From Acidobacteriota bacterium (lineage in GTDB: Bacteria > Acidobacteriota > Thermoanaerobaculia > Gp7-AA8), in the NCBI GenBank assembly GCA_003223645.1, contig QHVT01000003.1:186001-250000 (forward strand): DNA of 64,000 nucleotides. The letters run 5' to 3'. A program made the translations under genes and the position numbers. Shown piece by piece: positions 1 to 64,000 of this stretch. The stretch's first letter is position 1. Each line of letters begins with the position of its first letter. Under the pieces are notes generated by a model. It searched no databases and had not been told where the DNA came from. It saw only the letters and a list, made by a program, of their open reading frames with translations.

Positions 1-1479
1 CGAGAGGCGGCCGAAGATTTTCGTCGCCATCGTCTCGTTCCCGCCGAAGCGGAGGCTCGCTTCCATTCCGGTGAGCGCGTCAGGCGAGAGGCTCGCGCGC
101 TCTTCAATCGCCAGGCGCAGCTCGTCGTCCCAATCCAATTCGTCGGGCGCGAACGTGACGAGGCCGGCCTCGATCGCTTCTTCCGCGCTGTAGCTGCCGG
201 CAGGCTGGAAAGCCTGCCCCACACGACCTTCGACGCGCGTCGACCCATTGAGTGTCGCGTACGGGCCGAAGTTCATCGCGCTCAGCGCGATGCGCGGACC
301 GTCCTCGGCGAGAAGCATGTACGAGCGATCCGCCGCGAGCGCGAGCTCGAAGAGCGTGCCTGCGAAACACGAATCGCGATCGATGACCGCGTACATGCTG
401 CGCGACGAGACGTCGAGCCGCGCGAACGCGCGGCGAATGAAGCCGATCACTTCGCGCACGAACCAGTGGTCTTTGTTTTCGTGGAGCACTCGATCCATGC
501 GCAGCACGCCTTCGACGTCGCCGCGCGATTTCAAAACCCAGATCCCGCCTTCGCGCACGTTCGTGCGGAGGTGCAGGATCGCGTCGTCGAGCTCGCGCGC
601 CATCGCCAGCGGCCACCACTGCGCGTCGTCCTTCACGAATTCATCACCGCTCCGCGGACCGTTGACCGTGATCGTGACGACGCGACCGTCGATCGTGACG
701 TCGACCTGGCTGTAGTGAATGCCGCTTTCATCGATCGTCCGCTGCAGCGGCGTCAGCGCGACGCCTTTCGCATCCTTCGGACGATCCGTCTGCGCCGCGA
801 GCGCGAGCGCGCGCTCTTTCACTTTATCGTTGAACAAGCGCGGCGGCACGACGTCGTCAACGAGTCCCCACGCTTTCGCTTTCGCGCCGCCGATTCCTTC
901 CGCGGTCGTGCAGAACACATCCGCGAGATCGCGCCGTACTTTTCTCTTGTCGACGAGCCGCGTCAGTCCGCCCGTTCCCGGCAGCACCGCCAGCAGCGGC
1001 ACCTCGGGGAAGCTGACGGTCGACGACCGGTCGTCGACGAGCACGATCTCGTCGCACGCGAGCGCGAGCTCGTAGCCGCCGCCCGCCGCTGTGCCGTTCA
1101 CCGCCGCGAGAAACTTGAGGCCGGAGTGCTCGCTCGAGTCTTCGAGGCCGTTGCGCGTCTCGTTCGTGAACTTGCAGAAGTTCACCTTCGTCGCGTGCGC
1201 GGCCTTGCCGAGCATGTAGATGTTCGCGCCGGCGCAGAACATCCGCTCCTTGGCGCTCGCGAGCACGACCGCGCCGACTTCCGGGTGTTCGAAGCGGACG
1301 CGGTCGATCGCGTCGCGCAACTCGATATCGACGCCGAGGTCGTAGGAGTTCAGCTTCAGCTTGTAGCCGTCGTCGATGCCGGCGTCTTCGTTGACGTCGA
1401 GCGACAGCGTCGCGACGGGGCCGTCGAATGCGAGCTTCCAGTGCTTGTAGCTCGCCGGGTCACGGTCGAATGTGATCAT
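1..1479 (-). CDS. boxC: Benzoyl-CoA-dihydrodiol lyase BoxC (3' end cut by window edge)
   Basis: BoxC opens the ring of 2,3-epoxy-benzoyl-CoA in the aerobic (box) benzoyl-CoA pathway, giving 3,4-dehydroadipyl-CoA semialdehyde and formate. The reading frame runs open from the ATG at 1479 to the window edge (493 codons; the family is about 550 residues, so roughly 60 are missing). The N-terminus starts MITFDRDPASYKHWKLAF and carries the crotonase-type segment ERMFCAGANIYML. The last residues in the window, ASLRFGGNETMATKIFGRLS, match the C-terminal part of BoxC as I know it. The start codon overlaps the stop of the BoxR-like gene (ATGA), so the two are co-transcribed and probably translationally coupled. 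boxA and boxB would be expected beyond the left edge. A short hairpin repeat at 199-224 is read through in frame as part of GQAFQPAG. Confidence 0.93.
   Translation of the reverse strand, partial: MITFDRDPASYKHWKLAFDGPVATLSLDVNEDAGIDDGYKLKLNSYDLGVDIELRDAIDRVRFEHPEVGAVVLASAKERMFCAGANIYMLGKAAHATKVNFCKFTNETRNGLEDSSEHSGLKFLAAVNGTAAGGGYELALACDEIVLVDDRSSTVSFPEVPLLAVLPGTGGLTRLVDKRKVRRDLADVFCTTAEGIGGAKAKAWGLVDDVVPPRLFNDKVKERALALAAQTDRPKDAKGVALTPLQRTIDESGIHYSQVDVTIDGRVVTITVNGPRSGDEFVKDDAQWWPLAMARELDDAILHLRTNVREGGIWVLKSRGDVEGVLRMDRVLHENKDHWFVREVIGFIRRAFARLDVSSRSMYAVIDRDSCFAGTLFELALAADRSYMLLAEDGPRIALSAMNFGPYATLNGSTRVEGRVGQAFQPAGSYSAEEAIEAGLVTFAPDELDWDDELRLAIEERASLSPDALTGMEASLRFGGNETMATKIFGRLS
199..224. 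repeat. In-frame hairpin repeat inside boxC
   Basis: A perfect 8-bp-arm hairpin (ggcaggct, ggaa loop, agcctgcc) followed by ccacac. The same core recurs at 32603-32660, 50139-50193 and 57212-57288. Here it lies inside boxC and is translated without a stop. This is the smallest, half-element copy of the family. Confidence 0.6.
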
Positions 1480-2309
1480 GCAGACGTCCTCAAGGAAAGC
1501 CTCGGCATTATAATTCCGATCGTTTCTTCAACCGACGTGCCGGTCGTGTCGATCGTCAGATCGGCTCGCTCGTACAGCGGCGTCCGCTCGTCGAGAATCC
1601 GCCGCAGGTCTTCCATTGCCTGGGCGGAACCTGCCATCGGACGCTTGTCGCCCTGCGCCAGGACGCGGCCCATGTGCTCTTCCGGAGTCGTGCGCACCCA
1701 GATGGTGAGGCATTCGCGCAGCAGCAGCTCGTACGTCGCCGACTCCGACACGATCCCGCCGCCGGTGGCGACGACGAATCGCGCGTGTTTCTCGAGCAGC
1801 TCCTGCAGCGCCTGCAATTCATAGCGACGGTAGGCCTGCTGTCCGTACATTTCGATGAGCGCACCGAGCGACGTGCCGGAGAGGCGCTCGATCTCGCGAT
1901 CGAGCTCGAAAAACGAGACTTTCCGGGCTTTTGCCAGCGCCGCGCCGAGTGTGGACTTTCCCGCGCCGCGCAACCCGACGAGCGCGATGCGATTCGCGCG
2001 CGACGCGCTCTTCTTCGCCAGCGTCTCGTACGCCTCGCGCAGTTGCGCGGGAGAGAGCCGCGCGAGAAACTCGACCTCCGGCGACGGCGTTTCTTCGGCG
2101 ACCAGCTTGCTCATCGGAACACCGAGCGCCGACGCGATCTGACGCAGGATCGCAATCGAGACGTTCCCCTTCCCCGACTCGATCTGCGTGACGTACCGCT
2201 CCGAGATCTTCGCGTGATCGGCGAGCAACTTCCGGCTCATCCCGCGCCGCGCGCGCTCGCCGCGCAGACGTTCGCCGAAGGCGCGGAGGAAAGCGTCGCC
2301 TTTCTTCAT
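1476..2309 (-). CDS. boxR: BoxR/BzdR-type regulator (XRE HTH + shikimate-kinase fold)
   Basis: Predicted benzoyl-CoA-responsive repressor of the box genes. Residues about 12-66 form an XRE helix-turn-helix (SRKLLADHAKISERYVTQIE). Residues about 105-275 form a shikimate-kinase-like domain with Walker A GLRGAGKST at 112-120 and a TGGGIV motif near 169. This architecture is diagnostic of BzdR/BoxR, where the kinase fold binds benzoyl-CoA instead of phosphorylating shikimate (established for Azoarcus). At 277 residues it is close to the family length of about 300. It lies directly upstream of boxC with a 4-bp overlap, which supports control of benzoate catabolism. No Shine-Dalgarno sequence precedes the ATG; a TATAAT lies 8 nt upstream, so the mRNA may be leaderless. 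Confidence 0.88.
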   Translation of the reverse strand: MKKGDAFLRAFGERLRGERARRGMSRKLLADHAKISERYVTQIESGKGNVSIAILRQIASALGVPMSKLVAEETPSPEVEFLARLSPAQLREAYETLAKKSASRANRIALVGLRGAGKSTLGAALAKARKVSFFELDREIERLSGTSLGALIEMYGQQAYRRYELQALQELLEKHARFVVATGGGIVSESATYELLLRECLTIWVRTTPEEHMGRVLAQGDKRPMAGSAQAMEDLRRILDERTPLYERADLTIDTTGTSVEETIGIIMPRLSLRTSA

Positions 2310-2317
2310 GAGGAGGA

Positions 2318-2323
2318 ATTATA
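2318..2323 (-). promoter_or_regulatory. Candidate -10 box of boxR-boxC
   Basis: On the minus strand the hexamer TATAAT ends 8 nt before the boxR ATG. Transcription would then begin at or within a few bases of the start codon, which fits the missing Shine-Dalgarno sequence. No convincing -35 hexamer is visible at 16-18 bp, so an activator or an extended element would be needed. Single-site evidence only. Confidence 0.35.
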
Positions 2324-2397
2324 GTTCTAGCGAGCCTCCTGGCCTCCAAGTCGGCATTTCTCACAGCATCTGAAAAGGCGTGGAGCAAAGTGTCAAA

Positions 2398-2483
2398 CGT
2401 CATCCTGAGCCGGCGAAGCGCGGCGAAGGATCTCAAGTTACGTAGATTGAGATCTTTCGCCGTCTACGCGGCTCAAGATGACG
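2398..2483. repeat. Long palindromic repeat (CATCCTGAG family)
   Basis: An 86-bp imperfect palindrome in the gap between boxR and the hydroxylase gene (2310-2585). It begins cgtcatcctgagccg and ends cggctcaagatgacg, with inner arms gcgaaggatctcaa and ttgagatctttcgc. A left-end fragment of the same family appears at 28449-28462. Its outer bases resemble the GTCATCCCGAGCG elements at 10486, 15730 and 23361. No protein is encoded; a long RNA hairpin would form if transcribed. Confidence 0.75.
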
Positions 2484-2520
2484 ATAAGGTGTGAGAGATG
2501 CAGACTAGGAAGACTTCTCT

Positions 2521-2560
2521 AGGAGGCCAGGAGGCCAGGAGGCCAGGAGGCCAGGAGGCT
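2521..2560. repeat. Five 8-bp tandem repeats (aggaggcc)
   Basis: Four exact aggaggcc copies and one aggaggct in tandem. The complementary motif gcctcctggcctcc lies at 2333-2346, so the pair can close a large stem around the 2398-2483 palindrome. The same pattern recurs at 20528-20588. Confidence 0.7.
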
Positions 2561-2585
2561 AGGATGCTGGGTCGGGCGGGCGGCC

Positions 2586-3344
2586 CTACACGCCGGCCAT
2601 CAACCGCGGAATCCGTCGCGCGTCGATGATTTCGCCGAGGCCGAGCTCGTAATCGGCGGGGACCGTCGACGGATCGACATACGTGCCGAAGAGGATGTCC
2701 CAGAGGCGGAATGCGCCGGCGAGATTTTTTCCGCGGTGCAGCGTCGCCGCGTGATGGATGCGGTGATAGTCCGGCGTCACGAGCAGCCAGTTGAGCGGGC
2801 CGAAGCTGAGGCGGCAGTTCGTGTGCTCGACGAATTGCACGAATGCGCCGATCGAATAGCCGATGCCGGCTTCGGCGGGGCTGAGCTGGAACAGCGTGAT
2901 CGGGATCAGCACCTGCGGGATGTTGTTGAGCAGTGAGTGGAAAAAGCTCGTGCGGAACCCCGCGAACCAGTACATCTCCGTGATCGAGTGGTGCCACGCG
3001 TGCGTGCGCCACATCGTGACGAACGTGTGCTGCGAACGATGGATCCAGTAGATCGTGAAGTCGGTCATGACGATCGCCAGCAGAATGCGCAGCGCGCTCG
3101 GCAGATCCTGCAGGTAGTTGACGATCGGACGGATCGAGACCGGCGTGATGTCGCCCGCCGCGTGAATGATCGAGCGCGTGACGATGCGTTGCACGAGCAG
3201 CGCGAACGCGAACGAGAGCAGATCGATCTTCAGCTCTTTCAGCCGATTCACCGGCCACGCGGGACGCACACGTTCTCCGATGCTGAACAGAAGGACCAGC
3301 ACGAAAAACGAGATGATCTGATAGTCGTCCGCGTGGAGTCGCAT
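2586..3344 (-). CDS. Fatty acid hydroxylase / sterol desaturase family membrane protein
   Basis: An integral-membrane di-iron oxygenase that would hydroxylate or desaturate a lipid; the substrate is unknown. The three histidine clusters of the family are visible: HRSQH (102-106), HAWHH (115-119) and HRIHH (194-198), set between hydrophobic segments near 10-24, 41-60, 84-100 and 140-155. Its 252 residues are normal for the family. I chose the ATG at 3344; a TTG five codons upstream (3359) is possible but would crowd the divergent mscL promoter. It is transcribed away from mscL. A lipid-modifying role fits the surrounding acyl-CoA genes, but no pathway link can be shown. Confidence 0.85.
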   Translation of the reverse strand: MRLHADDYQIISFFVLVLLFSIGERVRPAWPVNRLKELKIDLLSFAFALLVQRIVTRSIIHAAGDITPVSIRPIVNYLQDLPSALRILLAIVMTDFTIYWIHRSQHTFVTMWRTHAWHHSITEMYWFAGFRTSFFHSLLNNIPQVLIPITLFQLSPAEAGIGYSIGAFVQFVEHTNCRLSFGPLNWLLVTPDYHRIHHAATLHRGKNLAGAFRLWDILFGTYVDPSTVPADYELGLGEIIDARRIPRLMAGV

Positions 3345-3393
3345 GGGCGTGTTTCCCAATTCTACCGCGACGTTCAGTTACGATACGGACACG

Positions 3394-3804
3394 ATGATTG
3401 CAGAGTTTCGGACGTTCCTCACCAAAACCAATGCGCTAGCCCTCGCCGTCGGCGTGATTATCGGCGCGGCGGTCGGCAATATCGTCTCCGCGCTTGCGGC
3501 CGACGTGCTGATGCCGATCATCGGTCTCGCGCTTCCCGGCGGCAACTGGCGCGAGGCGAAGATCGTGCTGTCGCACTCGAACGACGCCACCGGCAAGATC
3601 GTCGAGAACGCGATCCAGTACGGTCACTTCATCGGCACGATGATCGACTTCCTGATCGTCTCGGCGGTCCTGTTCCTCATCATCCGCACGCTGGTGAAGC
3701 CGCCGAAGGCGGAAGCGCCGGAGCCGATGAAGCAGTGTCCGCAGTGCCTGGAGATGATTCCGTCGGCAGCGAAAAAGTGCCGAGCCTGCACGTCGGTCGT
3801 CTAA
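3394..3804 (+). CDS. mscL: Large-conductance mechanosensitive channel MscL with C-terminal zinc ribbon
   Basis: Forms a pentameric inner-membrane channel that opens under hypo-osmotic stress. The N-terminus MIAEFRTFLTKTNALALAVG and the first transmembrane helix with the GAAVGNIV packing motif are typical, and a second helix (FLIVSAVLFLIIRTLV) follows the periplasmic loop. The 136-residue protein ends in CPQCLEMIPSAAKKCRACTS, two CxxC pairs that should bind zinc in the cytoplasm. Such tails occur in some bacterial MscL proteins but not in E. coli. I chose the ATG at 3394 because the 17 upstream in-frame codons (from 3343) do not resemble MscL. It stands alone and converges on the aldolase gene across a strong hairpin. 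Confidence 0.93.
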   Translation: MIAEFRTFLTKTNALALAVGVIIGAAVGNIVSALAADVLMPIIGLALPGGNWREAKIVLSHSNDATGKIVENAIQYGHFIGTMIDFLIVSAVLFLIIRTLVKPPKAEAPEPMKQCPQCLEMIPSAAKKCRACTSVV

Positions 3805-3808
3805 TACG

Positions 3809-3875
3809 GTTGCGCAGTTACGCGGTCGCGCGGTTACGCGGGCCGCACAACGGCGTGACCGCGTGACTGCGCAAC
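3809..3875. terminator. Palindrome between convergent mscL and aldolase genes
   Basis: Two 19-base arms (3809-3827 and 3857-3875; gttgcgcagttacgcggtc) pair with one mismatch around an inner ttacgcg repeat. Because it fills the whole convergent gap it could act as a bidirectional terminator, although there is no long T-run after either arm. It also belongs to the broader set of long palindromes in this genome. Confidence 0.5.
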
Positions 3876-3879
3876 TCGT

Positions 3880-4614
3880 CTAGCTTTTGTACCCCGGATC
3901 GCTGCGCTCGAGCTTGCGGAGCAGTGCCGGCCATGCGAGCGCGCCGCCCGCGCCGCGCGTCACCTGCTTCGCCTGCGCGGTCGCGCCGGCGATGATGCGC
4001 GGATCGACGTTGATCAGTTTCGAGCCGCCGGCCTGCGCGCGAATCTGAATCTTGCACGTGGCCTGGAAGAGGTACATGAACAGGAAGGCGTCGGGGATGT
4101 TGTCGGCGACGGTGAGGAGGCCGTGATTGCGGAGCATCAGGAAATTCTTGTCGCCGAGGTCGCGCACGAGACGCGGACGCTCCTCTTCGTTCAACGCGAC
4201 GCCTTCGTACCCGTGATACGCGAGCGACGCGAGGACGAAGATCGACTGCTGTGAGATCGGCAGCACACCTTCCGGCTGCGCCGAAACCGCGATTCCGTCG
4301 AGGCTGTGGATGTGCAGCACGCACTTCGCGTCCTCGCGCGCGGCGTGAATCGCGCTGTGAATGGTGAATCCCGCCGGATTCACTTCGTACGGACTCTCGT
4401 CGACTTTGTGTCCGTCGAGATCGATCTTCACGAGACTCGACGCCGTGATCTCCTCGAACAGCATCCCGTACGGATTAATGAGGAAGTGATGCTCGGGCCC
4501 GGGAACGCGCGCGGAAATGTGCGTGAAGATGAGATCGTCCCACCCGAACAGCGCGACGAGGCGATAACAGGCGGCGAGGTCGACGCGCAGTTGCTGTTCG
4601 GAGGGTTCAGCCAT
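3880..4614 (-). CDS. Class II aldolase/adducin family protein
   Basis: A 244-residue zinc-dependent class II aldolase-fold protein. Family features include FTHISARVPGPEHHFLINP near residues 29-47, the metal-binding HIHS near 100 and RNHGLL near 160. Fuculose-phosphate aldolase relatives cleave sugar phosphates, whereas many longer adducin-like members have unknown substrates, and this one is closer to the latter. It is preceded by a 56-bp palindrome and then the acyl-CoA dehydrogenase gene on the same strand, so read-through co-transcription from the 6226 promoter is possible. The exact reaction cannot be read from sequence. Confidence 0.85.
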   Translation of the reverse strand: MAEPSEQQLRVDLAACYRLVALFGWDDLIFTHISARVPGPEHHFLINPYGMLFEEITASSLVKIDLDGHKVDESPYEVNPAGFTIHSAIHAAREDAKCVLHIHSLDGIAVSAQPEGVLPISQQSIFVLASLAYHGYEGVALNEEERPRLVRDLGDKNFLMLRNHGLLTVADNIPDAFLFMYLFQATCKIQIRAQAGGSKLINVDPRIIAGATAQAKQVTRGAGGALAWPALLRKLERSDPGYKS

Positions 4615-4630
4615 GCGCGAAGACTACCAG

Positions 4631-4686
4631 AGGAGAGCGGGCGTCCCGCCCGCCCACCGGGGGGTGGCCGGGACGGCCGCTCTCCT
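4631..4686. repeat. Palindromic repeat between aldolase and acyl-CoA dehydrogenase genes
   Basis: A 56-bp imperfect palindrome starting aggagagcgggcgtcccg and ending ggacggccgctctcct. It overlaps the last two bases of the dehydrogenase stop codon. It resembles the 8057-8126 element in carrying gcggc-rich inner stems. It lies between two same-strand genes and could attenuate or process their shared transcript. Confidence 0.65.
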
Positions 4687-6226
4687 ATAGACAATATTTT
4701 CCTGCGCCAATCACCGCGTCCGCGATGCGCCGGCGCGCGGCGACGGTATCGAACCGCGGCCGAGGCGTCGCGTCGATGCCCAGCTGCCGCGCGGAGTGAT
4801 CGAAACGCGCGAGTGCATCCTCGGCATACACGGCCACTGCATCTTTCTGCAGCGAACCGCCGCGCTTTTCTGCGCGCAGCGTCGCGCTTTCGATCGCGTA
4901 GATCTCGATGGCCATATCGGCGATGTGGCCGAGGATTTCCTGCTGCTCCATGTCCTCGACCTTGTCCAACACCCTCAATGTGAGGTTCTTCTCGTGCGCG
5001 AGCAGGCCATTCGCAACGCCGTTCCGCTGCGCTTTGCGCAGACGCGTGGGGATGATCAGGCGATTGATTTCGTTCGTCCCCTCGTACAGCCGCGTGATAC
5101 GCGCGTCGCGGAACGCGCGCTCGGCCGGATACTCCTTCGAATAGCCGTAGCCGCCGTACACCTGTACTGCCTCGTCGACGACGTACGCGAGCGACTCGCT
5201 CGTCCACACCTTGTTGATGCTGCACTCGACCGCGAACGACTCGATCGTCTTCAGCACGTCGCCGCCCGCTTCGATCGCGCGATCCGTGTCGCCGAGCGTG
5301 CGGTACGCCATCGAGTCGCCGACGTAGCAGCGGATCGCCATCTCCGCGAGCTTCTGCCGAATCATTCCGAATGTTGCGATCGCGCGTCCGAACTGCTGCC
5401 GCTGCTTCCCATACTCGGTCGCGCGGTTCAGCGCGTTCTTCGCGCTCCCCATGTTGCGCGTGCCGAGTTTCAACCGTCCGATGTTGAGAACGTTGAACGC
5501 GACTTTGTGCCCTTCGCCGATCGTGCCGAGGACATTGTCGACCGGCACGCGCACGTTCTCGAGAATGAGCGCCGTCGTCGACGAGCCGTCGAGTCCGAGC
5601 TTCGGCTCTTCGCGTCCGCTGACGACGCCCATCTCGCGCTCGACGAGAAACGCCGTGAATTTCTCGCCGTCGACTTTCGCGAAGATCGTGAAGAGATCGG
5701 CGAAGCCGCCGTTCGTGATCCACATCTTCTGCCCGTTGAGCACGTAGTGATCGCCGTCGCGCGTCGCGCGCGTCCGCGCCGCGAGCGCGTCCGATCCTGA
5801 TCCCGGTTCGGTCAGGCAAAACGCCGCGACCATTTCTCCCGACGCGAGCCGCGGCAGATATTTTTCTTTCTGCGCGGGCGTGCCGAAGTAGACGAGCGGC
5901 AGCGTCCCGATCGTCGTGTGCGCGCCGAGGGAGCCTGCGAACGACGGGAAGATGCCGATCTTCTCGCCGACGAACGCGGAGCTCACTTTGTCCAATCCGA
6001 GTCCGCCGTACTCCTCGGGGATGTCGACGCGCAGCAGATCGAGATCGCCCGCCTTCAACAGCAGCTCGCGCGTGACGCTCCAATCCTTCGAATAGATCTC
6101 GTCCGCGCGCGGCAACACCTTCGTACGCATGAAGTCTTCGGTGATGGAACCGAACATCTGCTGGGCGGACGAAAGATCCTCACGCGTGAAGATCTCTTCG
6201 GCCCGGTAGTCTCTCGCTAGAAACAT
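4685..6226 (-). CDS. Acyl-CoA dehydrogenase with long C-terminal extension
   Basis: A flavin enzyme making trans-2-enoyl-CoA and passing electrons to ETF. The FAD/substrate signature FCLTEPGSGSDA, the WITNGG segment and the catalytic-loop motif YEGTNEINR are all present. At 513 residues it is longer than the usual 380; the extra C-terminal helical domain recalls the ACAD9/very-long-chain type. It is divergent from the TetR gene, and the 20-bp palindrome at 6261-6280 lies 35 nt from its ATG, so it is almost certainly controlled by that regulator. ETF genes on the other side supply the electron acceptor. Confidence 0.92.
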   Translation of the reverse strand: MFLARDYRAEEIFTREDLSSAQQMFGSITEDFMRTKVLPRADEIYSKDWSVTRELLLKAGDLDLLRVDIPEEYGGLGLDKVSSAFVGEKIGIFPSFAGSLGAHTTIGTLPLVYFGTPAQKEKYLPRLASGEMVAAFCLTEPGSGSDALAARTRATRDGDHYVLNGQKMWITNGGFADLFTIFAKVDGEKFTAFLVEREMGVVSGREEPKLGLDGSSTTALILENVRVPVDNVLGTIGEGHKVAFNVLNIGRLKLGTRNMGSAKNALNRATEYGKQRQQFGRAIATFGMIRQKLAEMAIRCYVGDSMAYRTLGDTDRAIEAGGDVLKTIESFAVECSINKVWTSESLAYVVDEAVQVYGGYGYSKEYPAERAFRDARITRLYEGTNEINRLIIPTRLRKAQRNGVANGLLAHEKNLTLRVLDKVEDMEQQEILGHIADMAIEIYAIESATLRAEKRGGSLQKDAVAVYAEDALARFDHSARQLGIDATPRPRFDTVAARRRIADAVIGAGKYCL

Positions 6227-6260
6227 TTCTGCTTTCTGCTTTCTGCCTTTTGCTCTATGC

Positions 6261-6280
6261 TACCTACCGTTCGGTAGGTA
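6261..6280. promoter_or_regulatory. Palindromic TetR operator in divergent intergenic region
   Basis: tacctaccgttcggtaggta is a perfect inverted repeat apart from its TT centre (arms 6261-6269 and 6272-6280). It sits between the divergent acyl-CoA dehydrogenase (-) and the TetR/etf operon (+), one base before the GTG candidate start of the TetR gene. Spaced palindromes of this size are usual operators for TetR repressors of fatty-acid genes (FadR/PsrA/KstR type). A pyrimidine-rich repeat (ttctgctttctgc) fills 6227-6250. Confidence 0.75.
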
Positions 6281-6281
6281 A

Positions 6282-6881
6282 GTGAAGAGTTCCATTCAGC
6301 GTTCATCAATGGACGGCCGCGCGGTCGAGGTTTATCGGACCGCGGCGCGGATCATCCTGCAGAAGGGCTATGACGCCACCTCGGTGAGCGACATTGCCGA
6401 CGCTCTCGGCATCACCAAGGCCGGCCTGTACCACTACATCAAAGGAAAGACCGAGCTGCTGTACGAGATCATGAAGTACGGTCTCGAAGAGCTGGAGCGG
6501 GAAGTGCTCGTGCCGGCGCGCGAGATCGCCGATCCGGAACAGCGGCTCCGCTTCGTCGTCACCACGCACGCGCGCATCGTCACGCGCGGCGACGGCGTCG
6601 TCACGATTCTCGTCGACGAAGCGCGCGCGCTCACGCCCGCGCAAAACCGCAACGTCATGCGCATGAAGCGGAAGTACATCGACTGCCTGCGCGACACGCT
6701 CGACGAGCTGAAAAAGCTACGCAAGCTGCGCGGCGTCGACACCACCGTCGCCGCGTTCTCGATCACCGGCGCGATCAACTGGCTCTCGCGCTGGTATCGC
6801 CCCGGCGGCGAGCTGAGCGCCGAGGAAATCGCGTGGCAGATCGCGGACATCGCGCTGAACGGAGTGCTGCGGCCGTCATGA
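6282..6881 (+). CDS. TetR family transcriptional regulator
   Basis: A 199-residue TetR protein, probably sensing an acyl-CoA. The N-terminal helix-turn-helix contains SVSDIADALG followed by ITKAGLYHYIKGK; the C-terminal all-helical part is the ligand and dimer domain, similar in layout to KstR2/FadR-type regulators. Two starts are possible: GTG at 6282 or ATG at 6309 (MDGRAVEVYRTAARI); neither has a clear Shine-Dalgarno sequence, and the second gives a more usual N-terminal length. The stop overlaps etfB by 4 bp, making it the first gene of the etf-EMO-acyl-CoA dehydrogenase operon. A symmetric operator abuts the gene, implying autoregulation. Confidence 0.9.
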   Translation: MKSSIQRSSMDGRAVEVYRTAARIILQKGYDATSVSDIADALGITKAGLYHYIKGKTELLYEIMKYGLEELEREVLVPAREIADPEQRLRFVVTTHARIVTRGDGVVTILVDEARALTPAQNRNVMRMKRKYIDCLRDTLDELKKLRKLRGVDTTVAAFSITGAINWLSRWYRPGGELSAEEIAWQIADIALNGVLRPS

Positions 6882-7684
6882 ACATCGTCGTCTGCATGAA
6901 ACAGATCCTCGATCCGGAAGTGCCGGCGCGCGACTTTCGAATCGATGCGGCGCGTCGCGAAGCGGAGCGCGGGTCGGCGAGCCTCGTCACGAATATTTTC
7001 TGCGAGAACGCACTCGAGACCGCGCTGCAGTCCGGCGGCAACATTACCGCGCTGACCTACGGACCGGAGAGCGCGGAAGACACGCTGCGCAAGGCTCTGG
7101 CGATGAAAGCGAATGCCGCGGCGCACGTCGCCGGCGAAGGCGGACATCCGCTGCACGTCGCGCAAGTCCTCGCGGCCGCGATTCGCAAGCTCGGCCCGTT
7201 CGATTTGATTCTGACCGGACGCGAGTCCGGCGATTGGGGCGCGGGACAGACCGGCGCATTGCTCGCGGAAGAGTTGGGACTGCCGTGCGTGTCGTTCGCA
7301 GACAAGATCGAGGTGATGAACGATGGCGGATGGCAGATGGCAGATGGCAAAGCCTCCGATTCGTCCGCCATCCGCCATCCGCCATCTGCCATCCGGGTCC
7401 GCCGTCAGACCGACGCCGGCTTCGAGACCGTCGAGGCGCAGCCGCCGCTCGTCGTGACGATCACGAACGCGGAGCACAACGTTCCGCGCATCCCGAAGGT
7501 GCGCGACGTGATGATGGCGCACAAACAGCCGCTGACACGTTTCACCGTCGACGAGCTCGGAGTCGCGCCGGCTGATTATTACGAAATCGTAGAACTGGCG
7601 ATTCCGCAGAAAGAGACGCGCTGCGAGCTCCTCGACGTCGACGGCCTCGCGCAACGCATCGCGGAGATCACGGCGGCGCTATGA
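6878..7684 (+). CDS. etfB: Electron transfer flavoprotein subunit beta
   Basis: EtfB pairs with EtfA, binds AMP (or FAD in bifurcating types) and accepts electrons from acyl-CoA dehydrogenases. The sequence starts MNIVVCMKQILDPEVPARDF and has the TGRESGDWGAGQTGALLAEE signature. The ATG overlaps the TetR stop (ATGA) and the stop overlaps the etfA start (ATGA). Of 268 residues, about 25 (near 149-173, DGGWQMADGKASDSS and the following AIRHPPSAIR) come from the palindromic repeat at 7322-7394, which sits in frame between the conserved FADKIEV segment and the RRQTDAGFETVEAQPP strand. The gene is otherwise intact. Confidence 0.94.
   Translation: MNIVVCMKQILDPEVPARDFRIDAARREAERGSASLVTNIFCENALETALQSGGNITALTYGPESAEDTLRKALAMKANAAAHVAGEGGHPLHVAQVLAAAIRKLGPFDLILTGRESGDWGAGQTGALLAEELGLPCVSFADKIEVMNDGGWQMADGKASDSSAIRHPPSAIRVRRQTDAGFETVEAQPPLVVTITNAEHNVPRIPKVRDVMMAHKQPLTRFTVDELGVAPADYYEIVELAIPQKETRCELLDVDGLAQRIAEITAAL
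7322..7394. repeat. GATGGC palindrome inserted in frame in etfB
   Basis: The left arm is a run of gatggc/agatggc/ggatggc units and the right arm is the complementary gccatc/tgccatc/cgccatc run, around a 20-nt loop. The near-identical intergenic copy at 27286-27356 proves it is a repeat family. Within etfB it adds about 25 codons and no stop. Confidence 0.8.
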
Positions 7685-8562
7685 CGAACGTGCTCATCCT
7701 CTTCGCCGAAGACCGCGCCGCGCAGGGCCTCGCCGGCGCCGCGGAGCAACTCGGCGGAGAAACGCGCGCCATTCTCGTCGACGGCGATTATCAGATCGAA
7801 GAAACGCTCGACGCGCTCGTCGACGCGTGTCGCGGAGCGGACGTCATCCTCCTCGCGAACGACACATACAGCCAGGAAATCGCGCCGCGCCTCGCGCATC
7901 GGCTGGGGGGCGCGTGTGTGGGGGACGGGGTGGGCGTCGCGCGCGTGGACGGACGCGTGCGAGTCACGAGGCAGGTGTACGGGGGGAAGGCGCATGCGGT
8001 GGTGGAGGTGAGACGTTCACCCGCAGTGCTGTGGTTGCGCGCGCGCTCGTTCTCCGGTGGAGCGGCGGCCGCTTCGGCCGCCGAGCTCTCGCGAGATCCC
8101 GGCGCCCGAAGCGGGCGCCGCTCCACAAGAATCGTCGAACGCAACGTTTCCGCGCAAACGCATGCCCGCCTCGAAGACGCCCAGGTCATCATCTCCGGAG
8201 GCCGCGGCATCGGCGGGCCGGAGGGTTTCCGCGACGAGCTCGAGCCGCTCGCGAAAATGCTCGGCGCGCAGATGGCCGCTTCGCGTGCCGCGTGCGACGC
8301 GGGTTGGGTGCCGCCGACGTGGCAGGTGGGGCAGACGGGGAAGAAGGTCGCGCCGGAGTTGTACGTCGCGGTGGCGATCACCGGTGCGAGCCAGCACATG
8401 GCGGGGATCTCCGAGGCGAGAAATATCGTGGCGATCAACATCGATCCGGACGCGCCGATCTTCAAGCATGCGCGGTACGGCATCGTCGACGACTATCGAA
8501 AAGTGGTGCCGCTACTTCGCGAGAGGCTCACGAATCTCGGAAATCACGAGGGCAAAAGGTGA
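7681..8562 (+). CDS. etfA: Electron transfer flavoprotein subunit alpha
   Basis: EtfA carries the FAD that moves electrons from acyl-CoA dehydrogenases to the membrane oxidoreductase. The C-terminal FAD domain is clear: IISGGRGIGG, AASRAACDAGWVP, QVGQTGKKVAPELY and AITGASQHMAG. The N-terminal domain (MTNVLILFAEDRAAQGLAGA) is short. The 293 residues include an in-frame palindromic insertion (8057-8126) read as SGGAAAASAAELSRDPG and ARSGRRST, lying at the boundary between the N-terminal domain and the FAD domain. The last residues (NHEGKR) run into another palindrome. The ATGA overlap with etfB guarantees co-expression. Confidence 0.94.
   Translation: MTNVLILFAEDRAAQGLAGAAEQLGGETRAILVDGDYQIEETLDALVDACRGADVILLANDTYSQEIAPRLAHRLGGACVGDGVGVARVDGRVRVTRQVYGGKAHAVVEVRRSPAVLWLRARSFSGGAAAASAAELSRDPGARSGRRSTRIVERNVSAQTHARLEDAQVIISGGRGIGGPEGFRDELEPLAKMLGAQMAASRAACDAGWVPPTWQVGQTGKKVAPELYVAVAITGASQHMAGISEARNIVAINIDPDAPIFKHARYGIVDDYRKVVPLLRERLTNLGNHEGKR
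8057..8126. repeat. Palindromic repeat inserted in frame in etfA
   Basis: A 70-bp palindrome with outer arms gtggagcggcg and cgccgctccac and two inner hairpins (ggcggccgcttcggccgcc; ggcgcccgaagcgggcgcc). It encodes a small, Ala/Gly/Arg-rich stretch at the EtfA interdomain boundary, without stops. Confidence 0.75.
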
Positions 8563-8631
8563 AAGGCAAAAGGTCAAAGTGGAGCCTGCCGATGAACCAC
8601 TTTTACCTTTTCCCTTTTTCCTTTTACCCCC
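8550..8631. repeat. A/G-rich inverted repeat between etfA and the oxidoreductase gene
   Basis: The left arm ggcaaaaggtgaaaggcaaa continues to ...caaagtgg, and the right arm ccacttttaccttttccctt continues to ...cttttacccc; they pair imperfectly around a 14-nt loop. The left arm overlaps the etfA stop and the right arm ends 8 nt before the next ATG, so the hairpin could modulate translation of the downstream gene. Confidence 0.65.
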
Positions 8632-8638
8632 GGAAACG

Positions 8639-10603
8639 ATGAAAGAACCGACTCGCGAGATCTACTGGAACATCAGCCACATCTGGCTGATGTACGCCCT
8701 GCTCGTGCCGGCGATTGCGATCGGCGCGTGGGGGATCTGGCGTCGCGTGCAGCGTTGGCGTCGCGGCAAAGCGGATGCGTCGCGATTCGATCGTCCCACG
8801 TTGCGCATCAAACGACTTCTCGATCATTCACTCGCGCAACGGCGCAATCCGATCTTTCATCGCCTGCTGACGTGGGGCTTCATCGTCCTTACGATCGCGA
8901 CCATCATCGTCGCGCTCGACGCGGACTTCGGCACCGCGATCATGCGCGGCCGCTTCTATCTCTACTTTCAATCGTTGACAGTGGACGTCTTCGGCGCGTT
9001 CGTTCTCGTCGCGTGCATTGCGCTCGCCGCGCGTCGCCCGCGTTTCACTCCGCTGCTCGCCGCAATTTTCGTCATCGCGCTCACAGGCTTCCTCGTCGAA
9101 GCGTTGCGCATCGCCGCGACGCACGACCCGTGGGCTGCATGGTCTCCGTTCGGCAACCTCATCGCGAAAGTGGTGCCGGTCTCCGTCGTCGCGCATCGCA
9201 CGCTTTGGTGGACGCATCTCGCCATCACGTTCGCGTTTTTCGCGTGGCTGCCGTTCACGCAGTTGCGCCACATCATCACGTCGCCGCTCAATCTCTATAC
9301 GTCCAATCTCGCGCCGATTGGCGCGAACCTAAAGAGCGTCGACTTCGAACAGGAGCGGCTCGGCGTCGCGACCCTCGACGACTTCACGTGGAAAGACCGC
9401 CTCGACTTCGACGCCTGCACCGAATGCGGCAAATGCACGGACGCGTGTCCCGCGCACACGGTCGGGAAGATGCTCTCGCCGCGCGACATCATTATCGAGC
9501 TGCGCGACCGCGACGAAGGCAGCGCAGCGATCGCCGGGGCGGCAGCAGCACAGGCGCTGTGGGAGTGCACGACGTGCGCGGCGTGCGTCGAAGCGTGTCC
9601 GGTGTTCATCGAGCAGATGCCGAAGATCGTCGACATGCGGCGGCATCTCGTCATGGACGAAGCCGACTTTCCGGACGGGATGCAGTCCGCCGTGATGTCG
9701 TTGGAGAAACGCGGACATCCGTTCACAGGCACGCAGGCCACGCGCGTCGACTGGACGCAGGGACTCGACGTGCAGCACGTCAGCGCGGCGAAGGATGCGG
9801 ACGTGTTGTTCTGGGTCGGCTGCGGCGGCGCGCTGATCGAGCGCAATCAGAAAGTGATTCGCGCGACCGCGCAGCTCATGCAGAAGGCGAACGTGAAGTT
9901 CGCGATCCTCGGCCGCGACGAGAAATGCTCCGGCGATCCCGCGCGCCGCATCGGCAACGAGTTTCTCTTCGAGATGCTGGCGAAGGACAACCTCGCGAAC
10001 TTCACGAAGCACAACGTCCGCAAAGTCGTCACGCCCTGCCCGCACTGCTTCAACACCTTCAAGAACGAGTACCCGCGCTACGGCGCGACGTTCGAAGTGC
10101 AGCACCACAGCGAATTTCTCGAACAGCTCGTCGATGAAGGAAAGCTCGCGCCCGCGCGCGAAGACGGAGTCACGTTCCACGATCCCTGCTACCTCGGCCG
10201 GCAAAACGGCGTGTACGACGCGCCGCGCAAAGTCGCCAACGCGACGATCGAGATGGAGCGCAGCCGCAACAAGTCGTTCTGTTGCGGCGGCGGAGGCGGC
10301 ATGAGCTTCGTCGACGAGCCGTCGGACCAGCGCGTGAATCAGGAGCGCGCGAACGAAGCCGTTGCGACCGGCGCAAAGACGCTCGCCGTCAGCTGCCCCT
10401 TCTGCATGTCGATGATGGAAGACGGCGTGCGCGGCCGGATGCGCGTGCAGGACATCTCCGAAGTGCTGTGGGCGTCGCAACAGCCTGTCATCCCGAGCGT
10501 AGCGAGGGACCTGGGCGGGAGGGGCGCGATGAACGTGCCGCGCAGCCCCACCCGCCCAGGTCCCTCGCTCACGCTCGGGATGACAGAGGGGGAGCAGAAC
10601 TGA
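8639..10603 (+). CDS. EMO/FadF-type EtfAB:quinone oxidoreductase (heme b, Fe-S, CCG domains)
   Basis: A membrane oxidoreductase predicted to take electrons from EtfAB and reduce (mena)quinone. Six hydrophobic segments lie in residues 1-215, with histidines suited to heme b. Two [4Fe-4S] ferredoxin motifs follow (Cys 260/263/266/270 and 310/313/316/320), then two CCG-type cysteine domains (CPHCFNTF and CCGGGGG) as in heterodisulfide-reductase subunits. This matches FadF of Syntrophomonas and the EMO protein of Geobacter/Syntrophus. Its place immediately after etfBA supports the assignment. The final residues (QPVIPSVARDL to TEGEQN) are encoded by a palindromic repeat, so this C-terminal tail is acquired and probably dispensable. 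Confidence 0.9.
   Translation: MKEPTREIYWNISHIWLMYALLVPAIAIGAWGIWRRVQRWRRGKADASRFDRPTLRIKRLLDHSLAQRRNPIFHRLLTWGFIVLTIATIIVALDADFGTAIMRGRFYLYFQSLTVDVFGAFVLVACIALAARRPRFTPLLAAIFVIALTGFLVEALRIAATHDPWAAWSPFGNLIAKVVPVSVVAHRTLWWTHLAITFAFFAWLPFTQLRHIITSPLNLYTSNLAPIGANLKSVDFEQERLGVATLDDFTWKDRLDFDACTECGKCTDACPAHTVGKMLSPRDIIIELRDRDEGSAAIAGAAAAQALWECTTCAACVEACPVFIEQMPKIVDMRRHLVMDEADFPDGMQSAVMSLEKRGHPFTGTQATRVDWTQGLDVQHVSAAKDADVLFWVGCGGALIERNQKVIRATAQLMQKANVKFAILGRDEKCSGDPARRIGNEFLFEMLAKDNLANFTKHNVRKVVTPCPHCFNTFKNEYPRYGATFEVQHHSEFLEQLVDEGKLAPAREDGVTFHDPCYLGRQNGVYDAPRKVANATIEMERSRNKSFCCGGGGGMSFVDEPSDQRVNQERANEAVATGAKTLAVSCPFCMSMMEDGVRGRMRVQDISEVLWASQQPVIPSVARDLGGRGAMNVPRSPTRPGPSLTLGMTEGEQN
10486..10585. 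repeat. GTCATCCCGAGCG palindrome forming the 3' end of the oxidoreductase gene
   Basis: A 100-bp palindrome with outer arms tgtcatcccgagcg and cgctcgggatgaca and inner arms gagggacctgggcgg and ccgcccaggtccctc. Sister copies lie at 15730-15826 and 23361-23463. Here it supplies about 33 codons before the stop codon. Confidence 0.85.
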
Positions 10604-10604
10604 C

Positions 10605-11732
10605 ATGGACCTCAATCTCACGCCCGACGAACAAAGCTTCCGCGACGAGTTCCGCGCGTGGCTGCAGGAGAACGTGTTCGAAGCGAAGACGGTCGATGAG
10701 CTGAAGCGCTGGCAGCGCACGCTCTTCGAAGGGGGATGGGCGGGGATCTCGTGGCCGAAGCAGTACGGCGGACGCGGCGCGACGCTGATGCAGCAGGCCG
10801 TCTTCCAGGAGGAGCTCGCGCTCGCCGACGCACCGCAGCTCATCGGCGTCATCGGACTCTCGCTCGTCGGACCGACGATCATCGCGATGGGGACGGACGA
10901 GCAGAAAGCGCGGCACCTGTCAAAGATTCTCTCCGGTGAAGAGATCTGGTGTCAGGGCTTTTCCGAGCCGAACGCCGGAAGTGATCTCGCTTCACTCGGC
11001 ACGCGCGCGCTGAAAGACGGCGACGGCTTCATCGTCAGCGGACAGAAAACCTGGACGAGCTTCGCGCACATCGCCGACTGGTGCCTGCTGCTCGTGCGCA
11101 CCGACTTCGAGGCGCCGAAGCACAAAGGCATCACCTGCCTGCTCGCCGACATGCACGCGCCCGGCGTCACCGTCCGTCCGCTGCGCATGATGTCAGGCGA
11201 CGCCGGATTCAACGAAGTCTTCTTCGAAAACGTCCGCATTCCCTCATCGCAAGTGCTCGGCAAAGTGAACGAAGGGTGGACGACCGCCATCGCTGCGCTG
11301 ATGAACGAGCGCGCGAACCTCGGCACGGGCGTGCAGGTCCTCTTCCGCCGCAATCTCAACGCGCTCATCGCGCGTGCGCGCTCGATGAATCGCAGCGCCG
11401 ATCCAATCGTGCGGCAGAAGCTCGCGCAGGCGTATCTCGAGCTCGAGATTCTGCGCATGAATACGAATCGCGCGCTCACTTCTCTCAGTAAAAGCGGCGT
11501 GCCGGGGCCGGAAGGCTCGACGCTGAAACTCTACTGGAGCGAGATGAACCAGCGCACGCAACAAATCGCGCAGGAAGTGCTCGGACAACACGCGCAGCTC
11601 TCCGACTTCGACAACGGCATGTGGCAATACAGCTATCTCCGCGCGCGCGGCAACACCATCGAGGCCGGAACGAGCGAGATCCAGCGAAACATCATCGCCG
11701 AGCGCGTACTCGGGTTACCGAAGAGTTACTGA
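10605..11732 (+). CDS. Acyl-CoA dehydrogenase
   Basis: A 375-residue acyl-CoA dehydrogenase. It has WCQGFSEPNAGSDLASL (FAD/substrate loop), VSGQKTWTS and the C-terminal IEAGTSEIQRNIIAERVLGLP motif. It starts 1 nt after the oxidoreductase stop. The next gene is a second, shorter dehydrogenase one base downstream; such adjacent unequal pairs form alpha2-beta2 heterotetramers in sterol side-chain degradation (ChsE/FadE types), with one subunit supplying most of the FAD site. It should feed electrons to the EtfAB and EMO proteins encoded just upstream. Confidence 0.9.
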   Translation: MDLNLTPDEQSFRDEFRAWLQENVFEAKTVDELKRWQRTLFEGGWAGISWPKQYGGRGATLMQQAVFQEELALADAPQLIGVIGLSLVGPTIIAMGTDEQKARHLSKILSGEEIWCQGFSEPNAGSDLASLGTRALKDGDGFIVSGQKTWTSFAHIADWCLLLVRTDFEAPKHKGITCLLADMHAPGVTVRPLRMMSGDAGFNEVFFENVRIPSSQVLGKVNEGWTTAIAALMNERANLGTGVQVLFRRNLNALIARARSMNRSADPIVRQKLAQAYLELEILRMNTNRALTSLSKSGVPGPEGSTLKLYWSEMNQRTQQIAQEVLGQHAQLSDFDNGMWQYSYLRARGNTIEAGTSEIQRNIIAERVLGLPKSY

Positions 11733-11733
11733 C

Positions 11734-12765
11734 ATGGACTTCGATCTCAGCAAGCCGCAGAAACTTCTCAAGCAGAGCGCGCGTGATTTCCTCTCGCGCG
11801 AATGCAAGCCCGAGCGCGTGCGCGCGGCGATGGCGACCGACACGGCCGACGATCGCGCGCTCTTCACCGCCGCCGCGGATCAGGGATGGACATCGCTCAT
11901 CATTCCCGAAACGTACGGCGGACTCGGACTCGGCGTCGTCGACCTCGCGGTCGTCGCGGAAGAGATGGGACGCGCATGCATGCCGGGCCCGCTCTTCGCG
12001 ACGATCTTCGCGTCCGCCGCAATCGTGCACGCGGGAACGGAAGAGCAAAAACGAAAATGGCTCGAGCCGATCGCGGCGGGAGAGATGCGCGCGACGGTCG
12101 CACTGTCGAATGAATTCGTGCTCGATGCCGGAGTCGCGGATCTGGTTCTGCGTTTCACGGATGACGGGATCGAGGAAGTGGAAGGCGCGACGTTCGAGCG
12201 CACGCCCGCGATCGATGAGACGCGGAAACTCTATCGAGTGGACGACAGACAATCTTGTCTGTCCGAGGGCAGGCAGGATTGCCTGTCCTCCACCATCGAC
12301 ATCGCCGCCGTCGCGCTTTGCGCGGAAATGGTCGGCGGGATGCAGTGGATCCTCGACACGACCGTCGCCTACGCGAAAACGCGCCAGCAGTTCGGCCGCG
12401 CGATCGGATCGTTCCAGGCCGTGCAGCATCTCTGCGCCGATATGCTGCTGATGACCGAGAGCGCGCGCTCGGCCACGTACAACGCCGCGTGGGAAATGAC
12501 GCCGCTGGCGGTGTCGATCGCGAAGGCGTATTGCTCCGATGCGTACCGCGAAGCCGCGAATCGCGGCATCCAGGTACATGGCGGCATCGGCTTCACCTGG
12601 GAACACGACCTCCACCTTTATTTTCGACGCGCCAAGGCATCCGAGACTATGTTCGGCGACGCGACGTTCCATCGGGAGCGCATCGCGTCGCTCGTTATCG
12701 ACCGGCAATCAAGTGCGGCGGAGCGCTCCGCCGAAATGTTGGCCCGTTCTTCTTCATCTAAATAG
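11734..12765 (+). CDS. Acyl-CoA dehydrogenase, second subunit type
   Basis: A 343-residue acyl-CoA dehydrogenase homologue that starts 1 nt after its neighbour stops. It has the N-terminal YGGLGLGVVDLAVVAEEMG segment and the C-terminal helical domain with VHGGIGFTWEHDLHLYFRRA. It lacks the SEPxxGSD loop and the GTSEIQ motif, so it may be the non-catalytic or half-site partner of a heteromer. A palindromic repeat (12238-12293) is read in frame as VDDRQSCLSEGRQDCLSST in a variable loop. The stop codon runs into the ribosome binding site of the TonB receptor gene. Confidence 0.87.
   Translation: MDFDLSKPQKLLKQSARDFLSRECKPERVRAAMATDTADDRALFTAAADQGWTSLIIPETYGGLGLGVVDLAVVAEEMGRACMPGPLFATIFASAAIVHAGTEEQKRKWLEPIAAGEMRATVALSNEFVLDAGVADLVLRFTDDGIEEVEGATFERTPAIDETRKLYRVDDRQSCLSEGRQDCLSSTIDIAAVALCAEMVGGMQWILDTTVAYAKTRQQFGRAIGSFQAVQHLCADMLLMTESARSATYNAAWEMTPLAVSIAKAYCSDAYREAANRGIQVHGGIGFTWEHDLHLYFRRAKASETMFGDATFHRERIASLVIDRQSSAAERSAEMLARSSSSK
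12238..12293. repeat. Palindrome in frame in the second acyl-CoA dehydrogenase
   Basis: A 56-bp palindrome (gtggacgacagacaatc to gattgcctgtcctccac). A second copy at 41130-41183 lies in frame in an unrelated gene. Both are read in the same frame and direction (DRQSCLS in each). Confidence 0.8.
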
Positions 12766-12774
12766 GAGGCAGCA

Positions 12775-15720
12775 ATGAAACGCACGGCAATCCTGGTCCT
12801 TATCCTGTTGATGTTGCCCGTCGTCGCGTTCGCGCAGGCGCGACTCACGGGCTCCGACCTCGGCGGCACGGTCCGCGACGACAGCGGCGGCGTGCTTCCC
12901 GGCGTCACGGTGACGGCGACGAACACCGCCACGAATCAAGCGCGCTCGGCGGTATCGGACAGCTCCGGCAATTACTACATCGCCGCACTTTCCTCCGGCG
13001 TATACAACATCGTCGCGGAGCTGAGCGGATTCGCGCCGCAGACGCACAACGCCGTGCGATTGCAGATCGGCCAGCGCGTGAATCTCGACTTCGCGATGCG
13101 TCCCGGCACGACGGAGTCGATCGTCGTGACCGCGGCGGCGCCGGTCGTAGACACGACACAAGCGGATGTGTCGAGCGTCGTGTCGCAGGAGCAGATCGAC
13201 AACCTGCCGACGAACGGCCGCAACTTCCTCAGCTTCACCGTGCTCACGCCCGGCGTGACCACCGACCGCACGCCGCAGCAGGGCGCGTCCGCGACCTCCG
13301 GCCTCTCATTCGGCGGACAGCGCGCGCGCTCGAACAACATCATGGTCGACGGCGTCGACAACAACGACCCGATCGTCGGAGCGGTGCGCGCGACGTTCAG
13401 CCAGGAAGCGGTGCAGGAGTTCCAGGTGCTGACGAATTCCTACTCCGCGGAATTCGGAAAAGCGTCGGGCGGCGTGGTCAACATCATCACGCGCTCCGGA
13501 ACGAACAATCCCGGCGGCAACGTCTTCTACTTCCTGCGCAACGACAACCTGAATACGAAGTCGGTGTTCGAGAAAGCGCAGAGTCGCGACAAGGCGCCGT
13601 TCGATCAGAAGCAGTACGGCGTCACGTTCGGCGGACCGCTCGTGCGCGACCGCACGTTCTACTTCCTTTCCGGCGAAAAGCTCTCTGTCGATACGAACAA
13701 CTTTGTGAATATCGATCCGACGGCAGTCACGCTGCTCAACGCCGCCGGCTTCCCGGTCGCAGACGGCAACGTGCCGTACGAGGTCAGGACCGACGAGTAC
13801 CTGGCAAAGCTCGATCATCAGTGGACGTCGAACCGCAACCTCTCCGCGCGCTTCAGCTACGCGAAGATCCTGAACGAGAACATCGAGCCGTTCGGCGGCA
13901 TCGTCGCGCGCAGTCGCGGCGCACTGCAGGATCGCAAGGATTGGGCGCTGGCGTTGTCGGAGTCCGACATCTACTCCGCGCGCTGGATCAACGAGCTGCG
14001 CGCGCAGTACGCGTCGGAGGACCAGCTCATCAGCTCACTCGATCCGAACTGCAGCGGCAAGTGCGACACGTTCTTCGAAGGCGGTCCGACCGTCGAGATC
14101 ACCGGCGTCGCCAGCGTCGGCCGCCAGCGCTTCACACCGCAGCCGCGCGAGAATGTGCGCTATCAATTGAAGGACACGATCAACTTCGCCGGCACGCATC
14201 ATTTCGCGAAGGCCGGCGTCGACTGGAACTACATCAAGACCAAAAAGACGGCGCTGCCGCTGCACTTCGGCGGCCGCTACATCTTCTCCGCGCTCCCCGC
14301 CATCCCCGCCCTCGGCATCCCGGCGCCGATCAGCGCGCTGCAGGCCTTCGCGGCCGGCATTCCCGCCGCGTACGTGCAGGGCTACGGCACGAGCGGCGAC
14401 TCGTACGAAGATCCCGACATCGCGCTCTTCGTGCAGGACGACTGGACGATCAACGAGCACTGGATGCTGAAAGGCGGACTTCGGTATCAGCGCCAGTGGC
14501 AATACGACATCGACTACAGCGTGTCGAAGCCGGGCGGTGGAGCGTACACGTACCAGATTCCCGACGACACCAACAACATCGGACCGCGCCTCGCCGTCGT
14601 CTACGATCCGCTCGGCAACGGACGCTCGTCCGTGCACGCGTCGTACGGCATGTTCTACGACAACGTGATCATCGCGAATGCGCAGATCGGCAACGGCATC
14701 AACGGCACCGACCTCCGCACGCTCGTCCTTCGCTTCCCGAACTCGATCGCGCCGTGGCGCGCGCCGGGTCACAAGATTGCGGAGCCGACGACGCCGTACC
14801 CGAGTCTCGAGATCTCGCCCGATCCCGGACTCCAGACCGGCTACTCGAATCAGGGCGCGCTCGGCTATGACCGCATGCTCGGCGCCAACATGGCGATCTC
14901 GTTCGACGCGCTCTACGTGCGCGGACATCACCAGCTCGGCACCATTGATTACAACCCGATCGTTCCGTCCCTCGGCGCCGGCCGCCGTCCGAATGACGTC
15001 AACGGCGTCGCCGGAACATCCGCGTCGATCCTGCAGTACACGTCGTTCGGCGAGACGCGCTATCGCGGCCTCACGCTGACGCTGAACCGCAGGCTCGCCA
15101 ACAACTATCAGTTCCTCGTCTCGTACACGCTCTCGAAAGCGGAAGACAACTCGACTGATTTTCAGAGCGCGTTCATTCCGCAGGAAAACGGACGTGGACG
15201 CGATCTGAACAATCCGACCGGACTCCCGATCGGATTCAATCCGCATTCCGAGTGGGGACCGGCGACGCATGACCAGCGCCACCGCCTCGTCGTCAGCGGC
15301 ATGTACCAGTTCCCCCTCGGCATCAACTTCTCGACGATCATCACCGCGGCGTCGGGCCGTCCGTACACGCCGCTCGCCGGCGCGGACGTCAACGGCGACG
15401 GCGACGGCGGCGCGTTCCCGAGCGATCGCGCGCGCACCGATCCGAACAACGCCGCGACGACCGTCGGCCGCAACAGCGAGACGATGAAGAACCAGGTCGT
15501 CGTCGACGCGCGTTTGTCGAAGCGATTCTCCTTCGGCAGCGGGATGGCGTTCGAAGCGATCATCGACGCGTTCAATCTCCTCGACCGCACGAACTACACG
15601 GAGATCAACAACATCTTCGGCCGCGGCGCGTTCCCGAGCGCCCCGCTGCCGACGTACGGCGTCTACGAACAGGCGCTGCCGGGCCGGCAGATCCAGCTCG
15701 GCGCGAAGTTGTCGTTCTGA
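12775..15720 (+). CDS. TonB-dependent receptor, Oar-like, with carboxypeptidase-regulatory-like domain
   Basis: An outer-membrane transporter of 981 residues. The signal peptide is MKRTAILVLILLMLPVVAFAQA. Residues about 30-110 form a carboxypeptidase-regulatory-like beta domain (GTVRDDSGGVLPGVTVTATN), followed by the plug (VVSQEQIDNLPTNGRNFL; GGQRARSNNIMVDGVDNND) and a long beta-barrel ending in a C-terminal aromatic residue (GAKLSF). An AGGAGG Shine-Dalgarno sequence lies 5 nt before the ATG. This receptor type is expanded in Acidobacteriota. Its position inside a beta-oxidation operon suggests uptake of a hydrophobic or aromatic acid, though ligand specificity cannot be read. Confidence 0.92.
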   Translation: MKRTAILVLILLMLPVVAFAQARLTGSDLGGTVRDDSGGVLPGVTVTATNTATNQARSAVSDSSGNYYIAALSSGVYNIVAELSGFAPQTHNAVRLQIGQRVNLDFAMRPGTTESIVVTAAAPVVDTTQADVSSVVSQEQIDNLPTNGRNFLSFTVLTPGVTTDRTPQQGASATSGLSFGGQRARSNNIMVDGVDNNDPIVGAVRATFSQEAVQEFQVLTNSYSAEFGKASGGVVNIITRSGTNNPGGNVFYFLRNDNLNTKSVFEKAQSRDKAPFDQKQYGVTFGGPLVRDRTFYFLSGEKLSVDTNNFVNIDPTAVTLLNAAGFPVADGNVPYEVRTDEYLAKLDHQWTSNRNLSARFSYAKILNENIEPFGGIVARSRGALQDRKDWALALSESDIYSARWINELRAQYASEDQLISSLDPNCSGKCDTFFEGGPTVEITGVASVGRQRFTPQPRENVRYQLKDTINFAGTHHFAKAGVDWNYIKTKKTALPLHFGGRYIFSALPAIPALGIPAPISALQAFAAGIPAAYVQGYGTSGDSYEDPDIALFVQDDWTINEHWMLKGGLRYQRQWQYDIDYSVSKPGGGAYTYQIPDDTNNIGPRLAVVYDPLGNGRSSVHASYGMFYDNVIIANAQIGNGINGTDLRTLVLRFPNSIAPWRAPGHKIAEPTTPYPSLEISPDPGLQTGYSNQGALGYDRMLGANMAISFDALYVRGHHQLGTIDYNPIVPSLGAGRRPNDVNGVAGTSASILQYTSFGETRYRGLTLTLNRRLANNYQFLVSYTLSKAEDNSTDFQSAFIPQENGRGRDLNNPTGLPIGFNPHSEWGPATHDQRHRLVVSGMYQFPLGINFSTIITAASGRPYTPLAGADVNGDGDGGAFPSDRARTDPNNAATTVGRNSETMKNQVVVDARLSKRFSFGSGMAFEAIIDAFNLLDRTNYTEINNIFGRGAFPSAPLPTYGVYEQALPGRQIQLGAKLSF

Positions 15721-15729
15721 TGTGAGCGT

Positions 15730-15826
15730 GTCATCCCGAGCGGGAGCGAGGGACCTGGGTGGGCGGGGCTGCGAGGCGTTTGCCACGCGCACCACCCGCC
15801 CAGGTCCCTCGCTACGCTCGGGATGA
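15730..15826. repeat. GTCATCCCGAGCG palindrome between TonB receptor and SDR genes
   Basis: A 97-bp copy of the family also seen at 10486 and 23361, with outer arms gtcatcccgagcg and cgctcgggatgac. It begins 9 nt after the receptor stop and ends 11 nt before the SDR start. Confidence 0.85.
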
Positions 15827-15837
15827 CGCAAGGAGTT

Positions 15838-16608
15838 ATGCAAGTCCAGCAACTCTTCGACCTGACCGGCCGCGCAGCCATCGTCACCGGTGGCTCGCGC
15901 GGCCTCGGATTCGAGATGGCCGAGGCGCTCGCGGAGGCGGGAGCGGACTTGATGTTGTGCGCGCGGCGCGAGCAGTGGCTCACGCCCGCGCTCGACGAAT
16001 TTCGCGGGCGCGGATTTCGCGTCGAGGGAAAAGTCTGCGACGTTGCGGATCAGGCGCAGGTGCAGGATGTCGTCGACGCGACGATGTCCGCGTTCGGACG
16101 CGTCGACATCCTCGTCAACAACGCCGGCATCTCGTGGGGCGAGCGTCCCGAATCGATGGCGCTCGACAAGTTTCAGAAAGTACTCGATACGAATCTCACC
16201 GGCGCGTTTCTGTTTTCGCAGGCCGCAGGCCGCGAGATGTTGAAAGCGAAGCGCGGCGTGATCATCAACATCGCGTCCGTCGCGGGTCTTCGCTCCTCGA
16301 CGCACGGACCGCACTACGTCGGCTACGTTGCGAGCAAAGCCGCGCTGATGGGACTCACGCGCGAGCTCGCCGCGACGTGGGGACGCGACGGCATTCGTGT
16401 GAATGCGATCGCGCCCGGCTTCTTTCATTCGCGTCTCGCCGATCCCGTCATTCAATTTGCCGAGCCGGAAATTCAGCGGCGCAATCCGATCCCTCGCGTC
16501 GGCGCGGCCGGTGAGCTGAAAGGCGTCGCCGTCTTTCTCGCGTCCGACGCGTCGAGCTACATCACCGGACAAACGATCATCGTCGATGGAGGTGGAACGA
16601 TTGTCTGA
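15838..16608 (+). CDS. Short-chain dehydrogenase/reductase
   Basis: A 256-residue NAD(P)-dependent SDR. It has the cofactor motif TGGSRGLG, NNAG, the catalytic Ser (IASVAG) and YVASK (Tyr/Lys), and ends YITGQTIIVDGGGTIV. The family oxidises 3-hydroxyacyl or other secondary alcohols; within this beta-oxidation operon a hydroxyacyl-CoA or acyl-side-chain alcohol is likely. I chose the ATG at 15838 (MQVQQLFDLTGRAAIVTGG); an in-frame ATG at 15823 is formed by the tail of the palindromic repeat and adds five unlikely residues. AGGAG precedes the start at only 2 nt. The 3' end overlaps the ligase gene. Confidence 0.9.
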   Translation: MQVQQLFDLTGRAAIVTGGSRGLGFEMAEALAEAGADLMLCARREQWLTPALDEFRGRGFRVEGKVCDVADQAQVQDVVDATMSAFGRVDILVNNAGISWGERPESMALDKFQKVLDTNLTGAFLFSQAAGREMLKAKRGVIINIASVAGLRSSTHGPHYVGYVASKAALMGLTRELAATWGRDGIRVNAIAPGFFHSRLADPVIQFAEPEIQRRNPIPRVGAAGELKGVAVFLASDASSYITGQTIIVDGGGTIV

Positions 16609-18244
16609 CAGTCGTCCCTGGCATGCGCACTACGACTACTGGGTGCGCCCGCATCTCAACTACCCGCGCCGCCCGCTCACCGACATCCTGCGCATCGCCG
16701 CCGCCGACGTTCCCGATCGGCCGGCGACCGCGTTTTTCGGACAGCAGCTCACGTTTGCCGAGGTGAAAGAGCGCGCCGACAAATTCGCGACGGCACTCTC
16801 GCGGATGGGCGTGAAGCAGGGCGACCGCGTCGGCGTCATGCTGCCGAACTGTCCGCAGTACATCATCGCGGTGTTCGGCATCCTCCGCGTCGGTGCGATC
16901 GTCGTGAACGTGAACCCGCTCTACACGCCGCGCGAAGTCGGCGTCGTCGCGCAGGACTCCGGCATGCGCGTGCTGATCGTCCTCGACATGCTCGTGCCGT
17001 CGACCGGCAACGCGTGCGAGCAGATGATCGTAGTCTCGTTCAAAGATGTGGCGACCGCTGCCCTCAGCGGTCGCGGTGCCGCTGAGGGCAGCGGCACGCA
17101 CAAATCATTCGATGAGTTGATCGCGGGCGTCGACACGCCGCAGCTTCCCCGCGTGCACGTCGATGCCGACGACGTTGCGGTGCTGCAATACACCGGCGGC
17201 ACCACCGGCACGCCGAAGGGCGCGATGCTCACGCACTACAACATCTTCTCGAACGTCGTGCAGTCGACGTCGCTGCACATTCCGTCGCTGCGCCGCGGTG
17301 AAGAGCGCTACCTGCTCGTCATCCCGTTCTTTCACATCTACGGATTCACGGTCGGACTGATGGCCGGCACCTGGCTCGGCGCGCAGCAGATACTGATTCC
17401 GAAGTACGACGTCGACGCGTTGCTCAACGCGGTCCGCGATTATCGTCCGACGTACTTTCCCGCGGTCCCGACGATTTTCATCTCGCTGCTCAATCATCCA
17501 AAGTCGCGCGAGTACGGCCTCGACAAGATCCGCGCGTTCAACAGCGGCTCCGCGCCGCTGCCGCTGGAAGTGCTCGAGCAGTTCGAGCAACTCACCGGCG
17601 GCATGCTCAGCGAAGGCTACGGACTCTCCGAAGCGTCGCCGGTGACGCACAACAGCCCGTCGTTGTCCGTGCGCAAGCCGGGAAGCGTCGGCATCCCGCT
17701 CCCCGACACCGATCAGAAAGTCGTCGACCTCGGCGAAGGCACGCGCGAAGTCCCGAACGGCGAAGAAGGGGAGTTGTGCATCGCCGGCCCACAGGTGATG
17801 AAGGGCTATTGGAACCGTCCCGACGAAACCGCGACCACGATTCGCACCGACGCGAACGGAACGAGCTGGCTGTACACCGGCGACATCGCGCGTGTGGACG
17901 ACGACGGCTTCACGTACATCGTGCAGCGCAAGAAAGACATGATCATCGTGTCGGGATTCAACGTGTATCCCGGCGAGATCGAGTCCGTCCTCTTCACACA
18001 TCCCGCGGTGATGGAGGCGGTCGTGATCGGCGTGCCCGACGCGTATCGCGGCGAAGCCGTGAAGGCGTTCATCGTGCTCAAGCCCGGCACGAACGCGACG
18101 ATCGATGATTTGAAGTCGCATTGCGCGAAAGATCTCGCTGAATTCAAACGACCCACGAAAATCGAGATTCGTGAAAGTCTTCCGAAGTCCGCGGTCGGGA
18201 AGATCCTGCGGAGAGTCTTGCGCGAGGAGCAACCTGCACAATGA
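16601..18244 (+). CDS. Acyl-CoA synthetase (AMP-forming ligase)
   Basis: Activates fatty or aromatic acids with ATP and CoA. Motifs are YTGGTTGTPKGAMLTH (phosphate loop), GYGLSEASPV, YTGDIARVDDDGF and the C-terminal KSAVGKILRR catalytic lysine. I favour the TTG at 16601 because GGAGGT lies 7 nt upstream; an ATG at 16586 gives five extra residues. The length of about 547 is normal for long-chain ligases. A palindrome at 17048-17097 is read in frame as ATAALSGRGAAEGSG in a loop before KSFDELI. The stop overlaps the next ATG (ATGA). Together with the downstream FadN-like protein and thiolase it completes a beta-oxidation set. Confidence 0.92.
   Translation: MSDSRPWHAHYDYWVRPHLNYPRRPLTDILRIAAADVPDRPATAFFGQQLTFAEVKERADKFATALSRMGVKQGDRVGVMLPNCPQYIIAVFGILRVGAIVVNVNPLYTPREVGVVAQDSGMRVLIVLDMLVPSTGNACEQMIVVSFKDVATAALSGRGAAEGSGTHKSFDELIAGVDTPQLPRVHVDADDVAVLQYTGGTTGTPKGAMLTHYNIFSNVVQSTSLHIPSLRRGEERYLLVIPFFHIYGFTVGLMAGTWLGAQQILIPKYDVDALLNAVRDYRPTYFPAVPTIFISLLNHPKSREYGLDKIRAFNSGSAPLPLEVLEQFEQLTGGMLSEGYGLSEASPVTHNSPSLSVRKPGSVGIPLPDTDQKVVDLGEGTREVPNGEEGELCIAGPQVMKGYWNRPDETATTIRTDANGTSWLYTGDIARVDDDGFTYIVQRKKDMIIVSGFNVYPGEIESVLFTHPAVMEAVVIGVPDAYRGEAVKAFIVLKPGTNATIDDLKSHCAKDLAEFKRPTKIEIRESLPKSAVGKILRRVLREEQPAQ
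17048..17097. repeat. Palindromic repeat in frame in the acyl-CoA ligase gene
   Basis: Two hairpins (gcgaccgctgccctcagcgg and ccgctgagggcagcggcac) that also pair with each other. The related intergenic copy is 42725-42812. In the ligase the element adds about 16 codons in an interstrand loop. Confidence 0.75.
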
Positions 18245-20529
18245 CACGTACGATCAGCCGGGCCGTCGTCATCGGCTCCGGCACCATGGGCAGCGGCATT
18301 GCCGCGCACTTTGCGAATGCCGGCATTCCCGTCTATCTGCTCGACATCATCGAGCCGCCGCTCGACAAGATCAAAAAACACACGCCGGCGCCGTTCTTCA
18401 CCGCCGACGCGGCGAGCCTCGTCACCGCGGGCAAGCTCGACGAGCATGAAGCGTGGATCGGGGAAGGCGACTGGATCATCGAGGCGATCGTCGAGAACAT
18501 GGATGCGAAACGCGAGCTCGTCGCGCGCATCGATCGCCTGCGCAAGCCGGACAGCGTCGTGTCCAGCAACACGTCCGGACTGCCGATCTCGCAGATCGCC
18601 GCCAACGCGTCGGCTGATTTCAAAAGGCACTTCATCGGCACGCACTTTTTCAATCCGCCGCGTTACATGAAGCTGCTCGAAGTGATTCCGACGCGCGACA
18701 CCGCGCCGGAGATCACGCAGTTCGTCCGCGATTTCGCCGAGCAGCGCCTCGGCAAGGGCGTCGTGCTCTGCAAAGACACGCCGAACTTCATCGCCAATCG
18801 CCTCGCCTCCGTCGGCGGCGCGTCGATCACCGACTTCGCGCTGGCGAACGACTACACGGTCGAAGAAGTCGACGCGATTGCCGGTCCGCTCATCGGCCGC
18901 CCGAAAACCGCCGCGTTCCGGTTGCAGGATCTCGTCGGTCTCGACGTCGCGTTCGCCGTCGCCTCGAACCTTTACGACCTCATCGAAGGCGACGAGTCGC
19001 GCGAGGTCCTCCGCTCGCCGCGTCTCGAGAATTTGCGGAAGACGCAAATCGAAAAAGGGCGGCTCGGCGACAAGACGAAGCAGGGCTTCTACAAAAAGGA
19101 CGGCAAGGTCATTCAGTCACTCGACTTCAAGACCGGCGAGTATCGCGAGCGGCAGGAGCCGCAGATCGCGTCGCTCGCCGAGGCGTCGAAGATTCGGAAG
19201 CTGGGCGAGCGCGTGCGCTTCGTGCTCGCGCAGGACGACAAGGCCGGCGCGCTCGCGCGCCACATCATCTACAACGCCCTCGGCTACGCATCGCGCCGCG
19301 TGCCGGAGATCAGCGACGACCTCGTGAGCATCGACCGCGCCGTTCGCTGGGGCTTCTCGCATGATCGTGGCCCGTTCGAGTTGTGGGACGCGATCGGCGT
19401 CCGCGCAACGATCGACAGCGTCGACGCCGCGCCGTGGGTCCGCGAGATGCTCGACGCCGGCAACGAGACGTTCTATCGCGACGGCTCTGTCTACGATCCG
19501 CTGAAAAAAACGTACGTCGCGATTCCGAAAGACCCGCGGCAAATCTCGCTCAAGGAATGTCCCGTTGTTGAAGAGAACGAGAGCGCCTCGCTCCGCGACC
19601 TCGGCGACGGCGTGCTCTGTCTCGAGTTCCACACCAAGATGAACACGATCGACGACGGCCTGCGCGCGATGATCGACGCCGGCGTCGATGAGCTCGAGCG
19701 CGGCGACTGGAAGGGACTCGTCATCGGCAACGAAGGCGCCGACTTCTGCATCGGCGCGAACCTCAAAGGCGATCTCTCGACCGGCGGACCCGATGGCGTG
19801 CGCAAAGCGGTGAAGTCGCTGCAGGACGCGCTGCAACGCGTGCGCTTTTGTGCGAAGCCGATCGTCGCCGCGCCGTTCGCGCGCACGCTCGCCGGCGGCT
19901 GCGAGATCACGCTCGCCTGCGCGCGCGTCGTCGCCGCGGGCGAGACGTACATCGGCCTCGTCGAAGTCGGAGTCGGCTTGATTCCCGGTGCGGGCGGATG
20001 CAAGGAGATGATTCGCCGCGTCGTGTCGCCGGCGATGAAGAAGACGCCGAACGCCGATCCGCTCCCGTTCGTGCAGAACGTGATGCAGACGATCGGCACC
20101 GCGAGAGTGTCATCGAGTGCAGCGGAAGCGAAAACACTCGGATATCTCTCCGAGTCCGACCTCATCGTCATGAATCGCGATCACCTGCTTTACGAAGCAA
20201 AGCAGGACGTCCTCGAGATGCACGCGGCCGGCTACACGGCGCCCGCGAACGGCGACACCTGCTACGCCGCCGGCCGCGACGTCCGCGCCGCGGTCAAAGC
20301 CGGCATCTACGTTTTGCAGCAGGGCGGCTACATCAGCGAATACGACGCCTACATCAGCGGCCGCCTCGCATACGTCATCTGCGGCGGCGACCTGTCGAGC
20401 GGAGAGTGGGTGAGCGAGCGGTACATGCTCGACCTCGAGCGCGATGTCTTCGTCGAAGTCGCGCATCAGCCGAAGACCGTCGAGCGAATCCAATTCATGA
20501 TGAAGACGGGGAAGCCCTTGAGGAATTAG
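18241..20529 (+). CDS. FadN-like 3-hydroxyacyl-CoA dehydrogenase / enoyl-CoA hydratase
   Basis: A bifunctional beta-oxidation enzyme of 762 residues. The N-terminal NAD-binding domain has GSGTMGSGIAAHFANAG (12-28) and the HAD segment IIGTHFFNPPR-like (FIGTHFFNPPRYMKLLEV); a second HAD helical domain follows, and the crotonase domain lies about 450-660 (DFCIGANLKGDL; AGGCEITLAC; GLIPGAGGCKEM). The dehydrogenase-first order is that of FadN in Bacillus rather than of FadB/FadJ. It overlaps the ligase stop by 4 bp. The partner thiolase lies two genes downstream. Substrate chain length cannot be told from sequence. Confidence 0.92.
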   Translation: MTRTISRAVVIGSGTMGSGIAAHFANAGIPVYLLDIIEPPLDKIKKHTPAPFFTADAASLVTAGKLDEHEAWIGEGDWIIEAIVENMDAKRELVARIDRLRKPDSVVSSNTSGLPISQIAANASADFKRHFIGTHFFNPPRYMKLLEVIPTRDTAPEITQFVRDFAEQRLGKGVVLCKDTPNFIANRLASVGGASITDFALANDYTVEEVDAIAGPLIGRPKTAAFRLQDLVGLDVAFAVASNLYDLIEGDESREVLRSPRLENLRKTQIEKGRLGDKTKQGFYKKDGKVIQSLDFKTGEYRERQEPQIASLAEASKIRKLGERVRFVLAQDDKAGALARHIIYNALGYASRRVPEISDDLVSIDRAVRWGFSHDRGPFELWDAIGVRATIDSVDAAPWVREMLDAGNETFYRDGSVYDPLKKTYVAIPKDPRQISLKECPVVEENESASLRDLGDGVLCLEFHTKMNTIDDGLRAMIDAGVDELERGDWKGLVIGNEGADFCIGANLKGDLSTGGPDGVRKAVKSLQDALQRVRFCAKPIVAAPFARTLAGGCEITLACARVVAAGETYIGLVEVGVGLIPGAGGCKEMIRRVVSPAMKKTPNADPLPFVQNVMQTIGTARVSSSAAEAKTLGYLSESDLIVMNRDHLLYEAKQDVLEMHAAGYTAPANGDTCYAAGRDVRAAVKAGIYVLQQGGYISEYDAYISGRLAYVICGGDLSSGEWVSERYMLDLERDVFVEVAHQPKTVERIQFMMKTGKPLRN

Positions 20530-20588
20530 CCTCCAAGCCTCCGAGCCTCCCGGCCTCCTAGGAGGCTTGGAGGCCAGGAGGCCGGGAG
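20528..20588. repeat. GCCTCC/GGAGGC palindrome between fadN-like and thioesterase genes
   Basis: A palindrome built from gcctcc-type units on the left and the complementary ggaggc units on the right; it starts in the stop codon and ends 8 nt before the thioesterase ATG. It uses the same units as 2521-2560. The ggagg repeats near the start codon may double as a ribosome binding site. Confidence 0.65.
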
Positions 20589-20596
20589 TCTCGAAT

Positions 20597-21035
20597 ATGC
20601 GCGACTCGCTGACCGGACTCGAATACATGCGCCTCGTCGCCTCGGGCGAAGTGGAGGCCGGTCCGTTCACGAAGCTCCTCGGCATGCGCATCACCGAAGT
20701 CGACGAAGGCCGCGTTGTCTTCACCGCGGAGTTGAAGCCCGAACACGAGAACACGATCGGCATCGCCCACGGCGGCTTCGCCGCGACGCTCCTCGATTCG
20801 GCGATGGGCTGTGCCGTCAACAGCGTCATGCCGGCCGGCCGCGTCTTCACCACGCTGGAAATGAAAATCAATTACGTCCGTCCAATCCGCCGCGAAAACG
20901 GCACGCTGACCTGCATCGCCACGCTCATCCACGCGGGCGGGCGCACGGCGACTGCCGAGGGGCGAATCCTCGATGCGGACGGCGTGTTGTATGCGCACGG
21001 AACCATCACCTGTTTTTTGTACAAGGAGACCCGTC

Positions 21036-21043
<8 letters not shown>
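20597..21043 (+). CDS. PaaI-type hotdog-fold acyl-CoA thioesterase
   Basis: A 148-residue hotdog thioesterase hydrolysing acyl- or aryl-CoA esters. [20 protein letters not shown] is the family signature (HGG with downstream Asp), followed by [13 protein letters not shown]. Its likely job is to free CoA from dead-end intermediates, as PaaI does in phenylacetate catabolism. I chose the ATG at 20597 because upstream codons are repeat-derived. The 3' end overlaps the thiolase start by 8 bp. Confidence 0.88.
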
Positions 21044-22198
<1,155 letters not shown>

Positions 22199-22202
<4 letters not shown>

Positions 22203-23359
22203 ACTTCGAGCTGGAGCCGGCGCTCGCCGACTTGCGTGACCGCGTCGCGGCGTTCGTGCGCGACGAAGTCATTCCGCTCGAGTCGCAGCCGGTCACCGGC
22301 GAGTTGATCGCGGAGCTGCGCGCGAAGGCGAAGAGCGCGGGCCTCTTCGGACCGCAGCTTCCGCGCGAATACGGCGGACTCGGACTCGGCACCGTCGGCA
22401 TGTGCGTCCTCTTCGAGCAGGCCGGCCAGAGTTTCCTCGGCCCCGTCGCGCTGCACTGCGCCGCCCCCGACGAAGGCAACATGCACCTCCTCGCGCATCA
22501 CGCGAACGACGCACAGCGCGAGCAATATCTGCTGCCGCTCATCGAAGGGAAAATCCGCTCGTGCTTCGCGATGACCGAGCCGGCGCCCGGCGCGGGATCC
22601 GATCCGACGATGATGATGACGCGCGCGGAGCGCGTCGATGGAGGATGGTCGATCACCGGCCGCAAATGGTTCGCGACCGGAGCCGAAGGCGCGGCGTTCG
22701 CCGTCACGATGGCCGTGACCGATCCGAACGCGCATCCGCACAAACGCGCGACGATGTTCCTCGTCCCGACCGATACGCCCGGCTATCGCTTCATCCGCAA
22801 TGTGCCGGTGATGGGCGAGCACGGCGGCTTCGGACACGGCGAAGTCGATTTCAACGAAGTGCGCGTCCCCGACTCCGCGATCCTCGGCAACGCCGGCGAA
22901 GGTTTTCGTCTCGCGCAAGTCCGCCTCGGCCCCGCGCGACTCACGCACTGCATGCGCTGGATGGGCGTCGCGCAGCGCGCGCTCGACATCGCGATTGCGT
23001 ACGCGAAAGAACGCGGCGCGTTCGGAAAGAAACTCGCCGAACAGCAGTCGATCCAGTGGATGATCGCCGACTCCGAGATCGAGCTGCACGCATCGCGTCT
23101 GATGGTGCTGCAGGCAGGATGGGCGCACGAGCGCGGCAGCGAGATCCGGCACGAGTCGTCGATCTGCAAGGTGTTCGTCGCCGAGGCCGTGAATCGCATC
23201 ATCGATCGCGCGGTGCAGATCTGCGGCGCGCTCGGCGTATCCGGCGACACGCCGCTCGAACATTTCTATCGAGAAGCGCGAGCGTTCCGCATCTACGACG
23301 GACCGTCGGAAGTGCACCGGATGGTGATCGCGCGGAATGTGTTGCGGAGGTCGCAATGA
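22199..23359 (+). CDS. ACAD10/11-like acyl-CoA dehydrogenase
   Basis: A 386-residue acyl-CoA dehydrogenase of the subgroup that in animals forms the C-terminal part of ACAD10/ACAD11. Visible features are [27 protein letters not shown] and the C-terminal [17 protein letters not shown], where the usual YEGT is YDGP. In ACAD10/11 the dehydrogenase is fused to an APH-fold kinase; here the kinase is a separate gene two positions downstream (24257-25258), with an SDR between. Recent work links ACAD10/11 to catabolism of 4-hydroxy acids through a phosphorylated intermediate, so the trio may do the same. It overlaps the thiolase stop (ATGA). Confidence 0.9.
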
Positions 23360-23360
23360 G

Positions 23361-23463
23361 TGTCATCCCGAGCGTGAGCGAGGGACCTGGGTGGGCGGGG
23401 CTGCGAGGCATGGGCATCGTGCCGCCCGCCCACCCAGGTCCTTCGCTCACGCTCGGGATGACA
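23361..23463. repeat. GTCATCCCGAGCG palindrome between dehydrogenase and SDR genes
   Basis: A 103-bp copy of the family at 10486 and 15730; outer arms tgtcatcccgagcgtgagcg and cgctcacgctcgggatgaca pair perfectly over 20 bases. It starts 2 nt after the dehydrogenase stop. Confidence 0.85.
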
Positions 23464-23474
23464 GTGGAGTAGCG

Positions 23475-24260
23475 ATGGCACGCTTCGAAAACAAAATCGT
23501 CTGGATCACCGGCGCGTCGTCCGGCATCGGCGAGGCGCTCGCCGTCGCGTGGAGCCGCGAAGGCGCGCGCGTCATCTTGTCCGCACGCAACGCGCAGGAG
23601 CTCGAGCGCGTCCGCCAGTCGTGCGCGAATCCCGAGAAGCACGTCGTGAAGCCGCTCGATCTCACGAACAGCGGAGCGATCAAATCAACGACCGACGAAG
23701 TGCTCGAAGAATTCGGGCACGTCGACATCGTCGTGCACAGCGGCGGCGTGAGTCAGCGCTCGCTCGCTGCGGAGACAGATCTCGCCACCGATCGGCAAAT
23801 CATGGAGCTCAACTACTTCGGCACGATCGCGCTGACGAAGGCGCTCCTGCCGTCGATGCTCGCGCGCGGCGAAGGACACATCGTGCCGATCAGCAGCGTG
23901 ATCGGCTACGTCGGCGTGCCGCTTCGCTCCGCGTACGCCGCGTCGAAGCACGCGCTGCACGGTTTCTTCAACGCGCTGCGCGCCGAGACGCACAAGCGCG
24001 GCATCAAAGTCACGATCGTCTGTCCCGGCTACGTGCGCACGAAAGTGTCCGAGAACGCGTTGCGCGGCGATGGCACACCGCACGGAAAACTCGACGACAC
24101 GCACAAGAAAGCGATGCTGCCCGAGCAAACCACGGCGAAAATTCTGCGCGGCGTCGCGAGCGGCAAAGAAGAAGTGCACGTGGGCGGACCGGAGATCTAT
24201 GCGATCGACCTGCAGCGATTTCTGCCGCGCGTCATGAAACGCGTGCTGAGGGTCAAATGA
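23475..24260 (+). CDS. Short-chain dehydrogenase (DHRS7-like)
   Basis: A 261-residue SDR. It has the cofactor motif TGASSGIGE, the active-site serine in PISSVIGY and the YAASK catalytic pair; HSGG replaces the usual NNAG. The C-terminal extension ([19 protein letters not shown]) recalls DHRS7-type, membrane-associated SDRs. GGAG lies 5 nt before the ATG. It sits between the ACAD10/11-like dehydrogenase and the APH-fold kinase and overlaps the latter by 4 bp, so it probably acts on the same hydroxy/keto-acyl substrate. Confidence 0.88.
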
Positions 24261-25258
24261 CCGACACGCGTCCAGTGCGCGACAGCGAGCAACTCGATTG
24301 GGAGAAGCTGGCCGCGTATCTGCGACGCGCGCTGAACCTCGACGGCGAGATGCGGGTCTCGCAGTTTCCCGGCGGCCACTCGAATCTCACCTACGACCTC
24401 GCGTTCGGCGACTTCGAGCTCGTCCTCCGCCGCCCGCCCTTCGGCCCCGTGCCGCCGCGCGCGCACGACATGGCACGCGAGTATCGTGTCCTCGCCGCCG
24501 TCCACCCGCACTTTCCGCTTGCGCCGCAACCTTATCTATTGTGCGAAGACGCGAGCGTGATCGGCTCCGTCTTTTACGTCATGGAGCGGCGCCGCGGCAT
24601 CGTCGTGCGCAATGAGGAGTCGTTCGACGAAGCGCTGCGGCGAAACATCAGCGCGAACATGATCGATACGCTCGCGCAATTGCACGCGATCGACGTCGCC
24701 GCGCACGGACTCGACGCGCTCGGCAAGCCGGCAGGATTCGTCGCGCGACAGATTCGCGGCTGGACCGAGCGCTGGCACGGATCGAAGACCAGCGACGTGC
24801 CGGACATGGAATGGCTCGCGCGCTGGCTCGAAGAACGAATCCCGCCCGATCCGCCGCGCGCGACGCTCGTGCACGGCGACTTCAAGCTCGACAACGTGAT
24901 GCTCGCGAGCGACGATCCGTCGCGGCTCGTCGGCGTCTTCGATTGGGAAATGAGCGCGATCGGCGATCCGCTCGTCGACCTCGGCATCCTCCTCTGCTAC
25001 TGGGTGCACGCGCCGATGTCGGACGTCACTCGAAACCCGGGATGGTTCACGCGCGATGAGATTCTTGCGCGCTATCCCGGCGACGTGAGCAACGTCGCGC
25101 TCTACGAAGTGTTCGCCGTCTTCAAGCTCGCCGTCGTGATTCAGCAGATCTACGCGCGCTTCGCCCGTGGACAGACGGACGATCCGCGATTCGCGCAGAT
25201 GGGGGAGCGCGTGGTCGACCTCGCGCGCATCGCGAAAACGTTGACGGAGGCCGCATGA
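24257..25258 (+). CDS. APH-fold phosphotransferase (ACAD10/11 kinase-like)
   Basis: A 333-residue aminoglycoside-phosphotransferase/choline-kinase-fold protein. The catalytic loop [13 protein letters not shown] and the metal-binding [13 protein letters not shown] are intact; the N-lobe has [15 protein letters not shown]. It belongs with the kinase half of ACAD10/11 rather than with antibiotic-resistance enzymes, as shown by its operon with a matching dehydrogenase. A 4-hydroxyacyl(-CoA) substrate is plausible by analogy but not demonstrated. The start overlaps the SDR stop and the stop overlaps the hydratase start (both ATGA). Confidence 0.88.
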
Positions 25259-26025
25259 GCGAAGTGATCCTCGAACGCCCGCATGAGCACATCGCCGTCA
25301 TTCGACTCAATCGCCCCGAGGCGAGGAATGCGCTGAGTCTTCCGGTGCGACAGACACTCGCGACGCACTTCACGGACCTCGGCAACGACGACATCACGCG
25401 CTGCATCATCCTCACCGGCGGCGAGAAAATCTTCGCGGCCGGCGCGGACCTGCGCGACATGGTCGAGCGCACAGCCGTCGAGATGTTCGCGCGCCGCAGC
25501 GAAAAATTGTGGCGCCCGATCGCGGAGTGTCCGAAGCCGGTGATCGCGGCCGTCAACGGATACGCGTTAGGCGGCGGATGCGAGCTGGCGATGCACTGCG
25601 ACATCATCGTCGCCGGCGAAGGCGCGAACTTCGGTCAGCCCGAGGTTAAGGTCGGCATCATGCCGGGCGCGGGAGGAACGCAGCGGCTCGTGCGCGCGAT
25701 CGGAAAGTTCCGCGCGATGAAAATTCTGATGACCGGCGATCTCGTCCCCGCGCGCGATGCGTTGGCGATGGGACTCGCGAGCGAAGTCGTCGCCGATACT
25801 GAAGTGTTCGACCGCGCGCTCGCGATCGCGAAGACCATCGCCGCGCTGCCCCCGCTCGCGATCATGCAGATCAAGGAGACGGTGCTCGCCGGCGAAGACT
25901 CGTCGCTCGAAGCGGGGCTGATGCTCGAGCGCAAAGCATTTCAATTGCTCTTCGCGACGAACGATCAGAAGGAAGGCATGCGCGCGTTTCTCGAGAAGCG
26001 CAAGCCGGAGTTCGAAGGCAAATGA
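25255..26025 (+). CDS. Enoyl-CoA hydratase/isomerase
   Basis: A 256-residue crotonase. The oxyanion-hole segment is [10 protein letters not shown] and the second is [15 protein letters not shown]; catalytic glutamates are expected in [17 protein letters not shown] and the preceding helix. It provides a stand-alone hydratase beside the FadN-like protein, possibly for the hydroxy-acid branch. Overlaps of 4 bp on both sides place it firmly in the operon. Confidence 0.92.
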
Positions 26026-27284
26026 ATCGCGCCCGCTACGCACTCGCCGTCCTGTTCGTCATCAACACGCTGAACTTTTTCGATCGCGTGATCGGCGGCG
26101 CGCTCGGCGAGCCGATCCGCCGCGAGTGGGGCCTCTCCGACTCCGCACTCGGCGCGCTCGGCACCGCATTCACGCTGCTCTACGCATTCGTCGGCGTTCC
26201 GCTCGGACGGCTCGCCGACCGCAAGCCGCGCAAGTCCATCCTCGCCGCGTCGGTGTTCGTGTGGAGCGCGCTCACTGCCGCCTCCGGAATTACGCGCACG
26301 TACTGGCAGCTCTTCGTCACGCGACTCGGCGTCGGCGTCGGCGAAGCCGCGTGCGCACCCGCCGGCACGTCGCTCATCGGCGATCTCTATCCGCCCGCGA
26401 AGCGCGCACGCGCGCTGTCCGTCTTCATGATGGGACTGCCGATCGGCATCGCGCTCTCGTACCTCGTCGCGAGCCGCATCGCCCACGCCTACGGCTGGCG
26501 CGCGGCGTTCTACGTTGCCGGAATTCCCGGCGTCATCGCCGCCATCGCCGCGCTGTTCATCACCGAGCCTGCGCGCGGTATTGCGGACGCAGCTCCCGTT
26601 CAAACCAACGCATCGCCGTGGCGCACGCTGCTGCGCATCCCGACGCTCTGGTGGCTGATCCTCTCCGGCGCGCTGCACAACTTCAACATGTACGCGCTCG
26701 GCACGTTTCTCCCGCCGCTGCTGATGCGCTATCACGGCGCCGATCTTCGCGGCGCGGGCCTCATGACGACGATCATGTACGGCCTCTCCGGAATCCCCGG
26801 CCTTCTCATCGGCGGCGCGCTCGCCGACAAGTGGAGCGTGAAGCGAAGTGACGGACGCCTGCTCATTGCCGCGATCGCGACCGGCATCTCCGCGCCCCTG
26901 ATGGCAGTCGCGCTCGCGCGTCCCGCGCATGACGCGACGCTCTTCGTCGTCTTCGGCGCGCTCGCCTGCGCGTTCATGTACGTCTACTACGCGTGCGTGT
27001 ATGCCGCGCTGCACGACGTCGTCGCGCCGTCGATGCGCGGCACGGCGATGGCGCTCTACTTCTTCGCGATGTACGTCCTCGGCGCGTCGTTCGGCCCGCT
27101 CGCGACGGGCATGCTCAGCGATCACTTCACGCACCGCGCCGCCGCGGGCGCAACGGTGCTCGAGCCTTTCCGCGGAGCGGGACTGCACTCGGCGATGTAC
27201 GTCGTGCCGATGCTGAGCATCCTCCTCGCGCTCGTCCTCTTCGCCGCGACGCGCACCGTCGCGCGCGACATGGAGCAGCGGTGA
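26022..27284 (+). CDS. MFS transporter (spinster-like)
   Basis: A 420-residue inner-membrane protein with about 12 hydrophobic helices. The loop between helices 2 and 3 reads GRLADRKPRKSILAASVFVW, a standard MFS motif A, and GVGEAACAPAGTSLIGDLYP is typical of the spinster-like branch. Spinster homologues carry lipids or organic acids; in this operon an acid substrate for import, or export of a product, is likely. The start overlaps the hydratase stop. A long palindrome begins 2 nt after its stop. Confidence 0.9.
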   Translation: MNRARYALAVLFVINTLNFFDRVIGGALGEPIRREWGLSDSALGALGTAFTLLYAFVGVPLGRLADRKPRKSILAASVFVWSALTAASGITRTYWQLFVTRLGVGVGEAACAPAGTSLIGDLYPPAKRARALSVFMMGLPIGIALSYLVASRIAHAYGWRAAFYVAGIPGVIAAIAALFITEPARGIADAAPVQTNASPWRTLLRIPTLWWLILSGALHNFNMYALGTFLPPLLMRYHGADLRGAGLMTTIMYGLSGIPGLLIGGALADKWSVKRSDGRLLIAAIATGISAPLMAVALARPAHDATLFVVFGALACAFMYVYYACVYAALHDVVAPSMRGTAMALYFFAMYVLGASFGPLATGMLSDHFTHRAAAGATVLEPFRGAGLHSAMYVVPMLSILLALVLFAATRTVARDMEQR

Positions 27285-27285
27285 A

Positions 27286-27356
27286 GCAGATGGCAGATGG
27301 CAGATGGCGGATGGCGCTTTTCGGTCTCTGCCATCTGCCATCTGCCATCCGCCATC
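27286..27356. repeat. GATGGC palindrome between MFS and alcohol dehydrogenase genes
   Basis: A 71-bp intergenic copy of the element found in frame in etfB (7322-7394); arms are cagatggcagatggc-type and gccatctgccatc-type around a 14-nt loop. It fills almost the whole 82-nt gap and may separate the expression of the two genes. Confidence 0.85.
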
Positions 27357-27366
27357 GGAGCGAACG

Positions 27367-28431
27367 ATGAAGGCCGCTATTTGCTATGAATTCGGGGCGC
27401 CGCTGCGCATCGAAGACGTAGAGCTGGATGCGCCCAGGTCCGGCGAAGTGCGCGTACGGATCGCGGCAACCGCCGTTTGCCACAGCGAGATCCATCTGAT
27501 GAACGGCGAGTGGGCCGGCGCGCCGCCGATCGTCGCCGGACATGAAGCCGCAGGCGTTGTCGAAGCGATCGGTGACAACGTGACGACGGTGAAGCCCGGC
27601 GACCGCGTCGTCGTCTCGCTCCTGCGCACGTGCGGACGCTGCTTTCATTGCACGAGCGGCGCGTCGCACAACTGCGACGCCGAGTTCGCGCTCGATCGCG
27701 AGTCGCGTTTGCGCAACTCGAGCGGCGAAGCGTTGCAGGCCGGCATCAAAGTCGGCGCGTTTGCGGAAGCGGCGATCGTCGATCAGTCGCAGCTCGTCCG
27801 CATCCCCGACGCGATGCCGCTCGACCGCGCCGCGCTCCTCGGCTGCGGCGTCATCACCGGCACCGGCGCGGTCTTCAACACCGCGAAGGTGCGGCCGGGC
27901 GAAAGCGTCGTCGTGATCGGGGCCGGAGGCGTCGGACTCAACGCGATTCAAGCCGCGGCGCTCGCAGGTGCGAGCCGCATCCTCGCCGTCGATCGACTGG
28001 AATCGAAGCTCGAAGCCGCACGCGCGTTCGGTGCGACCGAGACGACCATGGAGCCGCGGCGCATTCGCGGAATGGACTACGCGTTCGTCACCGTCGGCAA
28101 TCCGAACGCGGTCGTCGACGCGCTGCGCATGATTCGCCGCGGCGGCGCGGTCATCGTCGTCGGCATGCCCGGCGTCCGCGACACCGCGCCAATCCGCATC
28201 TTCGACGTCGTCTGGAGCGAACAGCGCATTCTCGGCAGCCGCATGGGCTCGACGAGACTGCACGTCGACATCCCGCGCCTCGTCGATCTCTACCTGCACG
28301 GCCGACTAAAACTCGATGAGCTGATCACCGCGCGCTATCCGCTCGATCAGATCAACGATGCGATCGCGTCGATGCAAAGCGGCGAGGCGCTGCGCAACGT
28401 GATCGTGTTCGGCACATCGTCATCCTTATAG
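27367..28431 (+). CDS. Zinc-dependent alcohol dehydrogenase
   Basis: A 354-residue medium-chain dehydrogenase of the class III/NDMA type. Catalytic zinc ligands lie in AVCHSEIH and GHEAAG; the structural-zinc cysteines are in RTCGRCFHCTSGASHNC; the NAD site is VIGAGGVGLNAIQAA. It probably oxidises a primary alcohol or hydroxy acid produced or imported by the cluster. The ATG at 27367 is chosen because upstream codons are repeat-derived. It is the last gene of the plus-strand catabolic series. Confidence 0.92.
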   Translation: MKAAICYEFGAPLRIEDVELDAPRSGEVRVRIAATAVCHSEIHLMNGEWAGAPPIVAGHEAAGVVEAIGDNVTTVKPGDRVVVSLLRTCGRCFHCTSGASHNCDAEFALDRESRLRNSSGEALQAGIKVGAFAEAAIVDQSQLVRIPDAMPLDRAALLGCGVITGTGAVFNTAKVRPGESVVVIGAGGVGLNAIQAAALAGASRILAVDRLESKLEAARAFGATETTMEPRRIRGMDYAFVTVGNPNAVVDALRMIRRGGAVIVVGMPGVRDTAPIRIFDVVWSEQRILGSRMGSTRLHVDIPRLVDLYLHGRLKLDELITARYPLDQINDAIASMQSGEALRNVIVFGTSSSL

Positions 28432-28479
28432 GTGCCGCTATGAAAAATCGTCATCCTGAGCGCCTGTGAAAAAGTGTGA

Positions 28480-28537
28480 ACTGCGGTGGCGACCCCACCG
28501 CTTTTCTATCCGAAAGCGGCAGCGTAGCTGCCGCAGT
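28480..28537. repeat. Nested palindrome after the alcohol dehydrogenase gene
   Basis: Outer arms are actgcggtggcgac and gtagctgccgcagt with inner hairpins ggtggcgaccccacc and cggcagcgtagctgccg. It lies in the convergent 113-nt gap before the minus-strand gene ending at 28545, and it follows a fragment of the CATCCTGAG element (28449-28462). It may act as a terminator for both genes. Confidence 0.6.
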
Positions 28538-28544
28538 CCAAAGG

Positions 28545-29501
28545 TTAGAAAAGCGGCCCACACTGCGCGCCAAAGCGCGCGAAGAGCGATGAGTCGTTGC
28601 CGAGGAGCCGCTCGTGCAGATGCTCGAGATCAGCCGGCAGCAGCGGATGATCGGAATACCACTCCGTCGTGTACGTGACGGGAATGGCCGCGCCGTCTGG
28701 GCCGCGCTCGTTGCGGCTCATGCGCACGACGGTGTGAATCTGATCGCAGCAGCCGTTCGGATTTTCCGGACGCACGTAGGACGATGACCACGCCGCGGCG
28801 TTCGCGGTGAGCACTGCGTCGCTGAGCTCGCGCCCTTCGCTTTCCGCGATCGCGTAGCGGCACGCGCCCGATCGCAGGTTCGGCTGCACGAACACGTTGC
28901 CCGATGAATCGAGCGACACGCGGTGATATCGATATCCGGCTCCGCCGTCCTCGGTGATGTCGAGCGACCACGTCTTGAGCGCGGCGTCGCTCAGGCACGC
29001 GGGCTCGATGCGGCTGCGCGTGCTCGCCGCGCCGAACGCGGTGTCGTAGAGCGCGTTGAGATCGGCCGGCAATTCCGGATGCACGTCGAACCAGTACGAT
29101 TGGTTGGTCGCGGTCGTGTGATCGCTGAATGCGCGCGTGAGCTTCACGCTCGTGCGGATCTGATCGCAGCATCCGGTTGGATTCGATGCCGAAACATACG
29201 ACGGCGCCCACGACTCGGGACGTGCCTGCGCGACGCCCGTCGCCAGCGAGGCGAGCTCCGAGTCGGTGACGGAGCTCGCGCAGAGCGGACGCCCGAGGAA
29301 ATCGAGCAGCGTCGCGTTGCCGGTCGATTGGAGAGCGATGCTCGTGCGCACGGCGGGAGCGAAGCCGCCCGACGTCGTGACCTCGATCCTCCATGACGTG
29401 AGCCGTTTCGGCGCGCTCGGTTGCGCGACCGCGCGACGCTTGGTCACGGCGTGCGAGGAAACGGTCACGAGAACGAGAGCGAGGACGAAACAGCGTCGCA
29501 T
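28545..29501 (-). CDS. Secreted protein with two tandem NPxGCCDQI domains, function unknown
   Basis: A 318-residue exported protein (signal peptide MRRCFVLALVLVTVSSHA). The mature part is an internal duplication: residues about 36-160 and 175-310 align as SWxI/L...TxxGG, a short beta stretch, CxxA/SxxxxxELS, A...SY/VxxxNPxGCCDQIxTxVxxxR and LPADLxxLxxxxxG. Each half holds the paired cysteines of GCCDQI plus one further cysteine, so disulfides are likely. I do not recognise the family. It lies alone between convergent and same-strand neighbours, with the 13-nt-distant adhesin-E-like gene upstream on the same strand. Confidence 0.75.
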   Translation of the reverse strand: MRRCFVLALVLVTVSSHAVTKRRAVAQPSAPKRLTSWRIEVTTSGGFAPAVRTSIALQSTGNATLLDFLGRPLCASSVTDSELASLATGVAQARPESWAPSYVSASNPTGCCDQIRTSVKLTRAFSDHTTATNQSYWFDVHPELPADLNALYDTAFGAASTRSRIEPACLSDAALKTWSLDITEDGGAGYRYHRVSLDSSGNVFVQPNLRSGACRYAIAESEGRELSDAVLTANAAAWSSSYVRPENPNGCCDQIHTVVRMSRNERGPDGAAIPVTYTTEWYSDHPLLPADLEHLHERLLGNDSSLFARFGAQCGPLF

Positions 29502-29514
29502 GGAGTTATTGTAA

Positions 29515-29967
29515 CTACTTCGTCCCCGCCATCGCCAGCAGCTGCGGAACGAATTCGCAAACTTGGGCGATCGCGGACGCCGCGCCGCTCTTCCGATCGA
29601 GCTGTCTCCACGGCACGGTGTTGTGATCGGGGGGCTCTTCGACGTCGAACACTTTTCCGGCGGCGTTCCTGTGGAGGACTGCCAGCTCGCGAACGCGCAG
29701 TCGCGTGCAATCGATCTCGGTCACCGCGGTGCGCGCGATCTCGCGGTCCGATTTCCACGGCCGTCCCTTCGCGTATAACCAACGCAGCCAAACGACGTAC
29801 TTCGCCTCGCCGGCGCGTTCGATGCGATCGCGGCGCATCTGAAACGCGACGCGATCGTCGTGATACACGACGATGTATGGCCCGGGTTTCCGCGGCTGCG
29901 CCGGTGGGGTTTCAGCGAAGATCGGGACCGCGAGCGCGATCGCGAGACACAGCCGCGTGATGAACAT
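29515..29967 (-). CDS. Secreted protein, surface-adhesin-E-like
   Basis: A 150-residue exported protein; the signal peptide MFITRLCLAIALAVPIFAE sets the start at 29967. The mature domain (KYVVWLRWLY; TAVTEIDCTRLRVREL; two-cysteine layout; VPWRQLDRKSGAASAIAQVC) has the spacing of the Adhesin_E family, first described in Haemophilus protein E, where it binds host ligands, but which is widespread in non-pathogens. The function here is unknown. The 5' end overlaps the XRE gene end by 56 bp on the same strand. Confidence 0.7.
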   Translation of the reverse strand: MFITRLCLAIALAVPIFAETPPAQPRKPGPYIVVYHDDRVAFQMRRDRIERAGEAKYVVWLRWLYAKGRPWKSDREIARTAVTEIDCTRLRVRELAVLHRNAAGKVFDVEEPPDHNTVPWRQLDRKSGAASAIAQVCEFVPQLLAMAGTK

Positions 29968-30352
29968 GCGCCGAATTATCTGCCATGTTCGCGCGGTCGC
30001 GGTGCATGTCCGCAACCGTGTCGATCATCAATTGAAATTTGGCGAGCAGCGTGTGCTGGGCGGGTTTCGCCAGCGTCTGCAGGTCATCGAGCAGCCGCCG
30101 CGCCGCCAGCTCCTCCTCATTCAGCTCCCACGGCGCGATCTGCCGCTCGATCGTGCTGCCGAAAAAATCGGCCGCCGTCAAGCCGTATACGGCAAGGAGC
30201 CGCTCGAGCTGGGCAAGCTTGAGAGAATCGATGCGCTCGCCGGTCTCGAACGAGCTGATTGTTTTTTGGCCGACGCCGGAGAGTCGGGCGACATCCTTTT
30301 GCGTCAGACCGCGCAGGCGCCGGAGCTCACGAAGTTTAAGAACGAGATCCAT
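29912..30352 (-). CDS. XRE family transcriptional regulator
   Basis: A 146-residue protein with an N-terminal XRE helix-turn-helix (LRGLTQKDVARLSGVGQKTI) and a helical C-terminal tail with no recognised sensor domain. AGGAG lies 7 nt upstream of the ATG at 30352. It is divergent from the DUF2130-like/ParB-like pair. The 122-nt region between holds three 19-bp direct repeats, the natural candidates for its operator. The last 56 bp overlap the adhesin-E-like gene start. Confidence 0.82.
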   Translation of the reverse strand: MDLVLKLRELRRLRGLTQKDVARLSGVGQKTISSFETGERIDSLKLAQLERLLAVYGLTAADFFGSTIERQIAPWELNEEELAARRLLDDLQTLAKPAQHTLLAKFQLMIDTVADMHRDRANMADNSAHVHHAAVSRDRARGPDLR

Positions 30353-30382
30353 AGTCCATCTCCTGAGGTGCGACAGGGTAAC

Positions 30383-30461
30383 ACAAGGAGTGAAAAGGAC
30401 AACAAGGATTAAAAAGGACATCCACACGCTTTCAAGATTGACACAAGGGGCTAAAAGGAAG
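30383..30461. repeat. Three 19-bp direct repeats (candidate operators)
   Basis: Copies at 30383-30401, 30402-30420 and 30443-30461 follow acaagg-NNNN-aaaaggaca (the third ends aaaaggaag). The first two are exactly adjacent and the third starts 41 bp after the second. They lie in the divergent region between the XRE gene and the DUF2130-like gene, in a purine-rich strand that departs sharply from the surrounding GC-rich composition. Confidence 0.7.
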
Positions 30462-30474
30462 CATAAGGACACCT

Positions 30475-31575
30475 ATGGAGCGCAATCTTCGCGTAGTTCC
30501 ACCACCCGATTCCCCCAACGCCACGGAAAAGTGCCCGTGGTGCGGCAGCAAGATCACCCACGCCAAGTTCCTCCAGGTCCAGGCGTTGATCCGCGAGGAC
30601 GAGCGGAAGAAACTCGCCGAGCAGGAGCGGCTCATCAGCACCCGGCTGCGGAAGGAAGTCGCGATCCAGCAGCAGAAGCTATTAAAGGAGAAGCAGGCGA
30701 TCGACGCCGAGCGCGCGAAGCTCGCGAAGCAGATCGAGGCGGTGAAGCAGGACGCCGAAAAGAAACGCCGTAAGGAGATCGCCGACATCCGACAGATCCT
30801 GCAAAAGGACCGCGACGCCGCGCTGTTGAAGAAGGAAGCGGAACACGCGCGCGAACGTGCATCGATGGAGAAGAAGATCGCCGATCTCTCGCGCCGTGTG
30901 AGCAAAGCCGGAGGCGACGTGGGCGAAGGAGCGGAGCTCGATCTCTTCGAAGAACTGCGCGGCGCGTTTCCTGATGATCAGATCTCGCGCGTGAAATCGC
31001 AGCCCGGCATCATCGTTCATGACATCCGCTACAAGGGCCGATCGAGCGGAAAGATTGTCATCGATGCAACGCCGCGCGCCGCGTGGAAGCAAGCGCCGGC
31101 CGTGAAATTGCGGCAAGTGCAGACCGAGCTGGAGACCGATTACGCGATTCTCGCGACGCCCGCATTTCCGGCGGGAAAGCGCGAGCTGTTCATCGAGTCG
31201 GGAGTGATCGTCATCGCGCCGGCGCGCGTGCGTCCGATGATCGAAGTGCTGCGCAAGGCGCTCGTCGCGATGCACGTCGCGAAACTCTCCGACGCCGAGC
31301 GCGCGGACAAACTGAATCGATTGTTCCGCTTCATCACGTCGGCGGGATTCAAGCGCAAGCTCGCGGAAGCGAGCGACCTCGCCGGCGAAGCGCTCGAGAT
31401 CGACGTGCAGGAGAAGCGCGCGCACGACACCGTATGGAAGAAACGCGGCACTGTACTGACGCGCATCAAACATGTACTGCGCGACCTCGACACCGAGGTC
31501 AGCGCGATCGTCGAAGCACGTGAAGAAGGCGAGCCCGTATCGCTGGCCGCCTATCGGGTGACATCGAAATCATGA
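30475..31575 (+). CDS. DUF2130-like zinc-ribbon/coiled-coil protein
   Basis: A 366-residue protein. It begins with a zinc knuckle (CPWCGSKI; only one CxxC pair is visible), followed by a long coiled coil (about residues 40-145, rich in KEK/AEK heptads) and a globular C-terminal domain (GEGAELDLFEELRGAFPDD; VHDIRYKGRSSGKIVIDATP; TDYAILATPAFPAGKRELF). The layout matches DUF2130 proteins, whose C-terminal domain is nuclease-like (my recollection of the family; a fold check would settle it). AAGGA lies 5 nt before the ATG. The stop overlaps the ParB-like start (ATGA). Confidence 0.75.
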   Translation: MERNLRVVPPPDSPNATEKCPWCGSKITHAKFLQVQALIREDERKKLAEQERLISTRLRKEVAIQQQKLLKEKQAIDAERAKLAKQIEAVKQDAEKKRRKEIADIRQILQKDRDAALLKKEAEHARERASMEKKIADLSRRVSKAGGDVGEGAELDLFEELRGAFPDDQISRVKSQPGIIVHDIRYKGRSSGKIVIDATPRAAWKQAPAVKLRQVQTELETDYAILATPAFPAGKRELFIESGVIVIAPARVRPMIEVLRKALVAMHVAKLSDAERADKLNRLFRFITSAGFKRKLAEASDLAGEALEIDVQEKRAHDTVWKKRGTVLTRIKHVLRDLDTEVSAIVEAREEGEPVSLAAYRVTSKS

Positions 31576-32504
31576 GCGTCCCAATGATGACCGCCGAACA
31601 TCCCTGGCAGGAGCGCCGCCTCGGCCGCACGATCCTTCGCACCTACCGCGACACGCGCGATTTGTACGACGTCGTGCCGAATCCGCGTCAGCCGCGCATG
31701 GGACCGAAGGAAGACCTCGAGCTGCAGCGGCAGATCGAAGCGAACGAGGGACTGTTCGAGCCGCTGCTCGTTGAGCCGCATCCCGACGTCGACGGCAAGC
31801 TGCGCATCATCGACGGCGACCGCCGCTGGACGAACTCGAAGATCCTCATCGAGCTCCACAAGAAGGACCAGTACCGCCACATCCCGCTCGAGATCACCGA
31901 CCGCACGCTGACCGACGACGAGCGCCTGCGCGTCTGGATCTACATCCACCGCCAGCGCAAGGAGTGGGACGCGAAGGAAAAGGAGATGGTCGCGTACGGC
32001 CTCGTCGACATCGTCGGCCGCGCCAGCGCAGCGAACATCCTCGGCGTCACCGTCCGCGAGCTCGACAAGCTCGTCGAGGTCTACGAGCTCTCCGAGAAAC
32101 TCACGAACCTCCCCGAGCCCGGCGCATCGATCACCTGGGCGCGCGAGATCAAGAACATCAACAAGACGCTCCTCACGCCGACGGTGCTCGAGACCATCGT
32201 CCAGAAAGTCAACGAAAACGAGATCACGAACTCGAAAGACATCCGCAAACTGCGCGTCGTCCTGCGCGACCCCGTCGCGCGCCAGAAATTCGTCGACGGC
32301 GAGAGCCTCAACCACGTCCTCGAAGCCGTCGCCCCGCCGCCCGAAAAAAAGAGCGGACTCGCCGGCGAGCTCGAACAGCTCACTACCGCATTGAAACGCC
32401 ATTCGTGGACCACGCTCCTCGAACAGGGCGAGAACCCGCAACTGCTCGAGCAGGTGGAAGAGGCGGAGAAGCTATTGAAGGCGCTGAAAAGAGTCCTGGC
32501 CTAA
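31572..32504 (+). CDS. ParB/Srx-fold protein
   Basis: A 310-residue ParB-like protein. The ParB nucleotide-binding fold is shown by VVPNPRQPRMGPKEDLELQR (25-55) and LRIIDGDRRWTNSKIL; the middle has a ParB-type helix-turn-helix (GRASAANILGVTVRELDKLV) and the C-terminus is a charged helix. The canonical GERR motif of CTP-dependent ParB is replaced by DGDRR. No parA gene is near, so a role in plasmid-type partition is unlikely; with the DUF2130-like partner and divergent XRE regulator it forms a compact regulatory or defence-like module of unknown task. Confidence 0.82.
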   Translation: MSVPMMTAEHPWQERRLGRTILRTYRDTRDLYDVVPNPRQPRMGPKEDLELQRQIEANEGLFEPLLVEPHPDVDGKLRIIDGDRRWTNSKILIELHKKDQYRHIPLEITDRTLTDDERLRVWIYIHRQRKEWDAKEKEMVAYGLVDIVGRASAANILGVTVRELDKLVEVYELSEKLTNLPEPGASITWAREIKNINKTLLTPTVLETIVQKVNENEITNSKDIRKLRVVLRDPVARQKFVDGESLNHVLEAVAPPPEKKSGLAGELEQLTTALKRHSWTTLLEQGENPQLLEQVEEAEKLLKALKRVLA

Positions 32505-32730
32505 CGCGCGCGCAGCTGCTCCTGCACGTGCTCTTCGAGAATCGCCAGCGGCATCGATCCGCTGCCGATGATCCATTCGCCGCCGGCACGAGCCGGACTC
32601 TCGTGTGGTGCGGGCTTTCCAGCCCACCTCCGGGCGGCAGGCTGGAAGCCTGCCCCACACCGCGAGAAATTCGTCGCGGAGTACGCGATCTCGCGAACGC
32701 ATTGCGCTCGGCGCGTGTTCTAAAGAAACG
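32505..32730. other. Non-coding gap with palindrome and possible gene remnant
   Basis: No intact gene. On the minus strand 32501-32597 reads GEWIIGSGSMPLAILEEHVQ then EQLRAR and a stop, which looks like a real C-terminus, but the frame is interrupted upstream by a palindrome and no start codon is found. It may be a decayed gene or chance. Confidence 0.35.
32603..32660. repeat. GTGTGG...CCACAC palindromic repeat
   Basis: gtgtggtgcgggctttccag pairs with ctggaagcctgccccacac, and the gggctttccagccc core is a hairpin by itself. Same family as 199-224, 50139-50193 and 57212-57288. Confidence 0.75.
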
Positions 32731-33204
32731 ATGAATGTGACGATTGCAACCATCCCGCAGACATTTCTCGATCGCGCGCGCAACGAAGGACTCGATGCTC
32801 AGGGACAGCCGGTGCGGCGCGTCATCGCCGAGGGCGGCGAGCCGTGCCGCGATGTGCTACGCCGCGCCGAGCCGGGCGAAGAACTGATCCTCGCGAGCTT
32901 CACGCCGTTCACGATTGCCGGACCGTATAAAGAATTCGGTCCGGTCTTCGTGCTCGCGAATGCAAGCGACGAAGGCGTGAACCGCGACGCGCTTCCGCCC
33001 GCCGGCGCGCCATCGAACTATCTGCGCGAGCAGTTCACCGTTCGCGCGTATTCAGCGTCGGAAGAGATCATCGACGCGGCGTTGATCCGCGCCGACGATC
33101 TCTCCGAAACCGTGAATCGTTTCTTCAGCTCCGATGACACCGCGTTCGTGCACGTCCGCTTTCCGACCTACGGCTGCTTCGCGTGCCGCATCGATCGCGC
33201 GTAG
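32731..33204 (+). CDS. DUF1203 family protein
   Basis: A 157-residue protein of unknown function. The family pattern is visible: CRDVLRRAEPGEELILASFT, PFTIAGPYKEFGPVFV and a C-terminal VRFPTYGCFACRI. Start set at the ATG 32731, because upstream in-frame codons derive from a palindrome. No operon partner; the next gene (DinB) converges on it after 6 nt. Confidence 0.82.
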   Translation: MNVTIATIPQTFLDRARNEGLDAQGQPVRRVIAEGGEPCRDVLRRAEPGEELILASFTPFTIAGPYKEFGPVFVLANASDEGVNRDALPPAGAPSNYLREQFTVRAYSASEEIIDAALIRADDLSETVNRFFSSDDTAFVHVRFPTYGCFACRIDRA

Positions 33205-33210
33205 TCGCGA

Positions 33211-33702
33211 TCACCAGCCGCTGTCCGCCGACGCTCCGTAGATCGCGGGCACGGGCTGGTCGTTGAGCCGCAGATAAACCGTCAGCTGTCCGCGATGATG
33301 CGCGAGATGCGCGATCGTGTCGGCGATGACGAGATGGCGCGGGCGCTCGTCGAGCACTTTGTCACCGAACAACAGCCGCCACGGTTTCATGAGGTGCTCG
33401 TCGGTCGTGTTCGACAGCGACTTGCGCGCGGCGTCGAGCGACTGTTCGTGAATCTCGACCAGCTCCTTGCTCGTCCTGGTCTCCTCGGGGACCGGCGTGT
33501 TGGCGAGATTGAGCTCGTTGCCGTCGATGATCATCGAGGTCCACGACGGCATGCGCGCGAGCAGCACGGCGAGGCGGCCGAGAGGCATCGACTTTGGGTG
33601 CGGCTTCCAGTCGCCCTTTCCGTCGGGCACGCGCTCGAGCGACTCGCGCGTTCCGCGCGCTTCGCGTTCGATCTGGGCGAGAAGCAATTCAGTGAATTTC
33701 AT
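33211..33702 (-). CDS. DinB-like four-helix protein
   Basis: A 163-residue DinB/YfiT-like protein. Metal-site histidines are expected in HEQSL and HLAHHRGQLTVYLR, both present. Members act as metal-dependent thiol (bacillithiol/mycothiol) transferases or have unknown roles. GGAGG precedes the ATG at 33702 by about 8 nt. It is divergent from a YafY-type regulator gene that is now broken; DinB/YafY-type pairs are common in soil bacteria, so it has probably lost its own regulator. Confidence 0.85.
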   Translation of the reverse strand: MKFTELLLAQIEREARGTRESLERVPDGKGDWKPHPKSMPLGRLAVLLARMPSWTSMIIDGNELNLANTPVPEETRTSKELVEIHEQSLDAARKSLSNTTDEHLMKPWRLLFGDKVLDERPRHLVIADTIAHLAHHRGQLTVYLRLNDQPVPAIYGASADSGW

Positions 33703-33780
33703 GCACTTTCCTCCAGTGGCGAACTCTAAGCCGGCATATATGTCAATCGGCGACATAATTCGCGCGGCATTCTTGAAACG

Positions 33781-34276
33781 ATGCGTGCCGATCGTCTGCT
33801 TTCGACCCTTCTGCTGCTGCAGGCGCACGGCAAGCTGACGGTGCGCGAGCTGGCGACGCGGCTCGAGGTATCACACAGGACGGCGTATCGCGATCTCGAG
33901 GCGCTGAGCGCGGCCGGCGTGCCGGTGCTGGCGCTGCGCGGCTCGCGCGGTGGATGGCAGCTCGATGAGGAGTGGCGCACGCGCGTGCCGGGACTCGACG
34001 ATGCGTGAGAAATTTCGCGAGAGCCGACGCTACTCCGTGACGATGCGCCTCGAGCCGCGCCTCGCGGAAGACTTCATGAGCTGGCGCGCCGCGAAACTGA
34101 TCGATCGCGCCGACGAGTGGATCACGCTGCAGGCAGAGTTCGAGGACGAAGAACAAGCCTGCTTCGCGATAATGGGAATGAGCGCGCGGGCCGAGGTGAT
34201 CGAGCCGGCCTCGCTGCGCGAGCGCGTGCGCGCAGGCGCAGCCGCGGTGATGGCGCGGTATGGGGCGGCAACGTGA
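33781..34276 (+). pseudogene. Broken YafY-type (HTH-WYL-WCX) transcriptional regulator
   Basis: The first reading frame (33781-34008) encodes a complete N-terminal winged HTH (LTVRELATRLEVSHRTAYRD; LRGSRGGWQLDEEWRTRV) and stops after GLDDA. A second frame, from 34001 to 34276, begins MREKFRESRRYSVTMRLEP and reads as the C-terminal WCX domain of the same family. A full member has about 310 residues with a WYL domain of about 170 residues between these parts; here it is gone and the two halves are out of frame. The simplest reading is an internal deletion of the WYL region. A residual HTH-only protein could still be made. Confidence 0.75.
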
Positions 34277-35914
34277 TCAGCGCCTGCCCGGTTTCGCGTT
34301 CTCCCACGTCCCCTTCGCGCTCTGTCGCAGCACCTTGCCGTCGAACGTAAACCACGTTGTTCCGCCGGCGGTGGTGACGCCGATGTCGCGGCGATTGTCG
34401 TGATTGATGTCGTCGATGCGCAGACCTTCAATCGCATCCGCGGAGGCGGAGCGAAAAATCTGTTGCCAGACCGGAACGGTTTTCTTCGCGTGCAGGAGCA
34501 TCAGGCTGTTGGCAGAGGCGACCACGATCTTCGGCGCGTGCATGTTCGTCGGCCGGCCGATGACGACGCGCTGCAGCGGACCGGCGTAGTCGAAACTCGA
34601 GTGTTCGCTGCCGTCGTGGTCGAGCACCGTCAAGCGCGAGTCGTGATCGCCATTCCAGAGCGCGACGACCTGGTTCGTGTGTTTCTCGAAGAGATCGCCG
34701 ACGGCGAACGTTCGCAGTGTTCTCGTCTCGCCGTTGCGGGTCCAAAGTGTTTTGCCGTCTCGGTCGACCGCCAGGATCCGGTCGTGCAGGCCGATGACCA
34801 CTTCATAAAACGAGTCGGCGTCCAGATCGGCGGCAATGGCGGCGACGACCGGCTCGCCGAAGTCTTTTTGCCAGAGCATGCGCGTGTTCTCGTCGTATGC
34901 CGTGACGATCGTGCGATCGATTTCGGGCCGGATGCGCGCGCCGGGGGAGCGCCAGCATTCGCAGAGCGGCATGTTGCGCGTGTTGCCTTCCATGCTGATC
35001 TGCGTAGCGGGATCCACGACTCGGTGTTTGTTGTCGCGGATCCAGTCGTGCACTTCGCGATCCACGAAACGGTACAGCGTGTCGACCACCACGACACCGT
35101 GCGGTGCCGAGGCCTTGCCGTCCAATCCGTCCAACACCGCCTTCGTGAAGACGCCGTTCTGATGCTCGGGATCGTCGTACGCGTACTCGCCGGGAGCCGC
35201 AGCGTAGAAGATTACCTGGCCCCGCACATTTTTCATGCGGCGGATTTGCGGTGCGGCGGCCGCAGGATCGGGAGTCGCTCCGCGCGAGCCGCGGCCGATG
35301 CGATCGCGGCACGCGTCGATAAAGATCAGGGAACGCCGCGCCTGCGCCGCGATGTCGAAGATCGTCGCCGCGCGCAGCGACGATTCGGGCGAGCCGAACG
35401 ATGAGTTGGAGCCGAGGATGTAGGCGTCGCCGTGTTGTTGAAAGCCGTGCGAGGCGATGGAAAGGACGAAGATGCCGTCGTCTCCCGCGCGCGCGGCCTG
35501 CTCTTTGAGGATCTCGAAGATGTTGTCCGCGGTGGCATTTCTAACGATGTGCGCGCGAGCGCTTTCCAATTCGCGAAGGCGTTGCTTCGATTCGGCTTTC
35601 TGTGGTGAGCCGGAAATCGCGAGGACGACGCGCGGCGGCGGAACGAGCCCGACACGTTGATCGAGCGCGAAGCGATACGCAAGATCGATCGCGTCGTCGA
35701 CGGCGTACGGCACCTCCAGATTCCCATCGTGAAAGTCGCGCACGCCGACGAATAAGCCGGTCGAGTTTTCGCGCGAGAACTTCGGCTCGGCCAGCGTGTC
35801 CGCGAGCATCACCGGCTCCACCGATCGCGTCGCCGATCGCTTCGAGCACAGCATGCCCATCGTGGTCACGAGAACCATCAGACCGCCCGCAACGAGCGAT
35901 TTCCATGTGTTCAC
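34277..35914 (-). CDS. Membrane-anchored caspase-like protease with C-terminal propeller-like repeats
   Basis: A 545-residue protein. An N-terminal hydrophobic segment (5-23) anchors it, so the rest lies outside the cytoplasm. Residues about 50-300 form a caspase/metacaspase (peptidase C14) p20-like domain with the catalytic His156 in SIASHGFQQHG and Cys202 in LIFIDACRDRIGRG. The C-terminal 200 residues hold FG-GAP-like repeats (AADLDADSFYEVVIG; DDINHDNRRDIGVTT). The start is GTG at 35914. It is divergent from the VWA-tubulin-like operon, 104 nt away, which suggests a shared system. It abuts the broken regulator gene without a gap. Confidence 0.85.
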   Translation of the reverse strand: MNTWKSLVAGGLMVLVTTMGMLCSKRSATRSVEPVMLADTLAEPKFSRENSTGLFVGVRDFHDGNLEVPYAVDDAIDLAYRFALDQRVGLVPPPRVVLAISGSPQKAESKQRLRELESARAHIVRNATADNIFEILKEQAARAGDDGIFVLSIASHGFQQHGDAYILGSNSSFGSPESSLRAATIFDIAAQARRSLIFIDACRDRIGRGSRGATPDPAAAAPQIRRMKNVRGQVIFYAAAPGEYAYDDPEHQNGVFTKAVLDGLDGKASAPHGVVVVDTLYRFVDREVHDWIRDNKHRVVDPATQISMEGNTRNMPLCECWRSPGARIRPEIDRTIVTAYDENTRMLWQKDFGEPVVAAIAADLDADSFYEVVIGLHDRILAVDRDGKTLWTRNGETRTLRTFAVGDLFEKHTNQVVALWNGDHDSRLTVLDHDGSEHSSFDYAGPLQRVVIGRPTNMHAPKIVVASANSLMLLHAKKTVPVWQQIFRSASADAIEGLRIDDINHDNRRDIGVTTAGGTTWFTFDGKVLRQSAKGTWENAKPGRR

Positions 35915-36018
35915 GATGTAGGGAACCCCGTTTCCTGAGAAGAGTGGCGTATTTCACGAAGAAACGCCACCCGCGGCGCGCGGCGGTGTTTTGTCTCCTG
36001 AACACCCAAGGAGACTCG

Positions 36019-37128
36019 ATGAGACGGCTTCCTGTCGCGGCATTTCTGCTGTTCGTCGCCGTAGCCTCGCATGCGCAGACGCTCGGCCCGGTCGATTGGA
36101 TTTTTCTCCTCGACACGTCGAAGTCGATGAAAGGCATCGGCGGGACGAAAAACATCTGGACGGATGTGAAGGTGGCGCTCGATTCGTTCGCGCAGGAAGC
36201 GGGCAAACAGGATTCGCTGACGCTGTACGCATTCGATCGCGACGTCCGCGAAATCGACACGAGCAATCTGCGCCGCGCGATCTTCGATCTCGACGCCCAG
36301 GGCAATCGCACGCACCTCGGCGCCGCGATCGCGAAAGGTCTCGAGCGCGCCGAGGTGTTGCGCGGCACCAGCCGTGATGCCACGCGCCGTCAGGTCGTCG
36401 TGCTTTTCACCGACGGCAAAGAAGACGTGCGCGGCATCAGGAACCCGGTGCGCATCGATGCGAACATCGATCGCGCCGGCGAGACGTTCGTCTTCTTCGT
36501 CTCGATGGGCGATCACGAGCCGCAGCTCGACGCGTTCGCCACGAGGACGAAACACACATCGGTACTGAGGACGCCGGACGCGGACGCGATTCGCAATGTC
36601 GCGCGGGAGATTCGCGCGAAGATTCCGCCGAAACCCGCGCCTCCGCCTCCACCGAGACCGCATCGCGCACCTCCGCCGATTCCGAAAGAGCCTCCGTCGT
36701 TGATCGCGAGAGTGCTGACCGCAACGATCGCGCTGGCGCTCGTCGCGGCGATTGCCATCCTCTTCTTCAAACAGCAGCAGAAGAAAAATCGACTCGAAGG
36801 CGAGTTGGAAATTCTCCGTCCTCGCGCCGCCCCCGACGCCGCTTTCGTCGGCCTGCCGCATCTGCAGGCGAACGAAGTCGCGCTCAGCGCGATCCTGCCG
36901 GTCGACACACTCTCCGGCAGCGACGCGCGTCTCTTCGTGCGCCGCAAAGCGGGCCGCAAGAAAGTCTGGATCGCCGCGCAAAGCGGATCGCTGCGCATCA
37001 ACGACGTCGAGACGCCGATGAGCGAGTTGTACGACGCCGACACGATCGAGATCGGCGACGCGAAGCTGCGCTTCAACCGCGTCGGCGACGAACGTCCACT
37101 CGAATCCAATCAGGAGGCTGACCTGTGA
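36019..37128 (+). CDS. VWA domain membrane protein with FHA-like C-terminus
   Basis: A 369-residue protein: signal sequence MRRLPVAAFLLFVAVASHAQ, von Willebrand A domain with MIDAS motif DTSKSM (about 34-39) and a second metal-site Thr in NRTHLGAAI, a proline-rich linker, a transmembrane helix (VLTATIALALVAAIAILFF), and an FHA-like domain (SGSDARLFVRR; GSLRINDVE; YDADTIEIGDAKLRF). The VWA part would be outside and the FHA-like part in the cytoplasm, so it could pass a binding signal inward. AAGGAG lies 5 nt before the ATG. Its stop overlaps the tubulin-like start (GTGA). Confidence 0.87.
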   Translation: MRRLPVAAFLLFVAVASHAQTLGPVDWIFLLDTSKSMKGIGGTKNIWTDVKVALDSFAQEAGKQDSLTLYAFDRDVREIDTSNLRRAIFDLDAQGNRTHLGAAIAKGLERAEVLRGTSRDATRRQVVVLFTDGKEDVRGIRNPVRIDANIDRAGETFVFFVSMGDHEPQLDAFATRTKHTSVLRTPDADAIRNVAREIRAKIPPKPAPPPPPRPHRAPPPIPKEPPSLIARVLTATIALALVAAIAILFFKQQQKKNRLEGELEILRPRAAPDAAFVGLPHLQANEVALSAILPVDTLSGSDARLFVRRKAGRKKVWIAAQSGSLRINDVETPMSELYDADTIEIGDAKLRFNRVGDERPLESNQEADL

Positions 37129-39872
37129 AAAACAATGTCGTGTTTCGTCCCACCGTAGTCCTCGGCCTCGGCGGTACCGGCTACAAAACACTTCTCAAAT
37201 TGAAGAAGCGTTTCGTCGATGCGTACGGATCCGTTCCGCCGATCATCCGCTTCCTCTCCATCGACACGACCGAGAACGCGGAAGGCTCGTCGCGCGGCGA
37301 AGAGATCTCGACTGACGGGCATCTCGACCACAACGAGACCTACGTGCTGCAGGTCGGCAATCCTGCGAATCTCGTCAACGGCACGAACCCGCACATCGAC
37401 GAGTGGTGGCCGCCGGAGATTCCGACGCAGGCCATCATCGCCGGCGCGGGACAGGTACGCGCGCGCGGACGCCTGGCGCTGTTTGCGAAAGCATCCGAGG
37501 TGTATGGGCGCATCCGTCGAGCAGTCGACGACGTGCGAAACATCCGCAATCAGAAGCAGATGTATGCGGACGAGTTTCAGGTGTCGGAGCGCTCCGGCGT
37601 CGAGGTGCACATCGTCGGCAGTCTCGCCGGCGGCACCGGCAGCGGCACGTTTCTCGACATGGCGTTCATGGCCCGCGACGTGATCGGCAGCGACGAGCAG
37701 TCGAACTTCACCGCGGTCCTGCTGCTCCCCGGCATCTTCACGCGCATGAACGGCGTGGCGCTGGTCAAGCCGAACGCGTACGGCGCGCTCAAGGAGATCG
37801 AGCAGCTCTCGACGTCACGCGCAACGCTCACCGTCGACTACGGTTTCCGCCGCGTCGACGTCACGCGTCCGCCGTTCGACGTCGTCTATCTCATCGACAG
37901 CGTCAACGAGCAGGGACGCGTGGTGACGGAGCAGAGCGATCTGCACGCGCTCATCGCCGACGGCATGTACGTGCAGATCGGCTCGCAGCTCGGCACCGAC
38001 GCCGCGAACGCGGTCGACAACATCAAAACGCAGATCGCCACGCAGCCGCGCGTGAAGGGACGTTCGCCGCAGTACTGCAGCTTCGGCGTGGCCGCGCTGA
38101 CGATGCCGAGCTTCGACGCGCAGCTGTACGAGGACGCGAAGCGGCTCGTCAACGACGATCTGCTGGACGGCGCGGTGGCGGACTCCGAGATCGAAGAGGA
38201 AGTGCAGCGCTTCATCGACACGACGCATTTGCGCGAGGACGACGCGGATCAAGTAATCGAGGTGCTCAGCCAGCGCGAAGGCGGCGGACAGCTGCGCGTT
38301 CCGATGCCGCTCACGCAACTGACCTTCGATGCCAAAGCACTTGGCGCCATCAAGAACCTGCACACCGTGCATCGCTCGAAGGCGGAGCGGCAGATCGCGC
38401 AGGTGATCGGCGCGAACTTCGAAGTGCTGCGCGACCGCTCGTCATCGGCGATCAGCGCTTTGTGGGAATCGATGGTCAACCGCAACAACGGCTTCACTCG
38501 CGCGTCACGCTTCTTCGAAAAGCTGCAGGCGAAGCTGGAGTGGTATCGCAACATGATGGACGGCGAGGCGAAAGAAGAGCGCACGCGTCTCAAGGCGATC
38601 AGCTTCAAGTCCGCGGAAGATCAGATCACCGAGGCGGCCGGCGCGTTCATGCGGCGCGAGGCGAAGGTGAAGACCGCGTGCGAGGTGTACGGCGGTCTCG
38701 TCGATCGCGAGACCGAGCTGACGATCCGCGTGGCACGTCTCGAAAAAGCCGCCGAGCTCTACTCGACGCTGCACGCGCACACGCAGTCGATTCTCGACAG
38801 CTGCTATCGCATCCGCGAGAACCTCAACGCCGCGCGCAAGCAGTTCGAGCAGCAGTATCTCGAGGCGACGAATCCGCGCGGCGCGGCGCGGCTGTTCGAA
38901 CAGACCGTCGCGTTCGATCCGGGCGAGCATCGCCCGCGCGTCACCGGCGAGGACTTCGTGAAGTGGTACGCCGATCAGCATCGCGCGTCGCTGTCGCAGT
39001 GGGCCGGCCTCCGCGCGGCCGAGGTGCACGCGGACATCCAGCAGTTCGTCGAGAAGTGCTACGAGCCGCTGACGTCGTTGACGATGGACGACATCCTTCG
39101 CCGCTCGTCGCCCGACGTCGTCTCGCAGCAGCTCAAGCGTCTCGACAACCTCGCCGTGCCGCTGTGGCGTTACGACGTCGGCCGCATTCCGGTCGTCAAT
39201 CAGACGCTCATCAACGAGTTCTATCACTACGGCGTCGCCGACGCCGACACGACGCTGCTGAAGGAATCGCGTTATGAGGCCGGGCTGCCGAAAGGGTCGG
39301 CCAAACCGTCGATGGTCTCGACGCGCGATACGAAACGCATCCTCCTTTTCAAGGTCAAAACCGGCCTGCCGCTCTTCGCGCTTGCGGAGATGGAGGACAT
39401 GGAGCGCGCGTACACCGATCCGAACAAGATCATCTCCAATCACGTCGATCGCCGCTGGCAGGAGCTGCCGAACCTGATTCCGCGCAGCGGCGACGGCGAG
39501 GCGCTGCGCTGGTTCGCGCTGGCGCAGGCGCCGGAACCGTTCGCGATCATCCGCCGCGACGGCGCGTGGTATTCGATGAAGTCGAAGAACGGCCGGCGCA
39601 CGGAGAACAACATGGTGCGGCTGGCGCAGGGGCGCGTGCCGGCGTTCACGGCGTTCGAGAAGAGCCGTGATCTCGTTCAGGAAGCGGAGGAAGCGATTGA
39701 TGCCGCGGTGACGCGCGAAGGCGCGGTGCGCGCGGCGCAGATTCTTCGCGACTACGCGGAGTCGCTCTCGAAGCAGATGGCGAATGCGGTCGAGCCGCAG
39801 GTGAAAGACCAGGTCGAGAACGAGATCGTGGCGATCGAGGACTACGTGCGGCGCATGGAGACGCTCGCGTAA
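37125..39872 (+). CDS. Tubulin-like GTPase (Tubulin_2 family) with coiled-coil C-terminus
   Basis: A 915-residue protein. The N-terminal phosphate-binding turn is VVLGLGGTGYKTLLKLKKR (12-30), and the tubulin/FtsZ signature is GSLAGGTGSGTFLDMA (165-180), so GTP binding and polymer formation are plausible. Strands and helices typical of the fold follow to about residue 400 (AVLLLPGIF; FDVVYLIDSVNEQGR). The C-terminal half is helical and charged. PF13809-type proteins are known only as conserved, unstudied tubulin homologues. The GTG start has AGGAGG 7 nt upstream and overlaps the VWA stop; the stop is immediately followed by the next gene. It probably works at the membrane with the VWA and downstream proteins. 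Confidence 0.85.
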   Translation: MKNNVVFRPTVVLGLGGTGYKTLLKLKKRFVDAYGSVPPIIRFLSIDTTENAEGSSRGEEISTDGHLDHNETYVLQVGNPANLVNGTNPHIDEWWPPEIPTQAIIAGAGQVRARGRLALFAKASEVYGRIRRAVDDVRNIRNQKQMYADEFQVSERSGVEVHIVGSLAGGTGSGTFLDMAFMARDVIGSDEQSNFTAVLLLPGIFTRMNGVALVKPNAYGALKEIEQLSTSRATLTVDYGFRRVDVTRPPFDVVYLIDSVNEQGRVVTEQSDLHALIADGMYVQIGSQLGTDAANAVDNIKTQIATQPRVKGRSPQYCSFGVAALTMPSFDAQLYEDAKRLVNDDLLDGAVADSEIEEEVQRFIDTTHLREDDADQVIEVLSQREGGGQLRVPMPLTQLTFDAKALGAIKNLHTVHRSKAERQIAQVIGANFEVLRDRSSSAISALWESMVNRNNGFTRASRFFEKLQAKLEWYRNMMDGEAKEERTRLKAISFKSAEDQITEAAGAFMRREAKVKTACEVYGGLVDRETELTIRVARLEKAAELYSTLHAHTQSILDSCYRIRENLNAARKQFEQQYLEATNPRGAARLFEQTVAFDPGEHRPRVTGEDFVKWYADQHRASLSQWAGLRAAEVHADIQQFVEKCYEPLTSLTMDDILRRSSPDVVSQQLKRLDNLAVPLWRYDVGRIPVVNQTLINEFYHYGVADADTTLLKESRYEAGLPKGSAKPSMVSTRDTKRILLFKVKTGLPLFALAEMEDMERAYTDPNKIISNHVDRRWQELPNLIPRSGDGEALRWFALAQAPEPFAIIRRDGAWYSMKSKNGRRTENNMVRLAQGRVPAFTAFEKSRDLVQEAEEAIDAAVTREGAVRAAQILRDYAESLSKQMANAVEPQVKDQVENEIVAIEDYVRRMETLA

Positions 39873-42644
39873 ATGCTCAAGCCCGTCAGCATCCTCGCTC
39901 TCGACGACGTCGTCGCGCCGCTCGCGCAGGCGGTGCAGCAGCGCGTCGCGGCGCATCACGGCGTCGACGATCTCGTGCAGTCGCGCGTGTGCGACGAACA
40001 TCCCGAGGCGGCGATTCAGTCGATGCACGCGCAGCGGCAGCGTCCCGACAGTCCGCTGCGTCTGCGCGACGACGTCGGCACGCGCGAGCTCGTGCTGGTC
40101 ATGCTCGCCGCGGCCGGTCCCGCGCGCGCATCGCTGCTCGAGACGACGCGCCACATCCGCTCGATCTACGAGACGCGCCGCTTCGCGTCGTTCGTGTCGA
40201 TCGAGATTCTCTGTCTCTTGCCGGAAGCGGCCGGGGCATCGCAGCCGGCGGACTACGCGGCCGCGTACGCGCTGCTGAAAACGCTCAGCGCCGAAGACGA
40301 CAAACCGTTCGACGAAGTCTGGCTCGTCGACGCGACGAACGGAAAGCGCGTGCGCTTCGGCGCGACGGATGCGTTCCTCGACGTCTACGCCGACGCGATC
40401 GCGGGAGCGCTCACGTACGAGCCGGAGATGAGCGGCGCGTTGCCGGGCATTCATCCGCGCGGCATGCATCCGACGTTCAGCTCCTTTGGCTACGCATCGC
40501 TCGTGTTTCCGCGCGACGTCGCGCTGCAGCGCGTCCAGGCGCGCTTCGCCGCGGAGCTCGTGCGCGAGAAACTGCTCGCCGGCGCACACGCGACGCACGT
40601 GCAGCTCGCGGCGAAACAGTTCGTGGTGGCCGACGAGTTCGCGCTGCCGCTGTCGCGCATCGGCGTCGAAGGCGGTCAGTCTCTCTTCTGCCGGTTCCGC
40701 CCGAAGACGCAAGTCACCGAAAAGACGCGGAGCGCGGAAGAAACGATCGCCGCGGTGCGCAGCGAGCTGCAGACGTTCCGCGACAAGACGCATTTGCGAA
40801 ATCTGGAGACGCTGGCGAAGCAGGGCGACGAGACGGCGCGCGATCACGCGGCGCTGCTCGCGCGCACGGTTGACGAGACGCTTGACCGCGACGGCTATGA
40901 CGCCGCGATCTCGTTCCTCGACGCGTTGCTCGATCCGTTGCCGGAGCTTCGTTCCGACGCGGAGCTCGCGCCACGCAATGTCGTGACGGAGATCCGCACA
41001 GCAACAGCTGCGCTGGACGCACGCCTGCACTTCATCGCCAACACCGCCTCGAGCGACGCGGCGCGGCATCGCGTTCGCGAGTTGGCGACGCTCATCGAAG
41101 ATCAGAAGGTCGTCGCCGAGACGCTGCTGGTGGAGGACAGGCAATCCTGCCTGTCCGGACAGGCGGGATCGCCTGTCCTCCACTCGGCACTCCAGTCGCT
41201 CGAAGAGGAGAAATCGTCGCTGCTTCGCAAAGTGCCGGAGCTGATCTTTGCCGAGGAGCGGGAGAACAGCGTGGCGCGCACGGCGGCGCGCGAAGCGGAA
41301 ACGGCGCGATTGTCGGCGGAAACAATCGCGCGCGAGCAAAGGCTGCGCGAGCTGTTCGCGCAGCTGCCGCAAGCAGAGCAGGCGCTGCGCGAAGCGCTGG
41401 AGACGCGGCGGGCGTGGCTGTGGAAGCAGCTGTTGTTCGGCGTTGTCGGCGCGGTCGCAGTGTTCGCGGCCCGGCTCACGTGGGCAGTGCTGCCCGTGCT
41501 CGCAATCTTCGCCGTCGTCACGGCGATTCGTTACGTGACGCAGATCGTGCCGCTCGTGCGCGAGGCGCGCGAACGATTGGCGCGCCTTCGCTCGCAAATC
41601 GAGACGGCGGATCAGTCGAAGGACGCCGCGCACAACGACGAGCTGCAGTTCGAATACGACATGATTCATCACCGCACCGCGCTGCGCGTATTGCGCGCGG
41701 CGCACGATGCGGCGCGAGAGACGCTCGATGCCGCTCGCGCGCGGCGTGCCGACCTCGAAGGACTCGCCGCTTCGTTCGTCGCGCCGTCGCTCGCGTCGCG
41801 CCAGTTGTCGCTCAGCGTGATCGACGACGTGGAAGTCGATGCCTGGTACGCGCGGACGATCGACGATCGGAAGCCGTTCGCGCGCGAGTTTCCGATCCGG
41901 CGCGCGGAGTCGCGGCGTCTGCCGATGGACGAGCTTCGGCAGCGAGTCACGTCGCACGCGTCCATCGCGTTCGCCGATTTCCGCAAGCTCACGCTCGCGA
42001 AGGCTGCATCATCGCTCGCGAACGAGTCGAAGCTCGCGCAGCGTCTCAAGCGGCTCGCGGATGCGAGCGCGCCGCTCATCGAGCTGCGCGAAGACGATCT
42101 GCAGGCGCAGCGGTCGATGCAATCCGATTGCACGCTCTGGCTTGACACGGACGACGCGACCTGGACCGCGCAGCTGCAGCGCCGCTTCCCTGAGTCGCAC
42201 GTGCGGCCCGCGTCAGACGCGCTCTCCGTCCACGTGATCACGCGCGCGCTGCACTATCCCGGCTACATCCTCGGCGCGATCGACTATTACCGCGCGCAGT
42301 ACGAATCCGCTTCGCCTCGTGACGCAAATGACGTCGCCGATCTCATCCCGGTCAAAATCGTCTTCGGCGCACGCGTGCACGCCGCTTACGAGCAAGTCCT
42401 CCTCGCCCACGCCCTCGGCATCGCGATCGCGCGTGACGGCGAAACGCATCTCGCCACCGCGCAGCGTCTCGCCGAGCCCGATAGCAGCGCCGATCGCGAG
42501 CAACTCGACGACGCGCTCGTTCCGCGATTGGAGATCACACCCGACGTCACGCGCGAACTGCGTTCGCTGCGCAAGTCCGTGCCGCTTACTCCGCTCGACC
42601 GCAACGTCCTCGATGGACTGTTGAGAAAGTACGCGACGCCATGA
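39873..42644 (+). CDS. Degenerate tubulin-like partner with membrane hairpin and coiled coils
   Basis: A 923-residue protein starting directly after the tubulin-like stop. Its N-terminal 260 residues follow the same pattern as the neighbour: KPVSILALDDVVAPLAQAVQ against RPTVVLGLGGTGYKTLLKLK; RELVLVMLAAAGPARASLLE in place of the GGTGSGT loop; IEILCLLPEA against AVLLLPGI; FDEVWLVDATNG against FDVVYLIDSVNE; FSSFGYASLVFP against YCSFGVAALTMP. Both nucleotide-binding loops are lost. A long coiled coil and two adjacent hydrophobic helices (about 514-560) follow, then more helices. A palindrome at 41130-41183 is read in frame (VEDRQSCLSGQAGSPVLHS). This looks like a non-GTPase subunit of a heterodimer. 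The homology is my reading and needs a structure check. Confidence 0.7.
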   Translation: MLKPVSILALDDVVAPLAQAVQQRVAAHHGVDDLVQSRVCDEHPEAAIQSMHAQRQRPDSPLRLRDDVGTRELVLVMLAAAGPARASLLETTRHIRSIYETRRFASFVSIEILCLLPEAAGASQPADYAAAYALLKTLSAEDDKPFDEVWLVDATNGKRVRFGATDAFLDVYADAIAGALTYEPEMSGALPGIHPRGMHPTFSSFGYASLVFPRDVALQRVQARFAAELVREKLLAGAHATHVQLAAKQFVVADEFALPLSRIGVEGGQSLFCRFRPKTQVTEKTRSAEETIAAVRSELQTFRDKTHLRNLETLAKQGDETARDHAALLARTVDETLDRDGYDAAISFLDALLDPLPELRSDAELAPRNVVTEIRTATAALDARLHFIANTASSDAARHRVRELATLIEDQKVVAETLLVEDRQSCLSGQAGSPVLHSALQSLEEEKSSLLRKVPELIFAEERENSVARTAAREAETARLSAETIAREQRLRELFAQLPQAEQALREALETRRAWLWKQLLFGVVGAVAVFAARLTWAVLPVLAIFAVVTAIRYVTQIVPLVREARERLARLRSQIETADQSKDAAHNDELQFEYDMIHHRTALRVLRAAHDAARETLDAARARRADLEGLAASFVAPSLASRQLSLSVIDDVEVDAWYARTIDDRKPFAREFPIRRAESRRLPMDELRQRVTSHASIAFADFRKLTLAKAASSLANESKLAQRLKRLADASAPLIELREDDLQAQRSMQSDCTLWLDTDDATWTAQLQRRFPESHVRPASDALSVHVITRALHYPGYILGAIDYYRAQYESASPRDANDVADLIPVKIVFGARVHAAYEQVLLAHALGIAIARDGETHLATAQRLAEPDSSADREQLDDALVPRLEITPDVTRELRSLRKSVPLTPLDRNVLDGLLRKYATP
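41130..41183. repeat. Palindrome in frame in the degenerate tubulin-like gene
   Basis: A 54-bp palindrome (gtggaggacaggcaatcc to gatcgcctgtcctccac), second copy of the 12238-12293 element and read in the same frame (DRQSCLS). It sits in the coiled-coil part of the protein, between VVAETLL and ALQSLEEEK, replacing no conserved motif. Confidence 0.8.
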
Positions 42645-42724
42645 GCTTCGGATCTGCGATCATCGTTCACTGCTCTTGCGACGCGTTTGAAATACGCACA
42701 TCTCCGCACATCTCGAAAGGCTTT

Positions 42725-42812
42725 GTGGATGCCGCTGCCCTCAGCGGCACCGCCGGCTTTGCCGGCTAACGGCGCTTCGCGCCGCGCGACCGCTGAGGGC
42801 AGCGGTCGCCAC
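42725..42812. repeat. Palindrome in the convergent gap after the tubulin-like operon
   Basis: Outer arms gtggatgccgctgccctcagcgg and its partner ccgctgagggcagcggtcgccac, with inner hairpins ccggctttgccgg and ggcgcttcgcgcc. Related to the in-frame copy at 17048-17097. The rest of the 278-nt gap (42645-42922) shows no gene. The element could terminate both converging transcripts. Confidence 0.75.
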
Positions 42813-42922
42813 ATGCGCGAGCCCGAATCCGCTGTTCTGTCGGCATTCACCTCTGGCCGTCAGACGTTCGATCTACCGCGGCAGCCGTTCGAGGCTGCGA
42901 GGTTGGTGCGCGGCTCTGGGCC

Positions 42923-44482
42923 TCAGAGCGTGACGCGACGGCGCGTTGGCGCGACCGACTCGAACGTGATCCGCTCGAGCGACCAGCGCGTCTCGATGAG
43001 CAGGCGCCGTGCGCGAGCTTCGTCGCGCTCGAGGATCGACGGATCCGGCAAGGGCTCCTCGGCGGACAGGAGGAAGTACGTATCGACGCCGTAGGGGCGG
43101 ACGACGCGGAAGGCGCTCGGATGGCCGAGAGTGATTTCGGAGGAAGCGCGGTCGTCGACTGGAAAGCGGTTCTCGACCGAGCCGGTTTTCGGAAAGACGA
43201 GATGGCTGTGGCCGCGGCTGTCGACGACGAAGACGTAGTAATAGCGCGGCGTGCGTGGCATCTGCGACGGACGAAGAACCACGCTGTAAATGCGACTGCC
43301 GATCACCGTCGCACCGTCGACGGTTTGCTTCGTTCGTTCGTCGCGAATCGCGAGGTGGTACGGCGACGAAGGATCGGTCGGCGTTGCCAGTGAGTACCAC
43401 CTGGACGTGCGCCGAACGATCTCGAGCAATGCGCCGGCACGAATCGTCGATGGGCCGGCGGACACTTGCGCGACACTGCGGCCGAGGCCGAGGAGTTGGG
43501 TGATGCGTACCCGGGTGTTGTCGGCTGCTCGCAGTTCACTGCCGACTGCGAGACCGTGTGACCACCCGCCTTGCACGACGATCTGATCCTGCTGAACTGA
43601 TTCCACGGCGATGACCGCGCGTGCGGCGCGTCGATGCATGCCGAGAAATGGTCGCAGCCGCGCGTCGGCGTTCCCGAGCATCGCCGGCATCTGATAAGGC
43701 CTCTCGTTGCGCAATCGCGCCTGCGCGCGCAGAAACGTCTCCTCGGCCGGTTCGTCTGCAACCGCATCGCGCATCGCGCGGATCCACGCCCACGTGAATG
43801 CTCCGTGCATCACGCCGTCGTCGCCGCGTATCTCGTACGCCGAGTCGAGATCTTGCGTCGACGCGAGGACCAGCGCACCGCGGTCGTCGGGCCGCGGTCC
43901 GTAACTTGTGCGATCGACGATGGGCGGCGCTTTCGCGATACCGCGAACGCGCTCACCGCGAAAACCGCCGCCGCTGTGGCAGGAATCGAGAAGCAGCGTC
44001 AGTCGCGCGCCGCGATCGAGAATGCGATTGAAGCGCGGCCGCAGTTCTTTGTCGCGAATGTCCTCGGCGCCGCGGCGCGAATCGGCGGGGACGGTTGATT
44101 CGTCCAAACCGTCCGGCTCGTCGGACGCCGCGTTCGGAACCTGCGAGCCGTGACCAGCGAAGTAGTAGAAGACGATGTCACCGGCGCGCGCAGGAGTGAC
44201 GAGCTGCTGTTCGATCGCGTGCAGAATCGCGGCGCGCGTCGCCTGCTGATTGGTGAGCGCGATGATGTTCTTCCGCTCGAAGCCGTACCGCAGGACGAGC
44301 ATCTCGGACAGGATGCGAACGTCGTTCGCCGAGCCTTGCAGGTCCGGCCAGCCGCGATGCTCGACCGTCTTCACGACAGGAATCGTCGACGCGGTGTAGT
44401 CGTCGATGCCGATCAGCAACGCGCGCTTTGCCGGTTGTGCGGACGCGGAGACGGCGAGGAGCGCTATCAATAGAAATCGCAT
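42923..44482 (-). CDS. Secreted caspase-like protease (peptidase C14)
   Basis: A 519-residue exported protein (signal peptide MRFLLIALLAVSASAQ). Residues about 18-270 form a caspase domain: ALLIGIDDY at the start, catalytic His111 in YYFAGHGSQ and Cys168 in LLLDSCHSGGG, and the basic-substrate-pocket acidic residues DEPDGLDE typical of metacaspases. The C-terminal 240 residues are beta-rich, with no family I recognise (RYYYVFVVDSRGHSHLVFP). It converges on the tubulin-like operon and precedes a small lipoprotein gene. A second caspase (34277-35914) flanks the other side of the operon. Confidence 0.88.
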   Translation of the reverse strand: MRFLLIALLAVSASAQPAKRALLIGIDDYTASTIPVVKTVEHRGWPDLQGSANDVRILSEMLVLRYGFERKNIIALTNQQATRAAILHAIEQQLVTPARAGDIVFYYFAGHGSQVPNAASDEPDGLDESTVPADSRRGAEDIRDKELRPRFNRILDRGARLTLLLDSCHSGGGFRGERVRGIAKAPPIVDRTSYGPRPDDRGALVLASTQDLDSAYEIRGDDGVMHGAFTWAWIRAMRDAVADEPAEETFLRAQARLRNERPYQMPAMLGNADARLRPFLGMHRRAARAVIAVESVQQDQIVVQGGWSHGLAVGSELRAADNTRVRITQLLGLGRSVAQVSAGPSTIRAGALLEIVRRTSRWYSLATPTDPSSPYHLAIRDERTKQTVDGATVIGSRIYSVVLRPSQMPRTPRYYYVFVVDSRGHSHLVFPKTGSVENRFPVDDRASSEITLGHPSAFRVVRPYGVDTYFLLSAEEPLPDPSILERDEARARRLLIETRWSLERITFESVAPTRRRVTL

Positions 44483-44491
44483 GGTCTTTTC

Positions 44492-44857
44492 TCATCTACA
44501 GCGCGGCATCGATTGCGCCTCATCGCGCGTCGTCGCGCCGTACGTCCAGAGAGCTCCGGCGGAATCGCGATAAACCACGGCGCGAAAACCGTGTTCTTGT
44601 GCGAATTGATCGGCGCCTCCGAACGCGTCGTAATCGCCGATTCCGTACTGAATCGATTCGACCAGGTCATCGTCGAATTCAGCCTTCGTTTCGATGACGA
44701 GCACGTGGCAATCGCTGCCCGCAACCGCTGCCCGCAGCTGGTGCTTCGCGTGCTGGATCGTGAACAACGCGGCGTTGTCTGCTGCAGTGTTTCCGGCACG
44801 CGGGCCATTGCAGGCGGCGAGCGCGAAGACGAGCGCCAATCGTATGATTCGTCGCAT
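44492..44857 (-). CDS. Small lipoprotein, function unknown
   Basis: A 121-residue protein with signal peptide MRRIIRLALVFALAAC, whose LAAC lipobox predicts lipid attachment at Cys16. The mature part (LRAAVAGSDCHVLVIETKAE; ALWTYGATTRDEAQSM) is short and not recognised. It lies 9 nt upstream of the caspase gene on the same strand, so it is probably co-transcribed and may be a cofactor, inhibitor or substrate of that protease. Confidence 0.7.
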   Translation of the reverse strand: MRRIIRLALVFALAACNGPRAGNTAADNAALFTIQHAKHQLRAAVAGSDCHVLVIETKAEFDDDLVESIQYGIGDYDAFGGADQFAQEHGFRAVVYRDSAGALWTYGATTRDEAQSMPRCR

Positions 44858-44878
44858 GAGAAATCCTCGGCCGAATAC

Positions 44879-44905
44879 GGGCCGCCACCATGGAGATGGC
44901 GGCCC
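44879..44905 (-). terminator. Hairpin between unknown gene and lipoprotein gene
   Basis: Arms gggccgcca and tggcggccc pair perfectly over 9 bp around a 9-nt loop in the 65-nt gap between 44923 and 44857. There is no T-run after it on the minus strand, so it may be an attenuator or RNA-stability element rather than an intrinsic terminator. Confidence 0.4.
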
Positions 44906-44922
44906 AGGAAACTGAGGACGGG

Positions 44923-45990
44923 TTACGGCCAGGGTTGGACGGGCGGACAGAGGACGCGGTCGTACAACGAGCGTCCGGGCTCGAACCTCAAGCGGTTCAG
45001 CAGCTCGGACGTGACCGCGTTCGAGGGATGGACGGAAGTCCACGTGACCTGCGGAACGGTCATACCGCTCGGTGCACCGGTGCGCGGAACGAGGCGTGCC
45101 TCGCGCGCCGGCGGGCTCGCCAGCAGCTCGTAGTACATCTCGAAATGCTTGCCGACCTGAGGCGCGTCATTACTCGACGAGGCCGGCGGAACGGACGGCG
45201 GCAGATTCACGACGGCCACTTCCACTTTGCCGCTCGCGTCGGGCGAGAGCGTCATCGTGCGGCCGGTGCTGTTGTCGTATTTCGTCTCCACGAAGTCGAC
45301 GCTGTCGCCCGTCACTTCGATGTCGACGCCGATCCAACTCGCGACCGCCTGCACGTACGCGGACGTGCTGCCGGTGCCGTCGAGACGCTTGAAATGCACG
45401 GGCGTGACGTCGCTGCCGATGCGCGCGATGCTGTAGGTGTAGAGATCGCCGCTGTTGATCTTGAAGCGCGCGGCGACGATCTCCGGCGGAACGTTCGCGA
45501 GAAGATCGGAGTCGAGCGTGCAGCCGCCGCCGCACAGCTGCTGCAATGACGGAATCCAGGAGATGTCCTGCCGCTCGGTCGACGTTGTCGGAATGATTTT
45601 CGGCTGGCCGTTGACCGTGCCGCGATCCCCATTGTGGATGTTGAGCGCCGGAAGACTCGCGGCTCCGCTCGACTTCTGGACGGTGATGTCCGAGCCCGAG
45701 ATGGCCCAGGCGCTGCCGTCGCCGAGGGCGTAGACGAGAGAGTCGAGCGCGGCCGAGGATGACTGGTCGCGGAACGTCGATGCGGCGATGGTCAGATCGT
45801 CATTGACGCAGGCGCCGCTGCAGCTTCCCGCGCGCGCATAGAGCAACGGCTTGTGCGGCTGCATCGCCGAGCCGTCGGACGTGTGGTAGTGATCGGCATT
45901 GAGGAGCAGGACCGTGACTTCGGTCCCGTTGTCATTGGGAATGAAGGCCATCAGGCCCGAGAAGAGAATCTTGAGTACAAACGTGCTCAC
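44923..45990 (-). CDS. Conserved-looking protein of unknown function coupled to the CHAT gene
   Basis: A 355-residue protein starting at GTG 45990 with GGAGG 9 nt upstream. The N-terminus STFVLKILFSGLMAFIPNDN is hydrophobic but short. The rest is beta-rich, with several cysteine pairs (GSCSGACVND; CGGGCTLD), and I recognise no domain. The start lies 58 bp inside the end of the CHAT gene on the same strand, implying translational coupling and a shared task. It could be the target or regulator of the CHAT protease, but that is only context. Confidence 0.65.
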   Translation of the reverse strand: MSTFVLKILFSGLMAFIPNDNGTEVTVLLLNADHYHTSDGSAMQPHKPLLYARAGSCSGACVNDDLTIAASTFRDQSSSAALDSLVYALGDGSAWAISGSDITVQKSSGAASLPALNIHNGDRGTVNGQPKIIPTTSTERQDISWIPSLQQLCGGGCTLDSDLLANVPPEIVAARFKINSGDLYTYSIARIGSDVTPVHFKRLDGTGSTSAYVQAVASWIGVDIEVTGDSVDFVETKYDNSTGRTMTLSPDASGKVEVAVVNLPPSVPPASSSNDAPQVGKHFEMYYELLASPPAREARLVPRTGAPSGMTVPQVTWTSVHPSNAVTSELLNRLRFEPGRSLYDRVLCPPVQPWP

Positions 45991-48715
45991 TGCTTGGTTC
46001 CTCCAAAGCGGCGGAGCGCGGATACGGGGACGCGGCGAAGCCGACGACCTGAAACGCGGACCACGCTTCCACCGGCACTTTCTTTCGGAGCATTTCGAGT
46101 TGCGCCTTGCGCAGCGCAACTGCCACGTCGTCTCCGTGCCGATAGTGACAATGGAAGAACACCAGCAGTTCTTTCGTGGAGGCGTCGTTGACCTCTCTCA
46201 GGGTGCCGACGACCGCGGGAACATTGGCTGCAATGAACGGTCGTGCGAGAGACGCGAGTCCCCGGTCGCCGGCGGAGCGTGCGCTGAACGTGCTGCACGC
46301 GCTGAGCACGACCAGGCGTGTGCGCTCGAGTCTCGGGAGCTTCTGCAGCAGCTTTTGCGCGGTCAATTCGCCCGATTCCTGTCCATGAGGCGAGAGCAGG
46401 AGCCGCGACTGCCACGGGTTTTGAGAAACAGGGATAGCGTGACTGGCGAAATGAATGATCGTCGCGTTCTTTGCTTCGGCCAGAAATCTCTGTACGGTCG
46501 CATCGGCGCTGACGAGCACCGTGGCGCCCGGGTAATCGTTGCGCGCCAGTTCCTCCACTTCCTCTTTGGCGTGTGGAATCGGCGGAAATCCCTCGAACGT
46601 GGGATTGGCCACGAGGAGCGCGGTAGGCTTCCGCTCCGTCGACAACTGACGATCGCGTGCGAGTGCATATAGATACAGCGAAGTGCTGCTGTCAACGGCA
46701 ATGCTGGCGCGCTCGATCAGGTAGCGATTCTTTGCAGTTTCAAGAGCATTGAAGGCGAGCCCCTGCATCGACTCGTCAGGCACGATCACAATCCGCGTCT
46801 TCGTCGAGCCGGCGCGTTTCAATGGTGCGTCGAATAGCTCGGCGTATGCGGCCCGCGCGAAGTTTTTCGCAACCCATCGTTGAACATCCGCCTTCGTGGC
46901 ACGCTGTTGAACGACTTCAATGCGCTCCCGTGTGATGACCCACGTGTAGGTCCTCTTCGGCAACACGAGGTATTGAAGAATGACGGTGTGTTCCGGCAAA
47001 CCGGCACGCGCCTGTTGAAGATCCGCCGTCGTTTCGATGAACCGGAACCCTGGCGAACGCGATTGCAGGAGGATCTGCATCGGCTCGAAGGCGCGCGCAA
47101 GCTCGTCATAAACCAACGCGCCTTCAATATCGCCCTCGAGGATGCGGCTCTCGATGAGCTCATCCTGCCAGTCCCGGAACCGCGAAAAGTACGGCGTCCA
47201 TAAGAGCTCCGTAGCGGCTGGTGGATTTCTTGTGAGAGCGCCCCGAACCTCATTGCGCAAGATTCCGATGGCCGTTGCATCGTCCTCGTCCGCACGCGGG
47301 TCTTTGGCCTTCCGTCGCGCGGCGCCGCGCTCGAAATGCAGAATGGCGAGGTAAGTCGAGTCCTGACCCTTCGCGAGCTCGATCACTTCATTGAAGACTG
47401 TTGCCGCTCTTGCGGGATCGCTCTTGAGCAGCGACTGTCCCTCTACTTCGAGCCTGCGCATCCGCATAAGGTTACGACGCTCAATGTAATTTGCCGCCTC
47501 GGCGAGATCGGATGCCTGTTGCAGATCGTCGCGAGCCTCGGCGTCCTGTTGGAGCTGCACATGGAATTCGGCTCGCTGTCGTAGTGCAGCTGAGAGCTCC
47601 ATCTTTGCAGTCGCCAGGTCGCGAGCAGTCCTCGCGCCCATCACGGCCCGTTGCGCGTCCTCGACCGCTGCATTCTGATAGAGGAGCGCGGTGTTCGGAT
47701 GCCCGAGCTGCGCTGCTGCCCTCGCGGCACCGGCGTACGCATGATTGCGTGCGTCGATGTTGGCGACGCGGGGCAAAAGCTTCAGGGCGCTATGCGCGTC
47801 GGAGAATGCCTTCTCGGAATTGCCGATTGTGGCGAAGTTGAAGCTCTCACGTCCGAATGCCACGGCCGTCAAGGTCGGCTCTCGATTTGCGGCCGCGAGA
47901 GCCTGCCGGTAGACCGCGAGTGCTTCGAGATAACGATCGTCGAACTCCAACGCGCTCGCGCGCAATACGTAAATGCGCGAGGACAGCTCGCGATCACGAG
48001 AGTTGAGATCTGGAAGGATCGTATCGATTTCGCGCAGCGCTTGTTCGGGCATCGTGAAGGATTCAGTCGCCGCGGCGTAATAGCGCGCAGCCAGCGCCAA
48101 CGGATTCCCTGCCCGGTCGAAGAGCGTCGCCGCGCGCAGAAAGTCTCCCTTGCGGAATGCATCCAACCCCTGATCGAGCGCTGCTCGATCCTTCGTCCGA
48201 TCCATCGCATCGATCACCGTCTGCGGATAATGCTCGCCCGCTCCGGCAAGTACCTTTGCGAACAACCGCGCGCGTTCGCGGTCGCGCAGCAGGGATCGTT
48301 CGAAATATTGGGCGGCATCTGCCGGAAACAGTCGCACGATCTTCGCCAATTCGGTCGCGTTGCGGCGATCCAATGCGCGATCGATTTCATCTGTATTCCA
48401 CTGTTTGATGGGATCGGGAAGCTGCTGCAGCGCGGCGATGTGCTGCCGCGCTTCGTTCGACCATTGCGGATTCTGCCGGGCCGCTTCGTTCCACGCAGCG
48501 ATCGCCTCTTTCGTCAGGCAGAGCTTCTCCAGCACGAGCGCGTGATTCGGCCCTTTCGCCGTTTCCAGCGCGCGCAGCAGTTTGACCGGGTCGTCGATGC
48601 GCTCGATGCGGGCCAGATCCCCCCTGCCGGGCGGTTTGGGGTTCTCTCTAGTGCAGGCCAACAGGGCGCTGCAGAGGCACAGAGCGATGCAGACTCGATT
48701 CTTCACGCCTAACAT
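45932..48715 (-). CDS. TPR-CHAT lipoprotein (caspase-like protease)
   Basis: A 927-residue protein. The signal peptide ends CSALLAC, a lipobox that predicts an outer- or periplasmic-membrane lipoprotein. Helical TPR-like repeats run from about 150 to 560 (ALEFDDRYLEALAVYRQALA; TIGNSEKAFSDAHSALKLLP). The C-terminal CHAT domain has catalytic His at about 759 in IIHFASHAIP and Cys at about 807 in VVLSACSTFSARS. CHAT proteases are caspase/separase relatives; TPR-CHAT cleaves gasdermin or other partners in some defence systems. It is divergent from the ECF sigma gene by 33 nt and overlaps the downstream gene by 59 bp. Confidence 0.87.
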   Translation of the reverse strand: MLGVKNRVCIALCLCSALLACTRENPKPPGRGDLARIERIDDPVKLLRALETAKGPNHALVLEKLCLTKEAIAAWNEAARQNPQWSNEARQHIAALQQLPDPIKQWNTDEIDRALDRRNATELAKIVRLFPADAAQYFERSLLRDRERARLFAKVLAGAGEHYPQTVIDAMDRTKDRAALDQGLDAFRKGDFLRAATLFDRAGNPLALAARYYAAATESFTMPEQALREIDTILPDLNSRDRELSSRIYVLRASALEFDDRYLEALAVYRQALAAANREPTLTAVAFGRESFNFATIGNSEKAFSDAHSALKLLPRVANIDARNHAYAGAARAAAQLGHPNTALLYQNAAVEDAQRAVMGARTARDLATAKMELSAALRQRAEFHVQLQQDAEARDDLQQASDLAEAANYIERRNLMRMRRLEVEGQSLLKSDPARAATVFNEVIELAKGQDSTYLAILHFERGAARRKAKDPRADEDDATAIGILRNEVRGALTRNPPAATELLWTPYFSRFRDWQDELIESRILEGDIEGALVYDELARAFEPMQILLQSRSPGFRFIETTADLQQARAGLPEHTVILQYLVLPKRTYTWVITRERIEVVQQRATKADVQRWVAKNFARAAYAELFDAPLKRAGSTKTRIVIVPDESMQGLAFNALETAKNRYLIERASIAVDSSTSLYLYALARDRQLSTERKPTALLVANPTFEGFPPIPHAKEEVEELARNDYPGATVLVSADATVQRFLAEAKNATIIHFASHAIPVSQNPWQSRLLLSPHGQESGELTAQKLLQKLPRLERTRLVVLSACSTFSARSAGDRGLASLARPFIAANVPAVVGTLREVNDASTKELLVFFHCHYRHGDDVAVALRKAQLEMLRKKVPVEAWSAFQVVGFAASPYPRSAALEEPSSEHVCTQDSLLGPDGLHSQ

Positions 48716-48748
48716 ACGATACGCGTTTCGCGGGAATTGGTGTGAGCA

Positions 48749-49312
48749 ATGACGACGCGGGAGCCCGGCGGAGACAGCAGCGATCGGTTCGAATCCGTAT
48801 ACAGGCGTCATTACGCGCGCATGCTTCGGTACTTCCACCAGGTATTTCGCGTGTCTGAGTCCGACGCAAAGGAATTGACGCAGGACGCCTTCATCCGCTT
48901 CTACAAGAAGATGGATGCCTACGACGGGCAGGCGGAATGGGCGCTGCTGGAGGAGATCGCGCGCAACGTCGGGTTGAACCGCGTGCGGTCTGTGACCACG
49001 ATCAAGCGCGGTAGCATCCGGCCGGAGTCCCTCGACGACGGCGATTCCGTGAAGGATGCGATGGATCGCACGCAAAAGCATCCGATCGATACGATGATCA
49101 AGAACGAGCAGCTGCAGCGAATGTACGAAGCCATCAGTGAGCTCCCTGATGGTCAGCGGCAATGCATCCAGCTATGGCTCGAGGATCTGAGCGGCGAAGA
49201 GATTGCGCTCGCCCTGCGCATCTCGGCAGTCGCGGTGAAGTCGCGCATCCGCGACGCGAAACGCGCGTTGCGCGAACGGCTGGGAGACGAAGGCGCGCTC
49301 CCTGAGGATTGA
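48749..49312 (+). CDS. ECF-type RNA polymerase sigma factor
   Basis: A 187-residue sigma-70 family factor with region 2 (FESVYRRHYARMLRYFHQVF; AKELTQDAFIRFYKKMDAYD) and region 4 (MYEAISELPDGQRQCIQLWL; SGEEIALALRISAVAVKSRI). There is no region 3 or extra C-terminal domain. It is followed after 3 nt by a membrane protein suited to be its anti-sigma factor and is divergent from the CHAT lipoprotein gene, a likely target. The ATG at 48749 has only a weak ribosome binding site. Confidence 0.9.
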   Translation: MTTREPGGDSSDRFESVYRRHYARMLRYFHQVFRVSESDAKELTQDAFIRFYKKMDAYDGQAEWALLEEIARNVGLNRVRSVTTIKRGSIRPESLDDGDSVKDAMDRTQKHPIDTMIKNEQLQRMYEAISELPDGQRQCIQLWLEDLSGEEIALALRISAVAVKSRIRDAKRALRERLGDEGALPED

Positions 49313-49315
49313 ATC

Positions 49316-50044
49316 ATGGCGAACAAATCGGATTGGCAGGAAGCGAGCCGCCGGCTGACGGCGGAACAGCGGGAGAAACTCGGCGACCCTCCGACCGCGG
49401 AGGAACTGCTGGCGTACAACCGCGGCGAGTTGAGCGAAAGCGAAGAAGAGCGGATCCGCGATCTGCTGGTGGCATACCCCGAACTGGCGCGCATGTACGG
49501 CGCCCCCCTCCCGAGCGAGCCCGCTGCTGGTATTTCCGAGGAAGAAATCACTGCCGGCTTGCGCGATGTGAAACAACGCCTCGGCATCACCCCCGCGTCC
49601 CGCCGCCGCGTATGGCACTACATCCCGACGACGATCGCCGCGGCACTCGCCCTCATCTTTTTCGGCCTCTACGTGCAGGCCGAGAACCGCGCCCGCGACC
49701 ACGAGCGCCCCCGCCTCCTCGGCGCACCGCAACTGCTCTTCCCCGGCGGAAACCGCGGTCCATCCACGGCAACAGTGCTTCGCAAGGACGGAGAGGCGTA
49801 CCTCCTCCAACTGAAACTCGCCAACGCCATCCACTACCCGCACTACAGCATAGAGCTGTACGACAAGGATGAGTTGTTGTGGTCAACCCCCTCCGCCGAA
49901 CCGGACCAGGAGGACACGTTCCAGATCGCCATCCCCCCCACCTTCCTACGCCCCAACCGCACCTACCACCTTCGCATCTTCGGAACCGACGGAGAAACGG
50001 AACGACACGCCGGTTCCTACGAACTGGCGGTGCCGGCCGAGTGA
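49316..50044 (+). CDS. Single-pass membrane protein, candidate anti-sigma factor
   Basis: A 242-residue protein. The N-terminal cytoplasmic part (TAEELLAYNRGELSESEEER) resembles the helical ASD region of anti-sigma factors but has no HxxxCxxC zinc site. A transmembrane helix follows (TTIAAALALIFFGLYVQA, about 105-122), then a beta-rich extracytoplasmic domain (YLLQLKLANAIHYPHYSIEL; TYHLRIFGTDG). It lies 3 nt after the ECF sigma gene, the normal place for its regulator. The outside domain could sense envelope state. Confidence 0.75.
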   Translation: MANKSDWQEASRRLTAEQREKLGDPPTAEELLAYNRGELSESEEERIRDLLVAYPELARMYGAPLPSEPAAGISEEEITAGLRDVKQRLGITPASRRRVWHYIPTTIAAALALIFFGLYVQAENRARDHERPRLLGAPQLLFPGGNRGPSTATVLRKDGEAYLLQLKLANAIHYPHYSIELYDKDELLWSTPSAEPDQEDTFQIAIPPTFLRPNRTYHLRIFGTDGETERHAGSYELAVPAE

Positions 50045-50055
50045 TCACAACGCAA

Positions 50056-50071
50056 TGTGACCGTCCTCACC
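50056..50071. promoter_or_regulatory. CRP-type site upstream of the Crp/Fnr gene
   Basis: tgtgaccgtcctcacc matches TGTGA-N6-TCAC. Its centre is 147.5 nt before the Crp/Fnr ATG, with a 55-bp palindrome between them. It may be an autoregulatory site. Confidence 0.5.
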
Positions 50072-50138
50072 CGTCGATGTATCGCCTCCTACCCCGACGG
50101 GTGGGGCGGTTTCGCGGCGAGGGTGCGATCTTGATCTC

Positions 50139-50193
50139 GTGTAGGACAGGCTTTCAAGCCTGTCCTGCGCAGGCTGGAAAGCCTGCGCTACAC
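50139..50193. repeat. Double-hairpin palindrome before the Crp/Fnr gene
   Basis: gtgtaggacaggctttcaag is followed by its hairpin partner, then gcaggctggaaagcctgc and ctacac. Same family as 32603-32660. It fills most of the gap to the Shine-Dalgarno sequence of the next gene. Confidence 0.7.
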
Positions 50194-50210
50194 CAGAAGG
50201 AGCTCACACC

Positions 50211-50927
50211 ATGCCGTCGCCCTACAACCTTGCCATCGAAGACCACTGCACCACCTGTTCGCTGCGCGCCAACCGTCCATTCTGCAACATGTCCGACGAC
50301 GCGGTCGGAGCGCTGGACAGTGTCAAGTTCACCAGCGTTTACCCGAAGGGATCGCTGCTCTTCGTCGAAGGCGAGCAGCCGCGCGGCGTGTTCATTCTCT
50401 GCAGCGGACGCGTGAAGTTGACGACGACGTCCAGGGAAGGGCGAACGTTGATCGTCAAGCTGGCCGGTCCCGGCGAGATTCTCGGTGCGAGTGCCGCCAT
50501 TCTCGGAAAACCGTACGAGCTCTCCGGCGAGACGCTCGAGCCGAGCCAGGTGAACTTCGTCCGGCGCGACGACTTTCTCCGTCTCCTCAACGCGTACTCC
50601 GAAGCCTGCATGCACACGGCGCAGCAGCTCAGCGAGAAGTATCAGTCGGCGCAGAGCGGGATCCGTTCGCTCGGACTCGCGCAGACGACGTCGGAGAAGC
50701 TCGCGAAGTTGATCCTCGACTGGTGCGAGACCGGCGAGATCACGCCGCAGGGCACGCGTCTGCGCGTCCTCCTGACGCACGAGGAGATCGCGCAGATGAT
50801 CGGAACGACGCGCGAGACCGTGACGCGTCTGCTCAGCGATTTCAAGCGCAAGAAGCTGATCACCGTGAAGGGCGCGAACTTTTTCGTGCTCGCGAAACCG
50901 GAGATGCAGGCGATGGTCAGCATCTGA
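50211..50927 (+). CDS. Crp/Fnr family transcriptional regulator
   Basis: A 238-residue protein with an N-terminal Cys pattern (C13-x2-C16-x8-C25) reminiscent of FNR, a cyclic-nucleotide-binding-like beta-roll (GSLLFVEGEQPRGVFILCSG) and a C-terminal winged HTH (LTHEEIAQMIGTTRETVTRL). The recognition helix has R-E-T-V-T-R, as in CRP, which reads GTGA half-sites, while the N-terminal cysteines suggest redox or Fe-S sensing. GTGA-N6-TCAC sites in this part of the window fit that specificity. AGAAGGAG lies 8 nt before the ATG. Probable master regulator of the fermentative genes downstream. Confidence 0.9.
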   Translation: MPSPYNLAIEDHCTTCSLRANRPFCNMSDDAVGALDSVKFTSVYPKGSLLFVEGEQPRGVFILCSGRVKLTTTSREGRTLIVKLAGPGEILGASAAILGKPYELSGETLEPSQVNFVRRDDFLRLLNAYSEACMHTAQQLSEKYQSAQSGIRSLGLAQTTSEKLAKLILDWCETGEITPQGTRLRVLLTHEEIAQMIGTTRETVTRLLSDFKRKKLITVKGANFFVLAKPEMQAMVSI

Positions 50928-50938
50928 CAATCCTCACG
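50923..50938. promoter_or_regulatory. CRP-type site upstream of the cNMP-domain gene
   Basis: tctgacaatcctcacg: TGA-N6-TCAC with one mismatch in the left half. It overlaps the Crp/Fnr stop codon and is centred 63.5 nt before the GTG at 50994. A -10-like TATCGT lies 12 nt before that start. Confidence 0.55.
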
Positions 50939-50993
50939 CATTCGTGTAGCAATCATCACCGCCGTCATTCCGCCGCGATCCTATCGTGCAGGC

Positions 50994-51392
50994 GTGAACC
51001 AATCGATTTTCGAGACGGCACTGGTGGAGGTGAAGCGGCCGCTGTTCGTCAATCCGGGCGAGAAGATCTTTCGCGAAGGCGAGAAGCCGGACGGCGTGTA
51101 CATCCTGCAGGCCGGCACGGTCGATCTTCTCTTCGCCGCGCGCAATGGCAACGTGAAGCCGCTGCGCGTCGCCGAGGCGGGACAGATCCTCGGATTGAGC
51201 TGCGTCGTCACCGACCGGAACTACGACTGCACGGCCACGGCACGCACGCCCTGCGAGATCGGATTCATCGGGCGCGAAGAGTTTCTGCGCATGCTCGACG
51301 AGTCTCCCGCGATCTGGTTCAGCGTGCTGCGCCTGCTCAGCAACGCCGTCAATGCCGTCTACGACGACATGCGCGCGCTGGCCATCCGGTGA
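50994..51392 (+). CDS. Stand-alone cyclic-nucleotide-binding-domain protein (no HTH)
   Basis: A 132-residue protein that consists only of a CRP-like beta-roll and the start of the dimer helix (NPGEKIFREGEKPDGVYILQ; AEAGQILGLSCVV). There is no DNA-binding domain, unlike its neighbour. The start is GTG at 50994, with no clear Shine-Dalgarno sequence. It could be a small-molecule sensor that forms mixed dimers with, or titrates ligand from, the Crp/Fnr protein encoded 66 nt upstream. Candidate regulatory sites both before it and after it suggest the two genes and the pyruvate oxidoreductase form a feedback loop. Confidence 0.78.
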   Translation: MNQSIFETALVEVKRPLFVNPGEKIFREGEKPDGVYILQAGTVDLLFAARNGNVKPLRVAEAGQILGLSCVVTDRNYDCTATARTPCEIGFIGREEFLRMLDESPAIWFSVLRLLSNAVNAVYDDMRALAIR

Positions 51393-51425
51393 CACCCGTC
51401 ACGCGGCGCGCTGACGATCGTCATG
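51388..51425. promoter_or_regulatory. Tandem CRP-type sites upstream of the pyruvate oxidoreductase gene
   Basis: ggtgacacccgtcacg (51388-51403, exact GTGA-N6-TCAC) and gctgacgatcgtcatg (51410-51425) have centres 22 bp apart, two helix turns. Relative to the ATG at 51459 the centres are at 63.5 and 41.5 nt, the class I and class II CRP positions if transcription begins at or near the ATG. A -10-like TACCTT lies 12 nt before the start. Confidence 0.65.
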
Positions 51426-51458
51426 CCCTGACGTTCGGCGAGGATTTACCTTCCATGC

Positions 51459-54920
<3,462 letters not shown>

Positions 54921-55448
54921 TCAACGCAGCACGGTGGAGCGGAACGCCGGACGGCGGCGCCCAGGAGCCTGCGCGGCAGTAAAGCAGTAATACGGCGTAA
55001 GTCGCACGTTCCGAATCGGCAGTTTGCGCGCGCGGATCGCTGGTTCGCGCGTGCGGATCGGCCGGTTGCAAATGAAAACAGGCCCGTTGCAAACGAAAAC
55101 AGGCCGGTTGCAAATGAAAACGGGCCGGTTGCAAACGAAAACAGGCCGGTTGCAAACGAAAACAGGCCCGTTGCAAATGAAAACAGGCCGGTTGCAAATG
55201 AAAACGGGCCGGTTGCAAATGAAAACGGGCCGGTTGCAAACGAAAACAGGCCCGTTGCAAATGAAAACAGGCCGGTTGCAAATGAAAACAGGCCCGTTGC
55301 AAATGAAAACAGGCCGGTTGCAAACGAAAACAGGCCAGTTGCAAACGAAAACGGGCCGGTTGCAAATGAAAACAGGCTTGTCGCCAGGTCGTGACGGGGC
55401 GGCAAGCAGGCCGCAAGGCGGAGCAATCCACGCAGCCGCCCGTGGCGG
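54921..55448. other. Convergent 528-nt intergenic region
   Basis: Apart from the 21-bp repeat array (55060-55374) I see no gene here. Open frames on both strands across the array are a consequence of the repeat length being divisible by three. Diverged gcggatcg-ggttc units at about 55029-55059 look like decayed copies at the left edge of the array. Confidence 0.6.
55060..55374. repeat. Fifteen exact-length 21-bp tandem repeats
   Basis: A 315-bp array of 15 units. Each is ggcc, then G/C/A, then gttgcaaa, then C or T, then gaaaac, then A/G. Variation is confined to a few positions (ggccg/ggccc/ggcca; aaac/aaat; aaaca/aaacg). There are no spacers between units, so it is not CRISPR. It lies between two convergent transcription units. 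A 21-bp period places each copy on the same DNA face. Confidence 0.9.
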
Positions 55449-55817
55449 CTAGCCGGTGAATCGAAACGCGAAGCGCTGCGCCGCCTTGCGTTCGACATTC
55501 CCCGGCGCGCCAATCCTGATCAGCAACTGCGCGGAGCGTTCCGACCGGACGAGCAGGCGCAGGCTCTCGCGCACGTTGCGGATGTCGATCGACTGGTACT
55601 GCAGTCCGGCAGCGGTGATGGTCGCGAGAAGGCGTCGCAGCGCGTGATGGTCGTCCGCGGTTACGACGATCAGGACGCTCGCGCTTTTCACGTCGGCTCC
55701 GACGAGATCGGCGACGCGTGCGTAGTCGTGCGGCAGGATCAGGCGCAGCGTGTCGGGGTATTCGTCGAGCACGTCGCACAACGCGCGCAGGGCATTGAGC
55801 TCGATCAGGTCGTTCAT
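55449..55817 (-). CDS. Small protein of unknown function in the HypC/radical SAM operon
   Basis: A 122-residue protein with the ATG at 55817 and AAGGAG 8 nt upstream. It has an alpha/beta look (VADLVGADVKSASVLIVVTA; LLATITAAGLQYQSIDIRNV; RSAQLLIRIG), with no recognised motif. It overlaps the radical SAM stop by 4 bp, so it probably works with that enzyme, for example as a carrier or binding partner. It could also be a small regulatory subunit. No cysteines for Fe-S binding are conserved in clusters. Confidence 0.65.
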   Translation of the reverse strand: MNDLIELNALRALCDVLDEYPDTLRLILPHDYARVADLVGADVKSASVLIVVTADDHHALRRLLATITAAGLQYQSIDIRNVRESLRLLVRSERSAQLLIRIGAPGNVERKAAQRFAFRFTG

Positions 55818-56893
55818 GCGGTCGCTCCTTTCCGCGCGTCGACGCGTGGTGTCGCGCCGACGTGTTCCGGCTCGTAGGCGCAGAGCGGATCGGACGCGAA
55901 GAGATCGCCGGTCATCGCCCACGCCCGCGCGCGCGAGCCGCCGCAGACGTGGCGATAGTCGCAGCGGCCGCATTTGCCTTTGAGATTGGCGGGATCGCGC
56001 AGCGCGACGAGAAGATCGCTGCCGCGATAGATCGTGCTGAGCGAGCGATAGCGGAGGTTGCCCGCGCTCTGCGGAATGAACTCGCTCGGCCGCACGTCGC
56101 CGGCGTGCGATATGTACATGAACGCATTCGTCTCGGGCGACTCGCTCTCGTACGTCGCGAAGTCGGGCCACTCGAGATTCTTCTGCAGTTTGCGCTCGAG
56201 CCGAAAGCGGCGGTAGTGCGGAGCCTCAATGACACGGATCGCGAAGTTCTCGCGCTCGCGGATCTCGTCGAGTTGCGCAAACACGCGCTCCACTTCTTCG
56301 GCGGTGATCATCTCGATGACGACCGATCCGCCGACGGGAACGAGGAAGTGCACGTTCCAGCGCGCGATTCCGAGCGGGCGGATCACGTCGACGATCGACT
56401 CGAGGTCGTCGCGGTTGCGCGCACAAACCAGTGTGTTGACGTCGATCCGCAAGCCCGCGCTCTCGGCCCAGCGAATCGCGCGCATTGTCGCCGCGAACGT
56501 TCCGGCGACGCCATGGACCGGCTGATGAATCCCCGGCGTCGAGCCGTCGATGCTGAAGACGACTCGCGTCAAGCCGTTTTGCTCGAGTCGCGCGATCGCA
56601 TCGTAGGTGAGCTGCGACGTCGGGCTGAGCACGAGCGCCGGATCGAGTCCGCGGCGGCGCGCATAGTCGATGACCTGGTAGACGTCTTCGCGCTCGAGCG
56701 GATCGCCGCCGGTGATGATCAATTCCCGCGGCTCGAGCTCGGCGATCTGATCGATCGTCTTGTAAGCCTCGTACGTCGTCAGCTCGTTCGCTCCGCGACG
56801 CGGTTCGGCGCCGGAGGGACAACCGCGGCAGTGCAGATCGCACGCGCGCGTCAGCTCCCACATCACGGCCGGATGCGGCTCAGACGTAGACAT
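55814..56893 (-). CDS. Radical SAM/SPASM protein (TIGR04053/heme-d1-maturation-like)
   Basis: A 359-residue radical SAM enzyme. The [4Fe-4S]-SAM motif is CDLHCRGC (18-25), followed by GGDPLER and a C-terminal SPASM cluster region (CGRCDYRHVCGGSRARAWAM; DPLCAYEP). This pattern is that of the NirJ/AhbD and TIGR04053 relatives that modify tetrapyrroles or peptides. The substrate cannot be assigned. It lies 3 nt after the hypC-like gene and overlaps the small unknown gene downstream, so the three form one operon with a CRP-type site in front. Confidence 0.87.
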   Translation of the reverse strand: MSTSEPHPAVMWELTRACDLHCRGCPSGAEPRRGANELTTYEAYKTIDQIAELEPRELIITGGDPLEREDVYQVIDYARRRGLDPALVLSPTSQLTYDAIARLEQNGLTRVVFSIDGSTPGIHQPVHGVAGTFAATMRAIRWAESAGLRIDVNTLVCARNRDDLESIVDVIRPLGIARWNVHFLVPVGGSVVIEMITAEEVERVFAQLDEIRERENFAIRVIEAPHYRRFRLERKLQKNLEWPDFATYESESPETNAFMYISHAGDVRPSEFIPQSAGNLRYRSLSTIYRGSDLLVALRDPANLKGKCGRCDYRHVCGGSRARAWAMTGDLFASDPLCAYEPEHVGATPRVDARKGATA

Positions 56894-56896
56894 GGC

Positions 56897-57118
56897 TCAT
56901 GCCTCGACCAGGACGGTCTCGTACAACGTGAACGTGTCGGCGACTTCGTCGTCGGGAATCCGCCGCACCGCGCAGCCTTCGTGAGTGATCACGTAGTCGC
57001 CCGGAAGCAGCGTGTCCTCCAGCAGATCGAGACGAACTTCTTTTTCGGTTCCCCACAGATCGACGATCGCCGTGTCGCCGGCTACGCGTACGACCTGTCC
57101 CGGCATCCCAAGACACAT
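56897..57118 (-). CDS. hypC: HypC/HupF family chaperone
   Basis: A 73-residue protein starting MCLGMPGQVVRV, the hallmark of HypC, in which the N-terminal Cys2 (after Met removal) carries the Fe(CN)2CO unit during [NiFe]-hydrogenase assembly. GGAGGTGG lies 6 nt upstream of the ATG at 57118. No other hyp gene or hydrogenase is in the window; the neighbours are a radical SAM/SPASM enzyme and a small unknown. It may belong to a hydrogenase system elsewhere, or to a different metal-cofactor task that uses the same fold. Confidence 0.85.
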   Translation of the reverse strand: MCLGMPGQVVRVAGDTAIVDLWGTEKEVRLDLLEDTLLPGDYVITHEGCAVRRIPDDEVADTFTLYETVLVEA

Positions 57119-57186
57119 GGTCCACCTCCGTACCCACATCGTCGGCTCCCTGCGAACGCGAGGCGATGACGTGCGACATGCGGGCG

Positions 57187-57202
57187 TGTGTTGAGGATCA
57201 CA
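57187..57202. promoter_or_regulatory. CRP-type site upstream of the hypC operon
   Basis: tgtgttgaggatcaca fits TGTGA-N6-TCACA with one mismatch. Its centre is 76.5 nt before the hypC ATG; since hypC has a proper Shine-Dalgarno leader, this fits a class I position. Confidence 0.5.
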
Positions 57203-57211
57203 TCGTGCGGG

Positions 57212-57288
57212 GGCGCAGGCTGGAAAGCCTGCGCCACACCGCGAGGCCGGCATTTCCGCGTCGTGTGGCGCGGGCTTTCCAGCCCGCG
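57212..57288. repeat. Two-hairpin repeat pair before the hypC operon
   Basis: ggcgcaggctggaaagcctg begins hairpin 1 (57212-57235) and gtgtggcgcgggctttccag begins hairpin 2 (57263-57288), the two halves of the 32603-32660 element in reversed order. They lie between the two divergent-start radical SAM transcription units and end 1 nt before the stop codon of the gene at 57290. Confidence 0.65.
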
Positions 57289-57289
57289 G

Positions 57290-58495
57290 TTACGCCGCGA
57301 CCGGCCGGCATTTCCGCGCGACGTACGGCACGGCGAGCAAGCGCAGCGCGCGATTCCGCAGGGTGTACCAGCGGCCGGACCACGTCGGCGAGACGAGGTC
57401 CGCGGTCTCTTCCGGCTGCACGACCAGCGAGACTTCGATCGGCAGGATGCCGACCGGCAGCTCCGCGCGGCGGCAGCTTTCGTAGAGGTACGCGAACACT
57501 TCTTTCATGGCCTCGGGATCGGGCGGCGGAACGTGCTCCATCTCGCTGCCGACGGTCGGCCGGAAGATGCACACGGTCGGAAACGCGCCGGCGTTAACGA
57601 TCCGGTCGATCGATCGCTTCGTCGACTCGATCGGCTCGATGCCGGCGATGATCTCGCCCGACACGCGGCCGCGCCCGAGTTTCTTCGACGTGTACTCCAT
57701 CGCATCGAAGAAGACTTTCTGTCCCATCGTCTTCGCCTTGCCGGGACAGAGACGCGCGAAGACTTCCGGATCTTCGAATTCGTAGCAGAACGAGAAGTGG
57801 TCCGTTCCCGCCGCGATCAGTTCGTCGTACTCGTGATACGACTGCCGCGGCACGGGCACGGCCTGCACGCCGATGAATCCGCCGACGTGCTCGCGCACCG
57901 CGCGCACGTACGGCTCGCACTGACGCAGGCCGTGAATGACTTCGCGTTCGGCGCGGTCTTCGTAGTGATAGCCGGTGTTGAAGTGCGTGAAGATGCATCC
58001 CGATTCTTCACGCGCCGCGCGCGCCACCTCAATCACGTCTTCGACACGCTTCCGCGACTCCTCGGCCGTTCCGACGTTCGCGCCCGTCGTGCAGAACTTG
58101 CACGCCATCGAAGGAGACCACGTCCAGTAAAGACAGCGATTCGAGACGTAGATGCCGAGGTAGTTGCCCTGCAGGACACCGATGCGGCTCATCGGGACGT
58201 CGTAAGAAGTGAGCCGCGAATACCAGTGCGGTTCCGCCGGAATCTCGATGTCGTATTCGGCGCCGTCGCGCTCGTCGACGATGACGTCGTTCCGTAGAAG
58301 GAACGGCGATCGCTTCGCGAATTCTTCGACAACCGGCACGTTCACCCAGATGTTCTTGCGACGGCCGTGCAGAATGAGCTCGAGACCGGAGCCGAGTCCG
58401 GCGCGGGTGCGGCTGATCGGGCGCGCTCCTTTCGCGTTGTCGATTCGCATCCCGCGGCAGAAGAGCTCGATCTCCAATTCGACCGGTTTGAGCAT
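57290..58495 (-). CDS. Radical SAM protein with unusual C-x10-C-x2-C cluster motif
   Basis: A 401-residue protein whose central region looks like a radical SAM barrel (GYHYEDRAEREVIHGLRQ; GVQAVPVPRQSYHEYDELIA; EIIAGIEPIESTKRSID). The usual CxxxCxxC is absent; instead CLYWTWSPSMACKFC gives Cys121, Cys132 and Cys135. A barrel with such a widened spacing could bind a [4Fe-4S] cluster in a non-canonical way. A second domain precedes it (LELILHGRRKNIWVNVPVVE). It is divergent from 58602 with a CRP-type site 43.5 nt before its ATG. Start set at ATG 58495. Function unknown. Confidence 0.72.
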   Translation of the reverse strand: MLKPVELEIELFCRGMRIDNAKGARPISRTRAGLGSGLELILHGRRKNIWVNVPVVEEFAKRSPFLLRNDVIVDERDGAEYDIEIPAEPHWYSRLTSYDVPMSRIGVLQGNYLGIYVSNRCLYWTWSPSMACKFCTTGANVGTAEESRKRVEDVIEVARAAREESGCIFTHFNTGYHYEDRAEREVIHGLRQCEPYVRAVREHVGGFIGVQAVPVPRQSYHEYDELIAAGTDHFSFCYEFEDPEVFARLCPGKAKTMGQKVFFDAMEYTSKKLGRGRVSGEIIAGIEPIESTKRSIDRIVNAGAFPTVCIFRPTVGSEMEHVPPPDPEAMKEVFAYLYESCRRAELPVGILPIEVSLVVQPEETADLVSPTWSGRWYTLRNRALRLLAVPYVARKCRPVAA

Positions 58496-58530
58496 CGATG
58501 GAGAGTGAATGCCGCGCCGTCCATTCGGCA

Positions 58531-58546
58531 GGTGATTGCTGTCACA
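58531..58546. promoter_or_regulatory. CRP-type site between divergent radical SAM and acyl-CoA synthetase genes
   Basis: ggtgattgctgtcaca is an exact GTGA-N6-TCAC. The centre is 63.5 nt before the ATG at 58602 and 43.5 nt before the divergent ATG at 58495, so one site could activate both directions. Confidence 0.6.
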
Positions 58547-58601
58547 GGTCCGCGTGAGCACCCGTACCGCTGGCGCGATCGCTGGGCGCGATGCTGCAAC
58601 C

Positions 58602-58985
58602 ATGAACACTGTGTCACGCGCTTCCCTCGTCCAAGCTCTTCGTACCGCGCTCGCTCGCGGCGCCAACGGCGAGATGTCGATCTGCAAATTCGCCGCGGAA
58701 AAAGGGATCTATTGCAGCGGCTTCCGGCGCTTCTCGGAGGACGAGCTGCGCCGCCGCCTCGATTGGATCGCCAAGAAAAATCCAAACGAATCCCGCGCGG
58801 AGCTCGAAGAGACCGCCGACCGCTGGCAGCTGGCGCGGCAGGAAGTCGACGGCGTGCCCACCGCCTGCGACGTGCAGCAGCGCGAACACGACCTGTGCAA
58901 CGGCTGGGACGATTTCTCCGATGAGGAGCTCGCGCATTTTCTCGTCGAGCTCACCGGCAGCAGCACTCCCGTGGTGGCGCAATGA
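58602..58985 (+). CDS. Small cysteine-containing protein before the acyl-CoA synthetase
   Basis: A 127-residue protein of unknown function. Cysteines lie in ICKFAAEKGIYC and CDVQQREHDLC, and the middle and end are acidic (FSEDELRRRLDWI; DFSDEELAHFLVEL). Start ATG at 58602; its stop overlaps the synthetase ATG (ATGA), so co-translation is certain. Its paired cysteines and acidic helices would suit a small regulatory or adaptor protein for the acyltransferase-synthetase, but that is only context. Confidence 0.72.
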   Translation: MNTVSRASLVQALRTALARGANGEMSICKFAAEKGIYCSGFRRFSEDELRRRLDWIAKKNPNESRAELEETADRWQLARQEVDGVPTACDVQQREHDLCNGWDDFSDEELAHFLVELTGSSTPVVAQ

Positions 58986-61648
58986 CGATCGCATATCCCG
59001 CTCAATTCGAATCCGACGTCGTGCTGCGCACCGGCCGCACGCTGCGCATCCGCCCGATCCGTCCCGGCGACAGCGAGCAGCTTCTTCGCTTCTACGCCGA
59101 TCTCTCGCCGGCGAGCCTGCACGCGCGATTCTTCGACATGCCGTCTCCCGAACGAGCGGCCGAATCGTCCCCCGCGGACGTCGATTACGTTCACGAGTTC
59201 GGCGCGATCGCGGAGCTGAAAGACAAGATCGTCGGCGTCGCGCACTACTTCGCATCGAAGCAGCATCCCGACGTCGCCGAAGTCGCGTTCGCGATCGCCG
59301 ATGAAGCGCAGGGATGCGGCACCGGAACGAAACTGCTCGAGACGCTCGTGGCCGCCGCGCGCGATCACGGCATCGCGCGCTTCCGCGCGGAAGTGCTCTC
59401 CGGCAATCAGAAGATGCTCGACGTCTTTCTCTCCATGGGCTTCGAAGTCACGAGCCGGAGTGCCGAGGGGACGATGCATCTGTCGTTTCCCATCGCGGCG
59501 ACGCGCGAAGCCGAACAGCTCGCGGCGCAGCGGTCGCAGACCGCGGCGTATGCCTCGATGCGGCCGATCTTCGCGCCGCGCTCGATCGCCGTCATCGGCG
59601 CGAGCAAACGTCCGGGGCAGCTCGGACGCGAGATCGTTCGCAATCTTCGCGGCACAGGATTTCGCGGCGCGCTGTACGTCGTCAATCCCAACGCAACCGA
59701 GATCGACGGCGTGCGCGCGTATCCATCGCTCGCCACGATCGGTGAATCCATCGAGCTCGCGATCATCGCCGTGCCGGCCGATCTCGTGGAGACCGCGCTC
59801 GACGACTGCATCGCCGGCGGCGTCTCCGCGGTCGTCGTCATCAGCGCGGGATTCGCGGAGACCGGAGAGGAGGGGCGTCGTCGCGAGCAGGCGCTAGTCG
59901 AGAAAGTGCGCAACGCCGGCATTCGCATGGTCGGCCCGAACTGCATGGGCGTGATCAATGCCGATCCCGCGATTCAGCTGCACGGCACGTTCGCGCCGGC
60001 CTTTCCGCCGTCCGGCAACGTTGCCATGTCGAGCCAGAGCGGTGCCCTCGGACTCGCCGTTCTCGATTACGCGCGCTCGCTGAACATCGGCTTCTCGACG
60101 TTCATCTCCGTCGGCAACAAGGCCGACGTCTCCGGCAACGATCTGATTCAGTACTGGGCCGAGGATCCGAAGACGGACGTGATTCTTCTGTACCTCGAGA
60201 GCTTCGGGAATCCGAAAAAATTCGGCGAGATCGCGCGGCGCGTCGGCAAAACGAAACCGATCGTCGCGGTGAAAGCCGGACGTTCGGCGGCGGGAGCGAA
60301 AGCAGCGAGCTCGCACACCGGCGCGCTCGCGACGAGCGATGCCGTCGTCGACGACCTGTTCCGGCAGGCCGGCATCATCCGCACCGGAACGCTCGAGGAG
60401 ATGTTCGACGTCGCGGCGCTGCTCGCGAATCAGCCGCTGCCGAAAGGGCGACGCGTCGCGATTCTCACGAACGCCGGCGGCCCCGGAATTCTCGCCGCCG
60501 ATGCGTGCGAAGGGAACGGACTGCAACTCGCGCCGTTGAGCGACGACACGACCAACGCGCTGCGCGCGTTTCTTCCGGCCGCGGCGAGCGTCGGCAATCC
60601 GATCGACATGATCGCGTCGGCGACGGCGGACCAATACAGCCGCGGTCTCGACATCCTTCTCGCCGATCCATCGGTCGATGCCGTCGTCGTGATCTACATT
60701 CCCGTGCTGCCGACCGACGCGGCCAACGTCGCGGCGGCGATCGCCCGCCCTTCGCAAAAAACGTTGCTCGCCACGTTCATGAGCGCGTACGGTGTGACGT
60801 CGTCGCTCGCGCCGGTGCCGGCGTTCCCCTTTCCGGAACGCGCCGTCAACGCACTCGCGCTCGCAACGCGCTACGCGGAATGGCGCGAGCGTCCGGCAGG
60901 CGAGATCGTCGCGTTCGACGACATCGACAGAGAAGTGCTTCGTGCCGTCGTCGACGTCTCCTGCGAACGCGGCGGCAACTGGCTGCATCCGCTGGAAGTG
61001 AGCGGGATGCTCCGCGCGGCCGGCATCGCCGCGCCGACGACCGTCTTCGCGACGTCTTCCGATCACGCGATGGACGCAGCCGCATCCCTCGGCTTCCCCG
61101 TCGCGCTGAAAGCGTACGGACCCGCGCTGCTGCACAAGAGCGACGTGCACGGAGTCCGGCTCAATCTGCGCGACGAGTATTCGGTCGTCGTCGCCTACGA
61201 AGAGCTCGCGCACGCCCTCGGCAAACAAATGACCGGCGCGATCGTGCAGCCGATGATCGCCGGCGGCGTGGAAATGATGATCGGCGCGACCTGGCAGCCG
61301 TCCTTCGGCCACGTGATCGCCTGCGGCGCCGGCGGCACGCTCGTCGAGCTCCTCGGCGACGTCGCCTTCCGCGTCCATCCGCTCACCGACACCGATGCGG
61401 ACGACCTCATCGCGCAAACCCGCTGCTCGCGCCTCCTGCACGGTTTCCGCGGCGCGTCTCCGTCCGACGTCGCCGCGCTCAAAGAAACCATCCTCCGCCT
61501 CTCCGCACTGCTGGAGATCTGCCCGGAGATTCGCGAGGTCGACATCAACCCGCTGAAGGTGCTCGAGCACGGCGTGTCCGCGATCGACGTACGCATTCGC
61601 GTCGAGCCGGTCGCCGCCGTGACGCCGTCGCGTAGAGTGTCGTACTGA
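58982..61648 (+). CDS. GNAT-fused ADP-forming acetyl/acyl-CoA synthetase
   Basis: An 888-residue protein. Residues about 15-165 are a GNAT acetyltransferase (DEAQGCGTGTKLLETLVAAA); 190-320 are the CoA-binding domain (IFAPRSIAVIGASKRPGQLG); 330-640 are the succinyl-CoA-ligase-like part with SSHTGALATSD carrying the phosphohistidine candidate; the C-terminal 230 residues are an ATP-grasp domain (VALKAYGPALLHKSDVHGV). PatZ/Pat lysine acetyltransferases share the domains, but with GNAT C-terminal and an inactive synthetase. Here the histidine is kept, so it could also make ATP from acetyl-CoA, matching the PFOR at 51459. Confidence 0.88.
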   Translation: MTIAYPAQFESDVVLRTGRTLRIRPIRPGDSEQLLRFYADLSPASLHARFFDMPSPERAAESSPADVDYVHEFGAIAELKDKIVGVAHYFASKQHPDVAEVAFAIADEAQGCGTGTKLLETLVAAARDHGIARFRAEVLSGNQKMLDVFLSMGFEVTSRSAEGTMHLSFPIAATREAEQLAAQRSQTAAYASMRPIFAPRSIAVIGASKRPGQLGREIVRNLRGTGFRGALYVVNPNATEIDGVRAYPSLATIGESIELAIIAVPADLVETALDDCIAGGVSAVVVISAGFAETGEEGRRREQALVEKVRNAGIRMVGPNCMGVINADPAIQLHGTFAPAFPPSGNVAMSSQSGALGLAVLDYARSLNIGFSTFISVGNKADVSGNDLIQYWAEDPKTDVILLYLESFGNPKKFGEIARRVGKTKPIVAVKAGRSAAGAKAASSHTGALATSDAVVDDLFRQAGIIRTGTLEEMFDVAALLANQPLPKGRRVAILTNAGGPGILAADACEGNGLQLAPLSDDTTNALRAFLPAAASVGNPIDMIASATADQYSRGLDILLADPSVDAVVVIYIPVLPTDAANVAAAIARPSQKTLLATFMSAYGVTSSLAPVPAFPFPERAVNALALATRYAEWRERPAGEIVAFDDIDREVLRAVVDVSCERGGNWLHPLEVSGMLRAAGIAAPTTVFATSSDHAMDAAASLGFPVALKAYGPALLHKSDVHGVRLNLRDEYSVVVAYEELAHALGKQMTGAIVQPMIAGGVEMMIGATWQPSFGHVIACGAGGTLVELLGDVAFRVHPLTDTDADDLIAQTRCSRLLHGFRGASPSDVAALKETILRLSALLEICPEIREVDINPLKVLEHGVSAIDVRIRVEPVAAVTPSRRVSY

Positions 61649-61909
61649 ATGCAGAGCTACCTCGCCTTCGCCATCGGATTCGTCGCAGCCATCGGTACGA
61701 CCGCAGCGTGGTTCCCGCAGGTCGCGCAAACCTGGAGGACGCGCAGCGCGCGCGACTTCTCCTGGGGCTACCTCGCGCTCTTCATCATGGGCGTCTTTCT
61801 CTGGACGATGTACGGCGTAATCCGCCGCGACATCGTCATCACCATCGCCAACGGCATCACGCTGTTGCTGGTGGTTTCGGTGGGCGTGGTGAAGATGCGG
61901 GAAGGGTGA
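61649..61909 (+). CDS. SemiSWEET-type sugar transporter (PQ-loop)
   Basis: An 86-residue membrane protein with three helices and the WFPQ motif of SemiSWEET transporters (AAIGTTAAWFPQVAQTWRTR). Such proteins dimerise to carry sugars or small solutes. It starts 1 nt after the synthetase stop, so it is probably co-transcribed; a carbohydrate link with the fermentative genes is plausible. It converges on the PIN-toxin gene across a 1-nt gap. Confidence 0.85.
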   Translation: MQSYLAFAIGFVAAIGTTAAWFPQVAQTWRTRSARDFSWGYLALFIMGVFLWTMYGVIRRDIVITIANGITLLLVVSVGVVKMREG

Positions 61910-61910
61910 G

Positions 61911-62324
61911 TCAGTCAGCCATCAACGCTTTGAAACCTGCTTGCTGGAACTCCCGATCCGCGCTGAGGGCCTCGGTGATTCCCTTCTGCTCCATGATCAG
62001 GAAAGACGTGCAATCTGTAACGCCCCACGTCTTGTCGGCCCGACTGCGATAGCGGTCAACGGCGTTCCGTAACGCGATACTCGTCATTGGAACAATTTCC
62101 GCGTTGGCATTGGATCGAATCCGATCGAACAGATCGCACGCCGCCTTTCTAAGCAACTCACCTTTGCCTGCAAATGCATTCAGGACCTCGGTCAACACCA
62201 TTTCACTCGTGACGATACGCACTTTGCCAAGTTCGGCGGACGCCACGAGAGCTTTCGCATGTAGGCCGTCTTTCGGATTCAGGAGCGCGATCCAGTAGCC
62301 AGCGTCCGCGAATACCCGCGTCAT
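61911..62324 (-). CDS. PIN-domain toxin (VapC-like)
   Basis: A 137-residue PIN-domain ribonuclease. The acidic metal-binding residues are in FADAGYWIALLNPKD (first Asp), TSEMVLTEVLN (Glu) and GVTDCTSF (Asp). It overlaps its upstream partner by 4 bp (62321-62324). The partner is not a small VapB but a 310-residue protein, so the antidote arrangement is unusual. Start set at ATG 62324. Confidence 0.85.
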   Translation of the reverse strand: MTRVFADAGYWIALLNPKDGLHAKALVASAELGKVRIVTSEMVLTEVLNAFAGKGELLRKAACDLFDRIRSNANAEIVPMTSIALRNAVDRYRSRADKTWGVTDCTSFLIMEQKGITEALSADREFQQAGFKALMAD

Positions 62325-63253
62325 TTTTCCTCGTCGCCGCTCCCGTAAAGATAGTGATCGAGGTTCGCCGCAAAATCCGCCGGAACGCGGTTCCATTCTT
62401 CGGCGGGTAGACTGGCACCGAGAGTAATGATTGATTGCCAGAGCGGTGGCGCCGAGTCATCGTAGTCCTCATCCGTCACCGTGGCGCGGCGCTCGACGTT
62501 ATCAATCCGCACGATCCGGCGAAGGCTGCCGTCCCGTGCAGAGAATTCGCCCAGACCGATGATGGCGACGCGACACGAGGCATGTTCATGGAGCGCGTCA
62601 GTGATCGCGGCTTCATCTTCCGGCCGGAACTTCGCCGGAATCTTAGCGCCGGTGGCGTCGCGGATCGCGAAATTGCGCAGGTCCACATCTGCGGAGCGCA
62701 CTTCTCCCACGATGTCGACTCGATCTTCATACACCGCTTCCAGCAACCGCTCGACGCGTGCCCGTGTCTCCCACGTGAATTCAGCAGTTTTCGAAGAACG
62801 GGCGGAGCGCGTCTTGATCGCCTCGCCCTTGCGGAGGTTTTCGCCCAGTGCAGCGAGCAGTGGCAGGCTGCTCTTTGGCATTTTTTCTGGAATCGGCCGA
62901 TCTTCGGAAACTGCCACGATCGTTTCGTCGATGAGCTGCGCTGCTTCATCGATCTCATCCGAGCGATCCGCTAATCCGAAGAGTAGTGTGTCTTGATGCA
63001 GCACTACGCGCTTGATCGGCACTGCGGCGGAGCCGGGCTCAATCGAATAGAACTTCAGCCGGATGGATTCGTGGAAGCCCTTCGGAAGACGCTGCCGGTC
63101 GGGGTTCTCGCTCCGCCACAGCTCTTTTGCTGTCTCGACGAGGAGCTTCCGATATCCAATCAACTCGGGTAACACATCAATGTCGAGGCCTGCATCCTCG
63201 AAGCGAGGACCCGAAAACGTGATGGTTGTGACGTCGCGAATTTCATCGCCCAT
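62321..63253 (-). CDS. Partner protein of the PIN toxin, function unknown
   Basis: A 310-residue protein overlapping the PIN toxin gene by 4 bp, hence probably its antidote or regulator. It has a helical middle part (RSSKTAEFTWETRARVERLL) and a C-terminal alpha/beta part (VAIIGLGEFSARDGSLRRIV; ATVTDEDYDDSAPP), with no HTH, AbrB or RHH motif I can see. This is much larger than typical VapB antitoxins (70-100 residues). Confidence 0.72.
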   Translation of the reverse strand: MGDEIRDVTTITFSGPRFEDAGLDIDVLPELIGYRKLLVETAKELWRSENPDRQRLPKGFHESIRLKFYSIEPGSAAVPIKRVVLHQDTLLFGLADRSDEIDEAAQLIDETIVAVSEDRPIPEKMPKSSLPLLAALGENLRKGEAIKTRSARSSKTAEFTWETRARVERLLEAVYEDRVDIVGEVRSADVDLRNFAIRDATGAKIPAKFRPEDEAAITDALHEHASCRVAIIGLGEFSARDGSLRRIVRIDNVERRATVTDEDYDDSAPPLWQSIITLGASLPAEEWNRVPADFAANLDHYLYGSGDEEK

Positions 63254-63563
63254 GGCGGTACCGTGTCATGCCGAGGATACACGGGAACGATATTGTGCGA
63301 AGACGAACCTGCGCGCGGCGTGTAACACTTCATGCGGTGCATGAGATGCAAACAAGACCTCACGCCAGCCCGAAGATCGTCCGCACCGCCTGCCGCGCGT
63401 CGGTGCTTTCCTTCAACTGGACGATCGGCTGAGCAGGATCTTGTTGATCGTTTGCTGGGAGAGTTGCTCGACGGCCTCTCGCTGCTGCAGCGTGATCGGG
63501 CCGAGTCTGCGCAGGCGAAAAGCGAGCCGGTGACGATCGACACCGGCCCGTGTCGCGCCCGCG
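63254..63563. other. 310-nt region without a convincing gene
   Basis: An open plus-strand frame (63332-63637) begins MRCMRCKQDLTP and contains LVDRLLGELLDGLSLLQRDR, but most of it is arginine- and serine-rich, it runs antisense into the YtxH-like gene, and no start signal is visible. It could be a decayed zinc-ribbon protein; otherwise nothing is seen here. Confidence 0.4.
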
Positions 63564-63743
63564 TCAACTCGCGATCCGCTGCGCGGCGACTCTCAGATCG
63601 TCGACCTTGTCGGCCACCTTGTCGGCGATGTTCGTGACTTTGCGCTGCATCTTCTTGCCCGGCATCGGCGCGAACAGCAAAGCGAGACCGGCGCCGAAGA
63701 AGAACCCCACGCCGAAGGAGGAAACGTATTTCGAGAATTTCAT
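63564..63743 (-). CDS. YtxH-like small membrane protein
   Basis: A 59-residue protein with one transmembrane segment (SSFGVGFFFGAGLALLFAP) and a charged amphipathic tail (KVTNIADKVADKVDDLRVAA), the pattern of YtxH general-stress proteins. AAAGGAG lies about 5 nt before the ATG at 63743. A good -10 box (TAATGT, 63769-63764 on the minus strand) and the CRP-type site at 63814-63829 lie upstream, so it shares control with the divergent lyase gene. Confidence 0.8.
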   Translation of the reverse strand: MKFSKYVSSFGVGFFFGAGLALLFAPMPGKKMQRKVTNIADKVADKVDDLRVAAQRIAS

Positions 63744-63813
63744 GACCACTCCTTTCGCGCGCGACATTACGACTCCGGCGCGTGCGGAATGGTGCGCGCG
63801 GCGATGGATGATC

Positions 63814-63829
63814 GGTGACGATCGTCACC
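63814..63829. promoter_or_regulatory. Perfect CRP-type palindrome between YtxH-like and lyase genes
   Basis: ggtgacgatcgtcacc is a perfect 16-bp palindrome containing GTGA-N6-TCAC. Its centre is 64.5 nt before the ATG at 63886, with a -10-like TACGTT 12 nt before that ATG; on the other side it is 78.5 nt before the YtxH-like ATG and about 64.5 nt before its predicted transcription start. Confidence 0.65.
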
Positions 63830-63885
63830 CGCATTCGTGCGCGCGCTCGCCGTTGCTCGTTCGCGCGCGCTGCTACGTTCTCGCC

Positions 63886-64000
63886 ATGCGTCCAACTGCA
63901 GAACCGTGGAAGGTCAAAACCGTCGAGCCGTTGCGGATGACGACGCGCGCGGAACGCGAGCGCGCGCTTGCCGCCGCCGGGTACAACACGTTCCTTCTGA
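63886..64000 (+). CDS. Tryptophanase/tyrosine phenol-lyase family protein (5' end only)
   Basis: Only 38 codons lie in the window. They read AEPWKVKTVEPLRMTTRAER followed by ERALAAAGYNTFLL. This matches the N-terminus of the beta-eliminating lyase family (tyrosine phenol-lyase and tryptophanase, whose N-termini share the AEPFRIK and AGYNTFLL elements), PLP enzymes that release pyruvate and ammonia. Pyruvate would feed the PFOR at 51459, which has the same upstream site. Which of the two reactions applies needs the rest of the protein. Confidence 0.75.
   Translation, partial: MRPTAEPWKVKTVEPLRMTTRAERERALAAAGYNTFLL

Follow-up and report, generated by a model that had tools for sequence, protein, structure and literature searches.

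A predicted GTPase-dead FtsZl1 paralogue with a membrane hairpin is encoded beside a catalytic FtsZl1 subunit and a vWA membrane protein

Results

Three adjacent genes encode a vWA membrane protein and two tubulin-type proteins

The window, the whole stretch of 64,000 nucleotides analysed here, contains an operon of three genes. All of their features lie on the plus strand. The first gene encodes a 369-residue vWA membrane protein (36019-37128), the second, gene 1, an FtsZl1 GTPase of 915 residues (37125-39872), and the third, gene 2, a 923-residue protein (39873-42644) at a conserved downstream position. The GTG start codon of gene 1 overlaps the stop codon of the vWA gene (GTGA) and has AGGAGG just 5' of it, and the ATG of gene 2 abuts the TAA of gene 1 (TAAATG). 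The vWA protein contains a signal-like N-terminus, a vWA domain (Pfam VWA, E 1.9e-11) with an intact metal-binding MIDAS motif, DTSKS (36112-36126), and, C-terminal to this domain, a single transmembrane helix predicted by hydropathy (36712-36768). The motif DxSxS was found in 7 of the 8 vWA homologues checked. A short FHA-like tail, predicted to be cytosolic, completes the protein (36772-37125); it is 34-40% identical to the tails of the Nostocales and L072 homologues, and the tails of 6 of 12 members match FHA weakly (best E 0.002).

Gene 1 matches the Pfam family Tubulin_2 (PF13809) with 210 bits against a cut-off of 27 (E 7e-62). Its AlphaFold model has a mean pLDDT of 84.4, and the top Foldseek matches of this model are FtsZ, CetZ and tubulin (probability 1.00, best E 3.5e-5). 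Both tubulin/FtsZ-type phosphate loops that a preliminary description had read in gene 1 are intact: T1 is GLGGTG (residues 14-19, 37164-37181), with glycines invariant in the FtsZl1 alignment, and T4 is GGTGSG (residues 169-174, 37629-37646), invariant or nearly so. The Pfam score with the two loops, the tubulin/FtsZ fold and the vWA gene in the operon identify gene 1 as the catalytic subunit and a member of FtsZl1, a family described together with its vWA operons by Makarova and Koonin in 2010 (PMC2875224). The N-terminal FtsZ-like domain, coiled coil and helical C-terminal domain given there for the family are also shared by gene 1.

Gene 2 is related to gene 1 along its length

When the families of gene 1 and gene 2 were compared by hhalign, they aligned across 663 columns with E 4.1e-28. 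Both ends of gene 2 match the gene 1 family when compared alone, the N domain with E 1.7e-14 and the C domain (41790-42641, homologous to gene 1 residues ~613-877) with E 4.1e-12; the coiled-coil middle, compared in the same way, gave no match. Column-shuffled profiles reached at most 0.2% probability, and 40 other long proteins of the same loci, used as negative controls, at most 8.8%. BLASTP between the two proteins gives E 5e-4. The motif pairs from which N-terminal homology had been proposed, LLPEA/LLPGI, FDEVWLVDA/FDVVYLIDS and FSSFGYASLVFP/YCSFGVAALTMP, are in register in the profile-profile alignment. One further pair, ILAL/VLGL, lies ahead of the alignment start and is backed by the predicted strand order and by alignments of the remoter partners L042 and L083, which start at this strand. 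The AlphaFold model of gene 2 (overall mean pLDDT 75.8) retains the strand and helix order of the gene 1 tubulin domain, so that the absence of a tubulin-like N-terminal fold, named earlier as an observation that would count against the proposal, is not what the model displays. On its sequence, gene 2 is a full-length, colinear paralogue of gene 1. Neither the C-terminal homology nor the upstream vWA gene was part of the preliminary description.

Gene 2 might instead be an ordinary coiled-coil membrane protein unrelated to tubulin, with a purely fortuitous resemblance to gene 1 at its N-terminus. Its Tubulin_2 match as a single sequence (E 1.6e-4) does stay under the curated Pfam cut-off, and a Foldseek search of the full model against the PDB returned no significant match, with tubulin at rank 49 (E 0.5), a weak result that we ascribe to the dominance of the long helices. 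This explanation has to contend with the profile E-value and its null shuffles and 40 negative controls, with a remoter partner, G100, that exceeds the Pfam cut-off (52 bits), and with L083, another remoter partner, which matches across 860 columns (E 2e-40). We judge it refuted and very improbable. The top Foldseek matches of gene 2, chains of helical pore-forming toxins (E 0.01), superpose with an rmsd of 15-32 Å and were rejected; we attribute them to the hairpin of long helices.

Gene 2 has replaced phosphate loops and a membrane hairpin

In alignments with relatives, the sequences of gene 2 at the positions of the loops are ALDDVV for T1 (within LALDDVV, 39897-39914) and AAAGPARA for T4 (40107-40130), as proposed before. 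T4 is replaced in 20/20 aligned partners and is SASN/D-like in relatives. T1 is lost across the clade of the window and the Nostocales, where it is ALDPHSA-like in Nostocales. Some remote partners keep T1, and T4 is lost in all of them. Judged from these sequences, gene 2 very probably does not bind GTP, and the remote partners that keep T1 may be intermediates on the way from a tubulin-type subunit to a likely membrane adaptor.

The middle of gene 2 is modelled as a coiled-coil stalk of two long helices (residues 434-533 and 536-636, 41172-41780). The two hydrophobic segments noted earlier are present at residues about 514-554 (41412-41534) and form a predicted membrane hairpin at the tip of the stalk, in a gap of the hhalign alignment with gene 1. 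The turn between the segments is short in the protein of the window, where a stricter script gives a single peak. The hairpin is kept in homologues; in most of them both helices are clearly resolved, and in those of cyanobacteria the loop is 18 residues long. In most homologues the loop of the hairpin is poor in K/R and more K/R are found downstream, which suggests that both ends of gene 2 are probably cytosolic. The dead second proteins of Bacillota (L148-L150) have no transmembrane hairpin, and anchoring therefore cannot be the sole role of dead partners.

The pair is retained together in several phyla

The order vWA, FtsZl1, gene 2 is found in 20/20 close loci, 19 cyanobacterial and one acidobacterial. 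Gene 2 follows gene 1 directly in all of these, and the arrangement, with the vWA gene upstream, recurs in remoter acidobacterial and Chloroflexota loci; vWA, FtsZl1 and a hairpin partner occur in this order in L039, L083 and L101. In a sample of 193 Nostocaceae genomes, gene 1 is intact in 25. An intact gene 2 adjoins it in 24 of them; in the remaining one, G701, gene 1 is kept and gene 2 is broken. The adjacency expected in the preliminary description is thus conserved, and the two genes, far from never co-occurring, do so almost without exception. Presence in Nostocaceae is patchy, with loss as a unit. The topologies of the gene 1 and gene 2 trees largely mirror each other, and a single origin of the dead copies is favoured (78/80).

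Two observations might be expected of a functionless, decaying duplicate: the rate of evolution is higher in gene 2 than in gene 1, and several Nostocaceae have decayed copies of gene 2. Where these copies occur, gene 1 is likewise missing or decayed, which we count in favour of a joint function. A pseudogene-like state does not fit the purifying selection on gene 2 (dN/dS 0.14-0.25), its open reading frames, which are intact over some 1000 codons and come from three phyla, or its near-strict co-retention with gene 1; we judge it refuted by conservation and give it a negligible probability.

The broader idea that every FtsZl1 locus has a dead partner was rejected. The downstream genes in Meiothermus, in the widespread cyanobacterial type of FtsZl1 and in the Wallbacteria type resemble neither FtsZl1 nor gene 2; those of L045, L046 and L048 give no significant match, and that of L043 is borderline (83%). 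A search of genome contigs with gene 2 as a single sequence gave no match, and the FtsZl1 alignment replaced it as the query. No homologue of gene 2 was found among 40 relatives of the same class, which gave matches to a dispersed repeat only, and plasmids searched with the L072 partner yielded nothing. Of 149 cyanobacterial genomes sampled across the order, the query genome alone matched, and the family-level Nostocaceae sample was informative where this one was not.

Discussion

The observation that gene 1 is followed by a degenerate, hairpin-bearing relative is confirmed by our analysis; its overall interpretation, an alpha/beta-like heterodimer with one catalytic and one anchoring subunit, is partly supported. 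Alpha/beta-tubulin and BtubA/BtubB share with the present pair that two different tubulin-fold subunits are encoded and used together. Both subunits of these tubulins bind GTP, and we know of no transmembrane hairpin or C-terminal domain of the gene 2 type in either. Two tubulin-fold subunits are likewise retained together here, in 24 of 25 Nostocaceae genomes with an intact gene 1, but nucleotide binding by both is not expected from a gene 2 that lacks both phosphate loops. The analogy is loose, since alpha-tubulin binds GTP and gene 2 very probably does not. FtsA, ZipA and SepF share the proposed role of gene 2 in connecting a tubulin-fold polymer to the membrane; to our knowledge, no such FtsZ anchor is a tubulin-fold paralogue of the protein that it anchors.

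The two FtsZ paralogues of Odinarchaeota also differ in membrane attachment, and both are described as forming assemblies; they attach by an amphipathic helix or through SepF, unlike the transmembrane hairpin of gene 2 (PMC12583498). The Firmicutes GAP1-N2 DO-GTPase systems contain two genes for tubulin domains with coiled coils and also vWA genes, one with transmembrane helices and an extracellular vWA domain (Kaur et al. 2020, PMC7159879). In these features they resemble the locus of the window, but they are centred on DO-GTPases and GAP1, whereas the scanned neighbours in the window include no GTPase family by Pfam, in which GAP1 may lack a model. We found no statement in that study of a nucleotide-dead or membrane-inserted tubulin comparable to gene 2. 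According to Makarova and Koonin, the other genes of FtsZl1 operons are lineage-specific and without recognisable domains, often with transmembrane regions; the main text does not mention a dead FtsZl1 partner (PMC2875224). The novelty claimed for the pair thus holds for the dead, hairpin-bearing subunit, of which we found no report, and not for FtsZl1/vWA operons or for systems with two tubulin genes.

We lean towards a model in which the three genes form one transmembrane machine. Gene 1 would be its GTP-binding, probably polymerising, cytosolic subunit. Gene 2 would have arisen by duplication of an FtsZl1 gene, lost the nucleotide pocket, retained the N-terminal tubulin-type and C-terminal domains as likely interaction surfaces and acquired a membrane hairpin, placed at the tip of a coiled coil; this combination of kept domains, lost pocket and gained hairpin suggests a dedicated membrane anchor or adaptor of gene 1. 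It may keep gene 1 at the inner membrane, beside the tail that the vWA protein extends into the cytosol. The vWA domain would lie outside and sense a ligand or the state of the cell wall, and this would gate the assembly of gene 1, a GTP-dependent step, on the platform of gene 2. We infer the physical complex, its assembly, the anchoring and the direction of the signal. A more general form, in which the live and dead proteins are an obligate tubulin-family pair in several phyla and the dead hairpin paralogue co-assembles with its partner and couples cytosolic assembly to a periplasmic vWA sensor, seems to us possible but short of probable.

In weighing the machine model, we counted for it the paralogy with its null controls, the loop loss, the charge pattern of the hairpin, the fold order in the gene 2 model, the order of the triad, co-retention in Nostocaceae, dN/dS, and the mirrored trees with one origin. 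Counted against it were the non-significant Foldseek result of gene 2, the hairpin-free Bacillota partners, G701 and the doubt raised in PMC2875224 as to whether FtsZl1 polymerises at all.

Gene 2 may also act sub-stoichiometrically, rather than as a repeating partner, as a nucleator or end-cap that places the start of a gene 1 filament on the membrane, like gamma-tubulin in its ring complex. A pocket-free protein of the same fold would be a natural fixed end and the hairpin would supply its position, but the direct TAAATG coupling of the two genes fits, weakly, a more even ratio; we consider this role rather unlikely. To a similar degree we doubt a GTP-gated switch without a polymer, in which gene 1 binds GTP and docks on or leaves a membrane receptor made of gene 2 and the vWA protein, as in proposed GTPase-centred conflict systems. 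FtsZl1 proteins are described as lacking recognisable T6-H7 elements (PMC2875224), the vWA domain, the FHA-like tail and a protein kinase gene neighbouring the L083 triad point to signalling, and the patchy presence and loss as a unit would suit such a system. Two caspase genes and one CHAT gene flank the locus of the window, but the scanned flanks of a few other triads contain none, and we therefore left these genes out of the system. PADLOC, moreover, gave no match to a known anti-phage defence system for the vWA, gene 1 or gene 2 proteins.

FtsZl1 proteins are widespread, and we found no described mechanism for them. On the machine model, a dead hairpin paralogue of FtsZl1 beside a membrane-spanning vWA protein offers a concrete physical link that is directly testable, and an example of how a tubulin-type subunit may evolve into a likely membrane adaptor. 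Conservation of the live/dead pair, whose dead member is an ancient paralogue, with a surface-sensor gene in Acidobacteria, Cyanobacteria and Chloroflexi suggests a built-in tie of a tubulin-like machine to the membrane. Named cyanobacteria, Dulcicalothrix desertica PCC 7102 and Mastigocoleus testarum BC008 among them, also carry the system, so its study need not be limited to bacteria known from metagenomes only.

Operon structure and the catalytic subunit

Three tightly packed genes make up the triad in the window. The vWA membrane protein gene (36019-37128, + strand; the ORF listed from 35602 begins too early) is followed by gene 1 (37125-39872, +), encoding a 915-residue GTPase, and by gene 2 (39873-42644, +), encoding 923 residues. 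The GTG start of gene 1, preceded by AGGAGG, lies inside the vWA stop codon (GTGA), and gene 2 starts at the gene 1 stop in a TAAATG junction. The three genes very probably form a single operon. Two caspase-domain genes, one on each side (34277-35911 and 42923-44479, both -), and then a CHAT-domain gene (45932-49159, -) surround the triad; such genes were not seen around other triads among those flanks that were scanned.

Residues 11-329 of gene 1 match Tubulin_2 in Pfam (PF13809, E 7e-62). Both of its phosphate loops, T1 (GLGGTG) and T4 (GGTGSG), are preserved and show almost no variation among relatives. The best PDB matches of its AlphaFold model, built from 24 relatives (mean pLDDT 84.4), are FtsZ, CetZ and tubulin (probability 1.00, best E 3.5e-5). 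Gene 1 is a member of FtsZl1 as presented in passages of Makarova and Koonin 2010 (PMC2875224), and a passage of PMC9871819 connects PF13809 to the FtsZ-like sequences of that work. A C-terminal stretch of gene 1 (residues 805-863, window 39537-39713) resembles RecA_C below the Pfam cut-off (E 1.9e-4) and RecA in the PDB (E 3e-11 for a multi-copy RecA fusion, the best match, and 3e-4 for single RecA).

Gene 2 is a predicted dead paralogue with a membrane hairpin

Gene 2 alone matches Tubulin_2 below the Pfam threshold (E 1.6e-4, single sequence) and gene 1 by BLASTP with E 5e-4. In profile-profile comparison, its residues 47-920 align with 133-877 of gene 1 over 663 columns (probability 99.8, E 4.1e-28). 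When the profiles were split, the N domain (E 1.7e-14) and the C domain (E 4.1e-12) matched separately, and the middle gave no significance. Column-shuffled control profiles reached at most 0.2% probability, and 40 other long proteins of the fetched loci at most 8.8% against the FtsZl1 profile. The predicted order of strands and helices in the first 250 residues parallels gene 1. Foldseek with the full gene 2 model gave nothing significant, helical proteins dominating the matches, so the fold assignment is based on profile homology and element order. These comparisons uphold the tubulin-like homology claimed in the preliminary description and identify gene 2 as a paralogue of gene 1 over its full length.

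Both phosphate loops are replaced, as had been proposed: ALDDVV stands at T1 (ALDPHSA in Nostocales proteins) and AAAGPARA at T4 (SASN/D-type in Nostocales proteins). GGTGSG is found in none of 20 aligned partners; T1 is partly kept in remote ones (L039 GLGGIG, L101 GLGGWG, L083 GIGDTG). The membrane helices described earlier correspond to a hydrophobic segment (residues ~514-554) at the turn between two ~100-residue helices, where gene 1 has a gap, and two helices are visible there in most homologues. By computation, gene 2 is a dead paralogue with a hairpin. In most homologues K/R are few in the hairpin loop and more frequent in the downstream flank, which suggests that both termini face the cytosol. 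A 54-base near-palindromic dispersed repeat, RQSCLSGQAGSPVLHS, lies in frame within gene 2 (window 41130-41183, residues ~417-440). It has similar copies at window ~12235-12295 and ~50136-50199, in other parts of the same genome (G000) and in genome G015.

The vWA protein has a signal-like N-terminus, an intact MIDAS motif (DTSKS) and one TM helix, followed by a tail of ~118 residues with 34-40% identity to the tails of Nostocales and locus L072. Six of 12 vWA tails show a weak Pfam FHA match (best E 0.002). The signal-like N-terminus, single TM helix and tail put the vWA domain on the outer side and a small FHA-like domain on the inner side. Most likely, gene 2 serves gene 1 as its membrane adaptor and the vWA protein is the sensor on the outside; we infer physical binding, that gene 1 assembles and which way signals travel. 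The main rivals are that gene 2 is a gamma-tubulin-like cap, or that the pair is a GTP switch that works without polymerisation.

Conservation of the triad

Scanning genome contigs with an FtsZl1 profile yielded 80 fetched loci. Twenty carry close relatives of gene 1, 19 being cyanobacterial (mostly Nostocales) and one an acidobacterial MAG. In each of the 20, a vWA homologue lies upstream of gene 1 and a gene 2 homologue downstream (phmmer 1e-49 to 4e-64; at L060 the latter is split in two). Full-length gene 1 occurs in 25 of 193 Nostocaceae genomes, 24 of the 25 with an intact adjacent gene 2, although kinship among the genomes means that these cases are not independent events. The adjacency suggested for the pair extends to other genomes, and by computation the three genes form one unit. 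Gene 2 is broken in one Nostocaceae genome (G701) and interrupted by a contig edge in another (G590), and decayed fragments of it persist in several Nostocaceae genomes without intact gene 1. At L060 (12799-14435, Calothrix sp. PCC 7716), FtsZl1 is intact, the partner consists of two short ORFs and the vWA gene is short; G701 is in the same state.

Partners at remoter loci match the FtsZl1 profile at 95-100% probability. Those of L042/L082 and L039 come from the phylum to which the window's genome belongs, that of L079 from a record titled Acidobacteria, and those of L083 and L101 from Chloroflexota. Gene 2 has dN/dS values of 0.14-0.25, and gene 1 of 0.08-0.18. In an N-domain tree, 13 partners fall on one side of a single branch (78/80, 77% of bootstraps) and their branching largely mirrors that of gene 1; the evidence is moderate because the branches are long. 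L165, from a Chloroflexota sample, has a layout identical to L039. This longer operon version (L039 1083-13986, L165 1919-14947), common to genomes from two phyla, comprises vWA, FtsZl1, hairpin partner, a small TM protein, a ~395-residue protein and a ~900-residue protein, the last a HerA-type ATPase in L039 (Pfam).

Many FtsZl1 loci lack a gene 2-type partner, among them those of Meiothermus, of the common cyanobacterial FtsZl1 and of the Wallbacteria type. The window's genome has a second FtsZl1 (1325 residues) in another operon (L053, 9453-13430), followed by two TM-containing genes, and the dead partner is absent there.

Relation to known systems

FtsZl1/vWA operons appear in passages of PMC2875224, where a reviewer objected that a cytosolic FtsZ-like protein is incompatible with periplasmic partners. 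Like the triad, the Firmicute GAP1-N2 systems, in passages of Kaur et al. 2020 (PMC7159879), combine two tubulin-domain genes with vWA genes. The triad is not categorically new, because the operons (2010) and the two-tubulin systems (2020) are known. The novelty proposed in the preliminary description is thus narrowed to the subunit itself: in the passages on both systems, and in a paper collection made up mostly of non-subscription journals, we found no mention of a nucleotide-dead or membrane-inserted tubulin subunit.

At L148-L150, from a Bacillota sample, the gene behind FtsZl1 is a dead FtsZl1 paralogue by profile (probability 94.3, E 1e-7) and has no hairpin. At L153 (Bacillota), a 599-residue protein has retained T1 but not T4 and bears a hydrophobic pair; its profile match is weak (probability 70). 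These diverged, loop-less Bacillota paralogues may be the second 'tubulin' in the passages of Kaur et al. 2020.
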